From Kineosporiaceae bacterium SCSIO 59966 (GTDB lineage Bacteria > Actinomycetota > Actinomycetes > Actinomycetales > SCSIO-59966), in NCBI GenBank assembly GCA_020881835.1, contig CP052876.1, positions 2,666,001 through 2,730,000 on the forward strand: a DNA stretch of 64,000 nucleotides. The letters are read 5' to 3'. Shown here one piece after another: positions 1 to 64,000 of this stretch. Numbering within the stretch: position 1 is the first letter of the stretch; every line of letters begins with the position of its first letter. The translations under genes and the position numbers were made by a program. Below the pieces are notes generated by a model, which saw only the letters and a list, made by a program, of their open reading frames with translations, was not told the DNA's origin and did no database searches.

Positions 1-235
1 CGGCCGTCTCGGTGCTCGTGCCGGTGGGCTCGGAGACCCGGGTGGCGACGTCCGGACCGTTCCCGCCGAGCAGCGTCATCGCACCGACGACGAGGGCCAC
101 GACGGCGACGACGACGAGCAGGACGGGCACCATCGCAAGCACGGGGTTCGGTCGCGCCCGGTGCGCGCCCCGCCGTCCGTCGCCCGGCTCGACGTCGTCG
201 AACTCGTCGCGGGGGTACCGGCTCTGCTCGCTCAT
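1..235 (-). CDS. LytR C-terminal-domain-like membrane protein, 3' part outside the window
   Basis: The first 78 codons are visible, starting at ATG 235. They show a polar, Arg/Asp-rich cytoplasmic tail of about 30 residues, one strongly hydrophobic helix (about residues 32-57, rich in Val/Leu), then the start of a Thr/Ser-rich extracellular part. In actinobacteria a protein of this shape with a C-terminal LytR_C domain commonly follows a DUF3263 gene, as here, with a 19-nt gap. The diagnostic domain lies beyond the window edge, so the family call rests on topology and neighbourhood. Confidence 0.6.
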   Translation of the reverse strand, partial: MSEQSRYPRDEFDDVEPGDGRRGAHRARPNPVLAMVPVLLVVVAVVALVVGAMTLLGGNGPDVATRVSEPTGTSTETA

Positions 236-254
236 CGGCGGCGAGCCTAGGCGC

Positions 255-539
255 TCAGACCTGCAGGCCGAGGCGACGGGCCGAGCGGGCGCGCTGGCGG
301 GACGCGCGCATCCGGCGCAGCCGCTTGACGAGCATCGGGTCGAACGCCAAGGCCTCGGGGGAGTCGATGAGCGCGTTGAGCACCTGGTAGTAGCGGGTTG
401 CCGACATGTCGAACAGCTCGCGGACGGCCTGCTCCTTGGCCCCGGCGTACTTCCACCACTGCCGCTCGAAGGCGAGGATCTCCCGGTCGCGCGCGGACAG
501 GCCCGACGGCTCGTCGTCCCGTGACTCTGCGGCGTCCAC
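255..539 (-). CDS. DUF3263 family protein
   Basis: This is a 94-residue protein with the characteristic conserved block LSARDREILAFERQWWKYAG followed by KEQAVRELFDMSATRYYQVL and a basic C-terminus (KRLRRMRASRQRARSARRLG). The Met/Arg-rich helical part resembles a small DNA-binding fold, but the function of DUF3263 is unknown. I chose GTG 539 because it is preceded by a strong ribosome site (AAGGAGGG, 6 nt spacing). An open frame runs upstream to 611 but lacks family similarity. The gene lies just upstream of the LytR_C-like gene and is divergent from ung. Confidence 0.85.
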   Translation of the reverse strand: MDAAESRDDEPSGLSARDREILAFERQWWKYAGAKEQAVRELFDMSATRYYQVLNALIDSPEALAFDPMLVKRLRRMRASRQRARSARRLGLQV

Positions 540-747
540 GCTGCGCCCTCCTTGCTCGCTGGTGCTGTGCGGTCCGTGCGTCACCGTCACTGTAGGCCGC
601 GTCCCCGCCACTGTAGGCCGCGAACCACAGCCGTGTCATTTGTCGCGGCGTGTCGCCGTGGCTGCTGGGGGCAGGCGTGCGGCCGGCTGGCGGCAGGCCG
701 GTTCGTGCGCTTGCACCGGCGCCTCGCCCTGCCGTAGGCACTGGTCC

Positions 748-1437
748 GTGACCCAGCCCGCTCCCGCCGTCCGGACGGAGGTCGTGCACCCCTCGTGGCT
801 GCCTGTCCTCGACCGCGTCGCCCCGGCGCTCCGCGACGTCGGAGCGCACCTGGCGGCCGAGGCGGCCGCCGGCCACGCGGTGCTGCCGGCCCCCGACCGA
901 GTGCTCCGCGCGCTCGCGACCCCGCTGGACGACGTCCGGGTGGTCATCGTCGGGCAGGACCCCTACCCGACCCCGGGGCACCCGGTCGGCCTGGCGTTCG
1001 CCGTCGACCGGGCGGTCACCGTGCTGCCCGGGAGCCTGCGCAACATCTACCGGGAGCTGCACGCCGACACCGGGATGCCGGTGCCCGGGCACGGGGACCT
1101 GTCCGCGTGGACCGGGCGCGGGGTGCTGCTGCTCAACCGGGTTCTCACGGTCCGGGCCGGAGCGCCGGGCTCGCACCGGCAGCGTGGCTGGGAACAGGTG
1201 ACGGACGCCGTGCTGCGGGCGCTGGTGCACCGTGGCGGACCGCTCGTCGCCGTGCTGTGGGGCCGGCAGGCGCAGACCCTGCGCCCGGCGCTCGGCGACG
1301 TCCCCGTCGTGACCGGCGCCCACCCGAGTCCGCTGTCGGCGTCCCGCGGCTTCCTCGGCTCACGGCCGTTCAGCTGCGTCGACGAGCTGCTGACCGCCCA
1401 GGGCGCCGACCCCGTCGACTGGTCCCTCCCTCGGTGA
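748..1437 (+). CDS. ung: Uracil-DNA glycosylase (family 1)
   Basis: The 229-residue enzyme removes uracil from DNA at the start of base-excision repair. The water-activating motif GQDPYP is at about residues 69-74 with catalytic Asp71. The Leu-intercalation motif HPSPLSA is near residue 195, and the LLLNRVLTVRAGAPGSH block is also typical. Length fits the family. GTG 748 is chosen because similarity begins just after it and a TAGGCA -10-like box ends 7 nt before it, suggesting a leaderless mRNA. The TGA stop (1435-1437) lies inside the first copy of an intergenic repeat. Confidence 0.95.
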   Translation: MTQPAPAVRTEVVHPSWLPVLDRVAPALRDVGAHLAAEAAAGHAVLPAPDRVLRALATPLDDVRVVIVGQDPYPTPGHPVGLAFAVDRAVTVLPGSLRNIYRELHADTGMPVPGHGDLSAWTGRGVLLLNRVLTVRAGAPGSHRQRGWEQVTDAVLRALVHRGGPLVAVLWGRQAQTLRPALGDVPVVTGAHPSPLSASRGFLGSRPFSCVDELLTAQGADPVDWSLPR

Positions 1438-1745
1438 TCATGCAATCCCGCCACCCCGCTCCCTCTCTCGGTGATCATGCAATCCCGCCACCCCGCACGC
1501 ACCCCGTTCGCCCGCAGAATGCGGGGTTGGTGGCGGGACACGCCGCAAAATCTGTGCCAGAGCCAGCATTCTGCGGACGGTCCATGAGCAGTCCCCGCCG
1601 CCCGATTGCGGATCATGCAGTCTCGCCATGTCCCACTCTCCGAGGGTGGCGGGATTGCATGATCACCGACAGGGGCGCAGTGGTGGGCGGGATTGCATGA
1701 TCACCAACAGGGGGCGCAGTGGTGGGCGGGATTGCATGATCACGA
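1434..1745. repeat. Composite intergenic repeat element A (multiple short units around a palindromic core)
   Basis: A stretch of about 310 bp between convergent ung and an amidohydrolase gene, with no gene seen in it. A unit with core GTGATCATGCAATCCCGCC occurs forward at 1434-1457 and 1471-1494, degenerate forward at about 1611-1634, and reverse-complemented at 1644-1666, 1683-1704 and 1722-1743. Between the two groups is a palindrome whose 11-bp arms (1512-1522 and 1566-1576) match perfectly. The outer units can also pair with each other, so a transcript would form a large multi-branched hairpin. No transposase or target duplication is visible. Confidence 0.85.
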
Positions 1746-1751
1746 AGAGGG

Positions 1752-2972
1752 TCAGGGGTGGGTGGGAGTGGGGTAAGGGCTGAGGTGGACGCCGTCACCG
1801 GCCTCGTCGTCCCAGGTGTAGACCTGCCGGCCGTCGACGAACACCCGCAGCGCGCGGGAGAACACGTCGAGCGGGTCGCCGGACCAGACCACGACGTCGC
1901 CGTCCTTGCCGGGGACCAGCGACCCGACGCGGTCGTCCAGCCCCATGATCGTCGCCGGGTTGATGGTGAGGGCACGCAGCGCCTCGTCGCGGTCCAGGCC
2001 CTCCTTGACGGCCAGCGACGCCTGGTGGACGAGGAAGTTGATCGGGACGACGGGGTGGTCGGTGGTGATCGCGATCCGGACGCCGGCGCGGGCCAGCAGA
2101 CCGGGGTTGCGCAGGTGCCGCTGACGCAGCTCCACCTTGCTCCGGGTGGTGAACAGCGGCCCGATGATCACCGGGATGCCTCGCTCGGCGATCACGTCGG
2201 CGAGCAGGTGCGCCTCGGTGCCGTGGTTGAGGACGAGCCGGTAGCCGAACTCCTCGGCCAGGCGCATCGCGGTCGCGATGTCATCGGCCCGGTGACTGTG
2301 CTGAGACCACGGCAACTCGCCGTCGAGCACCCTGACGAGCACCTCGGACGTCGGGTCACGGTCGAACGGCTCGCCGTTGTCCGCCGCCCGGTCCCGGCGG
2401 GTGCGGTAGTCCTGCGCCCGGGTCATCGCGTCGCGGATCACCGCGGCGACGCCCTGGCGCGTCGAGGGGAGCTTCTTCTGGTCCCCGTACACCCGCTTGG
2501 GGTTCTCACCGAGCGCGCTCTTCACCGACACCGGCTGACGCAGCAGCATCTCGTCGACCATCCGGCCCCAGCACTTCAGCGCCACCGTCTGACCGCCGAT
2601 CGGGTTGCCGGACCCGGGCTTGACCACGGCGGTCGTCACGCCGCCGGCGATCGCGTCTCGGAAGCCCTCGTCCGCGGGATTGATGGCGTCCAGGGCGCGC
2701 ATCCGGGCGCCGTTGGGGTCGGTCATCTCGTTGGTGTCCTGGCCGGCCCAGCCCTCGGCCTCCTCGTGGACGCCGAGGTGGGCGTGGGCCTCGACGAAGC
2801 CGGGCAGCACCCACGAGCCGGTCGCGTCGACGACCTCCGCGTCGTCCGGGACGTCGACGTCGGCGCCGACGGCGGCGATCCGGCCGTCGACGATCAGGAC
2901 GGTCCCGCCCTCGACGGGCTCCCCCTCGACGGGGACCACCCGGCCCCCGGTGATGGCAACGGTCGTCGGCAT
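1752..2972 (-). CDS. Amidohydrolase family protein (imidazolonepropionase-like)
   Basis: A 406-residue metal-dependent hydrolase. An N-terminal beta-sandwich segment precedes the metal-binding GFVEAHAHLGVHE motif (about residues 59-70). Further metal or catalytic candidates are SQHSHRADD, VLNHGTEAH and ITTDHPVVP, and the protein ends with the typical KDGDVVVWSGDP strand. It resembles imidazolonepropionase-like or prolidase-like cytoplasmic amidohydrolases; the substrate cannot be inferred. ATG 2972 is preferred because GGAGGAG lies just upstream. An in-frame ATG at 2990 is the alternative. It converges on ung across repeat element A. Confidence 0.85.
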   Translation of the reverse strand: MPTTVAITGGRVVPVEGEPVEGGTVLIVDGRIAAVGADVDVPDDAEVVDATGSWVLPGFVEAHAHLGVHEEAEGWAGQDTNEMTDPNGARMRALDAINPADEGFRDAIAGGVTTAVVKPGSGNPIGGQTVALKCWGRMVDEMLLRQPVSVKSALGENPKRVYGDQKKLPSTRQGVAAVIRDAMTRAQDYRTRRDRAADNGEPFDRDPTSEVLVRVLDGELPWSQHSHRADDIATAMRLAEEFGYRLVLNHGTEAHLLADVIAERGIPVIIGPLFTTRSKVELRQRHLRNPGLLARAGVRIAITTDHPVVPINFLVHQASLAVKEGLDRDEALRALTINPATIMGLDDRVGSLVPGKDGDVVVWSGDPLDVFSRALRVFVDGRQVYTWDDEAGDGVHLSPYPTPTHP

Positions 2973-3082
2973 GCGCTCCTCCTCCTGCATCGTGCGTCTG
3001 GTCTGGCAGTCGGTCCGGACGACGTCCCACCGTGCGGGTCCACCCGCACCGTGCGATTCGTCGGACGACCGACAGCCTCCCC

Positions 3083-3098
3083 TACCCTGGCGGACGTG
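3083..3098 (+). promoter_or_regulatory. Leaderless promoter -10 box of the ThrE-like gene
   Basis: TACCCT at 3083-3088 is followed by exactly 7 nt and then GTG 3096. No Shine-Dalgarno sequence is present, so transcription probably starts at or next to the start codon. Confidence 0.6.
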
Positions 3099-4490
3099 CC
3101 GAAGCCGCCCCAGTACACGCGTCTGGCCGACCGGGCCCGCCGCGCGATCGCCGGCACGAGCCCGCCGACGATGCAGATCGGCCTGCGCACCTCGCGCAGC
3201 CAGATGGACGACCTCACCGCGCACTCGGCGCTCGAGCTCGCCCTGCGCATCGGTGAGGCCATGCTCGCCGTCGGCGTCCCGGCCGCCGACGTCACCGCGA
3301 CCGTGCTGCGCGTGGCCGCCGCCTACGGCCTGTCCTCCTGCCAGGTCGACGTCACCTACACCTCCCTGACGGTCAGCTGGGACCGGGACGACGAGGTGCC
3401 GCTGACCGGGATGCGGATCGTCCGGGTCCGGGCCACCGACTACACCCGGCTGCACGCGGTGACGAACCTCGCGCGGGACGTCGTCACCGGTGACGGTCTG
3501 CCGCTGGAGGAGGCCCACCAGCGCCTCGACCGGGTGCTCGCCACCCCGCACCCCTACCGGCGCTGGATCGTCACCACGACTCTCGGGCTGGCCGCCGCGT
3601 CGGTCGGCCTGCTCCTCGGCGGGGGATGGGCTGTCGCCGTCCTGGCCGGACTCACGACGGCCGCGATCGACGTGCTCATGCGTGCGCTGTCTCGCTGGGG
3701 TCTGCCGCAGTTCTTCCAGCACGCGGCCGGCGCCGCCCTCGCGACGTCCGTGGCCGTCGTCCTCGTCGTCCTGGAGACGGGCGTGCGGACCTCGCTCGTC
3801 GTCGGCGCCGGGATCGTCGTCCTGCTCATGGGCATGTCCCTGGTCGGCGCCGCGGAGGACGCCATCAGCGGCTTCCACGTCACCGCCGCGGCCCGGATGT
3901 TCGAGGTGCTCACCCTGACGGCGGGCATCGTCGTCGGCATCGCCTCGGTCCTGGACGTCGCGAACGCCGTGGGCGTGCCGCTGGCCGTCCTCGACCCGGT
4001 CGCCTACGCCGTCCCCGCGTGGCTGCAGCTCGCCGCCGCGGCCGGGATCGCGATGTTCTTCGCGGTCGCCTCGTACGCCCGACCCCGGTCGGCCGCCCTG
4101 GCCGCGGTCGCCGGCGCCCTGTCGTGGATCGTCTACTCGCTGACCCGCGACCTCGGCGCCGGGCCGGCGGTCGCCTCGGCACTCGCCGCCGTCGTCGTCG
4201 GGTTCATCGGGGAGGCCACGACGGAACGGCTGCGGATCCCGCCGCTGGTCATCGCCGCGTCGGCGGTCGCACCGCTGCTACCAGGGCTGACCATCTACCG
4301 CGGCCTGTTCGCCATCGTCGTCGACCAGGACATCACCGCCGGGCTCGGCCTGCTCACCACGGCCGCCTCGATCGGACTCGGGCTGGCCGGCGGCATCACC
4401 CTCGGGGAGTTCCTCGCCACGCCGGTGCGCACCGAGCTCGACCGGTGGGACCGCAAGGTCCGCCGCCGGGCGAGCGGTGCCCGGACCTGA
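3096..4490 (+). CDS. Threonine/serine exporter family protein (ThrE-like)
   Basis: A 464-residue membrane protein with the ThrE (DUF1212) plus ThrE_2 (DUF3815) architecture. The N-terminal soluble half (to about residue 150) contains the SALELALRIGEAMLAVGVPA block and ends before a series of about ten hydrophobic helices. The Corynebacterium family member exports threonine and serine; the substrate here is inferred. The start rests on the leaderless -10 at 3083-3088; MQIGLRTS further in is a less likely start. A GDSL-type hydrolase gene follows after 15 nt on the same strand. Confidence 0.85.
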   Translation: MPKPPQYTRLADRARRAIAGTSPPTMQIGLRTSRSQMDDLTAHSALELALRIGEAMLAVGVPAADVTATVLRVAAAYGLSSCQVDVTYTSLTVSWDRDDEVPLTGMRIVRVRATDYTRLHAVTNLARDVVTGDGLPLEEAHQRLDRVLATPHPYRRWIVTTTLGLAAASVGLLLGGGWAVAVLAGLTTAAIDVLMRALSRWGLPQFFQHAAGAALATSVAVVLVVLETGVRTSLVVGAGIVVLLMGMSLVGAAEDAISGFHVTAAARMFEVLTLTAGIVVGIASVLDVANAVGVPLAVLDPVAYAVPAWLQLAAAAGIAMFFAVASYARPRSAALAAVAGALSWIVYSLTRDLGAGPAVASALAAVVVGFIGEATTERLRIPPLVIAASAVAPLLPGLTIYRGLFAIVVDQDITAGLGLLTTAASIGLGLAGGITLGEFLATPVRTELDRWDRKVRRRASGART

Positions 4491-4505
4491 GTCATCCTGG
4501 ACGTC

Positions 4506-5378
4506 GTGAACGACACCCCCATGTCACCTGAACCCGTCACCCCAGCACCGGACGTCGTCCCGCGCTGGCACCGGTACGTCGCCCTCGGGGACTCCTTCAC
4601 CGAGGGGATGGCAGACCCCGACCCCAGGACGCCGGGTGAGTACCGGGGGTGGGCCGACCGGCTCGCCGAGGCGCTGCACGTCCGGCGCGTCGCGGACGGC
4701 GCGCAGGGGCTCGAGTACGCCAACCTCGCCGTCCGGGGTCGGCTGCTCGACCAGATCCTGGCCGAGCAGCTCCCGGTCGCCCTGGACTCCGGTGCCGACC
4801 TCGTCAGCATCGTCGGCGGCGGCAACGACGTCCTGCGTCCCGGTACCGACCCCGACGACCTCGCCGTCCGGCTCGAGGACGCCGTCCGCCTCCTACGAGG
4901 GACCGGCGCCGACGTGCTGATGGCCACCGGTGTCGACCCGCGCAACGCCCCGCTGATCCAACGGACCCGTGGCAAGGTGGCGACGTACAACTCCCACATC
5001 TGGTCGATCGCGTCCCGGCACGGCGCCCGCGTCATCGACCTGTGGGGGCTGCGGGCGCTGCGCGACTGGCGGCTGTGGGCCGACGACCGGATCCACCTGT
5101 CCGCCGAGGGGCACCGGCGGGTCGCTGCGCTCGCCCTGCACACCCTCGGCCTGACCACGGGGGGCGAGCACGCCGTGCCGCTCGAGCCCGAGCCGCCGCG
5201 GCCACGTCTGGACGTGCTGCGGGACGACGCCGCCTGGGTCCGCGGGCACGTCGCGCCGTGGTTGGGGCGCCGGCTGCGCGGCCGCTCCTCCGGGGACGGG
5301 CGGACGGCGAAACGGCCTCACCCCGCGCCGGTCGAGCCCGTCCCGCTGAACCCCGCACCCCTCGACGTCCGAGACTGA
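4506..5378 (+). CDS. SGNH/GDSL-family hydrolase
   Basis: A 290-residue protein with the SGNH blocks: GDSFTEGM with nucleophile Ser30, ANLAVRG (block II Gly region), GGGNDV (block III Asn) and DDRIHLSAEGH (block V Asp/His). No signal peptide is obvious, so it is probably a cytoplasmic esterase/lipase or acyl hydrolase of unknown substrate. The last 70 or so residues are Pro/Arg-rich and low-complexity. GTG 4506 lies 7 nt after a weak CATCCT box. The gene ends just before repeat element B. Confidence 0.85.
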   Translation: MNDTPMSPEPVTPAPDVVPRWHRYVALGDSFTEGMADPDPRTPGEYRGWADRLAEALHVRRVADGAQGLEYANLAVRGRLLDQILAEQLPVALDSGADLVSIVGGGNDVLRPGTDPDDLAVRLEDAVRLLRGTGADVLMATGVDPRNAPLIQRTRGKVATYNSHIWSIASRHGARVIDLWGLRALRDWRLWADDRIHLSAEGHRRVAALALHTLGLTTGGEHAVPLEPEPPRPRLDVLRDDAAWVRGHVAPWLGRRLRGRSSGDGRTAKRPHPAPVEPVPLNPAPLDVRD

Positions 5379-5400
5379 CCGACCCCCCACCCCCCTCCCC

Positions 5401-5592
5401 GTGATCATGCAATCCCGCCACCCCGCACGCCCTCGTCGTGATCAGGAACAGGAAGTTGTCGGCCTGATCAACGGCAAGGGTGGGAGCACAGAGTGCTGGG
5501 TTCGGCGCAATTTTGCCAGCGTGTCGCGCCACGAACCCAGCATTGTGCGGGCGGGCAATGCGTCGTGCGGGGTGGCGGGATTGCATGATCAC
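5401..5592. repeat. Intergenic repeat element B with 29-bp perfect terminal inverted repeats
   Basis: 192 bp lie between perfect 29-bp inverted repeats (5401-5429 and 5564-5592) that contain the GTGATCATGCAATCCCGCC unit. The interior carries a palindrome with 11-bp perfect arms (5494-5504 and 5532-5542) and a smaller GGCGC/GCGCC stem. The right half of the interior (about 42 nt from ATTTTGCCAGCG) matches the reverse complement of the core of element A at roughly 36 of 42 positions. The element therefore belongs to the same family, in opposite orientation. It sits between convergent genes, like element A. Confidence 0.85.
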
Positions 5593-5612
5593 GAAGAGGT
5601 TCGCAGGCGGCT

Positions 5613-5636
5613 GGGGTGGCGGGATTGCATGATCAC
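5613..5636 (-). repeat. Extra copy of the 24-bp repeat unit
   Basis: A further reverse-oriented copy of the unit, 20 bp beyond element B. Both this copy and the right end of element B are followed by the same GAAGAGG motif. The same motif follows the last copy of element A (1744-1750), so the duplicated unit is longer than 24 bp. Confidence 0.8.
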
Positions 5637-5643
5637 GAAGAGG

Positions 5644-5850
5644 TTAGGGGGTCCGGTCGTCGTCGGGCCCGGCGTCGGGCCGGGTGAGCTCTCCGAGCCG
5701 GCGCACGGCCTCCTGCGCGGTGGCCAGCTCGGCCTCGGCGAGCCGGATCATGTCGCGCAGGCCGTTGACCCCGAACCGGTCCCGCACAGCGATGACGGCC
5801 TCGACCACGGCCGGGTCCGCCTGCTCCTCAGCGCTCTGCATGAGGCCCAC
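5644..5850 (-). CDS. Small uncharacterised protein
   Basis: An open frame of up to 68 residues, acidic and predicted helical (EEQADPAVVEAVIAVRDRFG, then DMIRLAEAELATAQEAVRRL). GC skew by codon position looks like that of its neighbours, so it is probably real. I do not recognise the family. The true start may be ATG 5841 (65 residues) rather than GTG 5850. It lies between repeat element B and the divergent YwiC-like gene. Confidence 0.55.
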   Translation of the reverse strand: MGLMQSAEEQADPAVVEAVIAVRDRFGVNGLRDMIRLAEAELATAQEAVRRLGELTRPDAGPDDDRTP

Positions 5851-5895
5851 TGTGCCAGGCCGGACAGCGGTGACCGCGCACCGCGACGGTGGGTC

Positions 5896-5912
5896 TACCG
5901 TCGGAGCCGATG
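5896..5912 (+). promoter_or_regulatory. Probable leaderless promoter of the YwiC-like gene
   Basis: TACCGT (5896-5901) precedes ATG 5910 by 8 nt and there is no purine-rich ribosome site, so a leaderless start is likely. Confidence 0.45.
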
Positions 5913-6719
5913 TCCACGGCCACCGGCTCCCAGCGCATGACCCGGCGCAGCGCGGGGCGCAAGGCGCTGCGCCGCTACCTGCCCCCGCAGCACGGGGCGT
6001 GGGCCATGCTGCTGGTCCCCTACGCCGTCGGCGTCGTCCTCGCCGGCCCGGCGTGGCCGCACCTGCCGCTGCTCGTCGGCTGGCTGGCCGGCTACCTGCT
6101 GTCCTACTACGCGCTCCTTGCGGTGAAGACCCGGCGCCCGGGCCGGGTGCGCGACCAGCTGCGGCTCTACTCCGCCCTCGCCGCCCCCGCCCTGCTCGTT
6201 GTCGTCGTCGCCCGGCCCGTGCTGCTGTGGGCCGGGCCGGTCTTCGCCGTCCTCCTGGCCGTCAGCGCCTGGTACGCCTGGCGCCGGGACGAGCGCTCGA
6301 TCGTCAACGACCTGGCCGGGATCACCCAGGGCACGCTGATGATCCCGGTGGCCGCACTCGCCGGTGGTCTGCCGGCGACGGCGACGTGGCCGGTGTGGGC
6401 GGTGACGTGGCTCTACTTCGCCGGTACCGCCTTCTACGTCAAGACGATGATCCGCGAGCGCGGTCAGCGGTCCTGGTGGCTGGTGTCGGTGGGCTACCAC
6501 GTCGCCGCGGCCGCCGTCACCGTCGCAGTGGCGGCCACCGTCGCCGGAGCGCCGGCGGCCGTCACGACAGGCGTGCTGTTCGGCTGGCTGGCCGTGCGGG
6601 CGGCGGTGCTGCCGCGGTTCGCCCTGTCACCCAAGCAGGTCGGGATCCTCGAGATCGTGCACTCCGTCGTCCTGCTCGTCGTCCTCACGGTGGCACCCGG
6701 TCTCACGGCGGGTCGCTGA
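5910..6719 (+). CDS. YwiC-like family integral membrane protein
   Basis: A 269-residue protein with about eight hydrophobic segments. The conserved N-terminal LPPQHGAWAMLLVPY motif, the following LLSYYALLAVKTRR and the internal YAWRRDERSIVNDLAG loop match the YwiC-like family, whose function is not known. ATG 5910 is chosen over an in-frame GTG at 5889 on promoter spacing. The 3' end overlaps the convergent dinB gene by 17 nt. Confidence 0.8.
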   Translation: MSTATGSQRMTRRSAGRKALRRYLPPQHGAWAMLLVPYAVGVVLAGPAWPHLPLLVGWLAGYLLSYYALLAVKTRRPGRVRDQLRLYSALAAPALLVVVVARPVLLWAGPVFAVLLAVSAWYAWRRDERSIVNDLAGITQGTLMIPVAALAGGLPATATWPVWAVTWLYFAGTAFYVKTMIRERGQRSWWLVSVGYHVAAAAVTVAVAATVAGAPAAVTTGVLFGWLAVRAAVLPRFALSPKQVGILEIVHSVVLLVVLTVAPGLTAGR

Positions 6720-8067
6720 CCGGCTCCCACACCGGCGGGTCCGCGGGCGCGAGGTCGGGGTCGTCGTCCGGGAACGTGCGCACCGGGCCCGGCCCGGTGC
6801 GCGGCCCCTCGAACCGCACGGTGACCCGGCGCAGTCCCGCGCCCCACACCCACCCCGGCCCGTGGACGGCATGGACGACGTCCTGACCAGGCCGCCAGGC
6901 CGGCCGGACGACGAGAGCCGGGACCGCGGCCGGCGCCGGGGCGGGCGCGGCCGGCGCCGGGTCGTCGCCCGCCGCCACGTCGTGGACCTCAGGCGGGCCC
7001 AGCTCGGCGAACAGGTCCTGCTGGGCGAAGTCGGTGAGCCCGGAGACCCCGACACCGAGCAGCCGGACGCCGCCACTGGTGTCGACGCCCTCGAGCAGCT
7101 GGGCCGCGACGGCGGCGATCTCCCGGACGGCGTCCGTCGGCTGGGGCAGCGTCACCGACCGGGTCAGGGTGGAGAAGTCGTAGCGCCGCAGCTTGAGGGT
7201 CACCGTCCGGCCGGACACCCCGTGCCCGGCGAGCCGGACGGCGACCCGGTCGGCGAGCCGCCGGACGTGCTCGGCCATCACCCGCCGGTCGGTGAGATCG
7301 GTGGGGTAGGTCTCCTCGGCGGACACCGACTTGGCCTCCCGCTCCGGGACGACGGGCCGGTCGTCCAGGCCGCGGGAGGCGGCGTGCACGGCGGTGCCGT
7401 GGGCCTGCCCGAGCAGCTCGACGAGGTCGTCGAGGCCGAGCGCGGCAAGCTGACCGACGGTCCGCACCCCCCGGCGGGCGAGCCGCTCCTCGCTGGCCGG
7501 CCCGATGCCCGGCAGCCGACGGACCGGCAGCGGGGCGAGTGTCGCGGCCTCCGTACCCGGGGCCACCACGCGCAGCCCGTCGGGCTTGTCGAGGTCGGAG
7601 GCGACCTTGGCGACGAGCTTGCTCGTGGCCGCCCCCACCGACATGGTCAGCCCGGTCGCCGCCCGCACGTCCGCGCGCAGCCGCTCGGCGACCGCCCGCA
7701 CGGTCTGGACGTCGAGGTCCGGCGCGACCGGGGCCAGGTCCACGTACGCCTCGTCCAAGGAGACCGCCTCGACCAGCGGGGACACCTCGTGCAGCAGCCC
7801 CATCACCGCACGGGACGCGGCACGGTAGGCGGTGAACCGCCCGGCCAGGAAGGCGGCGTGGGGGCACCGGCGACGGGCCTCGGCGGTCGGCATCGCGCTG
7901 CCGACGCCGAACGCCCGCGCCTCGTACGAGGCCGTCGCGACCACCCCGCGCCCGCCGACGCCGCCGACGACGACCGGACGCCCCCGCAGGGACGGCTTGT
8001 CACGCTGCTCGACGGCGGCGAAGAACGCGTCGAGGTCGACGTGCAGGATCTCGGGCCGCTCGCGCAT
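6703..8067 (-). CDS. dinB: DNA polymerase IV (Y-family)
   Basis: A 454-residue translesion polymerase. HVDLDAFFAAVEQ at the N-terminus supplies metal-binding Asp residues, and SLDEAYVDL supplies the catalytic Asp-Glu pair. The steric YEARAFGVGSAMP region and a helix-hairpin-helix (LPGIGPASEERL) follow. A clamp-binding QQDLF lies after the little-finger domain. The last 75 or so residues form a Pro/Ala linker plus a small beta-rich module (HGPGWVWGAG, VTVRFEGP) seen in actinobacterial DinB proteins. ATG 8067 overlaps the upstream stop as TGATG, implying translational coupling. Confidence 0.93.
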   Translation of the reverse strand: MRERPEILHVDLDAFFAAVEQRDKPSLRGRPVVVGGVGGRGVVATASYEARAFGVGSAMPTAEARRRCPHAAFLAGRFTAYRAASRAVMGLLHEVSPLVEAVSLDEAYVDLAPVAPDLDVQTVRAVAERLRADVRAATGLTMSVGAATSKLVAKVASDLDKPDGLRVVAPGTEAATLAPLPVRRLPGIGPASEERLARRGVRTVGQLAALGLDDLVELLGQAHGTAVHAASRGLDDRPVVPEREAKSVSAEETYPTDLTDRRVMAEHVRRLADRVAVRLAGHGVSGRTVTLKLRRYDFSTLTRSVTLPQPTDAVREIAAVAAQLLEGVDTSGGVRLLGVGVSGLTDFAQQDLFAELGPPEVHDVAAGDDPAPAAPAPAPAAVPALVVRPAWRPGQDVVHAVHGPGWVWGAGLRRVTVRFEGPRTGPGPVRTFPDDDPDLAPADPPVWEPVSDPP

Positions 8068-9821
8068 CACTCCCCCGGAGGCGGCCACGGCGGGACGACG
8101 AGAGCCTCCAGCGCCTCGGTGTCCGCAGCGGTCCACCCCTGGGGGGCCAGCAGAGCGACCCAGGCGTGGACGATCTCCGGCTCGTAGCGGTGGCCGTGGC
8201 CCGGTGGGACCTCGGCGGCGAGAGCGAGGTCGACGGCCACCTGCCAGAACGTGATGACCGGGTACCAGCGCATGGACGGCGAGACGTCCCGGCCCCGTTC
8301 GCCGTGCAGCCAGGCCGGCCGCTCCCACAGCAGGGACGGGTTCCACCACACGACCGGGTCGGAGGAGTTCTGCAGGTACACGACCTCGGGCACCACCACG
8401 TCGGCGGGCGGCGTGGGGTCGGGCAGGTCGGCCGGCGCGTCCGCCACGACGACCTGCGGGGCCTGGGCCGGCTCGGGCAGCCACACCGGGGAGCCGGGCT
8501 CCCGGCTTCGCAGCATCTCGTTCCACAACGGGTTGGCGTTCGTCGGGCCCACGAGCAGGACCGCGTCGGTGCGTTCCAGCAGCTCGTCGAGGTCGTCGAA
8601 GGCGCCCTCCGCCCCGTACGAGCCGAGGCTCTCGCCGTAGACGACGAGCTCGGGCCGGGCGCCGGCCGGCAGCGCGGACCACCGCTCGTGCACCGCGTCG
8701 AACAGGGCCTGGCCGGCGTGGCTGGCCGGGCTCGGGTCGAGCAGCACCGAGACCCAGCTGGGCAGGTAGCCGTACTGCAGGCTGACGACGGCGCTGTCCC
8801 CGCCGGTGAGGTACTCCAGCGCGTCGACGGCCTCCGGGTTGACCCACCCGGTTCCGGTGGCCGTCGCGACGACGAGCACCGACCGGTCCCAGGCGCCGGT
8901 GCGGTCGAGCTCGGCCAGCGCCAGGGCCACCCGCTCCTCGAGCTCCTCGGCGGAGTCCACGCCGACGTACACCCGCACCGGGTCGACCGGGTCGGCGCCG
9001 GCGAACTCACCGATCTCCACCGGCGACGGTCCGCCGGCGACGAACGCCTGCCCCTTGGCGCCCAGGCTCTCCCACGGCACCAGTGAGCCGGGCCCGCCGG
9101 ATCGGGTGGCGGCGTCCGGGGGGGCGACACCGTCAGGGACGGTCCGGTTGTTCGCCGCCGCCGACTCCTCGGCGACCTCGAAGAACGAGTCGACCACGAC
9201 GCCCTGGACGATGCCGCCGACGACCAGGGCGGCGACGAGACCGGCAAGAGCCGATGCCACCCACGCCGGGGCCACCCGGTCGACGAGCCGGCGGACGAGA
9301 CGCGCCCCCAGGCGCACCGGCCGGGCGAGCAGGACGACAACGACGACGATGAGCACCGCGACGGCGAGGATCAGTGGTGTGTACCAGGGCTGGTCCTCCG
9401 CCATCCCGACGAGTGCCCGGGTCTGGCGCTGCTGCAGCCGGCCGGTCCACAGCGACGCCACGACGACCACGGCGCTGGCCCCGGTCACCACCGCCCAGGC
9501 GAACCGGTCGGACGGGGGCCGCCGTCCGGCGTCCAGTCGGCGCCGCAACGGCCGGCTGGCCATCTCGAGGAACGCGCCGAGACCGTAGCCGATGGCCGCG
9601 GTGATCCCGCCGACGAGGCCCTGCAGCAACCAGGACCGCGGGAGCAGTGACGGCGTCTGCGCCAGCGCGAAGAACAGCACCGCCACCACCACCGGGGTGC
9701 GGGACGGCCAGCGCCGGACCAGTGGGTCGGCAGGTTCCCCGGGGCGCGCGTGAAGGGCCCGGACGACGCCCGCGACGGTGGGCGACCGGCGGTCCAGGCG
9801 CCGCCGCCGCGGCTCGGTCAC
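8067..9821 (-). CDS. Membrane-anchored alpha/beta-hydrolase (Abhydrolase_9 type)
   Basis: About 584 residues. The N-terminal half has roughly five hydrophobic segments; the C-terminal half is an alpha/beta-hydrolase domain with nucleophile elbow YGESLGSYGAEGAF. It fits the Abhydrolase_9_N plus Abhydrolase_9 pair, predicted lipase/esterases with the active site probably outside the membrane. GTG 9821 is taken because a GGAGG site lies 9 nt before it; GTG 9827 is possible. It is transcribed together with dinB and is divergent from the acyl-CoA dehydrogenase gene. Confidence 0.82.
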   Translation of the reverse strand: MTEPRRRRLDRRSPTVAGVVRALHARPGEPADPLVRRWPSRTPVVVAVLFFALAQTPSLLPRSWLLQGLVGGITAAIGYGLGAFLEMASRPLRRRLDAGRRPPSDRFAWAVVTGASAVVVVASLWTGRLQQRQTRALVGMAEDQPWYTPLILAVAVLIVVVVVLLARPVRLGARLVRRLVDRVAPAWVASALAGLVAALVVGGIVQGVVVDSFFEVAEESAAANNRTVPDGVAPPDAATRSGGPGSLVPWESLGAKGQAFVAGGPSPVEIGEFAGADPVDPVRVYVGVDSAEELEERVALALAELDRTGAWDRSVLVVATATGTGWVNPEAVDALEYLTGGDSAVVSLQYGYLPSWVSVLLDPSPASHAGQALFDAVHERWSALPAGARPELVVYGESLGSYGAEGAFDDLDELLERTDAVLLVGPTNANPLWNEMLRSREPGSPVWLPEPAQAPQVVVADAPADLPDPTPPADVVVPEVVYLQNSSDPVVWWNPSLLWERPAWLHGERGRDVSPSMRWYPVITFWQVAVDLALAAEVPPGHGHRYEPEIVHAWVALLAPQGWTAADTEALEALVVPPWPPPGE

Positions 9822-9989
9822 CGTCACGTCCCTCCCACAGGTCGGTCTTGCCGGCGCCATTCCATCGTCCCGGCCGGTACGGCACCGCACCGGGCACCGC
9901 GTCGAGCTCGGCGCGCCGCGTCTGGTAGACCTTCCAAGCACCCGGCGGCCGGTCCGCCCGTGCACGGCCGACGACACCCGGAGGTCCCG

Positions 9990-11171
9990 ATGCCCGCGTC
10001 CCGCGTCCTGCCGACCCAGGAGGCGGCCGAGCTGCTCGCGCTGGTCCGCGAGCTGGCGACCCGGGAGCTCGCGACCCGGGCACCCGCCGCCGAGGCCGAC
10101 GGCGTCTTCCCCCGGGAGATGTTCCGGCTGCTGGGTCGCGCCGGCGTCCTGGGCCTGCCGTACCCGCAGGAGCACGGCGGCGGAGGCCAGCCCTACGAGG
10201 TGTACCTGCAGGTGCTCGAGGAGATCGGGTACGCGTGGGCGACGGTGGGCGTCGGCACCAGCGTCCACGCGCTCGCCTGCTTCCCGCTCGTCACGCGCGG
10301 CACGCCCCAGCAGCAGGACCGCTGGCTGCCGGACCTGCTCGGCGGCGAGCTGCTCGGCGCGTACTGCCTGTCCGAGCCGCAGGCCGGGTCCGACGTCGCC
10401 GCGATGACGACCAGGGCCCGCCGGGACGGCGACGAGTACGTCGTCCGCGGCGCCAAGGCCTGGACGACGCACGGCGGGGAGGCCGACTTCTACACCGTGC
10501 TGGCCCGGACCGGGGACGCGCGCGGTGACATCACCTGCCTGCTCGTGCCCGCGGACGCCGAGGGGCTCTCCGCGGACCCCCCCGAGCGGAAGATGGGGCT
10601 GACCGGCTCGACGACGGCGACGATGCGCTTCGACGACGTCCGGGTGCCGGTGGAGCGCCGGATCGGCGAGGAGGGCGAGGGGCTGCGGATCGCCCTCGCC
10701 GCCCTGGACGCCGGCCGGCTCGGCATCGCCGCGGTCGCCACCGGTGTCGCCCAGGCAGCGCTCGACACCGCCGTCGCCTACGCCAAGGAGCGGGAGGCGT
10801 TCGGACGGCGGATCATCGAGCACCAGGGGCTGGCGTTCCTGCTCGCGGACATGGCCGCGGCGGTGGACAGCGCCCGGGCGGCCTTCCTGCACGCCGCCCG
10901 GCTCAAGGACGCCGGGCTGCCGTACAGCCGGGCCGCGTCGGTCGCCAAGCTCGTCGCCACCGACAACGCGATGCGGGTGACGACGGACGCCGTCCAGGCG
11001 CTGGGCGGCTACGGCTACACCAAGGACTTCCCCGTCGAGCGCTGGATGCGCGAGACGAAGGTCATGCAGATCTTCGAGGGGACCAACCAGATCCAGCGGA
11101 TGGTCATCGGCCGCCACCTCGACACGGGTGACCCCGGCACCATCACGCACGTCACGAGGGAGACCAGCTGA
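9990..11171 (+). CDS. Acyl-CoA dehydrogenase
   Basis: A 393-residue FAD flavoenzyme that introduces the alpha-beta double bond into acyl-CoA. Visible signatures are AYCLSEPQAGSDVAAM, the MGLTGSTTATMRFDDVRVP strand, the FAD-binding AKEREAFGRRI, and the C-terminal QIFEGTNQIQRMVIGRHL. That last segment contains the usual catalytic Glu context (YEGT/FEGT). ATG 9990 follows GGAGG by 5 nt. It overlaps the next gene as TGATG and forms a two-gene beta-oxidation-like operon with the SDR. Confidence 0.92.
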   Translation: MPASRVLPTQEAAELLALVRELATRELATRAPAAEADGVFPREMFRLLGRAGVLGLPYPQEHGGGGQPYEVYLQVLEEIGYAWATVGVGTSVHALACFPLVTRGTPQQQDRWLPDLLGGELLGAYCLSEPQAGSDVAAMTTRARRDGDEYVVRGAKAWTTHGGEADFYTVLARTGDARGDITCLLVPADAEGLSADPPERKMGLTGSTTATMRFDDVRVPVERRIGEEGEGLRIALAALDAGRLGIAAVATGVAQAALDTAVAYAKEREAFGRRIIEHQGLAFLLADMAAAVDSARAAFLHAARLKDAGLPYSRAASVAKLVATDNAMRVTTDAVQALGGYGYTKDFPVERWMRETKVMQIFEGTNQIQRMVIGRHLDTGDPGTITHVTRETS

Positions 11172-11929
11172 TGCAGCTCGACCGCACCGCCGCCGTCGTC
11201 ACCGGAGGGGCGTCCGGCCTCGGGGCGGCGACCGCCGCAGCCCTCGCCGAGCGCGGGGCGTCGGTGTTCGTGCTCGACCTGCCGGCGGCGGTGGACGCCG
11301 CGGACCGGCTCGAGGGCGTGGAGTACCTGCCCACCGACGTCACCGACGCCGAGCAGGTGCGGGCCGCCGTGGGGTCCGCCGCGCAGTCCGGCGTCCCGCT
11401 GCGGACCGTGGTCAACTGCGCGGGCATCGGCCCGGCGGCACGGATCGTCGGAAAGTCGGGGGTGCACGACCTGGGCCTGTTCGCGAAGGTCGTCGAGGTC
11501 AACCTCGTCGGCACCTTCACCGTGCTGGCCCTTGCCGCCGAGCAGATCGCCCGCACGGAGCCCGACGAGCAGGGGCAGCGCGGCGTCGTCGTCAACACCG
11601 CGTCGGTCGCCGCGTTCGAGGGGCAGATCGGCCAGGTCGCCTACTCGGCGTCCAAGGGGGGCATCGTCGGGATGACCCTGCCGGCCGCGAGGGACCTCGC
11701 CCAGTACGGCATTCGCGTGTGCACCATCGCCCCCGGCATCGTGGAGACGCCGATGCTCTCCACGGTCAGCGAGGAGTTCCGCGCGTCGCTCGCCGCCGGC
11801 GTACCGTTCCCCCAGCGGCTCGGCCGCCCCGACGAGTACGCCCAACTCGCCCTGGCGATCATCGACCACGACTACCTCAACGGCGAGGTGATCCGAATGG
11901 ACGGCGCGCTGCGGATGGGCCCGCGCTGA
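11171..11929 (+). CDS. SDR oxidoreductase, type-II 3-hydroxyacyl-CoA dehydrogenase-like
   Basis: A 252-residue short-chain dehydrogenase. It has the NAD-binding TGGASGLGAATA motif, NCAGI, catalytic Ser in NTASVAAFEGQ, and YSASKGG (Tyr-x3-Lys). The IAPGIVETPML tail and overall length resemble HSD17B10/2-methyl-3-hydroxybutyryl-CoA dehydrogenases. Translational coupling to the acyl-CoA dehydrogenase supports a role in acyl-CoA or branched-chain acid breakdown. The exact substrate is inferred. Confidence 0.88.
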   Translation: MQLDRTAAVVTGGASGLGAATAAALAERGASVFVLDLPAAVDAADRLEGVEYLPTDVTDAEQVRAAVGSAAQSGVPLRTVVNCAGIGPAARIVGKSGVHDLGLFAKVVEVNLVGTFTVLALAAEQIARTEPDEQGQRGVVVNTASVAAFEGQIGQVAYSASKGGIVGMTLPAARDLAQYGIRVCTIAPGIVETPMLSTVSEEFRASLAAGVPFPQRLGRPDEYAQLALAIIDHDYLNGEVIRMDGALRMGPR

Positions 11930-11952
11930 GCCGGTCCCGGCCGCGGCCCAGC

Positions 11953-12360
11953 GTGGACCCGGCGGTCCTGGGCGTCGTCGCCGCCGGCGGCGCCCTCGGC
12001 GCCTCGGCCCGGTACGCCCTGGCGCTCGCCGTCCCCTGGGGCGGCAGCGGCGTTCCCTGGGCCACGTTGACGGCGAACGTCCTGGGGTGCCTGCTGATCG
12101 GCGTCCTCATGGGGGTGCTCGTGCGGCACGGCCCGCCGGGCCCCGAGCCGGCGGTGCACCGGCTGGTGCGGCCCTTCGTCGGGGTCGGCGTTCTCGGCGG
12201 GTTCACGACCTTCTCGACGACCCTGCTCGAGTCCGCCCGGCTGGCCGACGGCGGCGGGTCGTGGGAGGCCGCCGGGTACCTCGTCGGGACGACGGTGGCG
12301 GCGCTCCTCGCCGTGCACGTCGGGGTGCGCGGGGCCCAGCGCGCGGGGCGTGGCCGGTGA
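11953..12360 (+). CDS. crcB: Fluoride channel subunit CrcB/Fluc (first copy)
   Basis: A 135-residue protein with four hydrophobic helices. It has the family signatures GGALGASARYAL, TLTANVLGCLLIG and the GFTTFSTTLLE turn motif where Phe and Thr line the fluoride pore. GTG 11953 gives the expected length. It overlaps the second crcB by 4 nt (GTGA), the usual arrangement for Gram-positive heterodimeric Fluc channels. Only 23 nt separate it from the SDR gene, leaving no room for a fluoride riboswitch. Confidence 0.9.
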   Translation: MDPAVLGVVAAGGALGASARYALALAVPWGGSGVPWATLTANVLGCLLIGVLMGVLVRHGPPGPEPAVHRLVRPFVGVGVLGGFTTFSTTLLESARLADGGGSWEAAGYLVGTTVAALLAVHVGVRGAQRAGRGR

Positions 12361-12731
12361 CCTGGTTGCTCGTCGTCCTAGGGGCCGCCGTGGGCGCCGT
12401 CCTGCGCTACCTGCTCGACGCGTGGGTGAACCCGGTGAGCGGGCGGGCCCTGCCGCTGGGGACGTTGCTCGCCAACGGGACCGGGACGCTGCTGGCGGCT
12501 GCCGTCGCCGGGGCCGCCCTCCCGAGCGCGGCGGCCGTCGCGGTGGGGATCGGGGTCGCCGGGTCGCTGACGACGTACAGCACGTTCAGCTACGAGGCCT
12601 TCCGGCTGGACGCCGAGGGGGTCCGGCCGCTCGCCGTCGGGTACGTGCTGGTGACTCTCGCGGTCGGCGTCGCCGCGGTGCTCGCCGGGACGGCGCTCGG
12701 CGGCCTGCTCGGCGAGGCGGTCCACGGGTGA
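12357..12731 (+). CDS. crcB: Fluoride channel subunit CrcB/Fluc (second copy)
   Basis: A 124-residue, four-helix CrcB homologue with LGAAVGAVLRYLLD, LGTLLANGTGTLL and SLTTYSTFSYEAF. The two subunits are oppositely oriented partners in the known dual-topology dimer. Start GTG 12357 is fixed by the 4-nt overlap with the first copy. Confidence 0.9.
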   Translation: MTWLLVVLGAAVGAVLRYLLDAWVNPVSGRALPLGTLLANGTGTLLAAAVAGAALPSAAAVAVGIGVAGSLTTYSTFSYEAFRLDAEGVRPLAVGYVLVTLAVGVAAVLAGTALGGLLGEAVHG

Positions 12732-12844
12732 GCCGGACCGGCCGGGCGCCGATCGGCTGAGTGAGGACCGCAGCAGGCCGCGGCCCTGTCCGGTCATCGC
12801 GTCCGGCATCCGGACGGCGCTGCGCCCCGTTGTGAGCCGCCGCC

Positions 12845-12850
12845 TAGCGT
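12845..12850 (+). promoter_or_regulatory. Putative -10 box ahead of the leader-peptide/cystine transporter unit
   Basis: TAGCGT at 12845-12850 would give a transcript starting near 12857, with a leader of about 30 nt before the small ORF. No convincing -35 is visible. The call is tentative. Confidence 0.35.
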
Positions 12851-12885
12851 TCCGCCAGCACGACGACACCCGGAGGACAGCACCG

Positions 12886-12978
12886 ATGCGGATCTGCCAG
12901 TGCCAGCGGCAGAACCAGGTCCAGCGCAGGCACGTCGACCTGCTGCGGACCTGCACCGCGCTGTGTCGTCTCGGCTGA
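12886..12978 (+). CDS. Putative regulatory leader peptide (RRHVDLLR family)
   Basis: A 30-residue ORF with a good ribosome site (GGAGG, 9 nt before ATG 12886). It is rich in Gln/Arg and carries four Cys (residues 4, 6, 23, 27). The block RRHVDLLRTCTALC matches the actinobacterial leader peptides (RRHxDLxR...LC) found upstream of sulfur-assimilation and cysteine-related genes. Its stop is 105 nt before the transporter start. In between are a perfect palindrome (13023-13034) and a CGGTGC/GCACCG hairpin (13042-13059) close to the transporter ribosome site. The likely role is cysteine-dependent translational control; this is inference. Confidence 0.7.
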   Translation: MRICQCQRQNQVQRRHVDLLRTCTALCRLG

Positions 12979-13083
12979 GCCCCAGGCCTGCCTGCCCCGC
13001 CGGTGACCCCGGTCCCTGCTGCGCGCTCGAGCGCCGCCGACCGGTGCGTGCCGGCACCGCTCCGTCGTATCCGAGAGGTACCC

Positions 13084-14526
13084 ATGACCACCCGTCCCAC
13101 CACGGACGACGCCCCCGCGCGCCGCCGGTCCCGAAACCCCTTCACCGCCGTCCCGTTCAGCGTCCAGGTGCTCGTCGGCCTCGTGCTCGGCGTCGTCCTC
13201 GGCCTCGTCGCCCGCTCGATGGGCACAGTCGGCCCGGAGCAGGACCCGAACTGGCTCACGACGACGCTCGACACGATCGGCGGCGCCTTCGTCACCCTGC
13301 TGCGCGCCGTCGTCCCACCGCTGGTGTTCCTCGCCATCGTGGCGAGCATCGCCAACCTGCGGCAGGTCACCGACGCTGCCCGCCTGGCCGGCCGGACCCT
13401 GCTGTGGTTCGCGATCACGGCCCTGTTCTCCGTCAGCATCGGCATCGCTCTCGGCCTGCTGACGAACCCCGGCCTCAACACGGGTGTGGACGCCGGCGCC
13501 GCCGGCGAGCCGTCCAGGACAGGCTCCTGGCTGGACTTCCTCGTCGGCATCGTGCCGGGCAACGTGCTCGGCCTGCAGGCGTCGACCTCGGAGGGCGCCG
13601 ACGGGTCGCTGAGCACCGGCCTGTCGTTCAACGTCCTGCAGATCATCGTCGTGGCCGTGGCGGTCGGCGTCGCGGCGCTCAAGGTGGGCCGGGCGGCCGA
13701 GCCGTTCCTGGCCTTCAGCCGCTCCGCGCTGGCGGTGGTCCAGAAGGTGCTGTGGTGGATCATCCGGCTCGCACCGCTCGGCACCGTCGGCCTGCTCGGC
13801 CGGGCGGTGGCGAGCTACGGCTGGGACGCCCTGGCGCCGCTCGGGGTGTTCGTCGCCGACGTGTACGTCGGCCTCGCGCTCGTGCTCTTCGTGCTCTACC
13901 CGGTCCTGCTGCGGCTCAACGGGCTCAGCCCGCTGCGGTACTTCGCGGCTGCCTGGCCGGCCATCCAGCTCGGCTTCGTCTCCCGCTCCTCGATCGGCAC
14001 GCTGCCGGTGACCGAGCGGGTGACCGAGCGGAACCTCGGCGTCCCACGGGCCTACGCCTCGTTCGCCGTGCCGCTCGGCGCGACGACGAAGATGGACGGG
14101 TGCGCCGCGATCTACCCGGCGCTGGCCGCCATCTTCGTGGCGCAGTTCTTCGGCGTGGAGCTCGGTGTCACCGACTACCTGCTGATCGCGTTCGTGTCGG
14201 TCATCGGCTCTGCCGCGACCGCGGGCGTCACCGGAGCCGTCGTCATGCTGACGCTCACCCTGTCCACGCTCGGGCTGCCGCTCGAGGGCGTCGGCCTGCT
14301 GCTCGCCGTGGACCCGATCCTCGACATGGGCCGGACGGCGGTGAACGTCGCCGGTCAGGCGCTCGTGCCGACGATCGTCGCCAAGCGCGAGGGCATCCTC
14401 GACGAGGCCGTCTACGCCGCGGCGAACGCCAAGGACCCGTTCGCCGACGAACCGCTCGACCCGGACCTCGTGGAGCCGGTCACCCGGTCGGACGAGCGGG
14501 CACCGGCGGGCGCGTCCGGCGCCTGA
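13084..14526 (+). CDS. DAACS-family cation symporter, probably L-cystine transporter (TcyP-like)
   Basis: A 480-residue protein with 8 or so transmembrane helices and two re-entrant loops typical of dicarboxylate/amino acid:cation symporters. The serine-rich loop SRSSIGTLPVT is present. GATTKMDGCAAIYPALAAIF replaces the NMDGTA... motif of glutamate/C4-dicarboxylate members, and GCAxIYPA is closer to cystine transporters of the TcyP group. The upstream Cys-bearing leader peptide supports cystine. Dicarboxylate remains an alternative. ATG 13084 follows GAGAGG by 5 nt. Confidence 0.8.
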   Translation: MTTRPTTDDAPARRRSRNPFTAVPFSVQVLVGLVLGVVLGLVARSMGTVGPEQDPNWLTTTLDTIGGAFVTLLRAVVPPLVFLAIVASIANLRQVTDAARLAGRTLLWFAITALFSVSIGIALGLLTNPGLNTGVDAGAAGEPSRTGSWLDFLVGIVPGNVLGLQASTSEGADGSLSTGLSFNVLQIIVVAVAVGVAALKVGRAAEPFLAFSRSALAVVQKVLWWIIRLAPLGTVGLLGRAVASYGWDALAPLGVFVADVYVGLALVLFVLYPVLLRLNGLSPLRYFAAAWPAIQLGFVSRSSIGTLPVTERVTERNLGVPRAYASFAVPLGATTKMDGCAAIYPALAAIFVAQFFGVELGVTDYLLIAFVSVIGSAATAGVTGAVVMLTLTLSTLGLPLEGVGLLLAVDPILDMGRTAVNVAGQALVPTIVAKREGILDEAVYAAANAKDPFADEPLDPDLVEPVTRSDERAPAGASGA

Positions 14527-14534
14527 TCGCCACA

Positions 14535-14598
14535 CCAGGAGGACCGGGACGCCGGAACCGGACGGTGTTCGTCGTCCGGACCGCCCCGGTCCTCCTGG
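14535..14598 (+). terminator. Large inverted repeat, probable terminator after the transporter
   Basis: The arms CCAGGAGGACCGGG (14535-14548) and CCCGGTCCTCCTGG (14585-14598) pair perfectly over 14 bp. A nested CCGGAC/GTCCGG stem lies within. It starts 9 nt after the stop codon. There is no T-tract, as is common for GC-rich actinobacterial terminators. Confidence 0.65.
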
Positions 14599-14660
14599 CC
14601 CGGCGATCTCTAGGGGTGCTCCGCGGTCCGAGGCCGTGGGTGGCCCCTTACCGTGCGGGC

Positions 14661-15170
14661 TCAGCAGTCGCAGCCGCACTCCTCTGGCGGACAGGTGGGG
14701 TCCTCGCAGCAGTCCACGGTCAGGTCCAGCGTCATCATCGTCACCTCCTCTGGCGTTGGTGGGCACCACGTTCCGGGGGCGGGCGGGGGACAGTCCTCGT
14801 CAGGCAGGGCGTCCCGCATCGCAGCCATCTCGGTGCGCAGCGCGGTCAGTCGAGTGATCTCGGCGTCGACCTCCGCCATGCGGCGGGACAGCAGGTGCTC
14901 GGCAGGTTCACAGGGACACCGGCCGGTGTCCCGGACGGTCAGCAGGTCCCGGATGTCGGCGAGCCTCAGCCCCAGCCGCTGCGCCCCCTGGACGAATCGG
15001 AGCCGGTCGACGTCCGCGGCGTCGTACTGCCGGTACCCGGCCGGAGTCCGCTCGGGCTGCGGCAGCAGCCCGAGCTTCTCGTAGTAGCGGACGGTGCCCG
15101 GTTTCACGCCGACGGCAGCGGCGAGCTCGGCAACCCGCATCCCGCCTCCGGAGCCCGTCCTCGTCGTCAT
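14661..15170 (-). CDS. MerR-family metal-responsive-type regulator with Cys-rich tail
   Basis: A 169-residue protein. The winged HTH begins RVAELAAAVGVKPGTVRYYEKLGLL, followed by RTPAGYRQYDAADVDRLRFV and a dimerisation helix with a GRCPCEPAEHLL motif, where MerR metal sensors place ligand Cys. The C-terminal 35 residues are unusual: seven Cys within a Pro/Glu/Asp-rich tail ending CGCDC. Which metal it senses cannot be told. No metal pump is adjacent. Its own promoter carries a MerR-type operator. The start is ATG 15170; MRVAEL at 15140 is an alternative. Confidence 0.85.
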   Translation of the reverse strand: MTTRTGSGGGMRVAELAAAVGVKPGTVRYYEKLGLLPQPERTPAGYRQYDAADVDRLRFVQGAQRLGLRLADIRDLLTVRDTGRCPCEPAEHLLSRRMAEVDAEITRLTALRTEMAAMRDALPDEDCPPPAPGTWCPPTPEEVTMMTLDLTVDCCEDPTCPPEECGCDC

Positions 15171-15178
15171 ACCTGCTG

Positions 15179-15210
15179 ACGCTAGACCTTCGAGTCGGCT
15201 CCAAGGTCAA
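15179..15210 (-). promoter_or_regulatory. MerR-type operator and promoter of the merR-like gene
   Basis: On the minus strand TTGACC (15210-15205) and TAGCGT (15184-15179) are separated by 20 bp, longer than the usual 17. A dyad at 15185-15208 (arms GACCTTGGAG and CTCGAAGGTC, one mismatch) fills the spacer. An over-long spacer with a central dyad is the hallmark of MerR-activated promoters. The -10 lies 8 nt before ATG 15170, so autoregulation and a near-leaderless transcript are likely. Confidence 0.7.
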
Positions 15211-15245
15211 GCGAGCGCGACGGGCTGGTGATCGGGGGGCGGGGC

Positions 15246-15860
15246 TCACGAGGCCGAACCGAGCAACGAGACCGCCAGCGCCAGCATGACGACGGCGATG
15301 AGCCCGTCGAGCACCCGCCACGAACGTGCTGAGGCGAACACCGGGCGCAGCAGCCGTGCCCCGTAGCCGAGCCCGACGAACCAGAGGACGCTGCCCGCCA
15401 CCGCGCCGGCGGCGAACCACCACTGCCGGCCCGGGTGGGTCTGGGCGATCGACCCGAGCAGGACGACGGTGTCGAGGTACACGTGCGGGTTCAGCCAGGT
15501 GAGGGCGAGCGCGGTGGTGACGGTCACCCGTCGGGACGCCGAGCCGGCGCCGTCCGGTGTCAGCACGCCGGGCCGCAGGGCCCGGCGGGCAGCGAGCAGT
15601 CCGTAGCCGGTGAGGAAGACCGCCCCGGCGACGCGGACGACGTCGACCAGCCACGGCCGGGACCCGATGACCGCTCCGGCACCGGCCACTCCGGCGGTGA
15701 TGAGGACGGCGTCAGAGGCAGTGCAGACCGCCACCACAGCGCCCACGTGCTGCCGGCGCAGCCCCTGCCGGAGCACGAACGCGTTCTGCGCCCCGATGGC
15801 GACGATGAGGGACAGCCCGAGGCCGAGTCCGGCCAGGGCCGCGACGAGGTCGGCGGGCAC
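15246..15860 (-). CDS. LysE/ArgO-family amino acid exporter
   Basis: A 204-residue protein with six hydrophobic segments. It starts with the family hallmark LSLIVAIGAQNAFVLRQGLR and has SDAVLI and the TWLNPHVYLDTVVLLG motif of LysE/ArgO proteins. These export basic amino acids, but lysine or arginine is inferred from the subfamily motif only. The gene stands alone in a minus-strand pair with the MerR gene downstream. Confidence 0.88.
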   Translation of the reverse strand: MPADLVAALAGLGLGLSLIVAIGAQNAFVLRQGLRRQHVGAVVAVCTASDAVLITAGVAGAGAVIGSRPWLVDVVRVAGAVFLTGYGLLAARRALRPGVLTPDGAGSASRRVTVTTALALTWLNPHVYLDTVVLLGSIAQTHPGRQWWFAAGAVAGSVLWFVGLGYGARLLRPVFASARSWRVLDGLIAVVMLALAVSLLGSAS

Positions 15861-16032
15861 CCGGCAACGCTACGGCCACGGCGGGATCGAGGATCCCAAG
15901 GACGGCGTCGCCAGAACCGTCGTGAGCTGCCCTTCTTCAGCGAACCTTCACCAAAGTCCCCCGGGATCCACCACACGGTCCGCCGACCGTACTGGGGTAG
16001 AGATCCCGACCGCGGGGCGCAGAGAGGACGAC

Positions 16033-16317
16033 ATGACGGGTTCCCCGATCCACGTCACGGTGGTGCACGCGCCGGCGTGCCACCTCTGTGAGGACGCCGA
16101 GGCCGAGCTGTCGCGGCTCGCCGGCTCGTACCCGCTCGTGATCGAGCGTGTCGACATCCGCAGCCAGCGGGGCCAGGACCTGACCCGCCGCCACCGGTCG
16201 CCGATGAGTCCGCTGGTGCTGGTCGACGGCACCTTCTTCAGCTTCGGCCGGCTCCCCCGCAAGAAGCTGGTCCGGCTCCTCGAGCAGCGGCACTCCGTTG
16301 CCGCACAGGCGGGTTGA
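16033..16317 (+). CDS. Glutaredoxin-like thiol protein
   Basis: A 94-residue thioredoxin-fold protein with a CHLC active-site motif (VVHAPACHLCEDAEAEL) and the SPLVLVDG cis-Pro-like segment (PMSPLV). It lies 3 nt ahead of the CcdA gene, so it probably exchanges electrons with it. ATG 16033 follows GAGAGG. It is the first gene of a three-gene redox operon (16033-17919). Confidence 0.8.
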   Translation: MTGSPIHVTVVHAPACHLCEDAEAELSRLAGSYPLVIERVDIRSQRGQDLTRRHRSPMSPLVLVDGTFFSFGRLPRKKLVRLLEQRHSVAAQAG

Positions 16318-16320
16318 GCG

Positions 16321-17268
16321 GTGGGAGACCTGCTGACCACCGGGTCGGTGCTCGCAGCGTTCTTCGCCGGCGGAGTCGCCCTCTTCGCCCCCTGCTGCAT
16401 CGTCTTCCTCGCGCCGTCCTACCTGGCGGTCGCGGTCAAGAACCGCCGGTGGCGACTGCTGCCCCTGACGTTCGCGTTCACCGCGGGACTCGCGCTCGTC
16501 CTGGTCCCGATCACGCTCGGGATGAGCCTGGTAGCGGCCACGATCGCGAACTACCACTCGCTGCTGTACTACCTCGGCGGTGCCTTCATGCTGGCGCTGG
16601 CGGCGTTCAGCCTCTCCGGCCGGATGATGAGCCTGCCGTCCTTCCTGCGCGCACCGGACACCAGCCGCGGGGAGACCGGCAGCTTCTTCGCCCTCGGGGT
16701 CTTCTCCGGGGTGGCGTCCTCCTGCTGTGCCCCGGTCCTGGCCGGGGTGATGGCGCTGTCGGCGTTGTCCGGTTCGGCGCTCGGGGGCATCACCCTCGGC
16801 CTGGCCTACACCTTCGGCATGGTGTTCCCGCTCTTCGTGATGGCCCTGCTGTGGGACCGGTACCGCCTCGGTGAGCGCCGCTTCCTGCAGGCGCGTCCCG
16901 TCCGGCTCCGCCTGGGCGGGCGCGTCCTGGCTACGAACACCGTCAACCTCGCCGTGGCGCTCGCGTTCACCGTCATGGGCGTCTTCGTGATCTTCCTGGC
17001 GAACACCGGCCAGATGACCAGCGGCCCACGCTTCCAGGGCGCCATCGGCCAGAGGCTGGCGGCGGTCTTCGGTGAGATCGAGGGTCTGACTGCCGGTGTG
17101 CCCGAACCCGTACTGGGTCTGGGTGTTCTCGCCCTGGCAGCGGTGTTCGTGTACGCCACCCTGCGCGACCGGCGTCCTGAGGGCGTGGACCCCGCGCCGC
17201 AGGACGGCGCCGAAGCCCCCGACTGCCACGCCGACCACCACACCGACCACCCCGTCAGCACACCCTGA
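16321..17268 (+). CDS. CcdA/DsbD-type membrane thiol electron transporter
   Basis: A 315-residue membrane protein with about seven hydrophobic segments. Two Cys-containing helices, GGVALFAPCCIVFLAPSYLA and GVASSCCAPVLAGVMAL, correspond to the paired redox Cys helices of CcdA. An internally repeated arrangement is visible. It should pass electrons from cytoplasmic thioredoxin or glutaredoxin to an exported partner, here probably the following redoxin. The C-terminal 30 residues are His/Asp-rich (CHADHHTDH), which could bind metal. GTG 16321 is the start. Confidence 0.85.
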   Translation: MGDLLTTGSVLAAFFAGGVALFAPCCIVFLAPSYLAVAVKNRRWRLLPLTFAFTAGLALVLVPITLGMSLVAATIANYHSLLYYLGGAFMLALAAFSLSGRMMSLPSFLRAPDTSRGETGSFFALGVFSGVASSCCAPVLAGVMALSALSGSALGGITLGLAYTFGMVFPLFVMALLWDRYRLGERRFLQARPVRLRLGGRVLATNTVNLAVALAFTVMGVFVIFLANTGQMTSGPRFQGAIGQRLAAVFGEIEGLTAGVPEPVLGLGVLALAAVFVYATLRDRRPEGVDPAPQDGAEAPDCHADHHTDHPVSTP

Positions 17269-17277
17269 GGACCGACG

Positions 17278-17919
17278 ATGACCACCAGGACCACGGCCCA
17301 CCAGGCCGAGCAGGAACGCCGTGAGAAGGCCAACCAGCTCCGGCGCCAGCAGGAGCAGCAGGACCACCGACGGCGAGCGCTCGTCATCACCACCTGGGTC
17401 GCCGTCGCCGCGGTCCTGGCCGCCGTTCTCGCCGCGATGATGCTCACCTCGAGGCCCGCCTCCTCGAGTGAGGCGCGGCCGGCACCGGACTTCAGCCTCG
17501 TGAACACCGACGGCCGCGAGGTGAGCCTGGCGGACTACCGGGGAGAGAACGTCCTCATCTACTTCAACGAGGGGGCCGGCTGCCAGTCCTGCCTCGTGCA
17601 GATGGCCGAGATCGAGCGGCAGGTCGGCGACGAGCTCGCCGCTCTCGACGTCACCGTCCTGCCCGTCGTGATGAACACCCGTGAGCAGATCCTCGCCGAC
17701 ATGACCGCCAACGGGGTCAGGACCCCGTTCCTGCTGGACGACGGCACGGTGTCCGAGGCGTACGGCGTCCTCGGCACGGGCATGCACGCCGGGCTGCCCG
17801 GCCACAGCTTCGTCCTGATCGACCGGGACGGCGTCCAGCGCTGGTACGGCGAGTACCCCAGCATGTGGCTCGACCCGACCGAGCTCGCCACCGAGCTGCA
17901 GCACCGGCTGAACGCCTGA
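17278..17919 (+). CDS. Membrane-anchored peroxiredoxin/thioredoxin-like protein
   Basis: A 213-residue protein. A long charged Gln/Arg-rich N-terminus (about 35 residues) leads to one membrane helix (about 37-58). The extracytoplasmic AhpC/TSA-redoxin domain follows (APDFSLVNTDGREVSLADYRG). The active site is GAGCQSCLVQM, a CxxC arrangement. It is likely reduced by the adjacent CcdA protein and acts in thiol-disulfide exchange outside the membrane. Confidence 0.85.
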   Translation: MTTRTTAHQAEQERREKANQLRRQQEQQDHRRRALVITTWVAVAAVLAAVLAAMMLTSRPASSSEARPAPDFSLVNTDGREVSLADYRGENVLIYFNEGAGCQSCLVQMAEIERQVGDELAALDVTVLPVVMNTREQILADMTANGVRTPFLLDDGTVSEAYGVLGTGMHAGLPGHSFVLIDRDGVQRWYGEYPSMWLDPTELATELQHRLNA

Positions 17920-17967
17920 CGGCCGCTGCGTGGGGCTGGCACTGAACCGGCACCGCGGACGACGGCG

Positions 17968-18858
17968 TCAGCGGTCCACCCACGTGCGCGGATCCCGCTG
18001 CAGGTCCGTCTCCGGCTGACCGGTCCACCGGCCGGCGGCGGCCTCGGCCACCTCGGCGAGGCGATTCGCCCGGGCCCGTTCCGCGGGGGTGAAGGGCTCA
18101 CCCGGCCGGGTGAAGACGAACAGGCCGGTCCACGGTGAGGGGACACGCAGCGTCGTCGCCGCCTCGGAGGCGGCGTCGGGTCCACCGGTGAGCGCCGTGA
18201 TGCGGTCGACGACGAGGCGGGCGCGGAGCAGCTCACAGACCGCCAGGGGCAGCTCCGCGGCGTCGGCTGCGACACGAGCGGCGTACGACAGAGCAGTGGT
18301 CTGGCCGTCGACGAGGGCCAGCGCCGAGGTCGGCCACACCTGAACGTCAGCGCCCCCGGCTCTCTCGACGGCGGCACCGATCGCCGCGCTCTCCACCTCC
18401 TCGGGTGCCACGGCGATGATCTCGTCCAGCGCTCCGTTCTCGAGCGGGTGGATATGGATGCTGAGGATGTTGGCGTCCAGCCTGGCGAGGCCCCTCGCGA
18501 GCTGCTCCAAGGCTCCTGGGTGGTCATCGACCCTCGTGCGGATCCTCCACAGGGCGGGCGCGGTCTCGACGCGCCGGCGCATGGCCAGGGCGGGAGCGTG
18601 CAGCCACGTCCGGAGCAGCCGCATGGCCGACGGCTCGACGACCCAGATGACGAGCACGGTCGTTGTCACGGTGAGCACCACGACCGTTGTCAGGTACGAC
18701 AGGTGGTAGTGGACGACGAGGGCGTGCAGGACGAGCTCGACCGGGAAGACGACAAGGAGCTTGGCCAGGGCGAGCCGTGCCCGCCGGGGGTGCGGCCGGC
18801 GGCCGCACACGTCGCAGGCGTCTGCGCCCGTCACCGCCTGCGTCAGATGCTGGTCCAT
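17968..18858 (-). CDS. ACT-domain membrane protein
   Basis: A 296-residue protein. The N-terminus contains a CDVCGRRPH zinc-like pair. Two hydrophobic segments (about residues 30-75) follow, then an ACT-like module (LWRIRTRVDDHPGALEQLARGLARL...ILSIHIHPLENGALDEIIAVAP) around residues 100-165. The remainder is a helical domain. ACT domains usually bind amino acids, so this may be a membrane-linked amino acid sensor. The specific role is unknown to me. Confidence 0.7.
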   Translation of the reverse strand: MDQHLTQAVTGADACDVCGRRPHPRRARLALAKLLVVFPVELVLHALVVHYHLSYLTTVVVLTVTTTVLVIWVVEPSAMRLLRTWLHAPALAMRRRVETAPALWRIRTRVDDHPGALEQLARGLARLDANILSIHIHPLENGALDEIIAVAPEEVESAAIGAAVERAGGADVQVWPTSALALVDGQTTALSYAARVAADAAELPLAVCELLRARLVVDRITALTGGPDAASEAATTLRVPSPWTGLFVFTRPGEPFTPAERARANRLAEVAEAAAGRWTGQPETDLQRDPRTWVDR

Positions 18859-19015
18859 GCGCTCACCATGGCGCGATGGCGTTGCCGCCGGGTTCCGTCC
18901 ACGTCCCGCGGAGGTTGCAGCTTCGACAAGGTTCGGTGTGGAGGTCAGAGCCGGGAGGCTCTACGCCGGTCCCCGGCTCGTCACCTAGGCGCCGGTCCGG
19001 TGTCGCTCGGTCGAG

Positions 19016-19088
19016 AGCCGGCACGGGGACTCGAACCCCGAACCGCCCGATTACAAGTCGGGTGCGCTACCAGTTGCGCCATGCCGGC
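19016..19088 (-). tRNA. tRNA-Thr (anticodon TGT)
   Basis: A 73-nt cloverleaf. The acceptor arm GCCGGCA (19088-19082) pairs with TGCCGGC (19023-19017). The anticodon loop is CTTGTAA between CCGA and TCGG, giving anticodon TGT. The TTCGAGT T-loop is intact. CCA is not encoded. It is a single tRNA with no neighbouring tRNA genes. Confidence 0.97.
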
Positions 19089-19194
19089 GGGACGCCCGGA
19101 CTCTAGTCCGGGCGGCGGTCGTCGGGGAGGACGACCCGACAGCGGTGCGGCCGGTGACCCGAGCCGGGGGCGGCGCGGGTCACCGGCCGGGCCC

Positions 19195-19944
19195 TCACCC
19201 GGCGGCGGCGACGGCCGCCTCCACCGCCTCACGCGAACGGTCCTGCAGGATCTCGCCCTCGACCATGACCGTCGGCGTGCCCTGGACGCCGGCCTGGGAC
19301 GCGGCGTCCGTGGCGTTGGCCGCCCAGCCGGTGTACCGCTCCTCGAGCACGCACTGCTCGGCCTCGGGGTCGGCGCCCGCGGTCTCGGCGATGGACCAGA
19401 TCTCCTCGTTGGTCATCCCCGGCCCCTCCTCGGCGACCTGGTTGACGAACATGAGCCGGTTGAACTCCGAGAACGCCTCCGGGGAGGTCTCCCCGACGCA
19501 GGCCGCAGCGCTCGCGGCCCGGGTGGAGAACTCGGTGGTGGAGTACCGGTCGAGGATGGCGATCGGCTTGTGCACCAGCGCGATCTCACCGGCCTCGGCC
19601 TTCTCCACCAGCCACTCGCCGTCCTGCGCCTCGTACTGGGCGCACGCCGGGCAGGCGTAGTCGAGGTAGACGGCGACCTCCGGCGCGTCGGCCGGACCGG
19701 TGCGGACGCCGTTGTCGACGAGACCGCTCGGGACGGCCGTGGCGTCCGAGACGTTGCTGCGACCCGCCTGGACGATGGCGCCGACGGCCACGACGACGAG
19801 CAGCACGCCGATCACGGCGCCGACGATGGCCAGCCGGCGGTTACGCCGCTGCCTGGCCTCGGCCTCCTCGCGCATCCGGCGGGCCTTGTCGCGCGCCGCC
19901 TCCTTGCGCTCGGCCTTGGTGGGACGGGGGGCGTTCGTGCTCAT
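19195..19944 (-). CDS. DsbA-family membrane-anchored thioredoxin-fold oxidoreductase
   Basis: A 249-residue protein. The charged N-terminus (about 35 residues) leads to a single membrane helix (about 38-60) and then a DsbA-like domain with CPAC (DYACPACAQYEAQ) and the cis-Pro segment GVQGTPTVMVEGE. The domain probably faces outside and catalyses disulfide formation or isomerisation. ATG 19944 overlaps the stop of the MauE-like gene (ATGA). It is the last gene of the 19195-21875 operon with CopC- and MauE-like genes, so it may help metalloprotein assembly. Confidence 0.85.
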   Translation of the reverse strand: MSTNAPRPTKAERKEAARDKARRMREEAEARQRRNRRLAIVGAVIGVLLVVVAVGAIVQAGRSNVSDATAVPSGLVDNGVRTGPADAPEVAVYLDYACPACAQYEAQDGEWLVEKAEAGEIALVHKPIAILDRYSTTEFSTRAASAAACVGETSPEAFSEFNRLMFVNQVAEEGPGMTNEEIWSIAETAGADPEAEQCVLEERYTGWAANATDAASQAGVQGTPTVMVEGEILQDRSREAVEAAVAAAG

Positions 19945-20555
19945 CGGGAGGCTCCTCGTGGTTCGGCGGCGTCAGGGTCGGCCGTGCTGGGGTCGTCGGA
20001 GTCGGGGTCGTCGGAGTCGGGGTCGTCGGAGTCGGGGTCGTCGGAGTCGGGGTCGTCGGAGTCGAGGTCGTCGGCGTCCAGGATGTGCCGGTCCGGGAAC
20101 AGGACGTTGTCCAGGGCGAGCCGGGTCCGCGGCCGCCACACCAGCCATGCCGAGGCGGCGAGCAGAAGCAGGTCCCGGAGGATCTCCTGCGGGTACTCGG
20201 TGTCCTCGGCGCTGACCTCACCGCCGCCGCCGAAGCAGCCGCAGTCGATGGTCAGCCCCCTGGCCCAGGCGGACGCGACCCCGATGATGAACGCGATCAT
20301 CAGCAGGCCGGACATTCCGGCGGCGATCCGGGTGCCGAGCCCGAGCAGCAGCAGCAGCGCCACCGCGACCTCGAGCACCGGCAGTCCGAAGCCGACGACC
20401 TGGACGACCGGCTCGGGCAGCAGCTGGTAGGCCCGGACGGCGCGGACGGACTCGTCCGGGTCCGGCAGCTTGATCGCACCGGCGTAGCCGAGGACCCCGG
20501 CCAGCACGAGGCGCAGGACAGTGCCCACCCAGGGAACGACGCTCGCGCGGTTCAT
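19941..20555 (-). CDS. MauE/DoxX-like membrane protein with acidic repeat tail
   Basis: A 204-residue protein with four hydrophobic helices and the GLTIDCGCFGGGG motif of MauE/vitamin-K-reductase-like electron-transfer proteins, in which the Cys pair is redox-active. The C-terminal tail holds five DSDDP repeats. It sits between copC and the DsbA-like gene with 4-nt overlaps on both sides. Its job is probably to supply or drain electrons for the DsbA-like partner. Confidence 0.8.
   Translation of the reverse strand: MNRASVVPWVGTVLRLVLAGVLGYAGAIKLPDPDESVRAVRAYQLLPEPVVQVVGFGLPVLEVAVALLLLLGLGTRIAAGMSGLLMIAFIIGVASAWARGLTIDCGCFGGGGEVSAEDTEYPQEILRDLLLLAASAWLVWRPRTRLALDNVLFPDRHILDADDLDSDDPDSDDPDSDDPDSDDPDSDDPSTADPDAAEPRGASR
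19991..20065. repeat. 15-bp tandem repeat (5 copies) inside the MauE-like gene
   Basis: Five consecutive units of GGTCGTCGGAGTCGG, the last differing in its final base, encode the DSDDP tail in frame. Copy number could vary without frameshift. Confidence 0.95.
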
Positions 20556-21190
20556 CGGGTTCCGCCTCGTCGGGTCAGCAGCCACCCGCCGGCGGCAAGG
20601 ACGACGGCGCCGGCGCCGAGCGCCCACGGCAGCACCGCGACGTCCGAGCCGTCCGTCTCTGGACCGACGGCAGCTGAGGCGGTCGGCTCGGGGGTTGCCG
20701 GCGGCGGCACGGACGCCGGAGACGTCGCCGGGGGCGACGCAGACGACCGGGAGTCTGTCGCAGTGGGCCGCACCGTGAAGCCGTACTCGCCGGTGAGCGG
20801 GTGGCCGTCCTGTGCGGTGACCCGCCAGGTGAGGGTGTACTGGCCACCGGGGACGCCGTCGGGGACGGCGGCGGTGACGGTGCGGCCGTCGACGACCGGG
20901 GCGGCCAGCTCGACGACGCCGTCCGGGCCGGTGAGCCGCAATCGGGTGCCGAGGTCGAGGACGTCGCCGGTGAACTCGAGCCGGATCTCGGTCAGGTCCG
21001 GGACGGTCTGGTCGACGGCCGGGGCAGTGGAGCGCAGGTCGGTGTGCGCCGCCGCCGGGGCGGTCGACCCGAGGAGCACAGCGGGGACGGCGAGCGTCGC
21101 GCCGATCGTGACGAGCACGGCACGTGCCGCGGGGGGCCGGGGGGCGTGAGGGCGGGCTCGGGACAAGGGCACGAACATGGTCGGGAACAT
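20552..21190 (-). CDS. CopC-domain copper-binding exported protein
   Basis: A 212-residue protein. A signal peptide (about residues 1-47) is followed by the mature N-terminus HTDLRSTAPA, where the first His is the expected Cu(II) ligand. The CopC beta-sandwich ends with the DGHPLTGEYGFTV motif. A Thr/Pro/Ala-rich linker and a C-terminal membrane helix anchor it to the outer face. ATG 21190 follows GGAGAG by 9 nt. It is coupled to the MauE-like gene by an ATGA overlap. Confidence 0.88.
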   Translation of the reverse strand: MFPTMFVPLSRARPHAPRPPAARAVLVTIGATLAVPAVLLGSTAPAAAHTDLRSTAPAVDQTVPDLTEIRLEFTGDVLDLGTRLRLTGPDGVVELAAPVVDGRTVTAAVPDGVPGGQYTLTWRVTAQDGHPLTGEYGFTVRPTATDSRSSASPPATSPASVPPPATPEPTASAAVGPETDGSDVAVLPWALGAGAVVLAAGGWLLTRRGGTR

Positions 21191-21236
21191 GGTCGGGTTC
21201 TCTCCGTAGCGGACGGGTGAGCGGGCGGCGGGCGCG

Positions 21237-21875
21237 TCAGACGCGTCGCGCCACCGGCGGACCGCGCCGTCCCACGGAGCGCTGCGGCACGGCGATGTCG
21301 ACGGTGGCCTGCTCGGACGTCACCGGCACCGTCACCGGGCGGCTCGGGACCAGGACCGGCTCGGTCACCCGCACGAGCACCGCGCCGACGAGGGCCCCCA
21401 CCGCACGCACGGCGTCCTCCAGCCGGGCCAGCCACGCTCCCCCGGCGACGGTCAGCACGGTGTGCACGGCGAGCAGCGGCACCACGGACACGACGGCGGT
21501 CAGCGCCACCTGCTGAGCGGCCCCCGGCGACAGGCCGCTCGACAGGCACATCGTCGAGGCGCTCCACCACGCCAGGTCGAGGCCGGCGGCCGCGGCCCGG
21601 CCGACGGCCTGCAGGCACCCCACCGGGTGAGTGAGGGCGAGGACGACGTGCAGGGCCACCTGGGCGGCCAGGACACTCGTCAGGCAGGAGCTACCGGCAC
21701 GGTCGGCGAGACGCGCAGCACCAGCCGCCAGGACGACACCGGCAGCGACCGCCAGCGGCTCGGGCGGCGCCCCGGCGACGAGGCCGTGCGCGGCCACCGT
21801 CGTCAGGACGGCGAGGACGAGGACGACGAGCAGGCGGGGAGCACCCCCCGCCGAACCGGTACCCGCCGCGGACAT
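21237..21875 (-). CDS. Uncharacterised multi-pass membrane protein
   Basis: A 212-residue protein with about five hydrophobic helices and a soluble C-terminal tail. Cys residues cluster in CLTSV, VGCLQA and MCLSSG. I do not recognise the family. It is the first gene of the CopC-MauE-DsbA-like run, so copper or thiol metabolism is a reasonable guess from position only. It is 46 nt upstream of copC. Confidence 0.6.
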   Translation of the reverse strand: MSAAGTGSAGGAPRLLVVLVLAVLTTVAAHGLVAGAPPEPLAVAAGVVLAAGAARLADRAGSSCLTSVLAAQVALHVVLALTHPVGCLQAVGRAAAAGLDLAWWSASTMCLSSGLSPGAAQQVALTAVVSVVPLLAVHTVLTVAGGAWLARLEDAVRAVGALVGAVLVRVTEPVLVPSRPVTVPVTSEQATVDIAVPQRSVGRRGPPVARRV

Positions 21876-21939
21876 GGCACGACTGTACGTGAGCCGACAC
21901 GCCTCAGACCCGTCCTGCCGGCTCGTCGTGACCGGACCG

Positions 21940-23643
21940 TCACCTCAGGCCCAGAGGCGGACCGGGCAGCGGCGTCCAGTCGGGCTGCGCGCCACCGAGC
22001 GCGACGAGGACGGCGGCGGCCGTGACCAGCAGGAGCAGCACGACCGCCACCTGTGACCCGCCGCGACCGGGGGCGACCGCCCGGACCACCGTCCGGGTGC
22101 CGCGCCGCAGGGCGGCGCCGCCCGGTCCCCACCACGCGGCGACAGCAGCGGACGCTGCCCCGGCCGCCAGCGCCACCGGGCTGCCAGGGGTGACGCCGGT
22201 CAGCCGCAGCCCGCCGTCACCGAGGAACCAGCCGGTGAGGAACGCGACGGCCACGCCGAGCAGCAGGGGCAGGACGAGGGCGACGACGGCGACGACGGTC
22301 GCGGGCACGAGGTGCCACGGAGACGCCGCCACGGCCCGGACGACGTCGGCTCGCCGAGGCCCCCGCTCGTGCCGGCGCCGCAGCAGTGCGCCGTGCGCCC
22401 GGTCCACGGTGCGGGCCAGCGCAGAGCCGACCAGGGCGGCGATGACCGCGACAGCGGGGGCTACGGCGGCCACCGCCACCAGGGCGAGCAGCCCGGCGGC
22501 GATCGTGCCGCTGCGTCGCGGCGGGACAGCCAGCGCCGCAGCAGCCAGCGGGTACGGCGGGTACCCCGGCGGCGGGTACGACGGGTACCCCGGCGGCGGG
22601 TACGACGGGTACCCCGGCGGCGGGTACGACGGGAGCTCGTAGTGCGGCGGTGCGACCGCACCGGCGTCGCGCTGCCGGACCACCGGTTCGAGTGCCGCCG
22701 TCGGCGGGACCGGGACCACGCTGGTGGGATCCTCGACCTCTCGAGCTGGCTCGTCGTCCCAGGCCTCGTCGTCCCACGCCTCGTCGTCCGGCGCCTCGTC
22801 GTCCCACGCCTCGTCGTCCCAGGCCTCGTCGTCCGCGTCGTCCTCCCGCAGCCGCTCGACGGCCGTGCGCAGCTCGGCAGGGCGGGGACGGCGCAGCGGG
22901 TCCACCTCCAGTCCGCGGCGCAGCACGTCGATCAGCCCCGCCGGCACCCCCTCCAGGTCGGCGTCGCCGCGGCGCACCCGGTCGAGCACCACGTCGACCG
23001 GGCCGCGACCGAACGGTGGCCGGCCGGTCGCGGCGAACGTCATCGTGGCCGCCCAGCCCCACCAGTCGGTCGCCTGCGTCACCGGCTCGCCGGCGACCAC
23101 CTCCGGCGACAGGTAGCCCGGCGTCCCCATGACGAGCCCGGTGGAGGTCAGCCGGACGTCGTCGGCGACGTGCGCAATCCCGAAGTCGATGACGACGGGG
23201 TCGCCGTCGAGCATGAGGACGTTGCCGGGCTTGAGGTCACGGTGGACGACCCCGGCCTCGTGGACGGCAGCCAGCGCCTCCCCCAGCCCGTCACCGAGGA
23301 CGGCGAGCCGCTCGGCGTCCAGCGGGCCGTGCTCGCGGACGTGGACGTCGAGCGGCGGGGCGGGCACGTACTCGGTGACGACGTAGGGGGTGTCGCAGTC
23401 GACGTCGGCGTCGAGCACGGCCGCGACCCGGGGGCTGCGCACCCGGCGCAGCGTGTCGACCTCACGGGCCAGCCGTCGGCGCGCCTCCGGGTCGCCGGCG
23501 ACGTGGGGGCGCAGCACCTTGACGGCGACCGCCCGGCCGCCCTCGTCGAGGGCCAGGTGGACGACGCCCATCCCGCCCTCGCCGATCCGCTGCACGAGCC
23601 GGTAGCGGCCCAGTCGCCCCCCGGTCGGCTCCGTCCTCGTCAC
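21940..23643 (-). CDS. Eukaryotic-like serine/threonine protein kinase with membrane domain
   Basis: A 567-residue protein. The kinase domain (about 12-265) has GEGGMGVVH, Lys42 in AVAVKVL, VHRDLKPGN, IDFGIAH and GTPGYLSPE, so all catalytic residues are present. It continues through an acidic linker with five DDEAW-type repeats, a Pro/Tyr-rich segment with three SYPPPGYP repeats, and about four membrane helices at the C-terminus. Both repeat blocks are minisatellites at DNA level. No PASTA domain is seen. The substrate is unknown. A PP2C phosphatase gene at 56.2 kb could oppose it. Confidence 0.9.
   Translation of the reverse strand: MTRTEPTGGRLGRYRLVQRIGEGGMGVVHLALDEGGRAVAVKVLRPHVAGDPEARRRLAREVDTLRRVRSPRVAAVLDADVDCDTPYVVTEYVPAPPLDVHVREHGPLDAERLAVLGDGLGEALAAVHEAGVVHRDLKPGNVLMLDGDPVVIDFGIAHVADDVRLTSTGLVMGTPGYLSPEVVAGEPVTQATDWWGWAATMTFAATGRPPFGRGPVDVVLDRVRRGDADLEGVPAGLIDVLRRGLEVDPLRRPRPAELRTAVERLREDDADDEAWDDEAWDDEAPDDEAWDDEAWDDEPAREVEDPTSVVPVPPTAALEPVVRQRDAGAVAPPHYELPSYPPPGYPSYPPPGYPSYPPPGYPPYPLAAAALAVPPRRSGTIAAGLLALVAVAAVAPAVAVIAALVGSALARTVDRAHGALLRRRHERGPRRADVVRAVAASPWHLVPATVVAVVALVLPLLLGVAVAFLTGWFLGDGGLRLTGVTPGSPVALAAGAASAAVAAWWGPGGAALRRGTRTVVRAVAPGRGGSQVAVVLLLLVTAAAVLVALGGAQPDWTPLPGPPLGLR
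22562..22633. repeat. 24-bp tandem repeat (3 perfect copies) in the kinase gene
   Basis: Three identical 24-bp units (22562-22585, 22586-22609, 22610-22633) encode SYPPPGYP repeats. Perfect identity suggests recent expansion or active homogenisation. Confidence 0.95.
22763..22837. repeat. 15-bp tandem repeat (5 copies) in the kinase gene
   Basis: Five units beginning GCCTCGTCGTCC encode DDEAW or DDEAP pentapeptides in the acidic linker. The units differ at up to three bases, mainly in their last three. Confidence 0.9.
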
Positions 23644-23667
23644 CGCTCCACGGTACGGGAGTGACGC

Positions 23668-24096
23668 TCAGCGGCTGATGTACGCCTCGAGCTGGTCGCG
23701 CTCGCTCTGCAGCTCGCTCATCCGCTGCTTGACGACGTCGCCGATGCTCACGATGCCGACGAGTACGCCGTCCTCGAGCACCGGGACGTGCCGCACCCGC
23801 TGCTCGGTCATGACGGCCATGAGGTCGTCGACCGTGGCGGACGGACTGCACGTGTGGACGTCCGCGGTCATGATCTGCGACACCTCGGTGTCGAGGACGC
23901 CGTCGCCGTCGGTGCTGAGCCGGCGGACGACGTCCCGCTCGCTGACGATGCCCTCGACCGTGCGCCCGTCGGTGGACACGACGAGGGCACCGACCCCTCC
24001 CTCGCGGAGTCGCTCGAGCAGGGTGCGCACCGACTCGGTCGGCGCGATCGTCAGCACCTCGGTGCCCTTGTGCCTCAGGACTCCGGAGATCTGCAT
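23668..24096 (-). CDS. CBS-domain pair protein
   Basis: A 142-residue protein made of two CBS motifs (about 10-65 and 72-130) with repeats of VGALVV...GIVSERDV and [20 protein letters not shown]. This is the classic two-CBS small protein that binds adenine nucleotides and reports energy state. It ends with a helical tail. It is coupled loosely to the kinase gene downstream (24 nt). The ligand is not deducible. Confidence 0.9.
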
Positions 24097-24203
24097 CCCA
24101 CACCACCTCTCGCGGCCGCGCCGGCGGTGGCGCCCGCCCGGTCTCGCCGCCGTGCCCCGAACGTAGCCGCTCGCGCGGCCGAGCGGGAGGGGTCCGCCGC
24201 CGG

Positions 24204-24209
24204 TATGTT
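24204..24209 (+). promoter_or_regulatory. Probable -10 box of the otsA promoter
   Basis: TATGTT (24204-24209) is the best -10-like element in the 146-bp divergent region between the CBS gene and otsA. AAGGAG follows before GTG 24243, so this mRNA has a normal leader. Confidence 0.4.
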
Positions 24210-24242
24210 GGCCTCGACCCAGTCGAAGGAGCTGTCGTCGTC

Positions 24243-25670
24243 GTGCCCACTGGTAGCGAGGTCGTGCCGGACGGCTACGAGTTCGTCGTCGTCGCCAACC
24301 GGCTCCCGGTCGACCGGCAGGTCGAGGCGGACGGCACCACGTCGTGGCGGCGGTCCCCCGGCGGCCTGGTGACCGCCCTGGAGCCGGTCATGCAGAAGGC
24401 CGACGGCGCCTGGGTCGGCTGGTCCGGCGCCCCCGGGGAGGCCGACGCCCCGTTCGACGCCGACGGGATGCGCCTGGTCCCGGTGCCCTTGAGCGCCGAG
24501 GAGGTCGCCGACTACTACGAGGGGTTCTCCAACGCGACGCTGTGGCCGCTCTACCACGACGTCATCGTCGCCCCGGAGTTCCACCGCGACTGGTGGGACG
24601 CCTACGTCCGGGTGAACCGGCGCTTCGCCGAGGCCGCGGCCGAGCAGGCCTCGCACGGCGCGACGGTCTGGGTGCAGGACTACCAGCTCCAGCTCGTCCC
24701 CGCGGTGCTGCGCGGGCTGCGCCCCGACCTGCGGATCGGGTTCTTCAACCACATCCCGTTCCCGCCGTTCGAGATCTTCGCCCAGCTGCCCTGGCGCCGG
24801 CAGGTCATCGAAGGGCTGCTCGGCGCGGACCTGCTGGGTTTCCAGCGGGTGCAGGACGCGAACAACTTCCTCCGGGCGGTACGCCGCACCGCCGGCCTGA
24901 GCACCCGCGGGCAGTCCGTCCGGGTCCAGGACGCCGCGGGCGAGCGCCGGGTGCGAGCGCACGCCTTCCCGATCTCCATCGACTCCGCCGGCCTGGACGC
25001 GATGGCCCGCCGGGAGGACGTCGTGCGGCGGGCAGCGGAGATCCGCGCAGAGCTCGGCTCCCCGCGCCGGATCGCCCTCGGCGTCGACCGGCTGGACTAC
25101 ACCAAGGGGATTCGCCACCGCCTCAAGGCCTGGGGCGAGCTGCTCGAGGACGGCAAGGTCACCCCCGAGGACAGCGTCCTGGTCCAGGTGGCGACCCCGA
25201 GCCGGGAACGGGTCGAGCACTACCGCGTGCTCCGGGACGAGATCGAGCTCACCGTGGGCCGGATCAACGGTGACCACTCCCGGCTCGGCACCCCGGCGGT
25301 GCACTACCTGCACCACTCCTACCCGCGGGAGGAGATGGCGGCGCTGTTCCTGGCCGCCGACGTCATGCTCGTGACGTCGCTGCGCGACGGGATGAACCTC
25401 GTCGCCAAGGAGTACGTCGCCTCCCGCCACGACGAGCGCGGCGTCCTGGTGCTCAGCGAGTTCACCGGCGCGGCCGACGACCTGCCGCAGGCGCTGAAGG
25501 TCAACCCGCACGACATCGACGGGCTCAAGGAGACCATCCTGCGGGCCCTGTCGATGCCGGACGCCGAGCAGGCCCGTCGGATGCGGGCCCTGCGCCGACG
25601 GGTGCTCGACCGGGACGTCGCCCGCTGGGCCGACTCGTTCCTGTCCGCGCTCCAAGGGCCCCAGCCGTGA
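24243..25670 (+). CDS. otsA: Trehalose-6-phosphate synthase
   Basis: A 475-residue GT20 glycosyltransferase making trehalose 6-phosphate from a nucleotide-glucose and glucose 6-phosphate. Motifs include [11 protein letters not shown], the SPGGL loop, [37 protein letters not shown] and [15 protein letters not shown]. All are standard substrate-binding blocks and the length is normal. GTG 24243 lies 12 nt after AAGGAG. It overlaps otsB by 4 nt (GTGA), so the two are translated together. Confidence 0.95.
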
Positions 25671-26428
25671 GCGGCCTGCCGGCGGACCTCGACGCCGCCC
25701 TGCGCCGGTTCGCCGGCGCAGGGCGGGTGCTCGTCGCCCTGGACTTCGACGGCTGCCTGGCCCCCATCGTCGAGGACCCCTCGGCGGCGCGGGCGCTGCC
25801 CGGCTCGGACGCGGCGCTGCGGGCCCTCAGCCGCCGTGACGGCGTCCGGGTGGCGCTGGTCAGCGGGCGGGCGCTGGCGGACCTGCGGGCCGTCGCCGCC
25901 CCGCCACCGGAGGTCGTGCTGGTGGCCAGCCACGGTGCCGAGGTCGCCGGGGCAGACGGTCCGGAGGTGCCGGACGAGGTCCTTCGGCACGTGGTGTCCC
26001 TCCTGGAGCCGGTCGTCCTCGACCATCCCGGCACGGCCCTGGAGCACAAGCCAGCCGGGGTCGTGCTGCACACCCGCCGCGCCCCTCGGGCCGTGGCCGA
26101 CGCCGCCACCGCCGCCGCGCTGCGGGCGGTCGCGGACGTCGAGGGCGCCCACGTGCTGCAGGGCAAGGAGGTCGTCGAGGTGTCGGTCGTCGAGGCCGAC
26201 AAGGGCAGCGCGCTGCTCGAGCTCGCCGGCACCCTGGGGGTCGACGCGGTGCTCTACGCCGGGGACGACGTCACCGACGAGCACGCCTTCGCGGCGCTCG
26301 CCCGCCGGGGGGTCGACGCCGACGTGACCGTCAAGGTCGGCGAGGGCGACACCGCCGCCAGGTACCGGGTGGACGGTCCCGCGGCCGTCACCGGGGTGCT
26401 CGAGCGGCTGCTCACCCTGCGCGGCTGA
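25667..26428 (+). CDS. otsB: Trehalose-6-phosphate phosphatase
   Basis: A 253-residue HAD-family phosphatase with motif [11 protein letters not shown] (Asp nucleophile and acid), VSGR (motif II), [16 protein letters not shown] and [10 protein letters not shown] (motif III/IV). It dephosphorylates the OtsA product to trehalose, a compatible solute and stress protectant. GTG 25667 overlaps the otsA stop. Convergent with the LacI regulator gene. Confidence 0.95.
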
Positions 26429-26466
26429 TCCCCGCCGCTGCCCCGCCGTCCGGTCAGTCGTGCCGG

Positions 26467-27498
26467 TCAGTCGTGCCGGCCGGCCGTGCGGCGCGGCGCG
26501 GCGCCGGTCGAGGACCGCACGACCAGCTCCGGACGGAACACGTACTCCGCCCGGGGCGCGGGCACCCCGGTGATCTCGTCGAGCAGGGCCCGGACCGCCG
26601 CGGTGCCCATCGCCTGCACCGACTGCCGGATCGTCGTCAGCGGCGGGTCGGTGAAGGCGACGAGCATCGAGTCGTCGTACCCGACGACGGACACGTCACC
26701 GGGCACGCTCAGGCCCCGCTCGCGGACGGCTCGGATCGCCCCGAGCGCCATGAGGTCCGAGCCGCAGATCACCGCGGTGCACCCGGCGTCCACCAGCCGG
26801 CCGGCGGCCGCGGCACCCCCCTCGACGCTGAACAGCGTGTACTCGACGAGCCGGTCGACGTCGTCCGTGCCGACGTGCGTGCTCATCGCCGCCCGGAACC
26901 CGGTCACCTTGCGGATCACCGGCACGTACCGCGACGGGCCCAGCGCCAGCCCGATCTCGCGGTGCCCGAGGGAGACGAGGTGGGAGACGGCCAGGTCCAT
27001 CGAGGCCACGTCGTCGTTGGAGATGAAGGGGGCGTCGACGCCCTCGGCGTAGCCGTTGACCAGCACGATCGGCAGCCCGCGCTCGCGCAGCCTGGTGTAC
27101 CGGCTGGTGTCGGCGGTGGTGTCGGCGTGCAGGCCGGAGACGAACACGATGCCGGAGACCCCCCGCTCCAGCAGCATCTGGGTGTAGTCGTCCTCGTGCA
27201 CCCCACCGGGCGTCTGGGTGCACAGCACCGGAGTGAAACCGTGCTGCGCCAGCGAGTTCTCGATCACCTGGGCGAACGCCGGGAAGATCGGGTTCTCCAG
27301 CTCGGGGACGATGAGCCCCACCAGCCCGGCGCTCTTGAGCCGAAGCCGTGAGGGCCGCTCGTAGCCGAGGACGTCCAGGGCGGTGAGGACCGCCTGCCGC
27401 GTGCTGTCCGCCACCCCCGGCTTGGCGTTGAGCACCCGGCTGACCGTGGCCTCGCTGACCCCGGCGTGAGCGGCGATGTCCGCCAGACGCGCTCTCAT
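26467..27498 (-). CDS. LacI-family regulator, probable MalR-type repressor
   Basis: A 343-residue protein. The HTH RLADIAAHAGVSEATVSRVL is at the N-terminus, then the hinge and the periplasmic-binding-like sugar domain (VGLIVPELENPIFPAF, ISNDDVASMDLAVSHL, VVGYDDSMLVAFTDPPLTTI). It is divergent from the malE-like gene, which it probably represses through the CTTGC repeats between them. The effector is presumably a maltodextrin or trehalose; this is inferred. ATG 27498 has a leaderless promoter. Confidence 0.9.
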   Translation of the reverse strand: MRARLADIAAHAGVSEATVSRVLNAKPGVADSTRQAVLTALDVLGYERPSRLRLKSAGLVGLIVPELENPIFPAFAQVIENSLAQHGFTPVLCTQTPGGVHEDDYTQMLLERGVSGIVFVSGLHADTTADTSRYTRLRERGLPIVLVNGYAEGVDAPFISNDDVASMDLAVSHLVSLGHREIGLALGPSRYVPVIRKVTGFRAAMSTHVGTDDVDRLVEYTLFSVEGGAAAAGRLVDAGCTAVICGSDLMALGAIRAVRERGLSVPGDVSVVGYDDSMLVAFTDPPLTTIRQSVQAMGTAAVRALLDEITGVPAPRAEYVFRPELVVRSSTGAAPRRTAGRHD

Positions 27499-27505
27499 GT
27501 GGCGC

Positions 27506-27570
27506 ACGCTACAGCACGCTTGCGAAAACTTGCAGAAAGACCCTTGCGGAGTCCATGAAAGACCTTGCTG
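27506..27570. promoter_or_regulatory. Shared lacI-malE promoter region with CTTGC operators
   Basis: On the minus strand TAGCGT (27511-27506) lies 7 nt before ATG 27498 of the regulator. Next to it are four plus-strand CTTGC motifs at 27519, 27529 (full CTTGCAG), 27543 and 27564. These resemble the CTTGCAG heptamers reported for Streptomyces MalR sites. They cover the malE promoter and start near the regulator -10, so repression of both directions is plausible. Confidence 0.6.
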
Positions 27571-27612
27571 CAGTCCGGGCACCATCCACACCCTTCGCGA
27601 GGAGATCCCGAT

Positions 27613-28908
27613 ATGCGTAGGACCGCACGATCCCTGGCCCTGACGGCCGGGTTCGCCGTGCTCGTCTCCGCCTGTGGCGGCGGCGAGACGACCGATCCGG
27701 AGGCCACGGACACCGGGGCCGCCACCGAGACGGCAACCGAGACCGCCGCTCCGGAGAGCACGGAGACCGAGGGCGCCCCGACCCGGGCGGACGCCGACCT
27801 CGTCATCTGGGCCGACGAGAACCGGGCGAACGCCCTGCAGGCCACCGCCGAGCAGTTCGGCGCCGACAACGGGATCACCGTCGCGGTCCAGACCGTGGCC
27901 ACCGACCTGCAGACGAACTTCGTCACCGCCAACACCGCCGGCAACGGCCCCGACGTCGTCATCGGCGCGCACGACTGGATCGGCAACCTCGTCCAGAACG
28001 GCGCCATCGACCCGCTGCCGCTGTCCGAGGCCGACCAGGCCCGGTACGCCGAGGTCGCCATCAAGGGCGTCACCTTCGACGGCCAGATCTACGGGCTGCC
28101 CTACGCGGTGGAGTCCATCGCGCTGTACCGCAACACCGACCTCGTCGCCGAGGCTCCGCAGACGATCGAGGAGCTGGTCCAGCTCGCCAACGAGTCCGGC
28201 GCCGAGAACCCGCTGTGCCTGCAGGTCGGCGAGAACGGCGACGCCTACCACATGCAGCCGCTGTACACCTCCGCCGGCGGCTACCTCTTCGGCGAGACCC
28301 CCGAGGGCGACCCGGACCCGACCGACGTGGGCGTCGGCAAGGAGGGCTCCATCGTCGCCGCGGAGAAGATCGGCGAGCTCGGCGCCCAGGGCGTGCTGAA
28401 GACCTCCATCACCGGGGACAACTCCATCGCGCTGTTCACCGAGGCCGCCTGCCCGTTCCTCGTCTCCGGGCCGTGGGCGCTCGGTGACATCAACACCGCG
28501 GGGATCCCCTACGAGATCACCCCGATCCCGGGCTTCGAGGGCATGGAGCCGGCGCGGGCCTTCACCGGCGTCCAGGCGTTCTACGTCGCGAGCAAGGGGG
28601 CCAACAAGGCCTTCGCGCAGGAGTTCGTGCTCAACGCCGCGAACACCCCGGAGACCATGCGAGCACTGTTCGACGCCGAGCCGCGCCCACCGGCGATGAC
28701 CGAGGTCCTCGAGGCCGTCGCACCCGAGAACCCGGACGTCGCGGCGTTCGCCGAGGCCGCCGACGCCGGCCAGATCCTCCCGGCCATCCCGCAGATGGCC
28801 GCCATCTGGGAGCCGCTGGGCAAGGCGGAGGCCGCCATCGTCGGCGGCGCCGACCCGGCCAGCACCATGCAGACCGCCGGCGAGACGATCGCCGCAGCGC
28901 TGCAGTGA
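27613..28908 (+). CDS. Maltose/maltodextrin-type ABC substrate-binding lipoprotein
   Basis: A 431-residue MalE-like protein. The signal peptide ends in lipobox LVSAC with Cys about residue 20, followed by a Thr/Glu-rich linker (about 20-60). The binding domain then starts at DLVIWADENRAN and includes GPDVVIGAHDWIGNL and YGLPYAVESIALYRNT. Ribosome site GAGGAG is 8 nt before ATG 27613. It is the first gene of a malEFG-glucosidase operon. Substrate specificity is inferred from MalF architecture and the GH13 neighbour. Confidence 0.88.
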   Translation: MRRTARSLALTAGFAVLVSACGGGETTDPEATDTGAATETATETAAPESTETEGAPTRADADLVIWADENRANALQATAEQFGADNGITVAVQTVATDLQTNFVTANTAGNGPDVVIGAHDWIGNLVQNGAIDPLPLSEADQARYAEVAIKGVTFDGQIYGLPYAVESIALYRNTDLVAEAPQTIEELVQLANESGAENPLCLQVGENGDAYHMQPLYTSAGGYLFGETPEGDPDPTDVGVGKEGSIVAAEKIGELGAQGVLKTSITGDNSIALFTEAACPFLVSGPWALGDINTAGIPYEITPIPGFEGMEPARAFTGVQAFYVASKGANKAFAQEFVLNAANTPETMRALFDAEPRPPAMTEVLEAVAPENPDVAAFAEAADAGQILPAIPQMAAIWEPLGKAEAAIVGGADPASTMQTAGETIAAALQ

Positions 28909-28999
28909 CCGACCCCCGCCCCGCCCGCGGCGCCTCGGCCCGCGGGCGGGGCGGGTCCACCCTCACCCCTGCCAGCAGGCCGACGACGTGGAGGACCCG

Positions 29000-30589
29000 G
29001 TGAGCTCGCTCCAGGACGTCCCCAGACGACCCGGTCGACCGGAGCGCTCCGTCGGGGTCGCCGCAATCCTCGTCAAGCTGCTCGGGCTCGGCCTCGTCGT
29101 CGCGCTCGTCCTCAGCGTGACACCGGCGCTGCTCGCCGCCGAGGACTACGCGATCCTCGTCGCGATGTGGGTGACGGCCGGGGCGCTCGTCGCCGTCTAC
29201 GGCACCACCAGGCTCATCCCGCTGAAGTACCTGCTGCCGGGAACGCTCTTCCTCCTGGCGTTCATCGTCTACCCGATCATCAGCACGTTCGCGATCTCCT
29301 TCACGAACTTCGGCGACGGCAAGCGGACGTCGAAGGAGGAGTCGATCACCCAGATCATCGGCCGGTCGGTCCAGCAGCTGCCGGACTCCCCGACGTACAC
29401 GCTGACCGTCGGCGCCACCGGCTCCCCGACCGAGGGGCCGTTCACGTTCTTCCTCGTCGACGACGCCGACGGCTCGCTGTACCGCGGCACCGCGGAGGGC
29501 CTGGAGCCGCTCGAGGAGGACGAGGTGACCGTCACCGACGGCCGGATCACCGAGGCCCCCGGCTTCACGATGCTGGACGCCCGGCAGGTCAACGACGCCG
29601 GGCCGCTGATCCAGGACTACACGGTGCCGACCGAGGACGGGGCGATCCGCCCGCTCGGCATCGGTCGGGCGTTCGAGGGCACGACGATCCTGCAGTACGA
29701 CGAGGACGCCGACGCGATCACCGACACGTCCACCGGGCGCACCTACCCGGTGGCGATGGTCGGCGACTCGGAGTACTTCGTCGACCCGGAGACCGGCCGG
29801 CCCGCCTTCTCCCAGAGCTGGCAGCAGAACGTCGGGCTGGCCAACTACGAACGCGTGCTGACCAACCCCACCATCCGGGCCGACTTCGTCCGCATCTTCC
29901 TGTGGACCCTGGCGGTGGCCGTCCTGTCCGTCGCCACGACGTTCGCGCTCGGGCTGTTCCTCGCCGTCGTCCTCAACGACCCGCGCGTGCGGGGCCGGCG
30001 TCTCTACCGGTCGATCCTGCTGCTGCCCTACGCGATCCCCGCGTTCATCTCCCTGCTGGTGTGGGCGAGCTTCTACAACCGCGACTTCGGCCTCATCAAC
30101 GACATCCTCCCGGGCAACCCGAACTGGCTCGGTGACCCCTGGCTGGCGAAGGTCGCCGTCCTGCTGACGAACCTGTGGCTGGGGTTCCCGTACATGCTCG
30201 TGGTGAGCACCGGCGCCCTGCAGGCCATCCCGGCCGAGCTCAAGGAGGCCGCCGCCATCGACGGGGCGAGCGGCTTCACCGCCTTCCGCCGGATCACCTT
30301 CCCGCTGCTGCTGGTCGCCGTCGGCCCCCTGCTCGTCGCCTCCTTCGCCTTCAACTTCAACAACTTCAACCTCATCCAGCTGCTCACCGAGGGTGGACCG
30401 TTCCCCGCGGACAACCCGCAGGCCGGTCACACCGACATCCTCATCAGCTACACCTACCGGCTGGCCTTCGGCGCCGGGGGCGCCCAGTTCGGCTTCGCCG
30501 CCGCGGTGTCCGTCGTCCTGTTCGTCCTGACCGCCGTCATCGCGACCATCCAGTTCCGGTACACCCGGGTGCTGGAGTCGGTGAGCTGA
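29000..30589 (+). CDS. MalF-type ABC permease with large periplasmic loop
   Basis: A 529-residue protein with eight predicted transmembrane helices. A soluble loop of about 190 residues (roughly 95-290) between helices 3 and 4 is the enteric-MalF P2-loop feature and supports maltose or maltodextrin as substrate. The binding-protein-dependent transport motif is EAAAIDGASGFTAFRRITFPLL. GTG 29000 is preferred because GGAGG lies 5 nt before it. An upstream GTG at 28988 would add four residues. Confidence 0.88.
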   Translation: MSSLQDVPRRPGRPERSVGVAAILVKLLGLGLVVALVLSVTPALLAAEDYAILVAMWVTAGALVAVYGTTRLIPLKYLLPGTLFLLAFIVYPIISTFAISFTNFGDGKRTSKEESITQIIGRSVQQLPDSPTYTLTVGATGSPTEGPFTFFLVDDADGSLYRGTAEGLEPLEEDEVTVTDGRITEAPGFTMLDARQVNDAGPLIQDYTVPTEDGAIRPLGIGRAFEGTTILQYDEDADAITDTSTGRTYPVAMVGDSEYFVDPETGRPAFSQSWQQNVGLANYERVLTNPTIRADFVRIFLWTLAVAVLSVATTFALGLFLAVVLNDPRVRGRRLYRSILLLPYAIPAFISLLVWASFYNRDFGLINDILPGNPNWLGDPWLAKVAVLLTNLWLGFPYMLVVSTGALQAIPAELKEAAAIDGASGFTAFRRITFPLLLVAVGPLLVASFAFNFNNFNLIQLLTEGGPFPADNPQAGHTDILISYTYRLAFGAGGAQFGFAAAVSVVLFVLTAVIATIQFRYTRVLESVS

Positions 30590-30599
30590 GGAGCCCGTC

Positions 30600-31565
30600 A
30601 TGACCTACACCCCTCAGCCGCTCGGATCCGCACCGGGGGAGAACGTCGAGCCCCAGGACGCCGGGCTCGCCTCGACCGAGCGGACCCGCCGCACCTACGA
30701 GGAGCCCAGGCCGCGCGGGATGCGCTGGTGGCGGGAGATCGGCTGGCGGCACGTCGTCGGGCTGGCCGCCGTCGCCTTCGCCGCGTTCCCGGTGCTCTAC
30801 GTCGTCTCGGCATCGGTGAACCCGCTCGGCACCATCGGCACCACCGGCCTCGTCCCCACCCGTTTCGGCCTGGACAACTACGCCGAGCTGCTCAGCGGGG
30901 ACCGGGGCCCCTTCCTCACCTGGTACGTCAACACCCTCGTGCTGTGCGCCGTGGTGACGGTCGGCCAGGTCCTCGCCAGCGCCCTGGCCGCCTACGCGTT
31001 CTCCCGGTTCCGCTTCCGCGGCCGGCGCGGCGGTCTGCTGACCATCCTGCTCATCCAGATGTTCCCGCAGTTCCTCGCGATCGTCGCACTGTTCAACCTG
31101 TTCAGCCGGCTCGGGGAGGCGATCCCGCAGATCGGGCTGAACACCCTCGCCGGCTACGGGCTCATCCTCATGGGCGGTGCGATGGGCCAGGTCTGGCTCA
31201 TCAAGGGCTTCTTCGACTCCATCCCCCGGGACCTCGACGAGGCGGCCATCATCGACGGCGCCACGCACACCCAGGTCTACTTCCGGATCATCCTGCCGCT
31301 CGTGCGCCCGATCCTCGCCGTGACCGGGCTGCTCGCCTTCGTCGGTGCGATCAACGAGTTCATCATCGCGAGCATCTTCCTCACCGACGACAGCGTGAAG
31401 ACCCTCGCCGTCGGCCTCTACGGCATCATCGACGGCGACCGGAGCAACAACCTCGGCGTGTTCGCCGCCGGCGCGGTGCTCACCGCGCTGCCGGTCGTGC
31501 TGCTGTTCCAGTACCTGCAGAAGTACATCGTCGGCGGGCTGACGGCCGGCTCGGTGAAGGGCTGA
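30600..31565 (+). CDS. MalG-type ABC permease
   Basis: A 321-residue inner-membrane permease with six helices and the EAA loop DEAAIIDGATHTQVYFRIIL. An N-terminal polar extension of about 45 residues precedes the first helix. It pairs with the MalF protein, 10 nt upstream. The C-terminal FQYLQKYIVGGLTAGSVKG is the MalG signature end. Confidence 0.9.
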   Translation: MTYTPQPLGSAPGENVEPQDAGLASTERTRRTYEEPRPRGMRWWREIGWRHVVGLAAVAFAAFPVLYVVSASVNPLGTIGTTGLVPTRFGLDNYAELLSGDRGPFLTWYVNTLVLCAVVTVGQVLASALAAYAFSRFRFRGRRGGLLTILLIQMFPQFLAIVALFNLFSRLGEAIPQIGLNTLAGYGLILMGGAMGQVWLIKGFFDSIPRDLDEAAIIDGATHTQVYFRIILPLVRPILAVTGLLAFVGAINEFIIASIFLTDDSVKTLAVGLYGIIDGDRSNNLGVFAAGAVLTALPVVLLFQYLQKYIVGGLTAGSVKG

Positions 31566-31576
31566 CGACCAACGCC

Positions 31577-33490
31577 ATGGGCCGCCACAGCGACCGCTCC
31601 GCCCACCTGCTCGACCTGCCGCACCACGACGGCTCTGCGCTGTACGTCACCGACGACGCCCCGGCGCCAGGCTCCACCGTCACCGTGCGGCTGCGGGTGC
31701 CGCACGCCCACCGGGCCCGGCACGTCGTCGTCCGCCAGCTCCGCGACGGCGAGCCGCTGCTCGTGCCGGCCGAGGTGGAGAGCGCGGACGACGTCCAGAC
31801 CTGGTGGCGGGCCGACCTCACCGCGCACAACCCGCTGACGGCGTACCGGTTCTTCCTGCACGGCGAGGACGGCGGCTACCGGTGGCTCGACGCCGCCGGA
31901 CTGCACGAGCGCGACGTCACCGACGCGCACTCCTTTCGGGTGGCGACCCGCCCGGGCCCGCCGTCCTGGGTCCAGGACGCCGTCGTCTACCAGGTGTTTC
32001 CCGACCGGTTCGCCCGCTCCGGCGTCCACCACGACACCCCGGCGTGGGCGGAGCCCGCCGACTGGGACGACGACGTCGTCCACCGGGGGCCGCACGTGCA
32101 GCGGCAGTGGTTCGGCGGTGACCTGGCCGGTATCGAGCACCACCTCGACCACCTCGTCGACCTCGGCGTCACCGTGCTGTACCTGACGCCGTTCTTCGAG
32201 GGCCGGTCGAACCACCGCTACGACGCGGTCACCTTCGACCGGGTCGCCCCCGAGCTCGGCGGCCAGCAGGCGCTGGTGTCGCTGGTGCGAGCGGCCCACG
32301 CCCGCGGGCTGCGCGTCCTCGGCGACCTCACGACGAACCACACCGGCGCGGGCCACGAGTGGTTCCGCCGCGCGGTCGCCGACCCGGGCAGCGAGGAGGC
32401 CGGGTACTACCTCTTCCGCCACCACCCGGACGACTACGTCAGCTGGCTGGACGTCCCCAGCCTGCCCAAGCTCGACCACCGCAGCGCCGCCCTGCGGCGC
32501 CGGCTCACCGACGGACCCGACTCGGTGGTGGCCCGCTGGCTGCGCGACCCGGTGGCCCTCGACGGCTGGCGCATCGACGTCGCGAACATGACCGGCCGGT
32601 ACGCCGACGTCGACCTGGCTCACGAGGTGGCCCGCACGGTGCGGGCCACGATGGCCGCCGTCGAGGCGCAGACCGGCCGTCCCACCTGGCTGCTCGCCGA
32701 GCACGGCCACGACGCCTCCGCGGACCTCGCCGGGGACGGCTGGCACGGCACGATGGCCTACTCCGCGTTCACCCGGCCGGTCTGGGCGTGGCTGACCGAG
32801 CCCGGGCACGGCCTCACCTTCCTCGGGCTGCCGGTCGAGGTCCCCAGCCTGCCCGCCACCGCGGTGGCCGCGACCGTGCGGGACTTCGTCGCCTCGGTCC
32901 CCTGGCGGTCGCTGGCCGCGTCCTCGACCGCGCTGGGGTCCCACGACACGCCGCGGATCCGGACGGTGGTCGGTGGCGGGACGGCGGGGGGCCTGGGCGC
33001 CGGCCGGGCAGGACGCGACCGGCACCTCGTCGCGCTCGCCCTGCTCGTCGGGATGCCCGGGGTCCCGATGGTGTTCGCCGGCGACGAGATCGGGTTGACC
33101 GGCGTGGACGGCGAGCACTCCCGCACCCCCTTCCCCTGGCACCGGCGGACGGAGTGGGACGAACCGACCCTGCTGGCCTACCGGACGTGGCTGGGGCTGC
33201 GCCGCGACCACGTGGCCCTGCGTCGCGGCGGGCTGCGCTGGGTGCACGTGGGCGCCGACTCGATGACGTTCCTGCGCGAGCACGCCGACGGCTCGGTGCT
33301 GGTCCACGCCGCCCGTGCCCGGCACGACCGGGTCCGCGTCCCGCTGCGCGCCCTCGGCGTCACGAACATCGGGGACGTGCGGACCCTTGCCGGAGCGGAC
33401 GTCGTCGGAGAGGATGCCAGCACGCTGGCCCTGCCGGACGACGGTCCGGCCGCGCACGCGTACCTGCTCCCGCCGACCGGCGGGGGCTAG
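31577..33490 (+). CDS. GH13 alpha-glucosidase/cyclomaltodextrinase-like enzyme
   Basis: A 637-residue enzyme without signal peptide, so cytoplasmic. An N-terminal beta-sandwich (about 1-130, neopullulanase-type) precedes the TIM barrel. Catalytic nucleophile Asp lies in DGWRIDVANM, the acid Glu in WLLAEHGHD and the third Asp in SHDTPRI. Region I reads DLTTNH instead of the usual DxVxNH. It should cleave maltodextrins entering through MalEFG. Specificity (neopullulanase, cyclomaltodextrinase, alpha-glucosidase) cannot be resolved. Confidence 0.85.
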   Translation: MGRHSDRSAHLLDLPHHDGSALYVTDDAPAPGSTVTVRLRVPHAHRARHVVVRQLRDGEPLLVPAEVESADDVQTWWRADLTAHNPLTAYRFFLHGEDGGYRWLDAAGLHERDVTDAHSFRVATRPGPPSWVQDAVVYQVFPDRFARSGVHHDTPAWAEPADWDDDVVHRGPHVQRQWFGGDLAGIEHHLDHLVDLGVTVLYLTPFFEGRSNHRYDAVTFDRVAPELGGQQALVSLVRAAHARGLRVLGDLTTNHTGAGHEWFRRAVADPGSEEAGYYLFRHHPDDYVSWLDVPSLPKLDHRSAALRRRLTDGPDSVVARWLRDPVALDGWRIDVANMTGRYADVDLAHEVARTVRATMAAVEAQTGRPTWLLAEHGHDASADLAGDGWHGTMAYSAFTRPVWAWLTEPGHGLTFLGLPVEVPSLPATAVAATVRDFVASVPWRSLAASSTALGSHDTPRIRTVVGGGTAGGLGAGRAGRDRHLVALALLVGMPGVPMVFAGDEIGLTGVDGEHSRTPFPWHRRTEWDEPTLLAYRTWLGLRRDHVALRRGGLRWVHVGADSMTFLREHADGSVLVHAARARHDRVRVPLRALGVTNIGDVRTLAGADVVGEDASTLALPDDGPAAHAYLLPPTGGG

Positions 33491-33541
33491 ACCCCTCACG
33501 ACGGATCGTCCGGCACGTACCTGCCGGTGAGAGGACACACG

Positions 33542-34618
<1,077 letters not shown>

Positions 34619-34622
34619 CCCG

Positions 34623-35891
34623 GTGCCTCTGGACATCACCGCCGCGGCCCCGGACCCGGAGCTGCTCGACCTGCCGTGGGAGCTCCCGCTGGAGGAGTGG
34701 CCGTCGGACCGACTGGCGGCCCTCCCCCGCGGGATCTCCCGGCACGTCGTCCGGTTCGTGCGGGTGAGCGGCCACGTCCTCGCCGTCAAGGAGATCACCG
34801 AGGCCTACGCCCGCCGGGAGTACGCCCTGCTGCGCACCCTGCGCCGGCTGGGACTGCCCACGGTCGAGCCGATCGGGGTCATCGCCGGCCGGCAGGACGC
34901 CGCCGGCCGGCCGCTGGAGTCGGCGCTGCTCACCCAGCACCTGCAGTTCTCCCTGCCCTACCGGGCGCTGTTCAGCCAGACGCTGCGCCCGGAGACGGCG
35001 ACGCGGCTCGTGGACGCGCTCGCGGTGCTGCTCGTCCGGCTGCACCTCAGCGGCTTCTTCTGGGGCGACGTGTCGCTGTCGAACACCCTGTTCCGCCGGG
35101 ACGCCGGCGCGTTCGCCGCCTACCTCGTCGACGCCGAGACCGGGGAGCTGCACGACACGCTCTCCACCGGCCAGCGTGAGCACGACCTCGAGGTGGCGCG
35201 GGTCAACATCGCCGGGGAGCTGCTGGACCTCGCCGCCGGGGAGCGGCTGGACCCGGCCGTCGACCCGGTGGACACCTCGGAGGTCATCGTCCACCGCTAC
35301 CGCGAGCTGTGGGCGGAGCTCACCGAGCCCGAGTCCTTCGAGCGCGGCGAGCGCTGGCGGGTGGCTGCCCGGATCGCCCGGCTCAACGACCTCGGCTTCG
35401 ACGTCGGCGAGCTCGCCATCTCCACCGACGTCACCGGGACGACGGTCCGGATCGAGCCGAAGGTCGTCGACGCCGGGCACCACTCGCGCCGGCTGCTGCG
35501 ACTCACCGGGCTCGACGTCCAGGAGAACCAGGCCCGCAGGCTGCTCAACGACCTCGACGCCTTCCGCGCGGCCACCGACCGGCAGGGCGACGACGAGGAG
35601 ATCGTCGCCCACGAGTGGCTCACCACCGTGTTCGAACCGGTCGTGCGGGCCGTGCCGCGCGAGCTGCGCGGCAAGCTCGAGCCGGCCGAGGTGTTCCACG
35701 AGGTGCTCGAGCACCGCTGGTACGAGTCGGAGCGGGCCGGGCACGACATCCCCCTCGCCGAGGCGGTGCGCAGCTACGTCGAGAAGGTGCTGCGGCACAA
35801 GCCGGACGAGGCCGCGGTGCTCGGTGTCGACACCCAGGCGCTGCCCGTCGTCGCCGGTGGTCCGCCGCCGGGTGACGGGGAGGACGGCTGA
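34623..35891 (+). CDS. DUF4032 protein with kinase-like fold
   Basis: A 422-residue protein, 4 nt after the ABC ATPase. The N-terminal part looks like a kinase/aminoglycoside-phosphotransferase fold: LAVKE with Lys56, an alpha-C-type Glu66, GDVSLSNTLF with Asp149 and Asn154, then VDAE with Asp170. All core catalytic positions seem filled. The C-terminal DUF4032 domain follows. Function is unknown. Actinobacterial members are often next to sugar ABC ATPases and rlmB, as here. Its stop codon is one base from the convergent rlmB stop. Confidence 0.75.
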   Translation: MPLDITAAAPDPELLDLPWELPLEEWPSDRLAALPRGISRHVVRFVRVSGHVLAVKEITEAYARREYALLRTLRRLGLPTVEPIGVIAGRQDAAGRPLESALLTQHLQFSLPYRALFSQTLRPETATRLVDALAVLLVRLHLSGFFWGDVSLSNTLFRRDAGAFAAYLVDAETGELHDTLSTGQREHDLEVARVNIAGELLDLAAGERLDPAVDPVDTSEVIVHRYRELWAELTEPESFERGERWRVAARIARLNDLGFDVGELAISTDVTGTTVRIEPKVVDAGHHSRRLLRLTGLDVQENQARRLLNDLDAFRAATDRQGDDEEIVAHEWLTTVFEPVVRAVPRELRGKLEPAEVFHEVLEHRWYESERAGHDIPLAEAVRSYVEKVLRHKPDEAAVLGVDTQALPVVAGGPPPGDGEDG

Positions 35892-35899
35892 GTCAGCCG
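35885..35899. terminator. Short palindrome spanning two convergent stop codons
   Basis: CGGCTGAGTCAGCCG is a perfect 15-base dyad that contains the TGA of the DUF4032 gene and the stop of rlmB. It may serve as a bidirectional end, though it is short. Confidence 0.4.
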
Positions 35900-36861
35900 C
35901 GGTCGCGGTGCCGGGCGATCTCGTACAGCGCGATCCCGGCGGCGACCCCGGCGTTGAGCGACTCGGTCGCGCCGGACATCGGGATGCGGGCCACGACGTC
36001 GCACGTCTCGCGGACCAGCCGGGACAGGCCGGCCCCCTCGGCGCCGACGACGAGCACGACCGGGCCGTCGGCGACCGGCACCTGCGGCAGCGGGGTGTCG
36101 CCCCCGGCGTCCAGCCCGACGACGAAGCAGCCGGCCCGCTGGTAGCCCTGCAGCGCCCGGGTCAGGTTCGTCACCCGGGCCACCGGCACGCGTGCCGCCG
36201 CCCCGGCGGACGTCTTCCACGCCGACGCGGTCATCCCGGCGGCCCGCCGCTCGGGGACGACGACCCCGTGCCCGCCGAACGCGGCCGCGGAGCGGACGAC
36301 GGCGCCGAGGTTGCGGGGGTCGGTGACCCCGTCGAGGGCGACCAGCAGCGGGACCTCACCGGCCGCCCGGGCGGCCTCGAGCAGCCCGTCGGCGTCGGCG
36401 TACTCGTACGGCGGCACCTGCAGGGCGAGCCCCTGGTGGACCGCGCCGTCGGTGAGCCGGTCCAGCTCGGCGCGGGAGGCCTCGAGCACCGGCAGCCCCC
36501 GGTCGGCGGCCAGCCGCAGCGCCTCGCGCACCCGGTCGTCGGCGTCCACCCGGTGGGCGACGTAGAGGGCGACCGTGGGCACCTCGTGCCGCAGCGCCTC
36601 GACGACGGAGTTGCGTCCCGCGATCGTCTCCGGTGCCCCGGGTGCGCCGCCGCGCCGCGGCGACCCCGACCGCTGGGTCGCCGCCCGCCGCTCGGCGGCC
36701 TTCTTCCGCTGGTGCGCGACGTGGTACTCCCGGTCCTCGGCCTTCGGGGTGGGCCCCTTGCCCTCCAGGGCGCGGCGGCCGCGGCCGCCGCTGCCGACCG
36801 TGGCGCCCTTCTTGGACCCCGGACGGCGCACGGCCCCCGGTCGACGCGAGTTTCCGGCCAT
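35893..36861 (-). CDS. rlmB: 23S rRNA (guanosine-2'-O-)-methyltransferase RlmB
   Basis: A 322-residue SPOUT-family methyltransferase acting on G2251 of 23S rRNA in the family. An N-terminal basic extension of about 75 residues is followed by the L30e-like RNA-binding domain ([20 protein letters not shown]). Next come [40 protein letters not shown] and [22 protein letters not shown], which form the knotted SAM-binding core. It is one base downstream of cysS, probably cotranscribed. Confidence 0.93.
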
Positions 36862-36862
36862 G

Positions 36863-38305
36863 TCAGCTCTCCTCGTGGTGGCGGGCGAGCGACCAGCGCG
36901 CCCCGTCCGGGGTGTCCTCGACTGCGATCCCGGCCGCGGCCAGCTGGTCGCGGATGGCGTCGGCGGTGGTGAAGTCCCGGGCCGCCCGCGCCGCGGCGCG
37001 GGCCTCCAGCCGGTCCCGGACGAGGGCGTCCAGGGCAGCCAGCGCGGGGGCCGGGCCGGCCGCGGTGCCGGCGCCGGCCCAGTGCGGGTCCTGCGGGTCG
37101 ATGCCGAGCACGCCGGTCATCGCGGTCACCTCGGCCCACGCCCGGTGCGCGGCCGCGGTGTCCCCGGCGTCCAGCGCGCTGTTGCCCCGGCGCACGGTGT
37201 CGTGGACGACGGCGAGCGCCCCGGCCACGTTGAGGTCGTCGTCCATCGCCGCGCGGAAGGCGTCCGGCCACGAGGCCGGCTGCCCGGCGGCGGCGTCGGC
37301 CCCGGCCGGGCGCGCCCGCTCGAGGAAGCCCTCGATCCGCTCGACGGCGGCCTCGGCCTCGCGCAGCGAGTCGGACGTGTACTCGATCGTCGAGCGGTAG
37401 TGCGCCTGGCCCAGGTAGTACCGGAGCACGAGCGGCCGGGTGCGACGCAGCACCTCCGGCACCAGCAGCGAGTTGCCGAGCGACTTGCTCATCTTCTCGC
37501 CGCCGATGGTGACCCAGGCGTTGTGCAGCCAGTACCGGGCGAAACCGAAGCCGGCAGCACGGGACTGCGCCTGCTCGTTCTCGTGGTGGGGGAAGCGCAG
37601 GTCCACCCCGCCGGCGTGGATGTCGAAGGTGTCGCCGAGGTACCGGCGGGCCATCGCCGAGCACTCCAGGTGCCATCCCGGCCGCCCCCGGCCGTACGGC
37701 GTCGGCCAGGACGCGGTGACCGGCTCGCTCGGCTTCCAGCCCTTCCACAGCGCGAAGTCCCGCGGGTCTCGCTTTCCCCGCGGGTCGGCGTCCTCGGCCG
37801 GCGCCATGTCCTGCGGCCGCTGGTGGGTGAGCGCCCCGTAGTCGGGGAACGAACCCACGTCGAAGTAGACGTCACCGGAGCCGTCCTCGGCGACGTAGGC
37901 GTGACCGCGCTCGAGGAGCAGCTCGACGAGCTCGAGCATCTCGGTGACGTGCCCGGTGGCGCGCGGCTCGTACGTCGGCCGGCGGACGCCGAGCGCGTCG
38001 TACGCCTCGGTGAACGCCACCTCGTGCCGGTAGGCCCACGCCCACCACGGCACGCCGGCCTCGGCGGAGCGGGCGAGGATCTTGTCGTCGATGTCGGTGA
38101 CGTTGCGGATGAACGTCACCCGGTACCCGTGGCCGGCCTCCAGCCAGCGCCACAGGACGTCGAACGCGACACCGGAGCGGATGTGGCCGATGTGCGGTGG
38201 CGCCTGCACCGTCGCCCCGCACAGGTAGACACCGACCTCGCCCGCGGTCAGCGGGACCAGCTCGCGGACCTCCCGGGTGGCGGTGTCGAACAGGCGCAGG
38301 CTCAC
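36863..38305 (-). CDS. cysS: Cysteinyl-tRNA synthetase
   Basis: A 480-residue class I synthetase. The zinc-site Cys is at [20 protein letters not shown], which also holds the HIGH-type signature [10 protein letters not shown]. The KMSKS motif is [12 protein letters not shown], with [13 protein letters not shown] and HHENEQAQS for cysteine and zinc binding. GTG 38305 is the start, with a leaderless promoter directly before it. The usual partner ispF is not adjacent but about 9 kb away. Confidence 0.96.
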
Positions 38306-38318
38306 CGGCCACAGGCTA
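38306..38318 (-). promoter_or_regulatory. Leaderless promoter of cysS
   Basis: TAGCCT (38318-38313 on the minus strand) is followed by 7 nt and GTG 38305. cysS thus has its own promoter. Confidence 0.55.
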
Positions 38319-38395
38319 CCGGCCGCGAGCACGGGCCCTGCGGCCCTGGGACGGGCCGCCGGTGGGCGTCGTAACCTGTCCGCAGGAGGTGGGCG

Positions 38396-39256
38396 ATGCC
38401 TTCTGGTCCGGCCGCCACCGGGCACGAGCCGGTGCGAGTGTCCCTGCACGGGCGGGAGATCAGCTACCTGGACGTCGGGCAGGGTCCGGTCGTCGTCTTC
38501 GTCCACGGGCTGCTCGGCTCGCACCGCAACTGGCTGCACCTCGTCGACGACCTGGCCGCGACCCGCAGGGTCATCGCACCGGACCTGTTCGGCCACGGCG
38601 CCTCCTCCAAGCAGCGCGGGGACTACTCGCTCGGCGCGCACGCCGCGGCGCTGCGGGACCTGCTGGACCACCTGCGGATCGGATCGGTGACGCTCGTCGG
38701 CCACTCCCTCGGCGGCGGCATCAGCCTGCAGCTGGCCTACCTGTTCCCCGAGCGGGTGGATCGGCTCGTGCTGGTCTCCAGCGGTGGCCTGGGACGCGAG
38801 CTCGGTCTCCTGCTGCGGGCCCCTGCGCTGCCCGGCGCCGAGCTCGTCATGCCACTGGTGGCCTCGACGTGGGTGCGTCGCGGCGGCCAGTCGATCGGAC
38901 GCGGTCTGGTCCGGCTGGGGCGGGACCCGGGTCACGACGTCAACGAGGCGTGGCGCGGCTTCCTGCAGCTCGGCGACGCGGAGAGCCGCCAGGCGTTCAT
39001 CACCACCGTCCGCTCGGTCATCGACCCTGGTGGGCAGATGGTCTCCGCGGACGACCGGCTCTCCCGCATCACCGTGCCGGTGCTCGTCGTGTGGGGCGGG
39101 CGCGACCGGCTGATCCCGATGTGGCACGGGGCTCGTGCCGCGCAGCGGATCCCCGGCAGCAGGCTGGAGGTCTTCGAGAACGCCGGGCACTTCCCCCACC
39201 TGGACGACCCGGAGCGTTTCGCCCGGGTGCTGCGGGAGTTCATCGAGGCCGGCTGA
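38396..39256 (+). CDS. Alpha/beta-hydrolase
   Basis: A 286-residue cytoplasmic hydrolase. The oxyanion [10 protein letters not shown] motif, nucleophile elbow VGHSLGGGI (Ser), catalytic Asp in WGGRDRLIP and His in [12 protein letters not shown] form a complete triad. A cap region lies around residues 140-190. A strong AGGAGGTGG ribosome site precedes ATG 38396. It is divergent from cysS and convergent with the FAD monooxygenase gene. The substrate could be an ester or a C-C-bonded ring-cleavage product; unknown. Confidence 0.85.
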
Positions 39257-39300
39257 CCGGGTGCGCGCGGACGCCGGCCACGGGTCCGCCCGCCCGCCGG

Positions 39301-40938
39301 TCAGCCGAGCGCCAGCACCCGGCGGACGGCGTCCGCCAGCTCGGCCGGTGCCCGGACGCACGCGGCGACGTGCGCGTCCGGGCGGACCAGCCAGATCTCG
39401 TCGTCCGCTGCCCGCAGCGCCTGGCTCAGCACGCCGCGGGGATCGACCGCCGTCAGCGCCAGCACCCGCACCGGCAGGCCAGGCGGTGCCACGTCGCGCA
39501 CCGCGTCGGCGCACGCGGTCCGGTCGGCCGCCGGACCGGTGAGCACGAGCAGACCACGCCGGCAGAGCTCCCGTACCCGGGTGACGCCGGGGTCCTCGGG
39601 GTCGACCGCGGGCCCGTCCGGCAGGACGACGCCCGGGACCGGTTCGGGGGCGCGTCCCCGCTGCGGGCGGCCCGGCCACGGGCGGTGCGGGCACGGGGTG
39701 GTGAGCGGCGAGGACACGTACCAGAACGGCTCGGCGAGCCGGCCGGAGTCGACGTCGCGGGCGGCGGCCGGGTCGTGCACGGCGGCCTCGAGCACCTCGA
39801 GCCGGCGCCGGTACGCCTGCGGGCTCTGCGGGACGAGGAAGTCCATGGTCCGGGAGGTGACCTCGAGGTTCTCGTCCGCCGCCGCGCCCCGCTCGATCTC
39901 GTAGGAGTCGAGGAGCGCCTGGCCGGCCCAGCCGCGGAGCACGAACGCCAGCTTCCACGCGGCGTTCTCGGCGTCCCCGACTCCGGAGTTCAGCCCGCGC
40001 GCGCCGAACGGCGCGACGAGGTGGGCGACGTCCCCGGCGAGCAGCACCCGCCCGACGCGCAGCCGGTCGGCCCGGCGGGCGTGGAACCGGTACACCGAGC
40101 TCCACACGACCTCGTAGTCCTGGTCGCCGATGACCTGGCGGATCCGGCGGTCCAGGGAGCCGTCCGCGCGGGCGGCGTCGAGGTCGAAGCCTGGTTCGAC
40201 CTGCCAGTCGATCCGGTACACCGAGTCCGGGCACGGGTGGATGAGGACCTGGCGGCCGGGGTTCCACGGCGGGTCGAAGTAGAACCGGCGCTCGTTCTCC
40301 CAGCCCGGCAGCTCGGCGCGGATGTCGCAGATGAGGAAGGCGTCGTCGAACGAGCGGCCGTCGAAGTCGACGCCGAGCGCAGCGCGCAGCGCGCCGCCCC
40401 TGGCTCCGGCGCAGGCCACCGCCCAGGCGGCCCGGACGGTCACCTCGCCGTCGTCGGTCCGGCAGCCCAGGCGCACCCCGGCGTCCGAGGACTCGACCGT
40501 CACGACCTCGTGCCCCCAGCGGACGTCGATGAGCTGCTGGGCGGCGATGAGCTCGTCAAGCACCTCCTCGGTGCGCGCCTGGGAGATGTTGACGAACGCC
40601 GGCAGCGGCGAGCTGCCGGGGTCCTCCAGCTCGATGCTGAACAGCTCGCGGTCGCGGTAGAACGTGCGGGCGACGGACCAGGTGACGCCTTCCTGCGCGA
40701 TCCGGCCGGCACCGATGGACGCCCAGACGTCGAGGACGTCGCGCTGCTGGCAGATGGCCTTGCTGCCGACCACGTCACGTTCGCGGCGGGCGTCCAGCAG
40801 GACGACGGGCACACCCCAGCGGGCGAGCAGCAGCGCGGTGGTCTGGCCGACCGGGCCGTTGCCGACGACGGCGACGGGCTCGGTCGGCGGCAGCGCAGGG
40901 GTGCCCCGCGGGTCGGCCGCGGCCGGGGCAGTCGTCAT
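39301..40938 (-). CDS. FAD-dependent aromatic-ring monooxygenase (PheA/TfdB type)
   Basis: A 545-residue flavoprotein hydroxylase. The dinucleotide-binding motif [21 protein letters not shown] is at the N-terminus. The second FAD motif is [24 protein letters not shown], and a thioredoxin-like C-terminal domain (about 390-545) follows. The family uses NAD(P)H and O2 to hydroxylate phenolic or other aromatic acids. It is the last gene of the liv-MBL operon, 2 nt after the MBL gene, suggesting breakdown of an imported compound. The substrate is inferred. Confidence 0.85.
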
Positions 40939-40940
40939 CC

Positions 40941-41903
40941 TCAGTCCTGCAGCTGGTCCCAGACCTGCCGGTCCCGCTGCGCCGTCCAGATCGTCGGACG
41001 CTCGACCCCCTCGAGCTCCTCCCAGACCCGGGCGACGTCGAACGGCAGGGTGTGCTCGAAGATCGGCCAGCTCCCGTAGGTGGGGGCGAGCCGGTCGTGG
41101 CAGGCGCGGAAGGCGTCCTTGAGCATGCCGCCCTCGCTCTGGACCCGGCGCACCTCGTCGATGAGCGCGGTGAGGAACCCGCGGCTCTGCTCGATCGCGG
41201 CGTCCACGGCGTCACGGCCCCGCACCACCGCACCCCGCCCGCCGACGAGGGCCTCCGCGCCGAACGCGGCGACGGCGTCCAGGGTGCCGCTCACCCACTC
41301 CTGGTGGAAGGCGTCCCCGGTGTACAGGGCAGCCTGCGCCTCGACGAGGTCACCGGCGAACAGCACCCGGTGACGCGGCAGCCAGGCGACGATGTCGCCC
41401 TCGGTGTGCCCGCGGCCGCAGTACTGCAGGACCAGGTCGCCGCGGTCGCCGCCGAGCGGGATCGTCACCCGGTCCGAGAACGTCAGCGTCGGCCAGGTCA
41501 GACCGGGCACCGAGTCCGGCTCCTTGAACAGCCGCGGCATCCGGGCCAGCTCGCTGTCCCAGTCCTGCTGGCCGCGCTCGGCGATGAGCGCCCGGGTGTT
41601 CTCGTGGGCGACGACGACGTCGGCGTCGAACGCGCTGGCGCCCAGCACCCGGACCGCGTGGTAGTGCGACAGGACGAGGTAGCGGACCGGCTTGTCGGTG
41701 TGCTCGCGCAGCCGGTCGAGCCACTCGCGGGCGGCGACCGGCGTGGCCCGGGCCTCGAACGCGACGACGAAGTCCTCGCCCTCGACGGCCCCGACGTTGG
41801 GGTCGCCCTCGGCGGTCAGGGCGTAGACGCCGTCGGCGAGGACCTCGAGCGTCTCGGTCTTGTCCTCCAGGTCCGCGGACGACGCGAACGGCTTGCTGCT
41901 CAA
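40941..41903 (-). CDS. Metallo-beta-lactamase-fold protein with incomplete metal motif
   Basis: A 320-residue MBL-fold protein. The key loop is LSHYHAVRVLG (residues 78-88). His80 and His82 are kept but the usual Asp84-His85 are Val and Arg, so site 2 lacks its ligands. The later ligands GRGHTEGDIV and LFAGDLVEA are intact. I recall close relatives with the same HYHAVR motif, so it may be a subfamily trait rather than decay. TTG 41903 is used as start, with GGAGGAG 5 nt before it, and overlaps the livF stop. Confidence 0.8.
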   Translation of the reverse strand: MSSKPFASSADLEDKTETLEVLADGVYALTAEGDPNVGAVEGEDFVVAFEARATPVAAREWLDRLREHTDKPVRYLVLSHYHAVRVLGASAFDADVVVAHENTRALIAERGQQDWDSELARMPRLFKEPDSVPGLTWPTLTFSDRVTIPLGGDRGDLVLQYCGRGHTEGDIVAWLPRHRVLFAGDLVEAQAALYTGDAFHQEWVSGTLDAVAAFGAEALVGGRGAVVRGRDAVDAAIEQSRGFLTALIDEVRRVQSEGGMLKDAFRACHDRLAPTYGSWPIFEHTLPFDVARVWEELEGVERPTIWTAQRDRQVWDQLQD

Positions 41904-42721
41904 CGGTTCTCCTCCGCTGCGGGGTGGTCGGTGGTGTCGGACGGGGTCCCGGTCGGCGCCGGTGCCCCGGCCGGGGCGGCGGCGCCGACCGAGCCGGACG
42001 ACGTGGAGTCGCCGCCGAGGTAGGCCGAGCGCACCCGGGCGTCGTCGGCCAGCTCGGCCGGCGTCCCGGTGACGACGACCCGGCCGCGGTCCATCACCAG
42101 GACCCGGTCGGCGACCTTGAACGCCGCCCGGACGTTCTGCTCGACGAGGAGCACGGCGAGCCCTTGCTCGTCGCGCAGGTGCGCGAGAGCGGCGATGATC
42201 TCGCCGACGACGCGCGGGGCGAGCCCGAGGCTCGGCTCGTCCAGGACGACGACCGAGGGGCCGGCCATGAGGGCCCGGGCCATCGCGAGCATCTGCTGCT
42301 CCCCGCCGGACAGGGCACCGGCGACCAGGGCGATCCGGTCGGCGAGCCGGGGGAACAGGGCGAGGGCCTCGGCGCGTCGCTGGGCGTAGCGCCCGTCGCG
42401 CTGACGGGTCCAGCCGCCGAGGGCGAGGTTGTCCTCCACGCTCAGCGACGGGAACACCAGCCGGTTCTCCGGCACGTGCGCCAGGCCACGGCGGGCGATC
42501 TGCTCGGCGCCGAGGTTCGTCACGTCCGTCCCGTCGAGCAGCACCTGGCCGCTGCGGGGACGCAGCAGCCCGGAGACCGAGCGCAGCAGGGTGGACTTGC
42601 CCGCCCCGTTCGCGCCGATGACGGCGACCAGCTCGCCGGGTGCGACCGAGACGTCGATCCCGTGCAGCACCTGCAACCGGTCGTACCCGGCCTCCAGGCC
42701 GCGCACCTCGAGCCCGGCCAT
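41900..42721 (-). CDS. livF: Branched-chain-type ABC transporter ATP-binding protein LivF
   Basis: A 273-residue ATPase with Walker A GANGAGKSTLL, signature LSGGEQQMLAMARAL, Walker B VVVLDEPSLGL and the LivF-type LVEQNVRAAF switch. An unusual 35-residue Ala/Pro/Thr-rich tail extends past the normal LivF end. ATG 42721 overlaps the stop of the livMG gene (TGATG). The Liv nomenclature is by homology; the transported solute is not proven to be an amino acid. Confidence 0.92.
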   Translation of the reverse strand: MAGLEVRGLEAGYDRLQVLHGIDVSVAPGELVAVIGANGAGKSTLLRSVSGLLRPRSGQVLLDGTDVTNLGAEQIARRGLAHVPENRLVFPSLSVEDNLALGGWTRQRDGRYAQRRAEALALFPRLADRIALVAGALSGGEQQMLAMARALMAGPSVVVLDEPSLGLAPRVVGEIIAALAHLRDEQGLAVLLVEQNVRAAFKVADRVLVMDRGRVVVTGTPAELADDARVRSAYLGGDSTSSGSVGAAAPAGAPAPTGTPSDTTDHPAAEENR

Positions 42722-44625
42722 CAGCGCACCTCCTGCGCGGCGTGCCGGACGATGTCGTCGGCCTCGTCGTCCGTGCCCAGGTACGCCGCGACGACGGCCG
42801 GGTCGTTGCGCACCTCGGCGGGGGTACCCAGGGCGATGAGCCGCCCGTCGTCGAGGACGGCGACCCGGTCCGCGAGCGCCATCACGGCGTCCACGTCGTG
42901 CTCGACGAGGACGACGGCGACGCCGGCGTCCCGGGCGCGGCGCAGCAGCTCGGCCAGCTCGTCGCGCTCGGCGCCGGACAGGCCGGCCATCGGCTCGTCG
43001 AGCAGCAGCAGCCGCGGGGCCAGGGCGAGTGCCCGGGCCACCTCGACCTGCCGCTGGCGACCGAACGGCAGGTCCGTGACCGAGCGGTCGGCGTCCTGCG
43101 CCAGGCCCAGCGCCGCGATCGACGCCATCGCCGAGCGCTCGATCTCCTTCTCCTCCCGGCCGGCCAGGCCGAGCATGCCGCGCACGACGCCGGAGCGGCT
43201 GCGCAGGTGCCGTGCCACCTTGACGTTGCCGAGGACCGTGCTGCTGCCGAACACCTGGAGGTTCTGGAAGGTGCGGGTGGCGCCGAGCTCGGCGACGGTG
43301 TGCGGGGCGCGGCCCTCCACCCGGCTGCCGAGCACCTCGATGGTCCCGGCGGTCGGCTCCAGCACCCCGCTGATCATGTTGAAGCACGTCGTCTTGCCGG
43401 CGCCGTTGGGTCCGATGAGGGCGAGGATCTCCCCGGCCCGGACGTCGAGGTCGACGTCGTCGACGGCCACGACGCCGCCGTACCGCTTGGTCAGGCCACG
43501 CACGGACAGCACGACGGTGCCCCGCTCGGGCACGTCGGCCTCCGCCAGCAGGTCCGCCAGCGACACCTCCCCCGTCCCGGGGACGTCGTCCCGGGGTCCC
43601 TCACGAACCGCGACCGTCGGCAGCTCACCGGGTTCGCGGGCACTGCCGCGGCGGCGCAGCCGGGAGACCGCCATCTCCCACAGCTGGGCCAGGCCGCCGG
43701 GCAGCAGGATGACGACGAGGACGAGGGCGACGCCGAAGGCGATGAGCTGGACCTCGCCGGTGGCCCCCGGGACGATCCGCGGGATGAGGGCCTTCATGCC
43801 CTCGTCGAGGCCCTCGACGACGACGGCGCCGGTGATGGCGCCCCAGACGGTGCCGAGCCCGCCCAGCACCACCATGAGCAGGAAGTGCACGCTGAGCAGG
43901 AAGCCCGCAGCCTCGGGGCTGACGACGGCGAGCCAGTAGGCGTAGAAGACGCCGGCGAGTCCGGCGTAACCGGCCGACAGCACGAAGACCTTGAGCCGCA
44001 GCAGGAACGTGTTGACCCCGAGGCACTCCGCGGCCACCTCGGAGTCGTTGACGGCGGACAGGGCCCGGCCGGTGCGGCTGCCGACGAGGTTGCGCGCCAT
44101 GAGCAGGCCGACGACGACGAACGGGACGAGCAGCCAGAAGAACTCGCGCGGGCTGTCGTAGACCCGCCCGCCGAACTCCGGCTTGGGGATCCCGAAGATG
44201 CCGGAGGTCCCCCCGGTGTACTCGAGCTCCCGGACGGTGACCGAGACGATGATCCCGAGCCCGAGGGTGGCCAGCGCGAGGAAGTGGCCACGCAGCCGCA
44301 GCAGCGGCAGGCCGACGAGCAGGGCCACCAGCATGGCGGCGAGCACGGCGGTCACCGCGGCGACCAGGCCGTGCACGTCGTACCGGGTGACGAGGATGGC
44401 GTGGGTGTAGGCGCCGACGGCGAAGAACGCGGCCTGGCCGAGGCTGACCTGCCCGGCGAGGCCCATGAGCAGCGACAGGCCGATGGCCGCGATGCCGTAG
44501 ATCAGCGCGAACACGCCGATGTTCACCATGTTCGTCGACGCGACGAGCGGGAACACGGCGAGGACGGCGGCGAGCGCCAGGAACGGCAGGTAGTAGCCGG
44601 CGTGCCGCCGGAGGACGGCGTTCAT
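42721..44625 (-). CDS. Fused LivM permease - LivG ATPase
   Basis: A 634-residue fusion. Residues about 1-340 are a LivM-type permease with nine or so helices (GLAGQVSLGQAAFFAVGAYT is the LivM hallmark). A linker follows, and from about 370 on is an LivG ATPase with GPNGAGKTTCFNMISG, LPFGRQRQVEVARAL, LLLDEPMAGLSG and LVEHDVDAVMALADRV. The frame is continuous, with no internal stop or start. Overlapping stops and starts couple it to livH and livF. Confidence 0.9.
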   Translation of the reverse strand: MNAVLRRHAGYYLPFLALAAVLAVFPLVASTNMVNIGVFALIYGIAAIGLSLLMGLAGQVSLGQAAFFAVGAYTHAILVTRYDVHGLVAAVTAVLAAMLVALLVGLPLLRLRGHFLALATLGLGIIVSVTVRELEYTGGTSGIFGIPKPEFGGRVYDSPREFFWLLVPFVVVGLLMARNLVGSRTGRALSAVNDSEVAAECLGVNTFLLRLKVFVLSAGYAGLAGVFYAYWLAVVSPEAAGFLLSVHFLLMVVLGGLGTVWGAITGAVVVEGLDEGMKALIPRIVPGATGEVQLIAFGVALVLVVILLPGGLAQLWEMAVSRLRRRGSAREPGELPTVAVREGPRDDVPGTGEVSLADLLAEADVPERGTVVLSVRGLTKRYGGVVAVDDVDLDVRAGEILALIGPNGAGKTTCFNMISGVLEPTAGTIEVLGSRVEGRAPHTVAELGATRTFQNLQVFGSSTVLGNVKVARHLRSRSGVVRGMLGLAGREEKEIERSAMASIAALGLAQDADRSVTDLPFGRQRQVEVARALALAPRLLLLDEPMAGLSGAERDELAELLRRARDAGVAVVLVEHDVDAVMALADRVAVLDDGRLIALGTPAEVRNDPAVVAAYLGTDDEADDIVRHAAQEVR

Positions 44626-45494
44626 CAGACCCGCACCCCCGAGGCCTTCAGGACGAGACCCTGCGGCCGCACGAGCAGCACGAGGACCAGGACGAGGAAC
44701 GCGACGGCGTCCCGGAACCCGGTGTCGACGTACCCGGCGACCAGGTTCTCCAGGACGCCGAGGACGAGACCGCCGAGCATCGCCACCCGCAGCGAGACCA
44801 GCCCGCCGAGGGTCGCCGCGACGAACCCCTTGAGGCCGAGGGTGAGCCCGTACTCCCAGGAGGAGAAGTAGATCGGGCTGCCGACCACGCCGGCCACCGC
44901 GCCGACGAACCCGGCGATGGCGAAGGCGACCATCGTCGCCGTCCGGGGCGAGATGCCGACGAGCCGCGCGGCGACCGGCTGCTCGGCGCACGCCCGCAGC
45001 GCCTTGCCGTACAGGGTGTGCTCGTAGAACCACACGACCGCGGCCCCCACCACCGCGGCGACCCCGAGGATCCACAGCTCCTGGGAGCGGATGCTGATGC
45101 CGCCGACGAACAGGTCCCGGCCCGGGAACGCGGGCAGGCCCCTGGCCTGGGGGCCCCAGACCAGCAGCATGACCGCCTTGAGCGCGGTGGAGATGCCGAG
45201 CGTGAGGATGATCGACACGAGCGGCGTCATGTGCTTGACCGGGGCGACGAACAGCCGCTCGAGCACCACCGACACCAGGACGACGAACGGCACGACGAGG
45301 ACGACGGCCAGCAGCAGCGGCACCCCGGAGGCGACGGCCGTGATGGCGCTCAGGCCGGCGAGTGCCGCGTACTCCCCCTGCGCGAGGTTCACCATCTCGC
45401 GCACGGAGAAGATGGCCACGAAGCCGAGCGCGACCAGGCCGTAGACGGCGCCCTGAGCCAGCCCGGAGAAGACCAGCTGGAGGAGGTCGGTCAT
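44625..45494 (-). CDS. livH: Branched-chain-type ABC permease LivH
   Basis: A 289-residue membrane permease with about eight helices. Typical LivH blocks are LAQGAVYGLVALGFVAIFSV, NLAQGEYAALAG and SIILTLGIS. ATG 45494 overlaps the livK stop (ATGA) and is taken over an upstream in-frame start, which lies within livK. It forms the channel with the LivMG fusion. Confidence 0.92.
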   Translation of the reverse strand: MTDLLQLVFSGLAQGAVYGLVALGFVAIFSVREMVNLAQGEYAALAGLSAITAVASGVPLLLAVVLVVPFVVLVSVVLERLFVAPVKHMTPLVSIILTLGISTALKAVMLLVWGPQARGLPAFPGRDLFVGGISIRSQELWILGVAAVVGAAVVWFYEHTLYGKALRACAEQPVAARLVGISPRTATMVAFAIAGFVGAVAGVVGSPIYFSSWEYGLTLGLKGFVAATLGGLVSLRVAMLGGLVLGVLENLVAGYVDTGFRDAVAFLVLVLVLLVRPQGLVLKASGVRV

Positions 45495-46699
45495 TCGGCG
45501 CCGTCGGCGATCTGCCACTCACCGTTCTCGACGGTGACCAGGACCAGCGCCTCCTTGCTCAGCCCCGAGTGGTCCTCCGGCGTCATCGTGAAGACGCCGC
45601 TGACACCCGGCCAGTCCGAGACGCTCTCGATCGCGTCGCGCAGCTCGTTCGGGTCCGTGCCGACCTCCTCGATCGCGTCGACGGCGATCATGAACGCGTC
45701 GTAGGCGTGCCCGGCGAACGTGGACGGCGTCTCGCCGTAGGCGGCCTCGTAGTCCTCGATGAACTGGGTGACGACCTCCTTCTGCGGGTCGTCCTGCGGC
45801 AGCTGCTCGGCGACGACCATCCGGCCCAGCGGGGCGAGCAGGCCGTCGGCGGCGTCCCCGGCGCTGTCGAGGAACACCTGGTTGCCGATGCCGTGCGACT
45901 GGTAGACCGGCGCCTCGATGCCGAGCTGGCGGTAGGCCACCTGGGCCAGCGACGCGGCCGGCGGGATGCCCCAGATCACGACGGCGTCCGGGTCGGCGTC
46001 CCGGATGTTGACCATCTGGGCGGTGAAGTCCGTGGCGTCGGGGGCGAAGCTCTCCGTCGTGACGACCTCGATGCCCTCCTCGGCCCCGATCTCGGCGAAC
46101 GCCTCGGGGACGCCCTCACCGAACCCGGAGGCGTCCCGGGCGACGGCGATCCGCTGGTAGCCCTTGGCCGCCATGTCGTCGATGATCCGCTCGATCACCA
46201 CGCTGTCGTTCTGGGCGGTCTTGAACACCCACTCCGAGCCGTCGATGATCGCCTGGTTCGCAGCCAGCGAGATCATCGGGATCTGCGCCTGCTCGGCGAT
46301 CGGACGCATGGCCAGGCTGGGGCCGGTGCGGCTGGCACCGAGCAGGATGTCCACCTCCTCCGACTGGATCAGCCTGCTGGCGGCCCGCGCCGCGCCGTCC
46401 TCGGTGGACTGGTTGTCCTCGATGAGGACCTCGAGCTCCCGGCCCGCCACGCCGCCGTCCGCGTTGACCTGCTCGGCGAGCATCTCGATGGTGTTGCGCT
46501 CGGGGACGCCGAGGCTGGCGCCGGCGCCGGTGATGTCGAGCACCACCCCCATCTTGATCGGCTCCTGCTCGCCGCCGGTGGCCTCGCCGCCGTCGGCGGT
46601 GCCCTCCGTCTGCGGGGCGGGCTCCTCCTCCGCGCAGCCGGTGAGCGCGAGGGCGAGTCCGGCGACGAGTGCGGCTGCTGCGCGTGCTCCACGACGCAT
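45491..46699 (-). CDS. Substrate-binding lipoprotein LivK-like
   Basis: A 402-residue protein. The signal peptide ends in lipobox LALTGC (Cys about residue 22), then an acidic linker and a periplasmic-binding domain (IKMGVVLDITGAGASLGVPE, GASRTGPSLAMRPIAEQ, FAGHAYDAF). GGAG lies 8 nt before ATG 46699. In this family members bind leucine-type amino acids, amides, ureas or aromatic acids. The neighbouring hydroxylase favours an aromatic or other organic acid. Confidence 0.88.
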   Translation of the reverse strand: MRRGARAAAALVAGLALALTGCAEEEPAPQTEGTADGGEATGGEQEPIKMGVVLDITGAGASLGVPERNTIEMLAEQVNADGGVAGRELEVLIEDNQSTEDGAARAASRLIQSEEVDILLGASRTGPSLAMRPIAEQAQIPMISLAANQAIIDGSEWVFKTAQNDSVVIERIIDDMAAKGYQRIAVARDASGFGEGVPEAFAEIGAEEGIEVVTTESFAPDATDFTAQMVNIRDADPDAVVIWGIPPAASLAQVAYRQLGIEAPVYQSHGIGNQVFLDSAGDAADGLLAPLGRMVVAEQLPQDDPQKEVVTQFIEDYEAAYGETPSTFAGHAYDAFMIAVDAIEEVGTDPNELRDAIESVSDWPGVSGVFTMTPEDHSGLSKEALVLVTVENGEWQIADGAE

Positions 46700-46774
46700 A
46701 GGTGCTGCTCCATTCGAGGTCCGTGGCGACTGGCGGCGCCGTCACCGTGTGCTGTACCGTCAGAGGAGTTCTAT

Positions 46775-46794
46775 ATTCGAACGTCGCATTCGAA
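46775..46794. promoter_or_regulatory. Probable IclR operator between liv operon and iclR
   Basis: Two ATTCGAA motifs (46775-46781 and 46788-46794) lie 13 bp apart and each holds a TTCGAA palindrome. They overlap a minus-strand TATAGA (46775-46770) suited to be the -10 of the liv operon. Such spacing fits one IclR dimer-pair site and blocking of the liv promoter. Confidence 0.6.
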
Positions 46795-46810
46795 TTGCGA
46801 GTGAGGATAG

Positions 46811-47536
46811 GTGATACAGGCCACAATGACAACGGCCTCCCGTGCTCCTGACCCCGATGGTGACGGCACGGCCCGCCCGGCGTCCCAGACGCTCGATCGC
46901 GGCCTGCGCACCCTGGAGCTCGTCGCGGGCAGCGAGCGGCCGCTGTCCGTCGCCGAGGTGGCCCGCGCGCTGGGCCTGCACCGGTCGATCGCCTACCGGA
47001 TGCTACGGACCCTGGAGGACCACGCCCTCGTGGCCCGTGACGCGGAGAACCGGTACGCCGCGGGCGCCGGGCTCGCCGTCCTGGCCCGGCAGGTGGCGCC
47101 GAACCTGCAGGCCGCGGCCGTGCCGGAGCTCTCCCGCCTGGCGAACGACGTGGGGATGACCGCGTTCCTCGTCGTCCGCCAGCACGACGAAGCGGTGACG
47201 GTGACGGTCATCGAGCCCCGCCAGTCGACGGTCCACGTCGTGTACCGGCCGGGGACCCGGCACCCGGTCACCCGGGGTGCGCCCGGGCTGGCGCTGCTGG
47301 CCGGGTCACCGCCCGTCCCCGGGGAGCGCCCGGAGGTCGCCGAGGGGCGACGCAAGGGGTGGGTCGCCACGTACTCGGAGGTGCTGCCGGGGATGAACGC
47401 GGTGGCCTCGCCGGTCGTGGACTCGCGCGGGGTGTGCCACGGCGCGGTCAGCGTCGTGTTCGTCGCCGACGTCGACTTCGACGAGCTCGGTGAGCGGGTC
47501 CGCGGCGCAGCCGGCGCCACCGCGGCCCTGCTGTGA
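46811..47536 (+). CDS. IclR-family transcriptional regulator
   Basis: A 241-residue protein with winged HTH LSVAEVARALGLHRSIAYRMLRTL and IclR effector domain (RPGTRHPVTRGAPGLALLAGS, VLPGMNAVASPVVDS). It is divergent from livK and is the natural regulator of the liv-MBL-FAD operon. The effector is unknown. GTG 46811 gives the longest form; ATG 46826 (MTTASRAP) is equally possible. Confidence 0.9.
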   Translation: MIQATMTTASRAPDPDGDGTARPASQTLDRGLRTLELVAGSERPLSVAEVARALGLHRSIAYRMLRTLEDHALVARDAENRYAAGAGLAVLARQVAPNLQAAAVPELSRLANDVGMTAFLVVRQHDEAVTVTVIEPRQSTVHVVYRPGTRHPVTRGAPGLALLAGSPPVPGERPEVAEGRRKGWVATYSEVLPGMNAVASPVVDSRGVCHGAVSVVFVADVDFDELGERVRGAAGATAALL

Positions 47537-47546
47537 GCCGCCGCGG

Positions 47547-48071
47547 TCACCGCCCGCGGGACGGGACGACCAGAGCGGTCGCGATCGCTGCGAGCCCCTC
47601 GCCGCGGCCGGTCAGCCCGAGGCCGTCGGTGGTCGTCGCGGACACCGACACGGGGGCGCCGCACGCCTCGGCCAGGGCCCGTTCGGCCTCGGCCCGCCGG
47701 GGGCCCAGCCGCGGCCGGTTGCCGATCACCTGGACGGCGACGTTGCCGATCTCGTAGCCGGCCTCGCGCACCAGTCGGGCGGTCTCGGCGAGCAGCGTGG
47801 TGCCCGCCGCACCGGCCCACTGGGGGCGGGCGGTGCCGAAGTGCAGCCCGAGGTCGCCGAGACCGGCGGCCGACAGCAGCGCGTCGCAGCAGGCGTGGGC
47901 GGCGACGTCGGCGTCGGAGTGCCCGGCGAGCCCGGTCTCGCCCGGCCAGTCCAGGCCGGCGAGCCGAAGCGGGCGGCCGGCTGCGGGGTCCGCGAACCGG
48001 TGGACGTCGGTCCCGACACCGACCCGCGGCACCAGCGTCTGAGGGCCCTGCGGTTCCTGGCCGTCGGTCAC
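47547..48071 (-). CDS. ispF: 2-C-methyl-D-erythritol 2,4-cyclodiphosphate synthase
   Basis: A 174-residue MEP-pathway enzyme of isoprenoid synthesis. It has the metal-binding DVHRF and [10 protein letters not shown], plus the active-site [13 protein letters not shown]. It forms a homotrimer in the family. GTG 48071 overlaps the ispD stop (GTGA). In actinobacteria cysS normally lies close downstream; here it is displaced. Confidence 0.95.
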
Positions 48072-48739
48072 GGCGTCTGGGACTGGCCGGCGGCACCGGC
48101 GAGCAGCGCCTCGGCGACGCGCAGGTCGTGGGCCGTGGTCACCTTGAACGCCTCGGGGTGACCGGGGACGACCTGCACCCGCCAGCCGGCCCGCTCGACC
48201 AGCCCGGCGTCGTCCGTCGCGGCGAGGGACTCGTCCGCCTCGTCCACCGCCAGGGCGTGCGCCTCCTCCAGGACGGCCCGCCGGAACCCCTGCGGCGTCT
48301 GCACGGCCTGCAGCCGATGACGGTCGAGCGTCTCCCCGTCGACGGAGCGCACCGTGTCGGTCACCGGTAGACCCGGGACGACCGCATCCGCACCGGCCCG
48401 GACGGCGTCCGCGACGGTCCGGAACAGGTCCGGCGGGGCGAGGCAGCGGGCAGCGTCGTGGACGAGGACGACGTCGACGTCCGGCGACAGGGCCGCCAGG
48501 CCCAGCCGCACCGAGTCCTGCCGGGTCTCGCCCCCGGGGACGACGACAGGGTGGCGGGACTGCATGATCACCGAGGGTGGGGGGGAGTCGGGGGGCACGA
48601 CGACGACGACCTCGTCGGCGACACCGCTGGCCTCCAGGCGCCGTAGCGCGTGGGTGAGCATCGGCTCACCGTGCAGCGGGACGAGCGCCTTCGGGGTGCC
48701 CAGGCCGAGGCGGGTGCCGTTGCCCGCGGCGACCACCAC
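48068..48739 (-). CDS. ispD: 2-C-methyl-D-erythritol 4-phosphate cytidylyltransferase with embedded repeat
   Basis: A 223-residue MEP-pathway cytidylyltransferase. The nucleotide-binding [19 protein letters not shown] at the N-terminus, [23 protein letters not shown] and the C-terminal [14 protein letters not shown] are intact. Between VVVVPPD and VVVPGG the translation reads SVIMQSRHP, produced by a copy of the intergenic repeat unit. This replaces an ordinary variable loop. GTG 48739 gives almost no N-terminal lead-in. A CTG overlapping the carD stop (CTGA, 48754) would give four more residues and a more usual N-terminus. Confidence 0.9.
48549..48571 (-). repeat. Repeat unit copy inside ispD coding sequence
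   Basis: Reads GTGATCATGCAGTCCCGCCA on the coding strand, one base different from the intergenic unit. The upstream CCCTC...CGGTG flank is also shared, so at least about 30 bp was acquired. It is in frame and free of stops. Confidence 0.9.
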
Positions 48740-48750
48740 GCAGCCGGTGG

Positions 48751-49233
48751 TCAGCTGGCCAGCACCTCGTCGAGGATGGCCTCGGCCTTGTCCTCCTCGG
48801 TCTTCTCCGCGAGCGCGAGCTCGGAGACGAGGATCTGCCGCGCCTTGGCCAGCATCCGCTTCTCCCCGGCGGACAGCCCGCGGTCCTGGTCACGGCGCCA
48901 CAGGTCGCGGACGACCTCGGCCACCTTGATCACGTCACCGGAGGCGAGCTTCTCGAGGTTGGCCTTGTAGCGGCGCGACCAGTTGGTCGGCTCCTCGGTG
49001 TAGGGAGCGCGCAGCACCTCGAAGACCCGCTCGAGCCCCTCCTTGCCGACCACGTCCCGGACGCCGACGAGATCACAGTTCTCGGCGGGGACCTCGATGG
49101 TCAGGTCGCCCTGGGCGACCTTGAGGCGGAGGTAGAGCTTGTCCTCTCCCTTGATGGTCCTGGTCTTGATCTCCTCGATCAGTGCGGCCCCGTGGTGCGG
49201 GTACACAACTGTCTCGCCGACCTTGAATGCCAT
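48751..49233 (-). CDS. carD: CarD-family RNA-polymerase-binding regulator
   Basis: A 160-residue protein. N-terminal RNAP-interaction domain [20 protein letters not shown], then the helical C-terminal DNA-binding part with the conserved Trp in [14 protein letters not shown]. CarD stabilises open promoter complexes of sigma-A genes in actinobacteria and affects rRNA transcription. ATG 49233 is chosen over 49278 because similarity begins there and AGGGGA precedes. It is the first gene of carD-ispD-ispF. Confidence 0.95.
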
Positions 49234-49260
49234 CTGCTCTGTTCCCCTTTCGCGACGTCC

Positions 49261-49266
49261 AGGGTA
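49261..49266 (-). promoter_or_regulatory. Probable carD -10 box
   Basis: TACCCT on the minus strand (49266-49261), giving a leader of about 20 nt with its own ribosome site. Confidence 0.45.
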
Positions 49267-49406
49267 ACACGGTGACACCGGGGACCGACAGTCCCCGATC
49301 GACGTTTCCGCAGGTCAGAGCCCTGGCGTCGACGAGGAGGGGGTTGACATCGCCGCGGTGACGTGCTGCGCCGGGTGGTTGAGCGCCCCCGAGGTCGCGC
49401 GGCCGC

Positions 49407-49423
49407 TACGCTCTGGCGACGTG
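49407..49423 (+). promoter_or_regulatory. Leaderless promoter of the 49421 lipoprotein gene
   Basis: TACGCT (49407-49412) then 8 nt and GTG 49421. Confidence 0.5.
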
Positions 49424-49897
49424 ACCCGCCTGACCCGACCCGTGGCCCTCGCCGTCGCCGCCGTGCTCGCCTCCGGGCTCACCGCAGGCTGCTCGGTGAC
49501 CAACCCGCAGGAGACCGCGCGGTACTACATGCCCAGCGACGGCGTGGAGGCCCAGCTCGGTGACGGGCTGGTCGCGACCAACCTGCTGCTGCTCGCCGAG
49601 GACGCGCAGAGCGAGGCCGTCCTGGTGGCCCGGGTCGTGAACTCCGGCACCGAGCCGGCCACGGTGCGGATCACCTCGACCGAGGCGGACGTCGACGTCG
49701 AGGTGGAGGTCGAGCCCGGCCAGACGTACGCCGTCGGCGGTCAGGACGCCGACGAGGAGGTCACCGTCGACTCGCTCGGCGTCATGCCGGGCCAGCGGCT
49801 GCCGATGACGGTCGGTGCGGACGGCGCGGAGCCGGTGCAGGTCAGCGTCCCGGTGCTCGACGGCACCCTGCCGGAGTACGCCGACCTGCTGCCCTGA
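49421..49897 (+). CDS. Uncharacterised lipoprotein
   Basis: A 158-residue protein. A signal peptide with lipobox LTAGC (Cys about residue 25) leads to a beta-rich domain without obvious catalytic motifs. The sequence VARVVNSGTEPATVRITS suggests an immunoglobulin-like fold. Exported and lipid-anchored, function unknown. It is convergent with the regX3-senX3 genes. Confidence 0.75.
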   Translation: MTRLTRPVALAVAAVLASGLTAGCSVTNPQETARYYMPSDGVEAQLGDGLVATNLLLLAEDAQSEAVLVARVVNSGTEPATVRITSTEADVDVEVEVEPGQTYAVGGQDADEEVTVDSLGVMPGQRLPMTVGADGAEPVQVSVPVLDGTLPEYADLLP

Positions 49898-49951
49898 GCG
49901 GCCGGAACGGTCGGGGCGCGACGTCAGCCGGCCGACGTCAGCCGGCCGTCG

Positions 49952-50641
49952 TCAGTCGGCCTCGAACTTATAGCCGAGGCCCCGAACCGTGACGAGGTAG
50001 CGCGGCGCCGACGGCTCGGGCTCGATCTTGCTGCGCAGTCGCTTGACGTGGACGTCGAGCGTCTTGGTGTCGCCGACGTAGTCGCTGCCCCACACCCGGT
50101 CGATGAGCTGGCCACGGGTCATCACCCGGCCGGTGTTGCGCAGCAGCAGCTCGAGCAGCTCGAACTCCTTGAGCGGCAGCTGGACCGGCTGGCCGTCGAC
50201 GGTGACGACGTGCCGCTCGACGTCCATCCGAACCGGGCCGGCCTCGATCGTCGGGGGCACCAGGTCGTCCGGCTCCGCCCGGCGCCGCAGCACGGCACGG
50301 ACCCGGGCCACGAGCTCGCGGGAGGAGTACGGCTTCGTCACGTAGTCGTCGGCTCCGAGCTCGAGCCCGACGACCTTGTCGATCTCGCTGTCCTTCGCCG
50401 TCAGCATGATCACCGGCACGTTGCCCCGGGTGCGCAGCTGGCGGCACACCTCGGTCCCGGACAGGCCCGGCAGCATGAGGTCGAGCAGGACGAGGTCGGC
50501 GCCGTTGCGGTCGTACTCCTCCAGCGCCTCGGTCCCCGTCTCGGCGACCGCGACGTCGTAGCCCTCCTTGGACAGCAGGTACGACAGCGGGTCGCTGAAG
50601 GACTCCTCGTCCTCCACCACCAGGATGCGGGTCACGCTCAC
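49952..50641 (-). CDS. Response regulator RegX3-like (OmpR family)
   Basis: A 229-residue regulator. The receiver domain has EDEE, Asp in LVLLDLMLPGLSG, Thr in MLTAKD and Lys in VTKPYSSREL. The winged HTH effector ends DVHVKRLRSKIEPEPSAPRYLVTVRGLGYKF. GTG 50641 overlaps senX3 (GTGA). With phoU next door it is most likely the phosphate-starvation regulator. Confidence 0.9.
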   Translation of the reverse strand: MSVTRILVVEDEESFSDPLSYLLSKEGYDVAVAETGTEALEEYDRNGADLVLLDLMLPGLSGTEVCRQLRTRGNVPVIMLTAKDSEIDKVVGLELGADDYVTKPYSSRELVARVRAVLRRRAEPDDLVPPTIEAGPVRMDVERHVVTVDGQPVQLPLKEFELLELLLRNTGRVMTRGQLIDRVWGSDYVGDTKTLDVHVKRLRSKIEPEPSAPRYLVTVRGLGYKFEAD

Positions 50642-51867
50642 ACTCCTTGCCGGGCTCGGGCCGGGCGGTCGGCCCGGCCGGTGTCGTGGGACGGCGGGTC
50701 CGGACGCCCGCCGGGGGCCCCGGTGGCGGCGTCCGGCAGTCGCAGGGTGAAGGTCGACCCGTGCCCGGGGCGGGACCAGACTGTCACGTCACCGCCGTGG
50801 TTGGCCGCCACGTGCTTGACGATGCTCAGGCCCAGACCGGTCCCCCCGGTGGCGCGGGAGCGGGCCGGGTCGATCCGGTAGAACCGCTCGAAGACTCGGT
50901 CGAGCTCGCCCTCCGGGATGCCGATGCCCTGGTCGGCGACCGCGACCTCGACGAGGCCGTGCTGGTGGCGCACCCCGATGCCGACCCTGGTCCCCGGCTC
51001 GGAGTACCGGATCGCGTTGTCGACGAGGTTGCGCACCGCGGTGACGAGCAGGTCGTGGTCGCCGTAGACCGTCGCCCCGGCGGCCGGGCCGACGTCGATG
51101 CTCACCTCCCGCGCCTCCGCGGTCAGCCGGGACCGGTCGACGGCCTCGGCGACGACGGCGTCCACGTCCACCGGCACCGGCTCGCGCACACTCGCCGCGG
51201 CCTGCAGGCGGGACAGGTCGATGATGTCCTGGACGAGCGAGGTGAGCCGACCGGACTCGCGTCCCATCCGGACGGCGAACCGCCGGACGGCGTCGGCGTC
51301 CTCGGCGTTGTCCGCGATCGCCTCGGCGAGCAGGGCGATCGCCCCCACCGGCGTCTTGAGCTCGTGACTGACGTTCGCGACGAAGTCGCGGCGGATCTCC
51401 TCGACGCGGCGGGCCTCGGTGTTGTCCGAGACGAGCAGCAGCACGTACCGGTCCGCCAGCGGGGCGACCCGGGCGTGGACGACGAGCACCTCCCGGCCGA
51501 GGGGGCCTCGGCGCAGCTCGAGCTCGGCCTCCCGGATCCGGCGGTCGGCGCGGACCTCGTCGACCATGGCCGTCAGCCGGTCGTGGACGACGTGCCCGTC
51601 GCGGACGATGCCGTAGGCGTAGGCGGCCGGGGACGCCGTCCGCACGACGTCCGTCTCGTCGACGACGATCACCGCCGACGGCAGCACGGCGAGCACCTCC
51701 ACCGTGCCGGGGGGCAGCCCCGCCGAACCGGGCTGGCCGCCGTCGGCGTCCGCACCGTCGGTGCTGCCCCCGGCACGGCGGGACAGCACGACGACGCCGG
51801 CCACGACGGCGGCACCGACGAGCGCACCCAGACCCAGCGCCGCCAGCTCGGCGACGATCGCCTCCAC
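50638..51867 (-). CDS. Sensor histidine kinase SenX3-like
   Basis: A 409-residue kinase. One membrane helix (about 10-32), a PAS-like sensor region, the phospho-acceptor His in FVANVSHELKTPVGAIALL, and ATP-binding motifs NLVDNAIRYS, DQGIGIP and GTGLGLSIVKH. A single helix and PAS region fits SenX3 rather than PhoR with large sensor. GTG 51867 has a leaderless promoter. Confidence 0.9.
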   Translation of the reverse strand: MEAIVAELAALGLGALVGAAVVAGVVVLSRRAGGSTDGADADGGQPGSAGLPPGTVEVLAVLPSAVIVVDETDVVRTASPAAYAYGIVRDGHVVHDRLTAMVDEVRADRRIREAELELRRGPLGREVLVVHARVAPLADRYVLLLVSDNTEARRVEEIRRDFVANVSHELKTPVGAIALLAEAIADNAEDADAVRRFAVRMGRESGRLTSLVQDIIDLSRLQAAASVREPVPVDVDAVVAEAVDRSRLTAEAREVSIDVGPAAGATVYGDHDLLVTAVRNLVDNAIRYSEPGTRVGIGVRHQHGLVEVAVADQGIGIPEGELDRVFERFYRIDPARSRATGGTGLGLSIVKHVAANHGGDVTVWSRPGHGSTFTLRLPDAATGAPGGRPDPPSHDTGRADRPARARQGV

Positions 51868-51880
51868 GTCGGCCAGCCTA
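51868..51880 (-). promoter_or_regulatory. Leaderless promoter of senX3-regX3
   Basis: TAGGCT (51880-51875 on the minus strand), 7 nt, then GTG 51867. Confidence 0.6.
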
Positions 51881-51940
51881 CGGCCGCCGCGCCCCCGGCT
51901 CGGATGGGCGGCAGCCCGGACGGCGTGCTGGTGGCCTGAT

Positions 51941-51973
51941 GTTCATGTACCGCTGAGCGTCCGTTCACCAAAG
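51941..51973 (+). promoter_or_regulatory. PHO-box-like 11-bp repeat array ahead of phoU
   Basis: GTTCATG at 51941 and GTTCACC at 51963 are 22 bp apart, with a degenerate unit at 51952. The three steps of 11 bp match PHO boxes bound by PhoP/RegX3-type regulators. It lies in the senX3-phoU divergent region. Confidence 0.6.
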
Positions 51974-51991
51974 GGTGTAAACCTGCCCCCC

Positions 51992-52651
51992 ATGCGAGAG
52001 GTCTTCCACCACGAGCTGGACCAGCTCGCCGACGGGCTCATCGGGATGACCGAGCTCGTCGGCCAGGCCATCGACGACGCCACCCGCGCCCTGCTGGAGG
52101 CCGACCTCCAGCTCGCTGAGTCGGTGATCGCCGCCGATGCCCAGGTGGACGCCGCTCAGGCCGAGCTGGACGAGCGCGCCATCGAGCTGCTGGCGCGCCA
52201 GGCGCCGGTCGCGACCGACCTGCGGGTCGTCGTCGCCGCACTGCGGATGAGCTCCAGCATCGAGCGGATGGGCGACCTGGCCCGGCACGTCGCCCAGCAG
52301 ACGCGGCTGCGCTTCCCGCGGTCCGTCGTGCCCGAGAGTCTCGCGCCCACCTTCGAGAAGATGGGGCAGACCGCCCAGCGACTGTCCGGGGAGGCGGGGG
52401 ACCTCATCCGCACGCGCGACCTGGCCGCGGCCGCCAAGCTGGAGTCGGACGACGACCTGCTCGACCAGCTGCACCGGCAGGTCTTCACCCGGATGATGGC
52501 CGCGGACTGGACCGAACCCGCCGAGACGACGGTCGACGTGACGCTGCTGAGCCGCTTCTACGAGCGGTTCGGTGACCACGCCGTGTCCGTCGCCCGACGC
52601 GTGGTGTTCCTCGTCACCGGGGACTACAGCGGCTCCACGCTCGGGGAGTGA
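51992..52651 (+). CDS. phoU: Phosphate-uptake regulator PhoU
   Basis: A 219-residue helical protein with the two three-helix-bundle repeats. Key motifs are LRVVVAALRMSSSIERMGDLARHVA and its second copy STRFYERFGDHAVSVARRV-like SRFYERFGDHAVSVARR (ExxxD metal-binding). It represses the PhoR/SenX3 signal when phosphate is plentiful. It is divergent from senX3, a standard actinobacterial arrangement. Confidence 0.93.
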   Translation: MREVFHHELDQLADGLIGMTELVGQAIDDATRALLEADLQLAESVIAADAQVDAAQAELDERAIELLARQAPVATDLRVVVAALRMSSSIERMGDLARHVAQQTRLRFPRSVVPESLAPTFEKMGQTAQRLSGEAGDLIRTRDLAAAAKLESDDDLLDQLHRQVFTRMMAADWTEPAETTVDVTLLSRFYERFGDHAVSVARRVVFLVTGDYSGSTLGE

Positions 52652-52668
52652 GGCTGCGGCCCCTCCGG

Positions 52669-52684
52669 TAGCGTCCTGCCGGTG
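52669..52684 (+). promoter_or_regulatory. Leaderless promoter of the 52682 lipoprotein gene
   Basis: TAGCGT (52669-52674), 7 nt, GTG 52682. Confidence 0.55.
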
Positions 52685-53347
52685 AGGACGGGGCTGCGCG
52701 ACGGCGGCCGGAAGGCCGGCCGCAGGACCGGCGCGGCCGCGCTCGTCGCCGGCTCGCTGGCCCTGGCGGGGTGCAGCGGTGCCGACGGCCCGCCACCGTC
52801 GCCCACGGGCTCGTCACCCACGGACTCGGCGACCACGACCCCTGGGCCCACGACCCCGGCCGGACCCCCGCCCACGCCGTCCGGGACGGCGTCCACGACA
52901 GGGCCGGCCCCGACCGGGACGACGACACCGGGCCCCGTGCGGGACGTGGACTGCGCGGCGGTCGAGGAGGCCCGGGAGCGGCTCGAGGCGGCGACGCAGG
53001 CCGAGCTGGACCGGCTGGAGGTGCCCCGCGGTGACCCACGGGCGTTCAGCATCCAGGTGATCGTGACGAGCCAGGAGGCGGCGGAGTACTGGTCCACCCT
53101 GCAGGACGCCCTCGGCCCCGGGGAGCCCGAGCTGCGCGCCGACGCCGAGACCGTCGTGGCGTACTGGGAGCCCCTGGACGCCGACCTCGAGGAGATCGAG
53201 ATCCCCGACGGCACCGAGGCGGCGATCACCGAGGCGACCGAGCGCTACGTCGAGATCAGCGAGCAGCACCCGGACGAGGACGTCGTCGAGGCGCAGGAGC
53301 GGCTGTCCGCCGGCCTCGAGGACGCCTGCTCCGACAGCGCCGGCTGA
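52682..53347 (+). CDS. Uncharacterised lipoprotein with Pro/Thr-rich linker
   Basis: A 221-residue protein. A basic N-terminus and signal peptide end in lipobox ALAGC (about residue 31). A linker of about 55 residues rich in Pro, Thr and Ser precedes an acidic helical domain with two Cys. Unknown function. Its convergent neighbour is gpmA. Confidence 0.75.
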   Translation: MRTGLRDGGRKAGRRTGAAALVAGSLALAGCSGADGPPPSPTGSSPTDSATTTPGPTTPAGPPPTPSGTASTTGPAPTGTTTPGPVRDVDCAAVEEARERLEAATQAELDRLEVPRGDPRAFSIQVIVTSQEAAEYWSTLQDALGPGEPELRADAETVVAYWEPLDADLEEIEIPDGTEAAITEATERYVEISEQHPDEDVVEAQERLSAGLEDACSDSAG

Positions 53348-53356
53348 CCGGGTTCC

Positions 53357-53408
53357 GCCGCCCGCCGCCCCGCCGCCCCGCCGCCCCGCCGCCCCGCCGC
53401 CCCGCCGA
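53357..53408. repeat. Simple tandem repeat of about 8 bp (CCCCGCCG)
   Basis: About six copies of CCCCGCCG follow the lipoprotein stop and abut a structured element. Confidence 0.85.
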
Positions 53409-53480
53409 GGGTTCGCGCCCGTCGTGGTGGTGATCCGGCCCTGAAAGCGCCGTCCCGACAACCACTGGAGGCGCGAACCC
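53409..53480. other. Structured intergenic element with nested inverted repeats
   Basis: Perfect 11-bp arms GGGTTCGCGCC (53409-53419) and GGCGCGAACCC (53470-53480) enclose a second pair GTGGT/ACCAC (53424-53428, 53461-53465) and a CGGC/GCCG hairpin (53436-53439, 53449-53452). It lies between convergent genes, so it could be a bidirectional terminator, a small structured RNA or a dispersed repeat. No copy is seen elsewhere in the window. Confidence 0.6.
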
Positions 53481-53520
53481 CCGCGGCAGGCAGCGGAGGG
53501 TCCCGCGGCAGGCGGCCGGG

Positions 53521-54264
53521 TCAGCGGCCTTGGTTGGCGACGGCGGCGATGGCGTCCTGGGCGGCCTCGGGGTCGAGGTAGCGCCCGTACCGGGTCACCG
53601 GGGTCATCGACTCGTCGAGCTCGTACAGCAGCGGGATGCCGGTGGGGATGTTGAGGCCCGGGATGTCCTCGTCGGAGATGCCGTCGAGGTGCTTGACGAG
53701 GGCCCGCAGGGAGTTGCCGTGCGCGGCCAGCAGCACGGTCCGGCCCGCCCGCAGGTCCGGCACGACGGCGTCCTCCCAGTACGGCAGCATCCGCGCGACG
53801 ACGTCCTTGAGGCACTCGCTGCGCGGCATGAGGTCGCCGAGGTCGGCGTAGCGCGGGTCGCCGTCCTGGGCCCACTGGTCGCCGGGGTCGATCGGCGGCG
53901 GGGGCACGTCGTAGGAGCGCCGCCAGGTCATGAACTGCTCCTCGCCGAACTCCTCGAGGGTCTGCTTCTTGTTCTTGCCCTGCAGGGCGCCGTAGTGACG
54001 CTCGTTGAGCCGCCACGTGCGCCGCACCGGGATCCAGTGCCGGTCCGCGGTGTCCAGGGCGATGTTCGCCGTCGAGATGGCACGCCGCAGCAGGGAGGTG
54101 TGCACGACGTCGGGCAGCAGGCCCTCGGCCCGCATCAGCTCGCCGCCGCGGCGGGCCTCCTGCTCGCCCTTGTCCGACAGCGGCACGTCGACCCAGCCGG
54201 TGAACAGGTTGCGAGCGTTCCAGTCGCTCTCGCCGTGGCGGAGCAGCACCAGCGTGTACGTCAT
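53521..54264 (-). CDS. gpmA: 2,3-bisphosphoglycerate-dependent phosphoglycerate mutase
   Basis: A 247-residue glycolytic enzyme interconverting 3- and 2-phosphoglycerate. It has phospho-His in [29 protein letters not shown] and catalytic His in [14 protein letters not shown]. The start ATG 54264 is preceded by TAGGGT 6 nt upstream, so it is probably leaderless. Confidence 0.95.
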
Positions 54265-54276
54265 ACCTCGACCCTA
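54265..54276 (-). promoter_or_regulatory. Leaderless promoter of gpmA
   Basis: TAGGGT (54276-54271) then 6 nt to ATG 54264. It overlaps the last codons of the upstream YbjN gene. Confidence 0.5.
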
Positions 54277-54849
54277 CTGGCGGGGCCCGCGGCCCTCCTG
54301 CCGGCCGCCGTCCGGACCCATGCCGTCGTCCGGGGCGTCGTCCGGGGCGAGCAGGTGCCGGAAGGCCTCGAGGTTGACGGTCGGCTCCCCACGGGAGACC
54401 CGCCACGCCCACTCCTTGCGCATCGCGGTGAGAAAGCCCATCGCGAGCAGCTCGTTGAACGCGCCGTCCGCGGTCGCCAGCACCGACCCGAGCAGGCCGT
54501 CGAGCGTCTCCTCGGTGACGCCCTCCAGCGGCAGCCGGCCGACGAGGTACACGTCGCCGAGGGCGTCCAGGGCGAAGGCGATCCCCTGCAGCCGGGCGTT
54601 GCGCTCGAGCAGCCAGCGGTGCACCCGCGGGACGTTCTCGTCGGGGCGCCGGACGACGAACGCCGAGACCGACAGCGAGTGGTCGCCGACGAGCAGGGAC
54701 GTCGTCGTCCGCAGCTTGCGCTCCCCCGGGAGCTGGACGACGTACTCCCCCGGGCGGGCCCCCGGCTCCCAGTCCAGCCCGCAGTCCGCCAGCCAGGACC
54801 GCACGGCCGCCTCGGCCCGGCGCCGCTGGACGGCCCGCCCGGCGGTCAC
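54274..54849 (-). CDS. YbjN-domain protein
   Basis: A 191-residue protein with a YbjN-type domain ([20 protein letters not shown], then [18 protein letters not shown] and a C-terminal acidic tail). It probably acts as a chaperone-like or regulatory protein; the function in actinobacteria is unclear. GTG 54849 overlaps the mshA stop (GTGA). The mshA-ybjN pairing is common in this phylum. Confidence 0.8.
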
Positions 54850-56192
54850 CGCAGCGCCTCGAGCCGGCGGTGCAGGCGCAGCGCCCGCTCCTGGCGGGCG
54901 GCCCGGTAGACCGCCAGGGTCGCCTCGACGGTGACGTCCCAGCCGAACGAGTGGGCCTGGGCCACCGCCCCGGTGGCGAGCATCTCGCGGCGTCCGCGGT
55001 CGTGCACGAGGTCGAGCAGGACGTCGGCCCAGTCGTCCGGGTCGTGCCCGTCGACGAGGATCCCCGAGACGCCGTCGGCGACGGCCGTGCGCAGTCCACC
55101 GACCGCGGCCGCCACCACCGGCGTGCCACAGGCCTGCGCCTCGATGGCGACGAGGCCGAACGACTCGTTGTAGGACGGCACCGCGACGACGTCCGCCGCC
55201 CGCAGCCACGTCGCCAGCGTCACCCGGTCCGCCGGCGGCTCGAAGCGCACGACGTCCGGCACCCCGGGCACGCCGACGAGGCCGAGGGAGCGGGCGAGGT
55301 CCTGCAGCTCCTCGGGGTGCTCGAGCCCGCTGCCGCTGGGGCCACCCAGGACGCCGACGAGCAGGCGGCCGCGCAGCCCCGGGTCGCGGTGCAGCATCCG
55401 GGCGGCGGCCCGGACGAGGACGTCGGGTGCCTTGAGCGGCTGGATGCGGCCGGCGAACAGCAGCAGGTGAGCGTCCGGCGGCAGCCCGAGCTCGCGGCGA
55501 GCGGCCTGCGCGCCGGCACCGGGTGTGAACACCTCGAGGTCCACCCCCGGCGGCACGACCGCGACCCGACCGGGGTCGGCGTCGTAGAGGCCGACGAGCT
55601 CGCGGGCCTCGTCCGCGGTGCTGGCCACGAGCCGGTCGGCGGCGTCCACCACCTGCTCCTCGCCGATCACCCGGCCCTGCGGCTCCGGGGTGTCCCCGTC
55701 GGCGAGGTAGGCGTTCTTCACCTTCGCCATCGTGTGCATCGTGTGCACGAGGGGCACGTTCCAGCGGTCGGCGACGAGCCAGCCGACCTGCCCGGAGAGC
55801 CAGTAGTGCGAGTGCACCACGTCGTACCAGCCGGGCTCCTTGCGGGCCTCGGCCCGCATCAGGCCGGCGGCGAACGCGCACAGCTGACCGGGCAGGTCGT
55901 GCTTGCCGAGCCCCTCGAACGGCCCGGCCGGCACGTGCCGCACGAGCACGCCGTCGGTGAGCGGCACCACCGGCGGCTGCGAGGACGACGTGGCGCGGGT
56001 GAAGATCTCGACCTCGGTGCCGCGGGCGGCGAGCCGGCGGGCCAGCTCGACGACGTAGACGTTCATCCCACCGGCGTCCCCGGTGCCGGGCTGCTCGAGC
56101 GGAGAGGTGTGCACCGACAGCATCGCGACCCGGCGCACCGGGGTGGGCCCGGTCGGCGCGGACGACGGGACGGTCGCAGTGGGAGCGGTCAC
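54846..56192 (-). CDS. mshA: D-inositol-3-phosphate glycosyltransferase (mycothiol synthesis)
   Basis: A 448-residue GT4 glycosyltransferase for the first step of mycothiol synthesis, joining GlcNAc from UDP-GlcNAc to inositol 3-phosphate. It has the donor-binding [50 protein letters not shown] and the ExxxE pair in [20 protein letters not shown] 56192 has a leaderless promoter. Confidence 0.93.
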
Positions 56193-56204
56193 GAGCGGAC
56201 GCTA
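56193..56204 (-). promoter_or_regulatory. Leaderless promoter of mshA
   Basis: TAGCGT (56204-56199), 6 nt, then GTG 56192. Confidence 0.55.
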
Positions 56205-56933
56205 ACCCAGCGCCCGCGCGCCGGGCACATCGACCACGACGACGCTGACGTTGTCGCGGCCCCCGGCGTCCAGTGCGGCCGACACCAGGGCGTCGGCCGC
56301 CTGCTGCGGGTCCGGGTGGCCGCCGAGCAGCGCGGCAAGGCCGTCGTCGGGCACCTCGTTCGTCAGCCCGTCGGTGCACAGCAGGAACCGGTCGCCGGGG
56401 CGCAGCGGCAGCGTCCACCAGTCGGGGCGCAGCACGGCGGCGGCACCGACGGCCCGGGTGATGACGTGGCGGCTCGGGTGCGAACGGGCCTCCTCGGGGC
56501 TCAGCAGCCCGTCCTCGACGAGCTCCTGGACGAGAGAGTGGTCAGTGCTGACCTGCTCGAGCCGGCCGTCGGCGAGCCGGTAGAACCGGCTGTCCCCGCA
56601 GTTCAGGGCCGTCCACGCCGTCCCGGTCAGCACGAGGGCGGTGACGGTGCTGCCGGCGCCCAGCGGGGCCCCGTCGGGGTCACGCAGCCCGCGGACCCGG
56701 TCGTCGGCTCGCTCGACCGCCGTCCGGAGCCGGTCGGGGGTGACCGGGGCGCCGTCCGTGACGAGCCGGCCGAGCTCCTCGACGACGATGGCGCTGGCGA
56801 CGTCCCCCGCCGCGTGCCCACCCATCCCGTCGGCGACCGCGAAGACCGGCGGGGCGGCGAGCACGCTGTCCTCGTTGTGGGTGCGCACGCGGCCGACATG
56901 CGTGGCGCTGCCGTACTCGACGTGGCTCGTCAT
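56202..56933 (-). CDS. PP2C-family serine/threonine phosphatase
   Basis: A 243-residue metal-dependent phosphatase with RVRTHNEDSVL, AVADGMGGHAAGD, LNCGDSRFY, CTDGLTNEVPDD and GGRDNVSVVVV, the full set of metal-binding motifs. No membrane helix. It may counteract the Ser/Thr kinase at 21.9 kb; this is inference. It lies 9 nt upstream of mshA. Confidence 0.92.
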   Translation of the reverse strand: MTSHVEYGSATHVGRVRTHNEDSVLAAPPVFAVADGMGGHAAGDVASAIVVEELGRLVTDGAPVTPDRLRTAVERADDRVRGLRDPDGAPLGAGSTVTALVLTGTAWTALNCGDSRFYRLADGRLEQVSTDHSLVQELVEDGLLSPEEARSHPSRHVITRAVGAAAVLRPDWWTLPLRPGDRFLLCTDGLTNEVPDDGLAALLGGHPDPQQAADALVSAALDAGGRDNVSVVVVDVPGARALG

Positions 56934-57006
56934 CGCCGTCCCGACCGTGTCTCTGCTCGGACGGGCCGATGGTAATGATCACCTCGCGGTCGGGCAGGAT
57001 CTGCCG

Positions 57007-57807
57007 GTGCCCGGCCCGTCGTCGTCCCGTCCCGTCGGCACGGTGACCCGGGGGACGACGAACCCGAACCGCTTGCGGCGGCTCGACCGGTGGCTGGTGT
57101 CACGAGCCGGCCGGGTGCTGCGGTCCGCGCCGGACCCGCTCGTCGTCGACCTGGGCTTCGGTGCGTCCCCGGTGACGACGGTCGAGCTCGCCGACCGGCT
57201 GCACCGGGTCCGTCCGGACGTCGAGGTGGTGGGTCTGGAGATCGACCCCGGCCGGGTGCGCGCGGCCCGGGCGGCGCAGCGGCCGGGGCTGAGCTTCGCC
57301 CGCGGCGGGTTCGAGCTCGGTGGCCTCGGTGCTCGTCGGCCCGTGCTCGTCCGGGCCGCGAACGTGCTGCGCCAGTACGACGAGGCGGACGTGCCGGACG
57401 CGTGGGCCCGCGTCGTCGACCGGCTGCACCCCGGCGGGCTGCTCGTCGACGCGACCTGCGACGAGCTCGGCCGGCGGGCCTCCTGGGTCGCGGTCGGCAC
57501 GGACGGACCCCGCTCGCTCACCGTGTCGCTGCGGCTCGCCGGCACCGACCGTCCGGGGGAGGTGGCCGAACGGCTGCCGAAGGCGCTGATCCACCGCAAC
57601 GTGCCCGGGGAGCGGGTGCACGCCTGGGTGGCCGCGCTGGACGCCGCCTGGGAGCGCAGCGCCGCGCTGCGCGGCTTCGGCGCCCGGCAGCGGTGGATCG
57701 CGACCTGCCGCGCCCTCGCCGCGGACGGGTGGCCGCTGCTCGACGGGCCGGCCCGCTGGCGGCTCGGCGAGGTCACCGTCGCCTGGACGGCGGTCAGCCC
57801 CCGCTGA
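57007..57807 (+). CDS. Class I SAM-dependent methyltransferase-like protein
   Basis: A 266-residue protein. The VVDLGFGASPVTTVELADRL motif (SAM-binding, Gly-rich) and ADVPDAWARVVDRLHPGGLLVDAT fit the Rossmann methyltransferase fold. Substrate unknown. GTG 57007 is chosen because a CAGGAT box lies 6 nt upstream. Its end overlaps the convergent 57794 gene by 14 nt. Confidence 0.72.
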   Translation: MPGPSSSRPVGTVTRGTTNPNRLRRLDRWLVSRAGRVLRSAPDPLVVDLGFGASPVTTVELADRLHRVRPDVEVVGLEIDPGRVRAARAAQRPGLSFARGGFELGGLGARRPVLVRAANVLRQYDEADVPDAWARVVDRLHPGGLLVDATCDELGRRASWVAVGTDGPRSLTVSLRLAGTDRPGEVAERLPKALIHRNVPGERVHAWVAALDAAWERSAALRGFGARQRWIATCRALAADGWPLLDGPARWRLGEVTVAWTAVSPR

Positions 57808-59017
57808 GGCGGCTGTCGGGGCCCTGCTCGGGCCGTCGCTCGGCGAGCACCTCGGGCCGTCGCTCCGGGAGCACCTCGGGCCGTAGCTCCGCGAACACCT
57901 CACCCGCGCCGTCCTCGACGGTGACGTCGACGTCGAGGCCGGTGAGCCCCCGGGCGGCCGCCACCTGCTCGAGCCGAGCGGCCACGGCCCGGGCGGCCTC
58001 GGCGTCCGCCGTGACGACGACGGTGAGCAGCACGCCGTCCGGGGGCCGGCGCACGGCCACGCTGCCGCGCGGCAGCGCGGTGACCGCGGCGGTGGCCAGC
58101 GCCCGCGCGTCCGCCAGCCGGGCGTCCTCCCCGGCCGCTCCCGGCAGCGTCGGCCCGCCGGGAGCGGTGTCGTCGGCGACGGTCACCTCGCAGCCCCGCC
58201 GACGGGCTCGTCGCACCGCCTCGCGCAGGGCGTCGTCGAGCAGCGCGGGGGCGCGCAGCTGGTCGCGCAGCAGCGCACCGGTCTCCGCGCTGCGGGCGCG
58301 CAGGTCCGGCGGGATGCACCCCTGCCGACCGGCCGCGAGCACCGCCTGGAGCACCGGGACGGCGTCGCGCTGCAGCTCGGCCCGCCGGGTGGCCGCCGCC
58401 TCCCGCCGCGCCGTGGCCGCCGCCCGCCGCACCCGCTCCTCCTCGGCCTCGCGCAGGAGCCAGGTGACCCGCCCGGAGCTGTACTCCAGCAGCATCCCCG
58501 CCCCCAGCCCGACCAGGGCCCACACCCACAGCCCGTCGACGACCGCGGTGGTGGCGAGCAGGGACGCCCCCGGGTCCCCGGTACGGGCCGACAGGTGCAG
58601 CCACACGGCGGCGGTGGCTGCCACGGCGGCGAGGACGGCGTGCCGGCCGCGCCGCCGGACGCCGAGAGCAGCCAGGACGGGCGCGCACGCGGCCGGCCAC
58701 CAGGTGACGTGCCCGGCGACGGCGGCGTCCGGCACGTTCGGCAGCTCGAGCAGGGCGAGCACCGTCGGTACCGCGGCCAGCGCCCACGCGGTGCCGTCGG
58801 CCATCCGGGCGTCCCCGCGCCCGGCCAGCGGGGCGAGCGCGACGGCGACCGCGACGACGAGCACGACGAGGGCGACGGCGAACGCCTGCGGGCAGTCCAG
58901 CTGGAGGCGCGCGCGCAACCCGGACAGCACGTGCACGCCCGACCAGGCGACGGCGGCGGCGAGCAGCAGCGCGGGGCGGACGGCACCACCGCGCGCACCG
59001 GTGGCCGGGGAGGTCAT
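57794..59017 (-). CDS. Membrane protein with degenerate histidine-kinase-like C-terminus
   Basis: A 407-residue protein. The N-terminal half has five or so hydrophobic helices, followed by a coiled-coil-like Arg/Ala-rich stretch (about 195-240) and a domain without recognisable H-box or complete N-box. The tail carries three 8-residue repeats (RPEVLPER type). ATG 59017 overlaps the upstream sensor gene (ATGA). Its position between a kinase and nothing else suggests an accessory sensor; the assignment is tentative. Confidence 0.6.
   Translation of the reverse strand: MTSPATGARGGAVRPALLLAAAVAWSGVHVLSGLRARLQLDCPQAFAVALVVLVVAVAVALAPLAGRGDARMADGTAWALAAVPTVLALLELPNVPDAAVAGHVTWWPAACAPVLAALGVRRRGRHAVLAAVAATAAVWLHLSARTGDPGASLLATTAVVDGLWVWALVGLGAGMLLEYSSGRVTWLLREAEEERVRRAAATARREAAATRRAELQRDAVPVLQAVLAAGRQGCIPPDLRARSAETGALLRDQLRAPALLDDALREAVRRARRRGCEVTVADDTAPGGPTLPGAAGEDARLADARALATAAVTALPRGSVAVRRPPDGVLLTVVVTADAEAARAVAARLEQVAAARGLTGLDVDVTVEDGAGEVFAELRPEVLPERRPEVLAERRPEQGPDSRLSGG
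57827..57898. repeat. 24-bp tandem repeat (3 copies) in the C-terminal tail
   Basis: Three near-identical 24-bp units (57827-57850, 57851-57874, 57875-57898) encode the repeated RPEVL(P/A)ER tail. Confidence 0.9.
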
Positions 59018-60147
59018 GCGGGCCACCGGATCGTCACCCGGGTGCCCTCGCCGGGGGCGGAGTCCTGCTCGAGCCGGCCGCCCGCGGCGTGCACCCGGCG
59101 GGCCGCGAGCCGGACGCCGAGCCGGTCCTCCGGGACGTCGTCGGCGGCGAAACCGGTTCCCTGGTCACGCACGGTGATCAGCAGCCCCGCGAGGTCGTAG
59201 CGGCCGTCGACGAGCGTGCCGGCGTCCGGGCCGGCGTGCCGGACCGAGTTGCGGACCGCCTCGACGACGGCGGCGACGAGCGACTCGGCGCAGGCCGGTG
59301 GGATCCGCGGGCGCCGGGTCGCCACGGCGATGCGCACCGGCACGTCCGGGTCGACGGCGTGCACCGCGGCGGCGATCCACTCGGCCACCGGGGAGACGGT
59401 GTCGCCGCCGGCCGCGGCGTCGTTGGTGATCCGCTCCAGCGCCCGGGCCGCGTCGTCGGCGGCCCGGCGCGCGACGTCCGGGTCGACGGCCACCGCGGCG
59501 GTGGACAGCGCCGACAGCACGTCGTCGTGGACGAGGGCGTCCCACCGGACCGACTCGGTGGCCCGGACGGCGGCCTCCTGCGCCGCGCGCCGGGCGGCCA
59601 GCGTGTCGGCCTCGGCCACGCTGACCCGGGTCGCGAGGGCCCCGATCGCGGCGGCCGCGGTGAGCACGACGAGCCCGACCGCGGAGAGGTACCCCGCCTC
59701 GGCGGCGGCGTCCAGGGGCGTGAGCGCACCCCACGCCGGGAGGGTGAGCAGGCCGGCGTAGCCGGTCGCGAGCGCCAGGACGAGCGCCACCCCGCCCGCC
59801 CCACCCACGGACATCCCGGCCGCGGCCACGAGCACCGGCACGAACGTGGCCAGCCACGGCTGGTGCGCCGCCGCCCCGTCGTCCGGCGCCACCAGGGTGC
59901 GGACGACGACGAGGACCAGCCCGGTGCCGACGAGGACCCGCACCGCCCGGTGCGGGGGGCGGCCCCGGACGAACGCGACGGCGACCGGGCCCAGGGCGAC
60001 GACAAGAGCGGCGACGGCCGCCACGGTGAACCATCGCGGTTCCGGCTCGTCGTGGACGGCCAGGTGGGCGGCGACGTTCGGCGCCCGGACCAGGGTGGCG
60101 ACGAGGACGAGCCCGGCGAGCAACCGGTGCGCCGTCCGCTCGGTCAC
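59014..60147 (-). CDS. NarL-type sensor histidine kinase
   Basis: A 377-residue kinase with about five N-terminal membrane helices. The HisKA_3-like phospho-acceptor region is ALVHDDVLSALSTA and the ATP-binding domain has EAVRNSVRHAG and RDQGTGFAADDVPEDRLG, with final GEGTRVTIRW. It pairs with the LuxR-type regulator just upstream. The signal is unknown. Confidence 0.85.
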   Translation of the reverse strand: MTERTAHRLLAGLVLVATLVRAPNVAAHLAVHDEPEPRWFTVAAVAALVVALGPVAVAFVRGRPPHRAVRVLVGTGLVLVVVRTLVAPDDGAAAHQPWLATFVPVLVAAAGMSVGGAGGVALVLALATGYAGLLTLPAWGALTPLDAAAEAGYLSAVGLVVLTAAAAIGALATRVSVAEADTLAARRAAQEAAVRATESVRWDALVHDDVLSALSTAAVAVDPDVARRAADDAARALERITNDAAAGGDTVSPVAEWIAAAVHAVDPDVPVRIAVATRRPRIPPACAESLVAAVVEAVRNSVRHAGPDAGTLVDGRYDLAGLLITVRDQGTGFAADDVPEDRLGVRLAARRVHAAGGRLEQDSAPGEGTRVTIRWPA

Positions 60148-60155
60148 CGCTCGGC

Positions 60156-60869
60156 TCAGTCGTCGGGGTCGAGGACGCCGTCCTCGACCGCGCGGTGGTA
60201 GAGGGCGAGCTTGGTGCCGGCCGGGCGGTCCAGGCCGGCGTACTTGGCCCGGATCCGCTTGAGGTGCTCCTTGACCGTGCCCTCGGTCACCCCGAGGCGG
60301 CGGGCCACCGACTTGGCGGGCAGGTTGGAGGCGTACAGCCGCAGCACGTCCCGCTCCCGCTCGGTGAGGTGGGCGGGCAGCGCCGCGGCACCCTCGAGGG
60401 CCGCGGCGAGCCGTTGGCTGACGACCGTGTCGCCGGCAGCCACCGTGCGCACCGCCTCCGCGATGGCCGGGCCCGGTTCGGACTTGTGGACGACGCCCAG
60501 GGCCCCGGCGCGCAGGGCCTCGCGGGTCAGGTCGTTGTCGTCGCCCTGGGTGAACACGAGGACCCGGACGCCGGCCTCCCTCAGCCGGGAGACGTTCTCC
60601 GCGGGGCGGCTCGCGTCGTCCAGCCGCAGGTCGAGCAGGACGACGTCCAGCCCGGGGCCGGGATCGCCCCCTGCCAGCAGCGCGGTGACGGTGCCGGCGA
60701 ACCGGACGAACTCCAGGTCGGGAGCACGGTCCGCCAGGACGGCTCGAATCCCTTCGAGCACGGCCGGGTGGTCGTCGACCGCCCCGACCCGGACCTGGCG
60801 TACCGCACTCCCGTGCGACCCCCGTCGGCCCCGAGCCCCCTGCCCGCTCACGGTAGAGACGTCGGCCAC
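60156..60869 (-). CDS. LuxR/NarL-family response regulator
   Basis: A 237-residue regulator. Receiver with VDDHPAVLEG, Asp in VVLLDLRLDD, Thr in VFTQGDD and Lys in VVHKSEPG. The C-terminal LuxR HTH is LTERERDVLRLYASNLPAKSVARRLGVTEGTVKEHLKRI. GTG 60869 is a working choice (GTG 60851 is the alternative); neither has a clear ribosome site. It forms an operon with the kinase 8 nt downstream. Confidence 0.85.
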   Translation of the reverse strand: MADVSTVSGQGARGRRGSHGSAVRQVRVGAVDDHPAVLEGIRAVLADRAPDLEFVRFAGTVTALLAGGDPGPGLDVVLLDLRLDDASRPAENVSRLREAGVRVLVFTQGDDNDLTREALRAGALGVVHKSEPGPAIAEAVRTVAAGDTVVSQRLAAALEGAAALPAHLTERERDVLRLYASNLPAKSVARRLGVTEGTVKEHLKRIRAKYAGLDRPAGTKLALYHRAVEDGVLDPDD

Positions 60870-60897
60870 GGCGCGGTACCCATCCCCGGGTCCCCCG

Positions 60898-61434
60898 TTA
60901 GGAGGACGCCAGCTCCCGCTCGAAGGCGGCGTGGACGGCCGGGGACGACAGCACGAAGCGGACGAGGACGACCCCCGGGGCCCGGCCGGCGGCCAGGGTC
61001 TCCCGGGTGGCGGCGACGGCGACCCGGGCGACCTCCTCGGCGTCCCACCCGTAGGCACCGGCACCGACCGCCGGCACGGCGACACTGGTCGCCCCGGCCT
61101 CGGCGGCCACCTCCAGGCTCCGCCGGAAGCAGGAGGCGAGCAGCTCGGGGTCGGTCTGGCCGGCGTGCCGGTTCGGGCCGACGGTGTGGACGACGAACCG
61201 GGCCGGCAGGTCGCCGGCACCGGTCGCCACCGCCTGGCCGACGGGCAGCCCGTCCGGCAGCGGACCCGAGCGCAGCGCCCGGCACTCGGCCAGCAGGGCC
61301 GGCCCAGCGGCGGCGTGGATGGCGCCGTCGACGCCACCGCCGCCGAGCAGCGAGGAGTTGGCGGCGTTGACGATGGCGTCGACCTGCTGGCGGGTGATGT
61401 CCCCCTGGACCGCCTCGACGGTCGGCACCCTCAC
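60898..61434 (-). CDS. Macrodomain protein, probable O-acetyl-ADP-ribose deacetylase
   Basis: A 178-residue protein with ADP-ribose-binding macrodomain motifs: [39 protein letters not shown] and [19 protein letters not shown]. This matches the MacroD/YmdB type that hydrolyses O-acetyl-ADP-ribose or removes ADP-ribose from proteins. GTG 61434 overlaps the DUF2516 gene (GTGA). Confidence 0.9.
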
Positions 61435-61757
61435 CAGCCCCCGTACGGCCCGCCGGAACGGCCCTGCCCTCGGCCACCCATGGCCCGGACCGCGGGCCGC
61501 ACGTCGGTGAGGTAGACGGCCGTGGCGACGACGGCGATGACGAGCAGGAACAGGAACTGGGCGTTGCCGAGGGAGAGGAAGCCGACCGCGGCACTGACGC
61601 CCAGGATCACCAGCCACTTCGTCTTGGTCAGCTTGTCGGCCGCCTCGTACGCGGCGGCCGGGTGCCGGGAGGCGTCGACGAGGGCGAACACCTGCAGCGC
61701 GAAGGCGGCGACGGTGAGCAGCAGCATGAGCCAGGACTGCGCGGCGGCGAGGAACAC
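61431..61757 (-). CDS. DUF2516 family membrane protein
   Basis: A 108-residue protein with three hydrophobic helices. [21 protein letters not shown] is the DUF2516 signature. The C-terminus is Gly/Arg-rich. Function unknown. GTG 61757 has a leaderless promoter, so DUF2516 and the macrodomain gene form a separate unit. Confidence 0.88.
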
Positions 61758-61770
61758 GCTGACGAGGGTA
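61758..61770 (-). promoter_or_regulatory. Leaderless promoter of the DUF2516 gene
   Basis: TACCCT (61770-61765), 7 nt, GTG 61757. Confidence 0.6.
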
Positions 61771-61801
61771 GCCCCGGTGCCGGCCGGTGGCCCGGTCCCG
61801 C

Positions 61802-62227
61802 TCAGGCCTCGAGCAGGATCGTCACCGGACCGTCGTTGACGAGCTCGACCGCCATGTCCGCGCCGAAGGCCCCGGTCGCCACCTCGAGGCCACGGGCACG
61901 CAGGGCGGCGACGACGTCCTCGACGAGCGGCTGCGCCACCCCGCTGGGGGCGGCGGCGTTCCACGTCGGGCGACGGCCCTTGCGGGTGTCGGCGTACAGG
62001 GTGAACTGGCTGACGACGAGGACCGGGGCACCGACGTCGAGCGCGGAGCGCTCCCCGCGCAGGATGCGCAGCTCGGCCACCTTGCCGGCGACCCGCTCGA
62101 CCTGCTGGGGGCCGTCGTCGTGGGTGACCCCGAGGAGGACGAGCAGTCCCGGCCGGTCGATCCGGCCGACGACGACGTCGTCGACCGTCACCGCCGCCCG
62201 GGTCACCCGCTGGACGACGGCCCTCAC
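61802..62227 (-). CDS. dtd: D-aminoacyl-tRNA deacylase
   Basis: A 141-residue homodimeric enzyme that hydrolyses D-aminoacyl-tRNA. Signatures are [32 protein letters not shown] and [10 protein letters not shown], in the canonical positions with active-site Thr/Gly-cis-Pro. GTG 62227 overlaps the LLM gene (GTGA). Confidence 0.95.
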
Positions 62228-63255
62228 CCGGCGCGGTCCTCGGCCGCCGGCTCGGGGCTCAACCCCCACGCCGCGGCGAGCAGCTCCAGCGTGCGCTCGG
62301 CGACGGCCGGGTCGTGCACCGTCGAGGTCACCATCACCTCCTGCGCAGCGGTGCGGCGAGCGAGCTCACGCAGGGCGTCCGCGACCTTCTCGCCGGTCCC
62401 GGTGACCTGGGTGCCCGGCAGCCCGGCGGGCGGGCCACCGAGGTCGGCCAGCAGCCGTTGCGCCGTCTCGGGGGTGACGACGGGTCCGAGCCGGTTGGTC
62501 CGCAGGCCGTGGGCCATCACCCGGCTCGGCCCGGCGAGCCACTCGGCCTCCTCGTCGTCGCCCGCGGCGATCACCGAGGCGGTGACGATCGCGTACGGCT
62601 CCGACAGCACCCGGCTGGGGGTGAAGCCGCTGCGGTACAGGTCGAGCGCCGCCTCGGCGTGGGGGCTGCCGAAGTGGTGGGCGAAGGCGAACGGCAGCCC
62701 GAGCCGGGCGGCGACCTGGGCGCTGTACCCGCTGGAGCCGAGCAGCCAGACCGCCGGCGCCGTCGTCGCGGCCGGGGTGGCGCGGAACCGGGCCCCGAGG
62801 CCGCCGTCGTCGGTGCGGGGGTCGCCCAGCAGCGACAGCAGGTCGAGCAGGTGCAGGGGGAAGTCCTCGACGCCGAGCTGCCCGGCACCCCGGCGCAGCG
62901 CCGCCGCGGTGGCCGGGTCGGTGCCGGGGGCCCGGCCGATGCCGAGGTCGATCCGGCCCGGGTGCAGGGCCTCGAGCATGGCGAACTGCTCGGCGACGAC
63001 CAGCGGCGGGAAGTTCGGCAGCATGACCCCGCCCGAACCGAGCCGGATCCTGCGGGTGACGGCGCCCAGGTGGGCGATGAGCACCGGCGGGGAGGTCGCG
63101 GCGACCATCGGCATGTTGTGGTGCTCGGCCACCCAGTACCGGTGGTACCCGAGGCGGTCGGCGAGCCGGGCGAGCCGGGTCGTCCCGGCCAGGGCGTCCG
63201 CCGAGGTCCGGCCGGCGGCGACGGTGGCGAGGTCGAGGACGGACAGCCGGGTCAC
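62224..63255 (-). CDS. LLM-class flavin-dependent oxidoreductase
   Basis: A 343-residue luciferase-like monooxygenase-fold protein. It has [64 protein letters not shown] and [14 protein letters not shown]. These are common to the YhbW/LLM group 1 family, using FMN or F420; substrate unknown. It overlaps dtd and the asparaginase gene by 4 nt each. Confidence 0.9.
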
Positions 63256-64000
63256 AGCAGCGCCTCCACCGCACCGACCGGTTCCCCGTGCCCGAGCACG
63301 GGCACCCGAGCCACCTCCCGCAGCACCGGAGCGTCGACGCCGAGTCGGCGCAGCGCCGCTGCCATGACCACCGGACGCGGACGCTGGGAGCCGTCGAGCA
63401 CCTTGAGCGCCACGGCCGAGCCGTCCGGCAGCCCGACGGCGTACACCCCCTCGGCGCCGTCCTTGGCGACCAGACCGGGGACCCCGGCCATCACCAGCGT
63501 GACGTCCCGGCCGGTGCCACCCACGTACTCGGGGTGCGCGCTCATCGCCCGGCCGACCCGCGCCGGCGGGGAGGTGTCCGAGACGTCGGCGGCCGCGGCC
63601 GCCACCCGGGCGAACGCCCGGGCCAGACCGACGAGCGTGCAGGAGAACAACGGCGCCCCGCACCCGTCGACCGCCACGTGGTCCACGGCGTCGCCGGTCA
63701 TCTCGGTGACGGTCTGCCGGACGGCCCGCTGCAGCGGGTGAGCCGGGTCGAGGTAGCCGACGGTGTCCCAGCCGGCGGCGACGCACGTCGCGAGCATCGC
63801 GGCGTGCTTGCCGGAGCAGTTCTGCACGATCCGCGCGGGACCGTGGCCGGCGGCCCGCCAGGCCGCCGCGGCGTCGGCGTCCAGGGGGAGGTCCGGGGTG
63901 TTCGCCAGCGCGTCCTCGCCCAGACCGGCCCGGGCCAGGATCCGGCGGACCCCGTCGACGTGGCGCGGCTCCCCGGAGTGGGAGGCGGCGGCCAGCGCGA
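63252..64000 (-). CDS. L-asparaginase II family protein, 5' end outside the window
   Basis: At least 249 residues to the window edge, C-terminal part of an AnsA-type protein. Motifs include QNCSGKHAAMLATCVAAGW, VDGCGAPLFS and KDGAEGVYAVGLPDG of the asparaginase II family (PF06089). The Ser/Lys pair in SGKH is conserved. It begins the operon asparaginase-LLM-dtd, all with GTGA overlaps. Confidence 0.9.
   Translation of the reverse strand, partial: ALAAASHSGEPRHVDGVRRILARAGLGEDALANTPDLPLDADAAAAWRAAGHGPARIVQNCSGKHAAMLATCVAAGWDTVGYLDPAHPLQRAVRQTVTEMTGDAVDHVAVDGCGAPLFSCTLVGLARAFARVAAAAADVSDTSPPARVGRAMSAHPEYVGGTGRDVTLVMAGVPGLVAKDGAEGVYAVGLPDGSAVALKVLDGSQRPRPVVMAAALRRLGVDAPVLREVARVPVLGHGEPVGAVEALL

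Follow-up and report, generated by a model that had tools for sequence, protein, structure and literature searches.

A conserved leader peptide with a preferred UGU codon precedes an SDF-family symporter gene in Kineosporiaceae bacterium SCSIO 59966 and may act as a cysteine-responsive attenuator

The locus and its transporter

The window analysed here is a stretch of 64,000 nucleotides (CP052876.1, positions 2,666,001 to 2,730,000) from the complete 3.1-Mb, high-GC genome of the actinobacterium Kineosporiaceae bacterium SCSIO 59966, for which relatives were sampled from other families of the same order. On its forward strand, a short leader open reading frame (ORF) lies ahead of a gene for an SDF-family symporter, the start of which at 13084 is positioned 105 nt past the leader stop. 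The 30-codon ORF with a ribosome site noted in a preliminary description of this DNA is indeed present at 12886-12978, behind a GGAGG sequence and a 9-nt spacer. The features of the locus are the following:

12872-12876, + strand: Shine-Dalgarno sequence GGAGG of the leader ORF, 9 nt ahead of the ATG (from the sequence)
12886-12978, + strand: leader peptide ORF of 30 amino acids, MRICQCQRQNQVQRRHVDLLRTCTALCRLG, with stop codon TGA (from profile match and conservation)
12925-12948, + strand: conserved peptide core RRHVDLLR, with amino acids kept and codons varying synonymously
12964-12966, + strand: codon +10, TGT (Cys27), putative pause site (from codon counts across leaders)
12979-13070, + strand: spacer rich in C (0.47) and poor in G (0.33), putative loading region for Rho
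12999-13055, + strand: predicted stem-loop, no more stable than shuffled sequence (from folding energy)
13073-13078, + strand: Shine-Dalgarno sequence GAGAGG of the transporter (from the sequence)
13084-14526, + strand: SDF-family (PF00375) symporter of 480 amino acids in a clade of its own, predicted substrate a sulfur amino acid

Immediately 5' of the leader, two overlapping, adjacent genes for CrcB-type fluoride channels (11947-12731, + strand) probably encode a heteromeric pair. Directly past the transporter stop lies a long inverted repeat without a T-run (14525-14608), which may form the 3' end of the transporter mRNA; an Rfam and riboswitch search yielded only weak, miRNA-type chance matches at this repeat, on both strands. 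Convergent with the transporter gene is a gene for a MerR-family regulator of the metal type (MerR/CadR/ZntR-like, 14661-15170, - strand), the C-terminal tail of which is very rich in cysteine (DCCEDPTCPPEECGCDC).

The transporter is a member of the SDF family, with a score of 331.7 bits against the profile PF00375 (gathering threshold 27.9), and falls far under every cut-off of the NCBIfam SDF models (DctA, GltP, SstT). Its identity to the E. coli proteins is 30.6% for TcyP, 28.8% for GltP, 26.7% for SstT and 25.8% for DctA. With TcyP (YdjN), the E. coli cystine/sulfocysteine symporter, it has in common the GCAxxYPA motif of TM7 and the SRSS motif of HP1, neither of which is shared by E. coli DctA or GltP, and it retains the DMGRT motif in TM8, as TcyP does. 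However, the two are only distantly similar. In the tree the window transporter and its orthologues from actinobacteria and Alphaproteobacteria make up a separate, deeply branching clade that includes neither TcyP nor DctA/GltP, and the branches in between are too long to settle the deep branching order. A classification as TcyP was rejected, as the tree does not group the two proteins and their clades are separated by long branches. Among proteins of solved structure, the closest by sequence are transporters of aspartate and glutamate. The preliminary description had called the transporter cystine-type on account of a GCAAIYPA sequence; this sequence is present and the TM7 and HP1 motifs are TcyP-like, but with about equal identity to TcyP and GltP and a clade of its own, the designation is weakly supported. 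Cystine is thus a plausible substrate and no more than a fair guess, since the resemblance to TcyP is confined to local motifs, while the strongest hint that the transporter carries a sulfur compound is the presence of the leader.

A leader peptide family with a preferred codon

The leader MRICQCQRQNQVQRRHVDLLRTCTALCRLG matches the NCBIfam family NF042934 ('putative leader peptide') with E=3.3e-5 and 23.4 bits, slightly below the curated cut-off of 27 bits, which bears out the RRHVDLLR...ALC signature recognised in the preliminary description. Against NF042936, the family of the Ms4527A leader, it scores 22.1 bits, with a cut-off of 45. Only two ORFs in the whole genome score well, the other being MSSVLVRRVHVDLLRTNSSLCRG (genome C1:1220336-1220389; L090 about 6328-6399), which reaches 27.4 bits against NF042934. 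This second leader also carries TGT at codon +10 (counted with the V of the VDL core as 0). It precedes a gene for an isopenicillin-N-synthase-like 2OG-Fe(II) dioxygenase, which may serve in sulfur scavenging.

Like other members of NF042934, the window leader is a short ORF just 5' of a gene in an actinobacterial host and contains the core RRHVDLxRxxxALC, but it differs by additional N-terminal cysteines (CQC). It is furthermore preceded by a Shine-Dalgarno sequence, whereas many of its relatives are leaderless in the sense that the 5' untranslated region is missing; among the relatives, a TANNNT sequence begins 14-15 nt ahead of the leader start in 27 of 55 cases.

Approximately 220 relatives were compared in all. 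For this comparison, the 500 nt 5' of the transporter relatives were scanned with a leader HMM that was built from the family leaders of the order and then iterated. A leader in the correct place and frame was found 5' of the orthologous transporter in 53 of the 105 loci of the first set, while the same HMM gave no match in 4167 control frames (reverse strand and shuffled). The four closest transporters in relatives from the order, from G034, G050 and G017 (81-82% identity) and G015 (80%), are all accompanied by a leader, as is that of G006. In a hold-out, a fresh set of transporter loci drawn from the class, the leader is present in 73 of 88 loci, with no matches on the opposite strand. It is absent from about half of the 105 first-set loci and from all Alphaproteobacteria sampled, though their transporter is otherwise close. 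Loss of the reading frame in relatives had been named beforehand as an observation that would speak against the leader; the frame is kept, together with the core RxHVDLxRxxxxxC, in a short ORF ahead of the gene. The invariant Arg after VDL is encoded by at least five different codons across the leaders, and since synonymous codons vary freely at invariant residues, the conserved entity is the peptide itself. The ORF at 12886-12978 is a real leader peptide of the sulfur and cysteine kind. The distance between leader and transporter is unusually long (about 230-250 nt) in the Cellulosimicrobium loci L054, L012, L014 and L022.

Taken over the order and the phylum, the genes located 3' of 107 leaders of the family form a sulfur regulon, in keeping with the sulfur-type neighbours that are a feature of NF042934. 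They encode sulfite/nitrite reductases and rhodaneses (12 each), cysteine synthases and luciferase-like monooxygenases (8 each), SDF symporters and family-5 binding proteins (7 each), proteins of the NMT1 type (5) and NlpA (MetQ) type (3), TauE (2), TauD (1) and a cysteine dioxygenase (1).

A single position within the leader stands out at the level of the codon. Among 151 distinct leaders, codon +10 is TGT in 131 and TGC in 3, with 17 leaders lacking a cysteine there; these counts are inflated by relatedness, though several separate lineages are represented. The hold-out leaders have TGT at codon +10 without exception (66 of 66), compared to 18 of 79 for cysteines elsewhere in the same leaders (Fisher p=7e-25), and the cysteine codons of the hold-out transporter genes are TGT in 3 of 35 cases. 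The window leader follows this pattern, with TGT for Cys27 and TGC for the remaining three cysteines. A relaxed codon composition as the origin of the UGU was ruled out, as the other leader codons mostly end in G or C and the other cysteines are mostly UGC. The preference for UGU may arise because the usual tRNA-Cys(GCA) reads this codon by wobble pairing and hence more slowly.

In 12 of the 17 leaders without a cysteine at +10, the peptide ends exactly at this position (TGA in 8, TAG in 4). Nine of the leaders before the orthologous transporter lack this cysteine; eight have their stop exactly at +10 and the ninth has TGG followed by a stop. Leaders that stop at +10 keep the core, as seen in Klenkia (L066, L069, L073), Modestobacter (L080), Blastococcus (L011, L013) and Kineococcus (L035), and the leader of G017 likewise stops at +10. 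What matters seems to be where the ribosome stands, namely with its A site at codon +10, and the stop variants hint at a component of arrest that is independent of cysteine decoding.

The spacer between leader and transporter

The RNA that follows the leader is biased toward C over G. Across full spacers between leader and transporter the C-minus-G skew is positive in 46 of 46 (mean 0.31), and it is likewise positive in 53 of 53 sixty-nucleotide windows of the first set, in 73 of 73 hold-outs and in 111 of 113 leaders before other genes. Upstream of the leader the skew is approximately zero; it is 0.03 in 30 actinobacterial orthologues lacking a leader and averages 0.04 in 129 generic gene upstream regions (p=2e-19). 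A C-rich spacer as a general actinobacterial trait is unsupported by the generic upstream regions and the leader-lacking orthologues, controls in which transcription start sites are unmapped. The shift in composition (C 0.53, G 0.25) begins about 15 nt past codon +10, which is approximately where the leading edge of a ribosome stalled at this codon would lie. The window's own spacer, with a skew of 0.18-0.24, ranks among the lowest of the set, a value that is modest and unremarkable alone, with 19% of the generic upstream regions reaching 0.18.

Rho loads onto C-rich, G-poor RNA, and a Rho gene is present in the genome, while a search for intrinsic terminators found none. A layout as in TnaC, with C-rich, G-poor RNA directly 3' of the leader and no intrinsic terminator, is therefore seen for the family and in modest form in the window. 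By its composition the spacer resembles a Rho-loading site, and the leader attenuator is probably Rho-coupled.

The hairpin near the ribosome site of the transporter, which the preliminary description had counted among the signs of translation-linked control, did not hold up. Positions 12999-13055 can fold into a stem-loop, but the folding energy is ordinary (z=-0.58, with 47 of 200 shuffles folding equally well) and the pairing over the transporter Shine-Dalgarno sequence is weak, so that this part of the observation amounts to no more than chance. In a simulation over 35 loci, a ribosome block at +10 did not raise Shine-Dalgarno accessibility (0.31 to 0.34, p=0.34), and in these loci accessibility did not differ between real and shuffled spacers. 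Sequestration of the Shine-Dalgarno sequence by the hairpin was rejected on the basis of this ordinary energy and the lack of release in the simulation, both of which come from single-sequence energy models that do not reach tertiary or kinetic structure.

A candidate attenuator and its alternatives

From these features we infer a cysteine-responsive, ribosome-pausing, cis-acting leader attenuator upstream of the SDF transporter, probably coupled to Rho, a reading that we regard as fairly probable on sequence evidence. The leader would be translated until the conserved UGU of Cys27 enters the A site; at that point the conserved HVDL-x-R segment of the nascent peptide would occupy the exit tunnel. 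A shortage of Cys-tRNA would make the ribosome pause at the UGU at +10, with the nascent peptide probably strengthening the pause. The ribosome would then cover the beginning of the C-rich spacer and keep Rho from loading, and the transporter would be transcribed. With ample cysteine, the ribosome would terminate a few codons later and leave, and Rho would stop transcription on the bare C-rich RNA. Translation-linked control by cysteine supply, as initially proposed for this locus, is the best reading of the sequence data. Some observations count against the model, besides the modest skew of the window and the leader's absence from about half of the first-set loci: stop-variant leaders cannot sense cysteine at +10, since they have no cysteine codon there; the three further cysteines of the window leader could also host a pause; and the C-rich spacer could also just keep the RNA unfolded.

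Short Cys-bearing ORFs ahead of sulfur genes are known from mycobacteria, where cysteine-rich uORFs precede cysA2, nirA and other genes and ribosome occupancy was seen at the cysA2 orthologue (PMC4633059). As cited in PMC13236596 (reference 47, Canestrari et al. 2020), Cys-responsive attenuation was demonstrated in M. smegmatis; the control of its cysteine genes is described as translational attenuation and not as Rho-dependent, which counts against the Rho step. The mycobacterial uORFs (nirA/Ms4527A, cysA2) resemble the window leader in position, and some share a VDLCR core; they have, however, runs of cysteine codons and are described as translational attenuators, whereas the window leader family combines one invariant UGU with a C-rich spacer. 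In E. coli tna, the rut site lies directly 3' of the leader ORF and a transporter is among the regulated genes (PMC10941005). TnaC is comparable by function, being a short peptide with conserved residues and a position-specific stall, with a Rho-loading site after the ORF, but it stalls at the stop codon and responds to free Trp; the likeness is one of layout and no homology is claimed. The window leader joins the mycobacterial-type cysteine leaders, with family-wide features pointing to a variant mechanism.

The mycobacterial precedent (M. smegmatis cysteine uORFs, cited in PMC13236596) lends itself to an alternative in which RNA structure masks the transporter ribosome site until a ribosome pausing on the cysteine codon frees it. 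The GAGAGG site can be paired into a weak stem, but the ordinary folding of the spacer, the negative result of the 35-locus simulation with its comparison to shuffled spacers, and the lack of conservation in spacer length and sequence make this unlikely, and the evidence favours a UGU pause combined with a Rho-type step rather than the unmasking of a sequestered Shine-Dalgarno sequence. About equally improbable is an arrest peptide that senses a small sulfur metabolite directly, comparable to TnaC and tryptophan, with UGU or a stop in the A site and codon hunger being secondary. In its favour are the conservation of L-T-x-R-x-[HA]-V-D-L-x-R at the peptide level under synonymous codon drift, the stops that several lineages have in exact place of the UGU, and a C-rich spacer that directly follows the leader, as in the tna layout (PMC10941005). 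Direct metabolite sensing would not need a UGU, however, and this codon is kept in 66 of 66 hold-out leaders and in 131 of 151 overall.

Rather doubtful, though somewhat less so than the two preceding readings, is the idea that the leader does regulate the transporter, but with a signal and substrate other than cysteine or cystine, such as an acidic amino acid or a different sulfur compound. The separate SDF clade, an identity of about 30% to TcyP and 29% to GltP, the DMGRT motif in TM8 and the aspartate/glutamate transporters as nearest solved relatives are in line with this idea; against it stand the position of the leader family mainly ahead of sulfur genes and the TM7 and HP1 motifs in common with TcyP. 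High-GC DNA commonly contains short ORFs and the family match lies under the curated cut-off, but a chance ORF with a coincidental motif can be given practically no weight, with ORFs of the same kind at the corresponding place in over 100 relatives and none in the control frames.

We know of no worked-out mechanism for leaders of the NF042934 family outside the mycobacterial polycysteine cases, and they are annotated merely as 'putative leader peptide'. Three features are simple and falsifiable: the invariant UGU, the stop codon that takes its exact place in some leaders, and a C-rich spacer that sets in at the ribosome edge. Through these, the choice between codon hunger, arrest peptide, Rho and translation becomes accessible to direct point-mutation tests. 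In addition, an uncharacterised transporter family is now linked to sulfur nutrition. More tentatively, as a possibility that we consider to fall short of likely, the whole actinobacterial RRHVDL family might constitute a nascent-chain-assisted pause device, with a UGU (rarely a stop) at +10 in the A site, nine codons past the conserved Asp, and with the pause shielding a Rho-loading site just beyond the ribosome edge. If so, arrest in the stop-codon variants would now be independent of cysteine decoding, and the sulfur regulon would be controlled without a dedicated regulator protein.
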